From: Actinidia chinensis
Taxonomy: Eukaryota > Streptophyta > Magnoliopsida > Ericales > Actinidiaceae
Assembly: GCA_009663005.1 (NCBI GenBank)
Contig: CM018904.1
Coordinates: 405,621-418,120, forward strand
Length of the DNA: 12,500 bases
Direction of reading: 5' to 3'
The position numbers and the translations under genes are program-made. The notes beneath the pieces were generated by a model. That model searched no databases and was not told the DNA's origin. It saw only the letters and a program-made list of their open reading frames with translations. Positions 1 through 12,500 of this stretch are shown one piece after another (positions within the stretch are counted from its first letter, which is position 1; the number at the start of each line of letters is the position of its first letter).

Positions 1-600
1 CATTGAAGATGAATGCTCGGCAAATTAGGGATGATGGACTCACCACAGATGGCATGGGACACCTTTGCAGCATTGTTCTCAAAAAACAAAGATGGCTCGG
101 CTCCAGTACTTGAAAATGAGTTAATGTCCACCACTGTCTAAGGAAGTAAAAGTATAAGCGGTATTTACAAAGAATAAAGGACTTATGTCGTGAAATATCG
201 GATCTCGATCCTAAAGCCAATATTCATGAAGAAGGATGAGGAGGATAATTTACACAGGTTGAAGCCCGAGTATAATGCGTATATCTCACGACAATATGAG
301 GTTGGCCAACTAAACCAAATCTATAGAGTTAGCCGAATTTGTTAGCCAATCAAGAAAGTTTATGCAAGCAGATGGCTGAGTGTTTAAAGAAAGAAAAAAG
401 AGGCACTTACATACAATAATAAGAAGGTGGATATTATCGAAACAAAACAAAAAAAGGCTAAAAAAGTATGGAAAGCTCAAAGAACAGAGAAGATGGCTCC
501 ACAAACTTCAACATGTTGAGAAAGTCCTCGGACAAGGGAGTTAAACCAAACTATAACACAGATCGAGGAACGATTCTCTAGATCTTTCATAGAGATATGA
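1..600 (+). pseudogene. Ty1/copia gag remnant (UBN2-type capsid region)
   Basis: Gag packages the element RNA into virus-like particles. In frame from 52 the sequence reads AWDTFAALFSKNKD, followed after a few codons by LENELMS, the usual helix of plant copia gag. After a frame change, 162-236 reads YLQRIKDLCREISDLDPKA. Positions 237-600 hold weaker, stop-rich gag sequence leading to the zinc knuckle. The gag N-terminus is missing, either because the window starts inside it or because it has decayed. At least one frameshift and several stops are present. Short ORFs on the opposite strand here are chance frames. Confidence 0.75.
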
Positions 601-671
601 TTATAAAGTGTTACAAATGCTGGCAAGAAGGGCACTTTCAGGAAAATTGCTGGTTCAAGAAGGAAATCAGC
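600..671 (+). pseudogene. Gag CCHC zinc knuckle
   Basis: The reading IKCYKCWQEGHFQENCWFKK fits the retroviral-type zinc knuckle CX2CX4HX4C. The cysteines are at 609-611, 618-620 and 648-650 and the histidine at 633-635. This nucleic-acid-binding motif closes plant copia gag. All four metal ligands are intact although the flanking frame is broken, and a stop follows a few codons downstream. Confidence 0.85.
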
Positions 672-884
672 AGAAGATAACTTGATGCATTATAAAAATC
701 ACCAAGAAGACAGTGAAGAGAGTGGACATTCAAGATCCTTTGCGATGATCGGGTTCTAATGAAGAGATGCTCGAAGGATGAGATAGACTTTGTGAACCTA
801 TAGAGCAATCTACAACATGTCACTAAGAATGATCAGAAAGAGTTAAAACGGCCTTGTTGTGTGTCCCAACCAGGAGCCATCAAC

Positions 885-972
885 TATAAAGATGATTGGA
901 TTGTTGATTTGGGTGTTCCAATCACATGACTGGAGATAAAAAGAAGTTGTCAGCATTTGTCCGCTTATAGAG
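885..972 (+). pseudogene. Copia aspartic protease active-site remnant
   Basis: Positions 891-914 read DDWIVDLG. A +1 shift then gives GCSNHMTGDKKKLSAFVRL from 911, ending in a stop. This matches the plant copia protease active-site block. Two lesions are visible: the catalytic D-S/T-G triad reads D-L-G (906-914), and a single-base frameshift falls inside the motif. Either would abolish polyprotein processing. Confidence 0.85.
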
Positions 973-1014
973 GAGATCGGGGGTGATAACAGCCAGACAA
1001 CTCAAGCGTGTCGA

Positions 1015-1165
1015 TCAACTCACATTGGTAAGACCGTTATCAAATCCTCGGTTTTAGTCCTAATAAAATCCAAGTTGAAAAGATTTATTTCATGTACCAG
1101 GATGAAAAAGAATTTGTTGTCAGTATCACAACTGACGACCTCGGTAACTACGTTGTAGTTGGGCC

Positions 1166-1209
<44 letters not shown>

Positions 1210-1218
1210 AAAAAAAAA

Positions 1219-1273
<55 letters not shown>

Positions 1274-1564
1274 AAAAAAAAAAACCCCCCCAAAAACCCA
1301 AAACAATGGATGTTAAGGTGTATAAAAGCCTTAAGGCCATAGGATACCAAATTCATGAAAGGACGGGCATCTGGAGTCAATCTATGTAATGACTACAGAA
1401 ACGCTTACGTAGATAAGACTAGAAAGAATGAGACCGCAAATCTTTAGGCATGCGCGCTTGGGGCACATGAGTTATCATAGCTAAAGATAATGATGAAGAA
1501 GGCTAGACTCAAGGTCTCCCCAACTAGAGTTTGAGAAAACGTGATTTGCGCGGGGTGTCAATAT
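1015..1564 (+). pseudogene. Gag-pre-integrase region and integrase HHCC zinc region, remnant
   Basis: Positions 1102-1137 read MKKNLLSVSQLT, a hallmark just downstream of copia protease. A neighbouring frame gives GNYVVVGP at 1143-1166. The coding homology resumes at about 1307 with DVKVYKSLKAIG after the A-rich tract. Positions 1449-1478 read HARLGHMSYH and 1547-1564 read CAGCQY. Together these are the H-H and C-C parts of the integrase N-terminal zinc-binding region. Frame changes and stops separate the pieces. Sequence on both sides of the A tract belongs to the same domain, so little or nothing was lost where it sits. Confidence 0.8.
1167..1300. repeat. Long A-rich homopolymer tract within the retrotransposon
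   Basis: Positions 1167-1284 are A except C at 1209 and 1219 and G at 1261. A run of seven C (1285-1291), five A and three C follows. It starts directly after GGGCCC and lies between two adjacent parts of one copia domain, so it is an expansion or insertion rather than a polyadenylated tail. A sequencing or assembly artefact is a real alternative. Confidence 0.9.
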
Positions 1565-1599
1565 GACCAACGCACATAAATGCAGTATGTGGAGCAAAA

Positions 1600-1940
1600 T
1601 TCATAGCCAAAGAACCCTTGGAATTCGTTATTCAGAGTGTTTGGTTGGTAAAACAAGATCGATTAGCGGTATGCGCTATATGGACTGCATTGACGACTTC
1701 TCGAGTACATTTGTGTAGACTTTATGAAAGCAAGTCAGAAACCCCTCTATCAAAATTTAAGAGTTTCGTTGAGAAGGTCGAAAGTGAGTTGCGAAAAAGG
1801 ATTGATGCTTGCAAACAAAATGGGGAATATACGTCGGATGAATTCTCAAATGATCTAAAGGCGTGTAGAATTTGACGACAATTCAAAACTGACCAGGTAC
1901 TCCACAGCAAATGGCGTTGCTGAAGAAAAAATCGCACCTT
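1600..1940 (+). pseudogene. Copia integrase catalytic core, remnant
   Basis: Integrase joins element cDNA to host DNA using a D,D-35-E triad. Visible pieces are KEPLEF-like sequence near 1610, IDDFSS at 1689-1706, KSETPLSKFKSFVEKVESEL (in the frame 1618-1875), NGEYTSDEFSNDL from 1819, and NGVAEE at 1910-1927. The first Asp is lost: the expected position reads IQSVWL. The second Asp, normally just before the NGGEY block, is replaced (CKQNGEY). The Glu after NGVA is kept (1922-1924). The 85-codon open frame at 1618-1875 is therefore a decayed fragment, not a gene. Confidence 0.85.
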
Positions 1941-1974
1941 GCAGATATTTGTCGAAGTATGCTACATGCAAATA

Positions 1975-2335
1975 ATGTGCCCAACCAATTTGGGCCAAGA
2001 TGCATGAAGAGGCAGCTCATTGTGATCAACAGACTACAAAGGCAAAGCTAGGCGTGTCTCACCCTATGAGAAGTTATAGTGCACACTGCTACAGTAAGTC
2101 ACTTCGAGTTTTCGGCTGTGTAGCCTATGTGGTTATTAGTGCACACTTGCTACAGAAGTCACTTCGAGTTTCGGATGGTATGCTATGTGTTTATGCTAGA
2201 TCAATTGAGGAAAACAGTTTGATAAAAGCAATTCGTTGCATCTTCGTGGGCTACAACAATGAGAGGAAAGGTGAAAGTCTATGATCCACAACGTGGGTTC
2301 GGTGTTATACATCAAGGAATGTGGTCTTTGATGAA
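1975..2335 (+). pseudogene. Copia integrase C-terminal (SH3-like) region, remnant with internal duplication
   Basis: The open frame 2000-2284 (94 codons) includes SLRVFGCVAYV and AIRCIFVGYNNERKG (2228-2272), the conserved block near the end of plant copia integrase. A +1 shift near 2270 leads into VYDPQRGFGV-like sequence. The middle of the frame is distorted by a 60-bp tandem duplication (separate entry). Confidence 0.8.
2075..2194 (+). repeat. 60-bp imperfect tandem duplication in the integrase remnant
   Basis: The block TAGTGCACAC...CACTTCGAGTT appears twice at an exact 60-bp offset: GCACACT at 2081 and 2141, ACTTCGAGTT at 2101 and 2161. The units (about 2075-2134 and 2135-2194) differ by a few substitutions and compensating single-base indels. 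The duplication is absent from the usual domain layout and must postdate coding function or have arisen in a defective copy. Confidence 0.85.
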
Positions 2336-2739
2336 GCTTCGTCAGGTGGTCGCCGCAAAGGTAGAGTTACCAAAACAGTGGGAGATTAGAAAACGTTTTC
2401 ATAGAGGAGCTAGGGGAGATAAGATAAGGAGAAGAATCTCATGTTCAACAAAGGAGCCGATGCTACCAATGGGTGATAATGAGAAAGAGCATTAGTCTGT
2501 CGACACACCAGAAAAGTCTCATGAGCCCATGAGAATAACCGGTAGTTACCTCTTGAAAGTCCAGAAGAGCTTCGTACCCAATCAACAGAGGTAGATTAGA
2601 AGATACAGCCCAACCGCTAAGGAAATTACGTGATAAAGGAGCCGAACCCGAAGTATGTGAATGCGGCCTGATTGAAGAAAAGAGTGTGAAAGAACAACCA
2701 ATTGGTTGTATGAAACATCTAGGCAAGGAGTGGCATGGA

Positions 2740-3520
2740 AGGCAAATGGAGGAAGAAAAAAAAGCACTAGACGAGAATCAGACTGGGAACTATTCGAAAC
2801 CCAAGGATGTGAAGCCGATTATCATGCAAAGGGGTGTTATTAAATGTTGTCAAGATTGGCGTCTCCTGATGGATCAATAGAGAGATACAAGGCTAGACTA
2901 GTGGCTGAGGGTTCTCGCAACAATACGGATGCGGACTAGATGAGACATATAGTCCAGTAGCCAAAAACCATATAGTTCAAGTGTTGATACGCTTGCAGTT
3001 TCAAGAGCAAATGTTAGAGGTTGTATGGCAGATGGACATGTAATGAATGCCTTCATACATGAGATTGTATTGATCGAGATAATATACATGGAGCAACCAT
3101 AGGGATTTGAAAGTAAGAGGTATTCCAGAGCTGTTGCAAAACTAAAAAAAGCCTTGTATGGCCTAAGCAAGCACAAGGGCATGGTACGGTATAGATAAGC
3201 TAAATTTTTAGTGCAAAACGGGTTCTCAGTTCACCCGCGGTATCCAGCCTATTCGTGAAGTTCCATAAGGCAAATTTATCATTAGTTACTAGTGTATGGG
3301 GATGACTTAATCATCACTAGAGATGTATGATGATGAAATCAACAAGGACAAGGGGAGAACTTGTCGGTACGATTCTAGAGGAGGGAACTTGGAGAACTAA
3401 GCACTTTCTTGGGCTGGAGATTGATCGAAACAACGAAGGTCTATTCCTCGGTTCAGCAGAAATATGCGAAGATTTGTGGAAAACGTTGGGATGCTCAAGT
3501 GCAATCAATTGCAAGACCAA
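2740..3520 (+). pseudogene. Copia reverse transcriptase (RVT_2 type), remnant
   Basis: Recognisable blocks in order: KALDENQT (2761-2784), ERYKARLVAEG (2880-2912), ETYSPVAKN (2942-2968), VMNAFIH (3040-3060), YMEQP-stop-GFE (3085-3111, stop at 3100), KLKKALYGL (3139-3165) and FLGLEIDRN (3405-3431). The catalytic box, normally Y-V-D-D in plant copia, reads YGDD at 3295-3306, so both aspartates survive. At least five frame changes and several stops separate the blocks. The 105-codon open frame at 3327-3644 covers the last part of this domain and its linker. Confidence 0.9.
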
Positions 3521-3639
3521 TGCCAGGTTATGTTCAGAAGTAGGAAAAGAACCTAAAGGATGGACTATGTATCGACACATAGTAGGTAGTATATCTACCT
3601 CCCAACAACGAGGCCTGACATACATACGCAGTTGGCATA

Positions 3640-4188
3640 GTTAGCCGGTTGGTGGTGGTCTGCAATACCAAAGAAGAAAACCCCACCTGGAAGCAGTACG
3701 TCAAATACTAAGGTATGCGAATGGTACAATAGATTTCAGTCTCTTGTATAAGAAAGGTGGTGTGGGTTGGAGCATGCAAAGTTGGTTAGTTACTGCGGAG
3801 CTGATTATGGTGGAGATCATAATACACGGTGATAAGAACTACGGGATTACGTATTCAACCCGTTCAGGAGCTATCTCTTGGTGTAGCAAAAGGACAACCT
3901 ACGGTACTTTACAACCACAGAGGTGAATACAGAGCAATCAGCAAGGCAGCTCAAGAAAGCACGCGGCTTTTCTGAGTTAATAAAGGTTTACAACCAGATG
4001 ACTATTGTAGTGATTATTGCACTGCGATAATAAATCAGCAATCTGCTTGGGCCGAGAATCCTGTGTTTCATGCAAGGACCAAGCATATGAAAATACACTA
4101 TCACTCGTGGAGAGAGGGTACTTCAAGGAGAGATTAAGATGTGACAGTAAAGGAATGAGAACCAAGTTGTAGACATATTCACTTAACT
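3640..4188 (+). pseudogene. Copia RNase H (RNase_HI_RT_Ty1 type), remnant
   Basis: RNase H removes the RNA strand during reverse transcription. Visible pieces: EAVRQILRYANGTIDFSLLY (from 3690), YCGADYGGDHNTR then a stop, SGAISWCSKR (3864-3893), EYRAISKAAQES (3925-3960), NPVFHARTKH (4057-4086) and VDIFT then a stop (4169-4186). The last two are typical of the very end of plant copia pol. Several frameshifts and stops are present. A run of 16 A (4189-4204) follows directly where the terminal TK-L motif would be. Confidence 0.88.
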
Positions 4189-4204
4189 AAAAAAAAAAAA
4201 AAAA
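4189..4204. repeat. A16 homopolymer at end of pol remnant
   Basis: Sixteen consecutive A follow ACTT-AACT at the end of the RNase H remnant. This is the second A expansion in this element. Decayed coding sequence resembling the pol C-terminus continues after it (about 4205-4245), so it is not a poly(A) tail. Confidence 0.8.
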
Positions 4205-4285
4205 GATGGAAGCAATGCTAAGTCAGCGAGTTTAAGAAACAAGCAAACTGGGAATGAGTGAGTAAGACAGAGATAAGAGAGTTGG

Positions 4286-4299
4286 TGCTGAGGGATGAG
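4286..4299 (+). promoter_or_regulatory. Polypurine tract (plus-strand primer site) before 3' LTR
   Basis: A purine-rich stretch, TGCTGAGGGATGAG, directly precedes the TG at 4300 that opens the LTR. This is the expected place for the primer of plus-strand DNA synthesis. Two pyrimidine interruptions show decay or divergence. Confidence 0.55.
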
Positions 4300-4353
4300 T
4301 GTTTGAAAGATTCATCACCACCTCTCTTAAATTTCGGAAAGTCTTCCGGGAAG

Positions 4354-4442
4354 TACTAGAATCTTACGGATTATTTTCGAAACATCTAAATTTACTCTAG
4401 AATCTTCCGAAGCTTATAGACTTTACTAGAGTTCTTTTCGGG
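4354..4442 (+). repeat. Three imperfect short repeats in LTR U3
   Basis: Related units at 4354-4370, 4393-4410 and 4424-4442 share the pattern TACT(CT)AGAATCTTNCGGA, spaced 39 and 31 bp. Short U3 repeats like these often serve as enhancers in copia LTRs. That role is inference here. Confidence 0.6.
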
Positions 4443-4493
4443 ATACTTCTAAAATAATATGGACTATACTTGATGCCTTCTAGAAGGGTACTA

Positions 4494-4508
4494 GGAATGT
4501 TCTAGAAT
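4494..4508 (+). promoter_or_regulatory. Heat-shock-element-like site in LTR U3
   Basis: GGAATGTTCTAGAAT contains GAA (4495), TTC (4500) and GAA (4505), a perfect alternating three-unit pattern with five-base phasing as bound by heat-shock factors. Two-unit sites lie nearby: TTCTAGAA at 4478-4485 and GAATCTTC at 4400-4407. They are 270-380 bp upstream of the TATA box. Confidence 0.45.
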
Positions 4509-4779
4509 ATGAAGGAAGATGAATGGATTCACTAGAAGCATTCAGAAGTATAGACTGGGGTTTTCCCTGTGGGCTTCTAAAATTTATCCATAGTCCCTAT
4601 AATAGGATGTAGTCTTTAGTCCTTCATTTGTGAGATATAGATTGAATGCAAGAGAAAAGAAAGGAAGAGTGTCCGAGAAAGTACTAAAGAGGTGTGCTAA
4701 AGTTAAAGTGTCTTCCCTAAATGTGAGTGTATTACCTTATGTTGAGAGTCATAATTGTGAGTGATAGTGTGTGTTGTTG

Positions 4780-4787
4780 TATATAAG
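4780..4787 (+). promoter_or_regulatory. LTR TATA box
   Basis: TATATAAG, about 68 bp before the inferred LTR end, lies in the right relative position for the U3 promoter. The short distance to AATAAA implies a short R/U5. Confidence 0.5.
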
Positions 4788-4810
4788 TAAGTGTACAAAT
4801 GCTTGTAATC

Positions 4811-4816
4811 AATAAA
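4811..4816 (+). terminator. LTR polyadenylation signal
   Basis: AATAAA lies 24 bp downstream of the TATA box and about 31 bp before the LTR end. This order (TATA, then AATAAA) is normal for an LTR. Confidence 0.5.
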
Positions 4817-4847
4817 ATTATTGGATGTTGTGTTTCGAAAATCTTCA

Positions 4848-5349
4848 CTTCTTGCATACCAAGTATTTATTGAAATGGGGTTTGATCATATATTTGTGGG
4901 TACTGAGTATATCTTCTTCATAATTTTTATATTGTAGGGTCCCTTCATAATTTTGATAGTATATGGTTTTAATCTTGGCTTTGAGGACTATCTTGTTTTA
5001 CTTCTATCATTTTGATCTAACTGTTTGAATATGCTTGCTTTGTCCTGGGCTGCTTTGTTACTCTTCTTGCATCTTACATATTTGTTGAAATGAATTTTTG
5101 ATAATATTTTTGCTTCTCCCATGTAAACTATGATATTTGTTTTGAGTTTTCTTGTTGGATTTGGGGATTATCTTTCTTTGGAGTGGATTTCATATAACTA
5201 TTGGGGTTATATAAGTTATGTCGCCTGGTTATTATTTTACTGTATTGATTATGTGCATTTTGTGGTGATTCTATATAAGAGCGATCTTTTAATTTCCATC
5301 TGCAATTGACTATATTGTTCTCGATTGTGTGGTTTAATTTTATTTTTAG
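4848..5349 (+). other. 3' part of peroxidase intron 1 (non-coding)
   Basis: This is AT-rich, T-rich sequence without coding signal, ending in TATTTTTAG at 5341-5349, a normal acceptor directly before exon 2. It holds a diverged internal duplication: sequence from 4848 (CTTCTTGCAT...TTGAAATG) resembles sequence from 5063. No peroxidase exon 1 (with the HDCF distal-histidine block or a signal peptide) is found in it, so exon 1 must lie upstream of the retrotransposon or be lost. Confidence 0.65.
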
Positions 5350-5607
<258 letters not shown>

Positions 5608-6195
5608 TAGTTTTTCCAACAATCTTTGTATCCTTCAAAATTTGTTAGGTTTCTTGATAGCTAATTAAATATGTAGTTAAGAACTTTGTCACCAGTTTGT
5701 TTATTATAATTAGTAATGAATTTCAAAATAATTGCATTAATGATTCAGCTTCCTCCCCCTTAGGCAGGATGTTATCCCACCTAAAAATTGGCTTAAAAAA
5801 CTTTTTTATGGTCTTTTAGGTCGTTTTCCCATGGAGCAGACTTCGCCTGCTGATGTTTTTCTTCATTAAACTTCTTTTTCGACTCTGATATCTCTGTAGG
5901 CTCCTCTGATTATTGAATAACATTTATGCAGCTTCTTGGTCCCCATGCATGGAGATGTGTAGCTTTTTGTAAAGATTATTTCATATGATTAACTTGACAT
6001 CTCATTGTATCACATTCTGTGGGGGTGGGAGCTATGGTTATCTGAATTTTAGAACTAAAATCATTGTTTAACAAAGCTTGAAGAGCATCACTGTTAATTT
6101 GGATTTTATATTTTGACAATTACCATCTGTTCTCTTGAAAATTTCTGAATATTAGAATCTCATTTTCGTATTTTCTTTTTTCTTGGAGAAAATAG

Positions 6196-6361
6196 GCTGG
6201 TGGTCCAATCTATCCAGTCTTGACCGAAAAGAGGGATAGTGATGGGTCATACTTTGCCACAGTAATGCCTGAGATGCCCAAACTTGATGGAAATATCTCA
6301 GAAACACTTTGGCTATTTGCATCCAGAGGATTCAGCAAAAGAGAAACTGTTGCTCTTCTCG
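6196..6361 (+). pseudogene. Peroxidase copy 1, exon 3
   Basis: The exon spans 166 nt, phase 0 to phase 1, bounded by AATAG (to 6195) and G|GTATTC (6361/6362). It reads AGGPIYPVLTEKRDSDGSYF and continues through ISETLWLFASRGFSKRETVA to LLG. The AGGP and GRRDS-like blocks (here TEKRDS) are typical of class III peroxidases. The first Arg/Gly of GRRD is changed to E-K. No stop is present. Intron 3 is short (6362-6451, 90 bp). Confidence 0.92.
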
Positions 6362-6451
6362 GTATTCATTGATTCTGCATTTCTCGTTTTTCATGTAAAC
6401 TTAAGTGAAACGAATAGCTTAAACATGATTCTTTTTTATTATGTTGTGAAG

Positions 6452-6939
6452 GTGGACATAACATTGGGAAGATAAGTTGTCAATTCATTCAACCCAGACT
6501 TCACAACTTCTAGGGGACAGGATAGCCAGACCTGACGATTCCTTCTAATTTTCTTACTAAGATAAGTCCAATTTGCTCAGATAACAAAAGCACTTCACCT
6601 AATGAAGCTCCTCCTCCCATGGTATCAAGGTTCTTAATGGAGTCCTTTATTGCCATAGAATATTACCAGGGCCTCTCTTCTTCAATTTCATCTGGATCAG
6701 TCTTTGGCCCTAGGTACTATGAGAGTTTGCTGAGAGGGAGAGGTCTTCTCTGTGCCGATCAACAATTGATGGCCAGCGATGAAAATGCTGAATTGGTGAG
6801 GTCTTTTGCTTCTGATGACAGAACAACGTTCAGAGCCTATTTTGCCAGGGCTATGGTGAAGATGTCTAACCTAGGCGCACTAAATGGATCTTGAGGACAG
6901 ATCCAACTTAATTGCTCAAGGCTTGTCAATTCCAATTGA
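6452..6939 (+). pseudogene. Peroxidase copy 1, exon 4 with three premature stops
   Basis: The acceptor is AG at 6450-6451. The 488 nt give 2 nt plus 162 codons to the final stop, with no frameshift. The proximal haem ligand His is codon 6457-6459 (GGHNIG). The cysteines of ISCQF, ICSDN and LNCS are kept. TAG at 6511-6513 and 6523-6525 fall in the segment after RLHNF, where the less damaged copy 3 has CAA and CAG. TGA at 6892-6894 cuts the last 15 codons. The 276-nt open stretch 6619-6894 is part of this exon, not a separate gene. Confidence 0.92.
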
Positions 6940-8204
6940 TATAACCTTCCACGTTATACTCTTGATTGATATATTATCGAGATATTGATTTTGCTTTGAA
7001 TGGCTGCCCATCTAAACAGTCATATAATGTGCATATACTGAAAACTTGTGGTTTAGCTCCTGGACATTAGGTACAGAGTGCATAGTGAAGAATCCAAAAG
7101 TTGAATTGTGTACGATAAGGCTGGGTTGTATATAAATGGATCTGGATTGTTTAGTTCTTTGTGATACAAAATATAATAGCAATTCATATTCCTCCCATCC
7201 TCTCTAGATGGAATACATGTTTGTCTCAATAATTAGCAATTTATGCATGTGCAATTTGATTTCGAAGCTCTTTTGCTGCTCTGATAGACAATTGTGCTTC
7301 TTGTCTCTATTGAATCTTGCATGTTCTACAAACATTGGCTTCTGCTCTTTTCATATTTTATTTTGCTGGATTCTCTTCTGTATTAGGTGTGTTCCCTAGT
7401 GGATGGTTTTGTAAGGTTTATGTGCTTAAATACATGAATCACCTTTTCCTGCATTATGCCTCATTGAGTATAATTGTTCAGGCAAGATACAAGCACTTAC
7501 AAGGTTTCTCATGATTGTCTTGCATGGCAACCAAAATTGATCATCTGTTGGGAGGTTTCAATTTAGGAATGTTGAATACTTGAGCTATTAATCCTCGAGT
7601 GGGTGCGGATTTGGGAGGGTGATGATCTAGGATGTTAGCCACTAATTCAAAATGCTTAACCTGGAATCAATAATCATTTAGTGATTTGGCACAAGATATT
7701 GGATATAAGTATAGCAGTGATATCATGTGGGCCTTGGCAATATGATAAACCAATGGAAAATCTCGCATTGCGACATGCTCTACTACATTGTTGGGTTAGT
7801 GGGAGACGGGGGTGTCACACCCACATCCATTTTGCGTTTTTTTATTTGTTGTTGACACCGCATAGGATGGTGCACTGGTACACTACTACACTCTATAATA
7901 TGAATCAAAGCCTTCAATATTCTTCAATAAATGGGACAGACTGAATAGGTCAAATGCATCGGCTAACTATTGAAATCTTATTTTCCTAATTTTTCTTTAC
8001 AGAAAGGAGACCAACTATTCAGGTGTTATCTTTTAATTTCTGTGCTGTAAAACAATTTTTGTGGGGGATGTAAAACCTCAGCATCTATATTCTGTATTTT
8101 CAAAAACAATCTTAGAAGGTTGTGGCCCTTCCTTGAAGGATGTTTCTACTTTATCTTCCATGTTGATCATCATTCTTGAAGTATGACTTTCTTCTCTTTT
8201 GTTA
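6940..8204. other. Non-coding downstream flank, no gene seen
   Basis: This AT-rich sequence after the peroxidase remnant has only short open frames (60-87 codons), with hydrophobic, low-complexity translations matching no family I recognise. A short inverted repeat GGGTGTCACACCC (7810-7822) followed by CACATCC resembles the first bases of some plant LTRs or TRIMs, but no matching end was found. No tRNA, rRNA or promoter could be supported. Confidence 0.6.
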
Positions 8205-9530
8205 CCCAAAAGGCAAACTATAAGGCGGTGAAATAGGTTTACTCTAATAATGTCCAATTAAAAATTAATAATCTTAACTAAATATGTTATGCAATATATA
8301 TAATATAATATAATAAGAGTAAAGGAAGAGAGATTGCAAACAAATTTATAATGGTTCGACCAATTAGTGGCTACGTCCACTTCTCCAAGACGTCCTTGGG
8401 ATTTTACTATCTTTACAAACTTTTGGGTACTTGTAAACCTTTACAATTTCTTCAACCTAGAGCTTCTATAGTCTTCAAGAGAATGATTCTCTCTTGGATT
8501 ACAATCAATAACTCAAGGTGATTCTCTCAAAATAATTATATTGTAGCAATAAATGCTCACAAAAATTTTAGTTGAATGATAAATACAATCAAAATCTCAA
8601 AAGTGTTTTCTCTCTTTCCGATCTAACAAATTTAGCTCAAAGAATGATCAAAGGTGTTGAAGAATTGAATGCAAGAGGTTAGGAGAATTTAATACAATTT
8701 AATTTGGTTTTCAATACCTTCCCAACCACCCCAAGAGTTGCATTTATAGCCCCAAGTTGAAATATGGTCGTTGCAGCATTAAATGCATGTAAACTAGCCG
8801 TTCTAATTCAATTTGGGCCGTTGGATCTTGATCTAGACGCTCATGATTAAGAGTTCAAATTTCGGTTGACCAAAATTCAACTTTGATCGATGCTTCTTTA
8901 ATTCTAGAGGTTGCTCAAAACTTCGGTCGATGTTTCATCAAACCAGATTTCTTCAAAACCAGTGAGTGGCTTAAACTTCGGTCGACGTTTTGCCAAGCTT
9001 CAGTTGACTGAACTTACTTCGGTAGATGCCTTGCATTTTCAGTGGCACTTAAACACTTCGGTCGAGGCTCTCTAACTTCGGTCGTCAAGTTCGGTTGACC
9101 GAACTTATGATAGTTGCAGCAATCAAATTGTTTTCTTCAAAACACAAACTTGTTAAACACCCAAAATGAGTTTGGGAGATAATTTGACAATTATACAAGT
9201 TCTATTTGCATTATAACATCAATTGTGACTTGTTGGAAGGAGCGGATTGTATTTTGAGATAATATCGACTCTTTTAAGCTCGATTGAGTTTTTCGTTCGA
9301 GTGAGCGAGTCAAGTGTTTCAAAATAACTCTTAATTATATTTTCAAAGTATGGACACGTGTATAGGGATACTGCATATTTGTAACATGTGATGTTGTTTG
9401 ACTTTCCATTTTATTCTTCAAAACAATTTTCAAAAAAATGTATTTAAACATACATAATCCTAATCATCAAAATCAATTTTAACTTTATTCTAACATCTTT
9501 CATCTGTCTTGTCTCGTCTTCAAATAGATT
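8205..9530. repeat. Probable decayed LTR-type repeat (boundaries uncertain)
   Basis: A stretch near 8335-8410 (AATGGTTCGACCAATTAG followed by GGCTACGTCCAC) resembles the GGTTCG...CCTACGTCCAC segment seen in LTR-type plant repeats. Further on come CCGTTGGATC-type sequence (8817-8830) and a cluster of TTCGGTCGA motifs. No coding domain is visible. I could not find terminal TG/CA ends or a target-site duplication, so this may be a solo LTR, a non-autonomous element, or a fragment. The call rests on recalled sequence patterns rather than an alignment. Confidence 0.4.
8855..9106. repeat. Cluster of TTCGGTCGA-like motifs with small inverted repeats
   Basis: Within about 250 bp the motif (C)TTCGGT(C/T)GA or a close variant occurs around 8857, 8919, 8971, 8999, 9019, 9054, 9076 and 9090. 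Two copies form near-perfect inverted repeats with a TG centre: TTCAGTTGACTGAA (8999-9012) and AAGTTCGGTTGACCGAACTT (9087-9106). Spacing is irregular (20-60 bp), unlike a satellite. Confidence 0.7.
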
Positions 9531-9699
9531 CTTTCTTTATTATAGTCTCATTCAATTTTTAAAAAGTACTTAAAATATTTTCTTTTTTTTTTTTAGATAT
9601 TTCTTGGTAGATTTATTCAAAGATATTAAGATTCTCATTCGACTCTTGATTCCCATATTTCAGGTAAATCAATTTGTCGATTCAATCAGGCCAAGTTTC
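9531..9699. other. AT-rich spacer
   Basis: This short AT-rich stretch contains a T12-type run before TTTAGATATTTC. I see no gene or defined repeat in it. Confidence 0.4.
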
Positions 9700-9815
9700 A
9701 TGATTTGAAATTGAAACTCCTAGAGAAATTAAAAAGGATCTGTACTAGAGAATCAGTCAGAACATCAAGGTTGGACCATTTTCATCATAGCCCTCACAAA
9801 ATTGGTTGTAATTTT

Positions 9816-10320
9816 CGTTATTGACCACAGAGCACACAACCAGAATCTGTAATTAAGTTCCATGTCCTCAAGCTGTCCCTAGTGACTAACCTCCTATTGA
9901 AACACAACCATTGTATTAAAGCCCACCTCGATACATTGTGTGAAAACCAAATCAAATGCCACCGGACACCTTATTAAACACTTCCCTCACCGCATTCCCC
10001 AAGCAGAAGAAACAGTCCATGAGCCGTCACATTGTTGAAAATTTACCAAGAACATGCTTCATTAAAGACTGCCCCAATTCCCCTAAACTGAAAATCTTCC
10101 TAGCTCTCCATGAGCAGTCACATTGTTGAATCTAAACCTTTGGATTTTAAGCCAAAAAATCTCAAAATTTGGAATCTTCATTTTGAAACCTCAAAGCCAC
10201 ATTCAAATTAATAAATGCACGCACAGATAAACTCATTCATATCCACACATGACCAAAACCAATGAAAACGACAATGATGGGACCAAAGAAGTACTCACAT
10301 ATTACCTCCATTCTTAACAT
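9816..10320. other. About 500-bp insertion inside peroxidase copy 4
   Basis: This is DNA of unknown origin between the two halves of copy 4. It contains a diverged tandem duplication (separate entry). No open frame of useful length, no terminal inverted repeats and no target-site duplication could be recognised at the soft edges. It could be a non-autonomous transposon, filler DNA from double-strand-break repair, or an old captured fragment. Confidence 0.5.
9970..10130. repeat. Diverged tandem duplication, 91-bp period
   Basis: CCATGAGCCGTCACATTGTTG at 10017 recurs as CCATGAGCAGTCACATTGTTG at 10108 (one mismatch over 23 bp). The 40-50 bp before each copy (ATTAAACACTTCCC versus ATTAAAGACTGCCC) are also related, so the unit is roughly 75-90 bp. 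Confidence 0.7.
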
Positions 10321-10720
10321 ATTGCAGTGCCCGTCAATCATTGATGATGGAAAAAGCATAAGCCCTCACCCGTAAAGCAGTTCGATTGGCCATAAATTGT
10401 TGATGGAAAAAAGAAGTCCGATTTCTCTCAGAAAACTCACATAGTATCGAGGGACAAAGACCAACCCCAATGAAACTGAAGAACCTGGTATTCTCAACGT
10501 TTCCTTTGTTGCAATCAGTAAAGAACGTTTTAAACAGCTGCATAATTCTCAGATTCATGACTATTTTAATTTCCTGAACAATTTTTTGATTATATATTAT
10601 TGTTTTACCTTTGGTTGATTGTAGATTTCAAACTTTATTTTTTTCCTCCCCATTGTATTATATATGTGTTTCTATTGTTCTTTGCATTTTAGACTCTAAT
10701 GTTTTGTGTTATCTTTTTAG

Positions 10721-11301
10721 ACTGGTGACCCGTTCTATCCGGTCCTTACAAATAGGAGGGATAGGAGCAGCTCATACTTCGCCACAACAATGGCCCAGAT
10801 ACCCAAGTCTGATTGAAATATCTCTGTAACACTTCGGCTATTTGCACTCAAAGGATTCACTATAAGGGAAACAGTTGCTATTCTTGTTATTGACTGATAG
10901 GGCACATTACCTTTTTCAAAACACGTTAACTTCAGTAAATGACTTCCCACTCATAGCTTAGCATCGATTTTTTTTTTCTTTCCAAATTCTTCTGCTGGGC
11001 ATAACATTGGGAATATAGGCTGTGAGTTTATTTCACCGAGACTTCACAATTTCCAAGGGACAAGATAACTGGAACCACAATATCTCCTGATTTTCTTGAT
11101 GAGATAAGCCTTATTTGCTCAGATAATGAGTGTGTTTTGCTCAGAGGAACTCCTCCCATGGGATCAAGGATTTGGGTGGAGTCCGCGGTCGGAATTGAAT
11201 ATTACCGAAGGACTGTCCGCTTCTGTATGGGTTAGTGTTGGGCACTCGATACTATTGAGAGTTTGGTGAGAGGGAGAGAGCTTTTAATTGCTGACCAACA
11301 A
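10721..11301 (+). pseudogene. Peroxidase fragment, exons 3 and 4, plus strand (copy 2)
   Basis: Exon 3 remnant is 10721-10886 (166 nt, the same length as copy 1). It follows TTTTTAG, reads TGDPFYPVLTNRRD, and has a TGA at 10814-10816 where copy 1 has GGA. Its donor is G|TT instead of G|GT (10887-10888). Intron 3 is 10887-10994. At the exon-4 junction the expected AG reads TG (10993-10994). Exon 4 keeps the proximal histidine (GHNIG, cat at 11000-11002), has a stop at 11066-11068, then shifts frame. It ends at about 11301, short of the C-terminus, at the centre of the palindrome. No exon 1 or 2 was found upstream: 10560-10720 is T-rich intron-like DNA. Confidence 0.85.
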
Positions 11302-11737
11302 TTGATGGTGGTTGTTGATTAGCAAATAAATGCTCTCTCTCTCCCCTAAAACTATCATAGTATCCAGGGCCCAACATGTATACAGAAGCGGACAGTCCCC
11401 TAGTAATATTCAATTCCGAATGCAGATTCTACCAAAATCCTTGATCCCATGGGAGAAGGAGCTCTTCTAAGCAAATCACTCTCATTGTCTGAGGAAACGA
11501 GGCTTATCTCACCAATAAAATCAGGAGGTATTGCCGGGTCCAGCTGTCTTGTCCGTTGGAAGTTGTGCAGTCTCGATCGAACAAACGCACAACCTATCTT
11601 TCTTATGTTAAGCCCACCAGCAGAATATTGAAAAGAAAAAAAAGAAATTGATACTAAGCAATGAGTGTGAGTTCATTATACTGGAGTTAACATCTTCTGG
11701 AGAAGGAAAAATGCAAAACAATGAATACCAAGAAGAG
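10878..11737. repeat. Near-palindromic inverted repeat of peroxidase sequence
   Basis: Left arm 10878-11301 and right arm 11312-11737 are reverse complements with substitutions and a few small indels, roughly 80-85% identical by eye. The centre is about 11306/11307. CAACAA (11296-11301) pairs with TTGTTG (11312-11317), and the 10-nt centre could form only G-U type pairs. The arms cover the last bases of exon 3, intron 3 and most of exon 4. Long exact stretches include GACTGTCCGCTTCTGTAT (11211 onward, mirrored near 11380-11398) and CATGGGATCAAGGATTT. Confidence 0.9.
11312..11737 (-). pseudogene. Peroxidase fragment, end of exon 3 to exon 4, minus strand (copy 3)
   Basis: On the minus strand, 11737-11729 is the last few bases of exon 3. 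A normal GT donor (11728-11727) opens a 111-nt intron 3, and exon 4 begins at 11617. Seventy-one codons then stay open before TAG at 11402-11400, so this copy is less damaged than copy 2. It has lost catalytic residues: the proximal haem-ligand histidine is Leu (GLNI, codon 11612-11610), and the cysteine of the ICSDN block is Ser. The exon-4 acceptor reads TG (11619-11618), as in copy 2. The fragment ends at the palindrome centre. The open frame 11449-11631 on the + strand is an antisense shadow of it. Confidence 0.85.
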
Positions 11738-11791
11738 ATATCAAAGGCTTTACTCTTTAGTACTCAAAAGCAAAAAGATATCAAAGGCTTT
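11736..11791. repeat. 16-bp direct repeat at the palindrome's outer edge
   Basis: AGATATCAAAGGCTTT occurs at 11736-11751 and again at 11776-11791 (40-bp period, 24 bp between copies). The first copy begins where homology of the right palindrome arm ends. Confidence 0.85.
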
Positions 11792-12500
11792 CATTGCATG
11801 GTAAATTTCTGAACCTAGGTGCATAGAAAGATAGATCAGGTTTGCTAGTGCGATACCTATGGAAATTTATTTTCTTAGTTCATTCCATTTCTGCAATTTT
11901 AAGTCACTAAAATCTCAAAGCAGCCACTTTTAACTCTCGGGACCTCAACTCTTTTCATCTTTAAACATTTATTCTAGCTCCAAGCGTACTTACTGTAACA
12001 AGGCTCGAGTTTTCTGTCATCTAGTACTCTGCTCCAAAACTCTTCCAGAAGTGGGTGATTGCTACTGTTTTGATAATGTTGTCTATATCGTGCTGTGTTA
12101 AATGTTCTATAGGTGATTTATTGCATAGGCCAACAACCCTTTTGGCTGTGTACACAGAATCTTGAGCATAGGAGGCCTGGAAGGTAAAGATCTTTCTTTT
12201 ACAAGTTACATCCTTTCGTAATCTTTCTTATTATGTCTCTGTGTTCACGAGTCTTATTTCCTACTTTCATCTTTCCCAATGCGATTTCTTTCTTACGTTC
12301 ATTGATTTCTAAGTGCGAATCTCCTCGAAAAACTTTGGAAGAATGATAAAAGGACATCCAGTGCATTAAGTAAACTAGTTTTTAAGGCCATCCTACCACG
12401 AAGTTCCATGTCGATTAGGCTCTGAATCATCCACAGCAACAATGATCAGAATCCATCGTTAAAAATTGAGAATGTGAAGCAACTAGATATGCCAAACACA
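11792..12500. other. Non-coding tail, one doubtful small exon
   Basis: No recognisable gene is present. A segment of about 71 bp (12114-12183) is bounded by ..TATAG and ..GAAG|GTAAAG and could be an exon of an unknown gene. Its best frame (starting GDLLHRPTTLLAVYTES) hits a stop before the donor, so I do not call it. The rest is T-rich, intron-like sequence. Confidence 0.4.

Follow-up and report, generated by a model that had tools for sequence, protein, structure and literature searches.

Four broken copies of Peroxidase 48 and a palindrome

The window, meaning the whole 12,500-nucleotide stretch of Actinidia chinensis contig CM018904.1 that was analyzed, contains four copies related to Peroxidase 48 (PRX48), all truncated or broken. 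Using the A. chinensis peroxidase P0001 as the query, tblastn located copy U on the plus strand, copy L on the plus strand (10724–11307), copy R on the minus strand (11618–11312) and copy M on the minus strand (10482–10393). L and R face each other as a palindrome, whose arms were set by local alignment at 10878–11301 (+) and 11312–11737 (−) across a 10-nt centre; this bears out the position given in a preliminary description of the DNA. The features are as follows.

5350–5538, plus strand: exon 2 of copy U, 88.9% identical to P0001 (tblastn).
6193–6936, plus strand: exons 3 and 4 of copy U, also a pseudogene by its in-frame stops in exon 4 (DNA comparison, tblastn, reading frame).
9705–9805, minus strand: continuation of copy M, the end of exon 4 and its flank, 72% identical to U as DNA (E = 1e-8).
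10354–10483, minus strand: exon 4 fragment of copy M, 75% identical to U as DNA; 30 amino acids match P0001 at E = 4e-5.
10718–10886, plus strand: exon 3 of the left copy, for the most part beyond the palindrome; it contains an in-frame stop and has TT rather than GT at the 5′ splice site (sequence, tblastn).
10878–11301, plus strand: left arm, holding the end of exon 3, intron 3 and the 5′ part of exon 4 of a PRX48 pseudogene (local alignment, DNA comparison, tblastn).
10993–10994, plus strand: 3′ splice dinucleotide of the left arm, TG instead of AG.
11206–11211, plus strand: 1-nt frameshift in the left arm ahead of the GLSASV-coding stretch, common to the right arm (tblastn, by eye).
11302–11311, no strand: centre, of which 7 nt prolong the left copy (to 11308), plus 3 unassigned nt (read from sequence, alignment).
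11312–11737, minus strand: right arm, holding the end of exon 3, intron 3 and 5′ exon 4 of PRX48 as in the left arm (local alignment, DNA comparison, tblastn).
11397–11402, minus strand: matching 1-nt frameshift in the right arm, beside a stop specific to this arm at 11400–11402 (tblastn, by eye).
11618–11619, minus strand: 3′ splice dinucleotide of the right arm, TG instead of AG, common to the left arm.

The two arms share 341 identical positions in an alignment of 435 columns, 20 of which contain gaps, giving 82.2% identity over the 415 gap-free columns. The alignment score of 396 compares with a maximum of 40 among 500 pairs of Markov-randomised arms, and a looser four-copy MAFFT alignment, flanking bases included, yielded 78.5% identity between L and R (336/428). 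Upstream, the left copy extends into exon 3 as far as 10718, a part over which the right copy shows no match. Where the right arm ends outward (11736–11791), the 16-nt sequence AGATATCAAAGGCTTT was seen by eye as a direct repeat of two copies 40 nt apart.

To the parent family the copies can be assigned through U, the longest of them (5350–6936 overall, and likewise broken). Its read-through is a class III peroxidase (Pfam PF00141, E = 9.2e-48), and among the best 120 of 491 protein matches the nearest was P0001, an intact A. chinensis peroxidase with 84% identity, followed by a Sarracenia protein (71%) and then by many putative Peroxidase 48 proteins. The scored part of L was 65% identical to P0001, itself a putative Peroxidase 48 of class III (PF00141). 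DNA comparison and tblastn agreed with the earlier assignment of the arms to the end of exon 3, intron 3 and exon 4 of a peroxidase. With PRX48 proteins as their closest matches, the palindrome arms are, on sequence similarity, pseudogene fragments of PRX48. Scanned alone, two short open stretches, 89 aa of R and 96 aa of M, remained without a Pfam match at 1e-3. In the protein searches no live paralogue from kiwifruit came closer to the arms than P0001, the best of 5 matches among 112 candidates, and no second protein named Actinidia appeared in either search (the 5 matches; the best 120 of 491, 4 of them bearing no name); the protein search compares only sequences with exact words in common, so that a paralogue could be missed.

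Disabled frames or splice sites and missing exons mark L, R and U as pseudogenes, and M is a fragment only. L carries the stop in exon 3 as well as frameshifts, and its 5′ splice site is lost (TT); R carries the stop at 11400–11402 and a frameshift. Exons 1 and 2 of PRX48 were not found beside L and R within the window by tblastn. Copy M (9705–10483) is divided by about 550 nt, and its tail was matched at the protein level (9781–9719) only by the Sarracenia query, at E = 0.13. Within the dividing stretch lies a 24-nt direct repeat, 96% identical, at 10016–10130. Upstream of U, positions 1–4200 hold a badly broken retrotransposon-like coding region, Ty1/copia-like by eye; four reading-frame fragments taken from it were scanned against Pfam and gave no match. 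This region includes a tandem repeat of about 60 nt in 2.1 copies (2073–2194). A run of about 118 A (1167–1284, 94% matches) was also observed, which may be natural or a weakness of the assembly.

Kinship of the copies and origin of the inversion

Site patterns across L, R and U in the MAFFT alignment grouped the two arms together, with 76 sites at which L equals R, compared with 37 at which U equals L and 31 at which U equals R; 12 sites differed in all three and 238 were the same in all. In a protein tree with 21 rows (U, L and R added to 18 of the 120 proteins listed; L filling 36% and R 26% of the columns), L and R were united at a support of 99/96, and the fork that placed them beside Actinidia PRX48 and U received 89/83, below the tool's star level. 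Judged by these comparisons, each arm has its closest relative in the other. Copy M was 73% identical to U and 64% and 57% identical to the arms, in an alignment in which a few bases at the ends of M are misplaced.

Both arms have lost the same 3′ splice site and carry the same 1-nt frameshift, which argues that the PRX48 copy was probably already dead when it was inverted. The frameshift was aligned by eye, the splice change is a single site, and gene conversion between the arms could also have led to their sharing both. The preliminary description had proposed an inverted duplication of a target gene; peroxidase sequence has indeed been inverted, but the shared disabling changes argue against a live gene as its source.

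The two arm copies end within 7 nt of one gene position (U 6772 and 6765). Two breakpoints would fall at most 7 nt apart in 2% of draws over the 742-nt span, on the assumption that they are uniformly distributed. This agreement favours a fold-back or template-switch event, or a longer palindrome that lost its centre, as the probable origin. We weighed this against two separately formed pseudogene paralogues having been joined tail to tail by an inversion. In favour of such a joining, at least four copies make up the cluster, with both orientations present, and the inverted copy M is nearer to U than to the arms; conversely, L and R are mutually closest, have disabling changes in common and break within 7 nt of each other. 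We regard the joining of separate paralogues as unlikely, though by no means far-fetched; it bears on the origin only and is compatible with a silent locus, so that its likelihood overlaps with that of the explanation we prefer.

An artefact of assembly or library preparation is hardly credible. A read chimera would be expected to produce near-identical arms, whereas those observed here differ by 18% with 20 gap columns.

The distance between L and R was K2P 0.205 (95% interval 0.16–0.26). Substitution rates of 7e-9 and 2.5e-9 per site per year were used for dating, and would place the inversion, as an order of magnitude, at about 15 or about 41 million years ago, respectively.

Apparent neutral decay of the arms

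Differences between L and R were spread over the three codon positions as 24/14/22 (p = 0.25 against an even distribution). Between U and L they numbered 27/22/40 (p = 0.054), which only hints at older constraint; codon position is thus a weak yardstick here. Intron 3 (22/105) and exon 4 (50/300) differed between the arms at similar rates (p = 0.37), and arm-specific changes numbered 37 and 31 (p = 0.54), indicating similar rates in both arms. Transitions that would yield G:U pairs were equally frequent on the plus-strand and the minus-strand transcript, at 20 each, alongside 34 transversions; no strand-biased wobble between the arms was therefore detected, and neither strand appears to be favoured. 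The longest identical run between the arms was 21 nt (p = 0.42). No conserved 21-nt island stood out, the best 21-column block shared with U reaching p = 0.20 over the whole alignment and p = 0.30 in exon 4. CpG observed/expected ratios were 0.51 and 0.46 in the arms, intron 3 included, whereas exon 4 of U (6452–6936) gave 0.22. Collectively, the arms look to have decayed neutrally since the inversion, as judged from tests on 415 columns that would hardly detect selection acting on one 21-nt duplex.

Predicted folding and the microRNA reading

The segment 10870–11740 was folded in silico on both strands, giving −475.7 kcal/mol for the plus and −476.6 kcal/mol for the minus strand, and the long imperfect hairpin predicted beforehand from either strand was recovered. 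These energies correspond to z scores of about −36 (+) and −37 (−), and none of the 20 shuffles per strand folded equally well. In the predicted structures, 716 of 871 nt (+) and 710 of 871 nt (−) are paired, with a longest unbroken helix of 20 bp (+) and 21 bp (−). The palindrome thus has the long self-complementary foldback of an hpRNA or inverted-repeat siRNA locus, a kind of locus that would also be expected to be transcribed and to yield 20–24-nt RNAs chiefly from one strand. An RNA crossing the centre would form an imperfect hairpin of about 425 bp.

The preliminary description had also suggested a proto-MIRNA, in which the hairpin would be narrowing to one discrete DCL1-type duplex directed against PRX48. 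The plant MIRNA criteria of Axtell and Meyers (2018) reportedly call for a foldback of at most about 300 nt, a miRNA/miRNA* duplex with at most 5 mismatches and precise processing in small-RNA reads. Here the complete foldback is about 860 nt and exceeds that limit of about 300 nt; a shorter inner foldback of the stem is possible. A loose mismatch rule, used as a stand-in for the duplex criterion, was satisfied by 338 of 404 (+) and 359 of 404 (−) 19-nt windows of the 5′ arm, a result nominally favourable to the reading but non-discriminating, since with so many passing windows no single duplex is picked out by the fold. No block of miRNA size stood out as better conserved than the remainder of its arm (best 21-column block, p = 0.20 to 0.37), and an Rfam scan of the window at the gathering threshold returned 0 matches. 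The tests of selection on pairing, strand and 21-nt block, which are weak ones, gave no signal. Inverted duplication of gene sequence does agree with the route of MIRNA birth described in PMC1790633; the same paper reports a conserved miRNA-sized block in several, though not all, inverted-duplication loci, assumes that such loci need a nearby functional promoter and regards drift and death as perhaps their commonest fate. The proto-MIRNA reading of the palindrome is unsupported and, in our estimation, very improbable.

Potential for siRNA production

We further considered whether the palindrome might be a working hairpin-siRNA locus, in which read-through double-stranded RNA would be processed by DCL2/3/4 into mixed 21–24-nt siRNAs acting on PRX48 mRNA or directing local DNA methylation. 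The near-complete predicted pairing favours such a locus, and precedent exists in rice, where an inverted pseudogene pair with a 185-nt duplex and 83% identity is associated with many small RNAs (PMC2708354). Uniform silencing persisted when hairpin transgenes carried one mismatch in 4 or G:U pairs, and disruption of the perfect repeat prevented their self-methylation (PMC9263138); the same paper, on the other hand, associates weaker dsRNA with lower silencing efficiency, and the antisense arms of those transgenes matched their target perfectly. Neither exon 1 nor exon 2 of PRX48 was found beside the arms, so that the parental promoter would not be expected there. Promoter-like sites numbered 11 against 8.6 expected, with a bacterial consensus that is uninformative for a plant. 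The G:U pattern is without strand bias, and the arms lack any special CpG depletion of the kind that long methylation might leave.

Some 21-mers of the arms could match PRX48. Against the exons of U, the one paralogue compared as DNA, no more than 41 of the 404 from L and 13 of the 406 from R stayed within 3 mismatches. As an optimistic bound, in which the best synonymous codon was taken at every position of kiwifruit PRX48, 97 of the same 404 and 69 of the same 406 could match the coding sequence at up to 2 mismatches, with 13 (L) and 4 (R) possibly perfect. At the same threshold, shuffled arms gave 0/101 and 0/102, and the exons of U, the positive control, 236/273. Targeting of PRX48 could therefore occur in principle, as judged from these matches, but more weakly than from U; any transcripts so targeted would most likely be those of PRX48 and not of the class III peroxidases in general. 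On balance, a working siRNA locus is doubtful. By analogy with the transgenes, an old pseudogene palindrome whose protein role was lost before the inversion might now feed siRNAs onto live PRX48, while mismatches between its arms prevent self-methylation; we consider this combination improbable.

Discussion

Taken as a whole, the evidence makes it likely that the palindrome is an inverted fragment of a dead PRX48 copy that has decayed neutrally, with a mode of origin, an age and a silence that we infer. Part of a PRX48 paralogue that had been inactivated beforehand would have undergone local inverted duplication within a small PRX48 pseudogene cluster, and the arms would then have decayed neutrally to 18% divergence. 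It appears to be an ordinary inverted PRX48 pseudogene pair, and the chance that it acts as an hpRNA locus is modest.

The arrangement resembles that of rice inverted pseudogene pairs, in which pseudogene paralogues lie adjacent on opposite strands and of which one of two was 83% identical (PMC2708354). The rice stems are 154–185 nt with one loop of 1,283 nt, whereas the arms here are about 425 bp around a 10-nt centre; the rice pairs, moreover, were found through mapped small RNAs, whereas this hairpin is known from sequence alone. Resemblance of both arms to a gene family far beyond any 21-nt site is likewise a property of Arabidopsis MIR161, MIR163 and others (PMC1790633). Those loci yield sequenced miRNAs, and for MIR163 computational evidence of promoter duplication is also cited there; the arms described here, by contrast, stem from a dead copy and the 5′ exon is absent.

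Among the matches listed from open-licence PMC texts, at the level of titles and the beginnings of abstracts, no paper on this locus or on any PRX48 hairpin was found, nor, among the matches listed from those texts, one combining peroxidase 48, small RNA and hairpin. The rice Lgc1 and soybean chalcone synthase inverted-repeat loci have a promoter, near-identical arms and a phenotype, and the kiwifruit palindrome is like them in consisting of inverted gene copies with dsRNA potential.

Should small RNAs be found to arise from it, the palindrome would represent a half-decayed intermediate between a gene duplicate and an hpRNA or MIRNA locus, built from a gene that was already dead. If it yields none, it would provide a clear case in which a large and stable predicted hairpin is plain gene debris.
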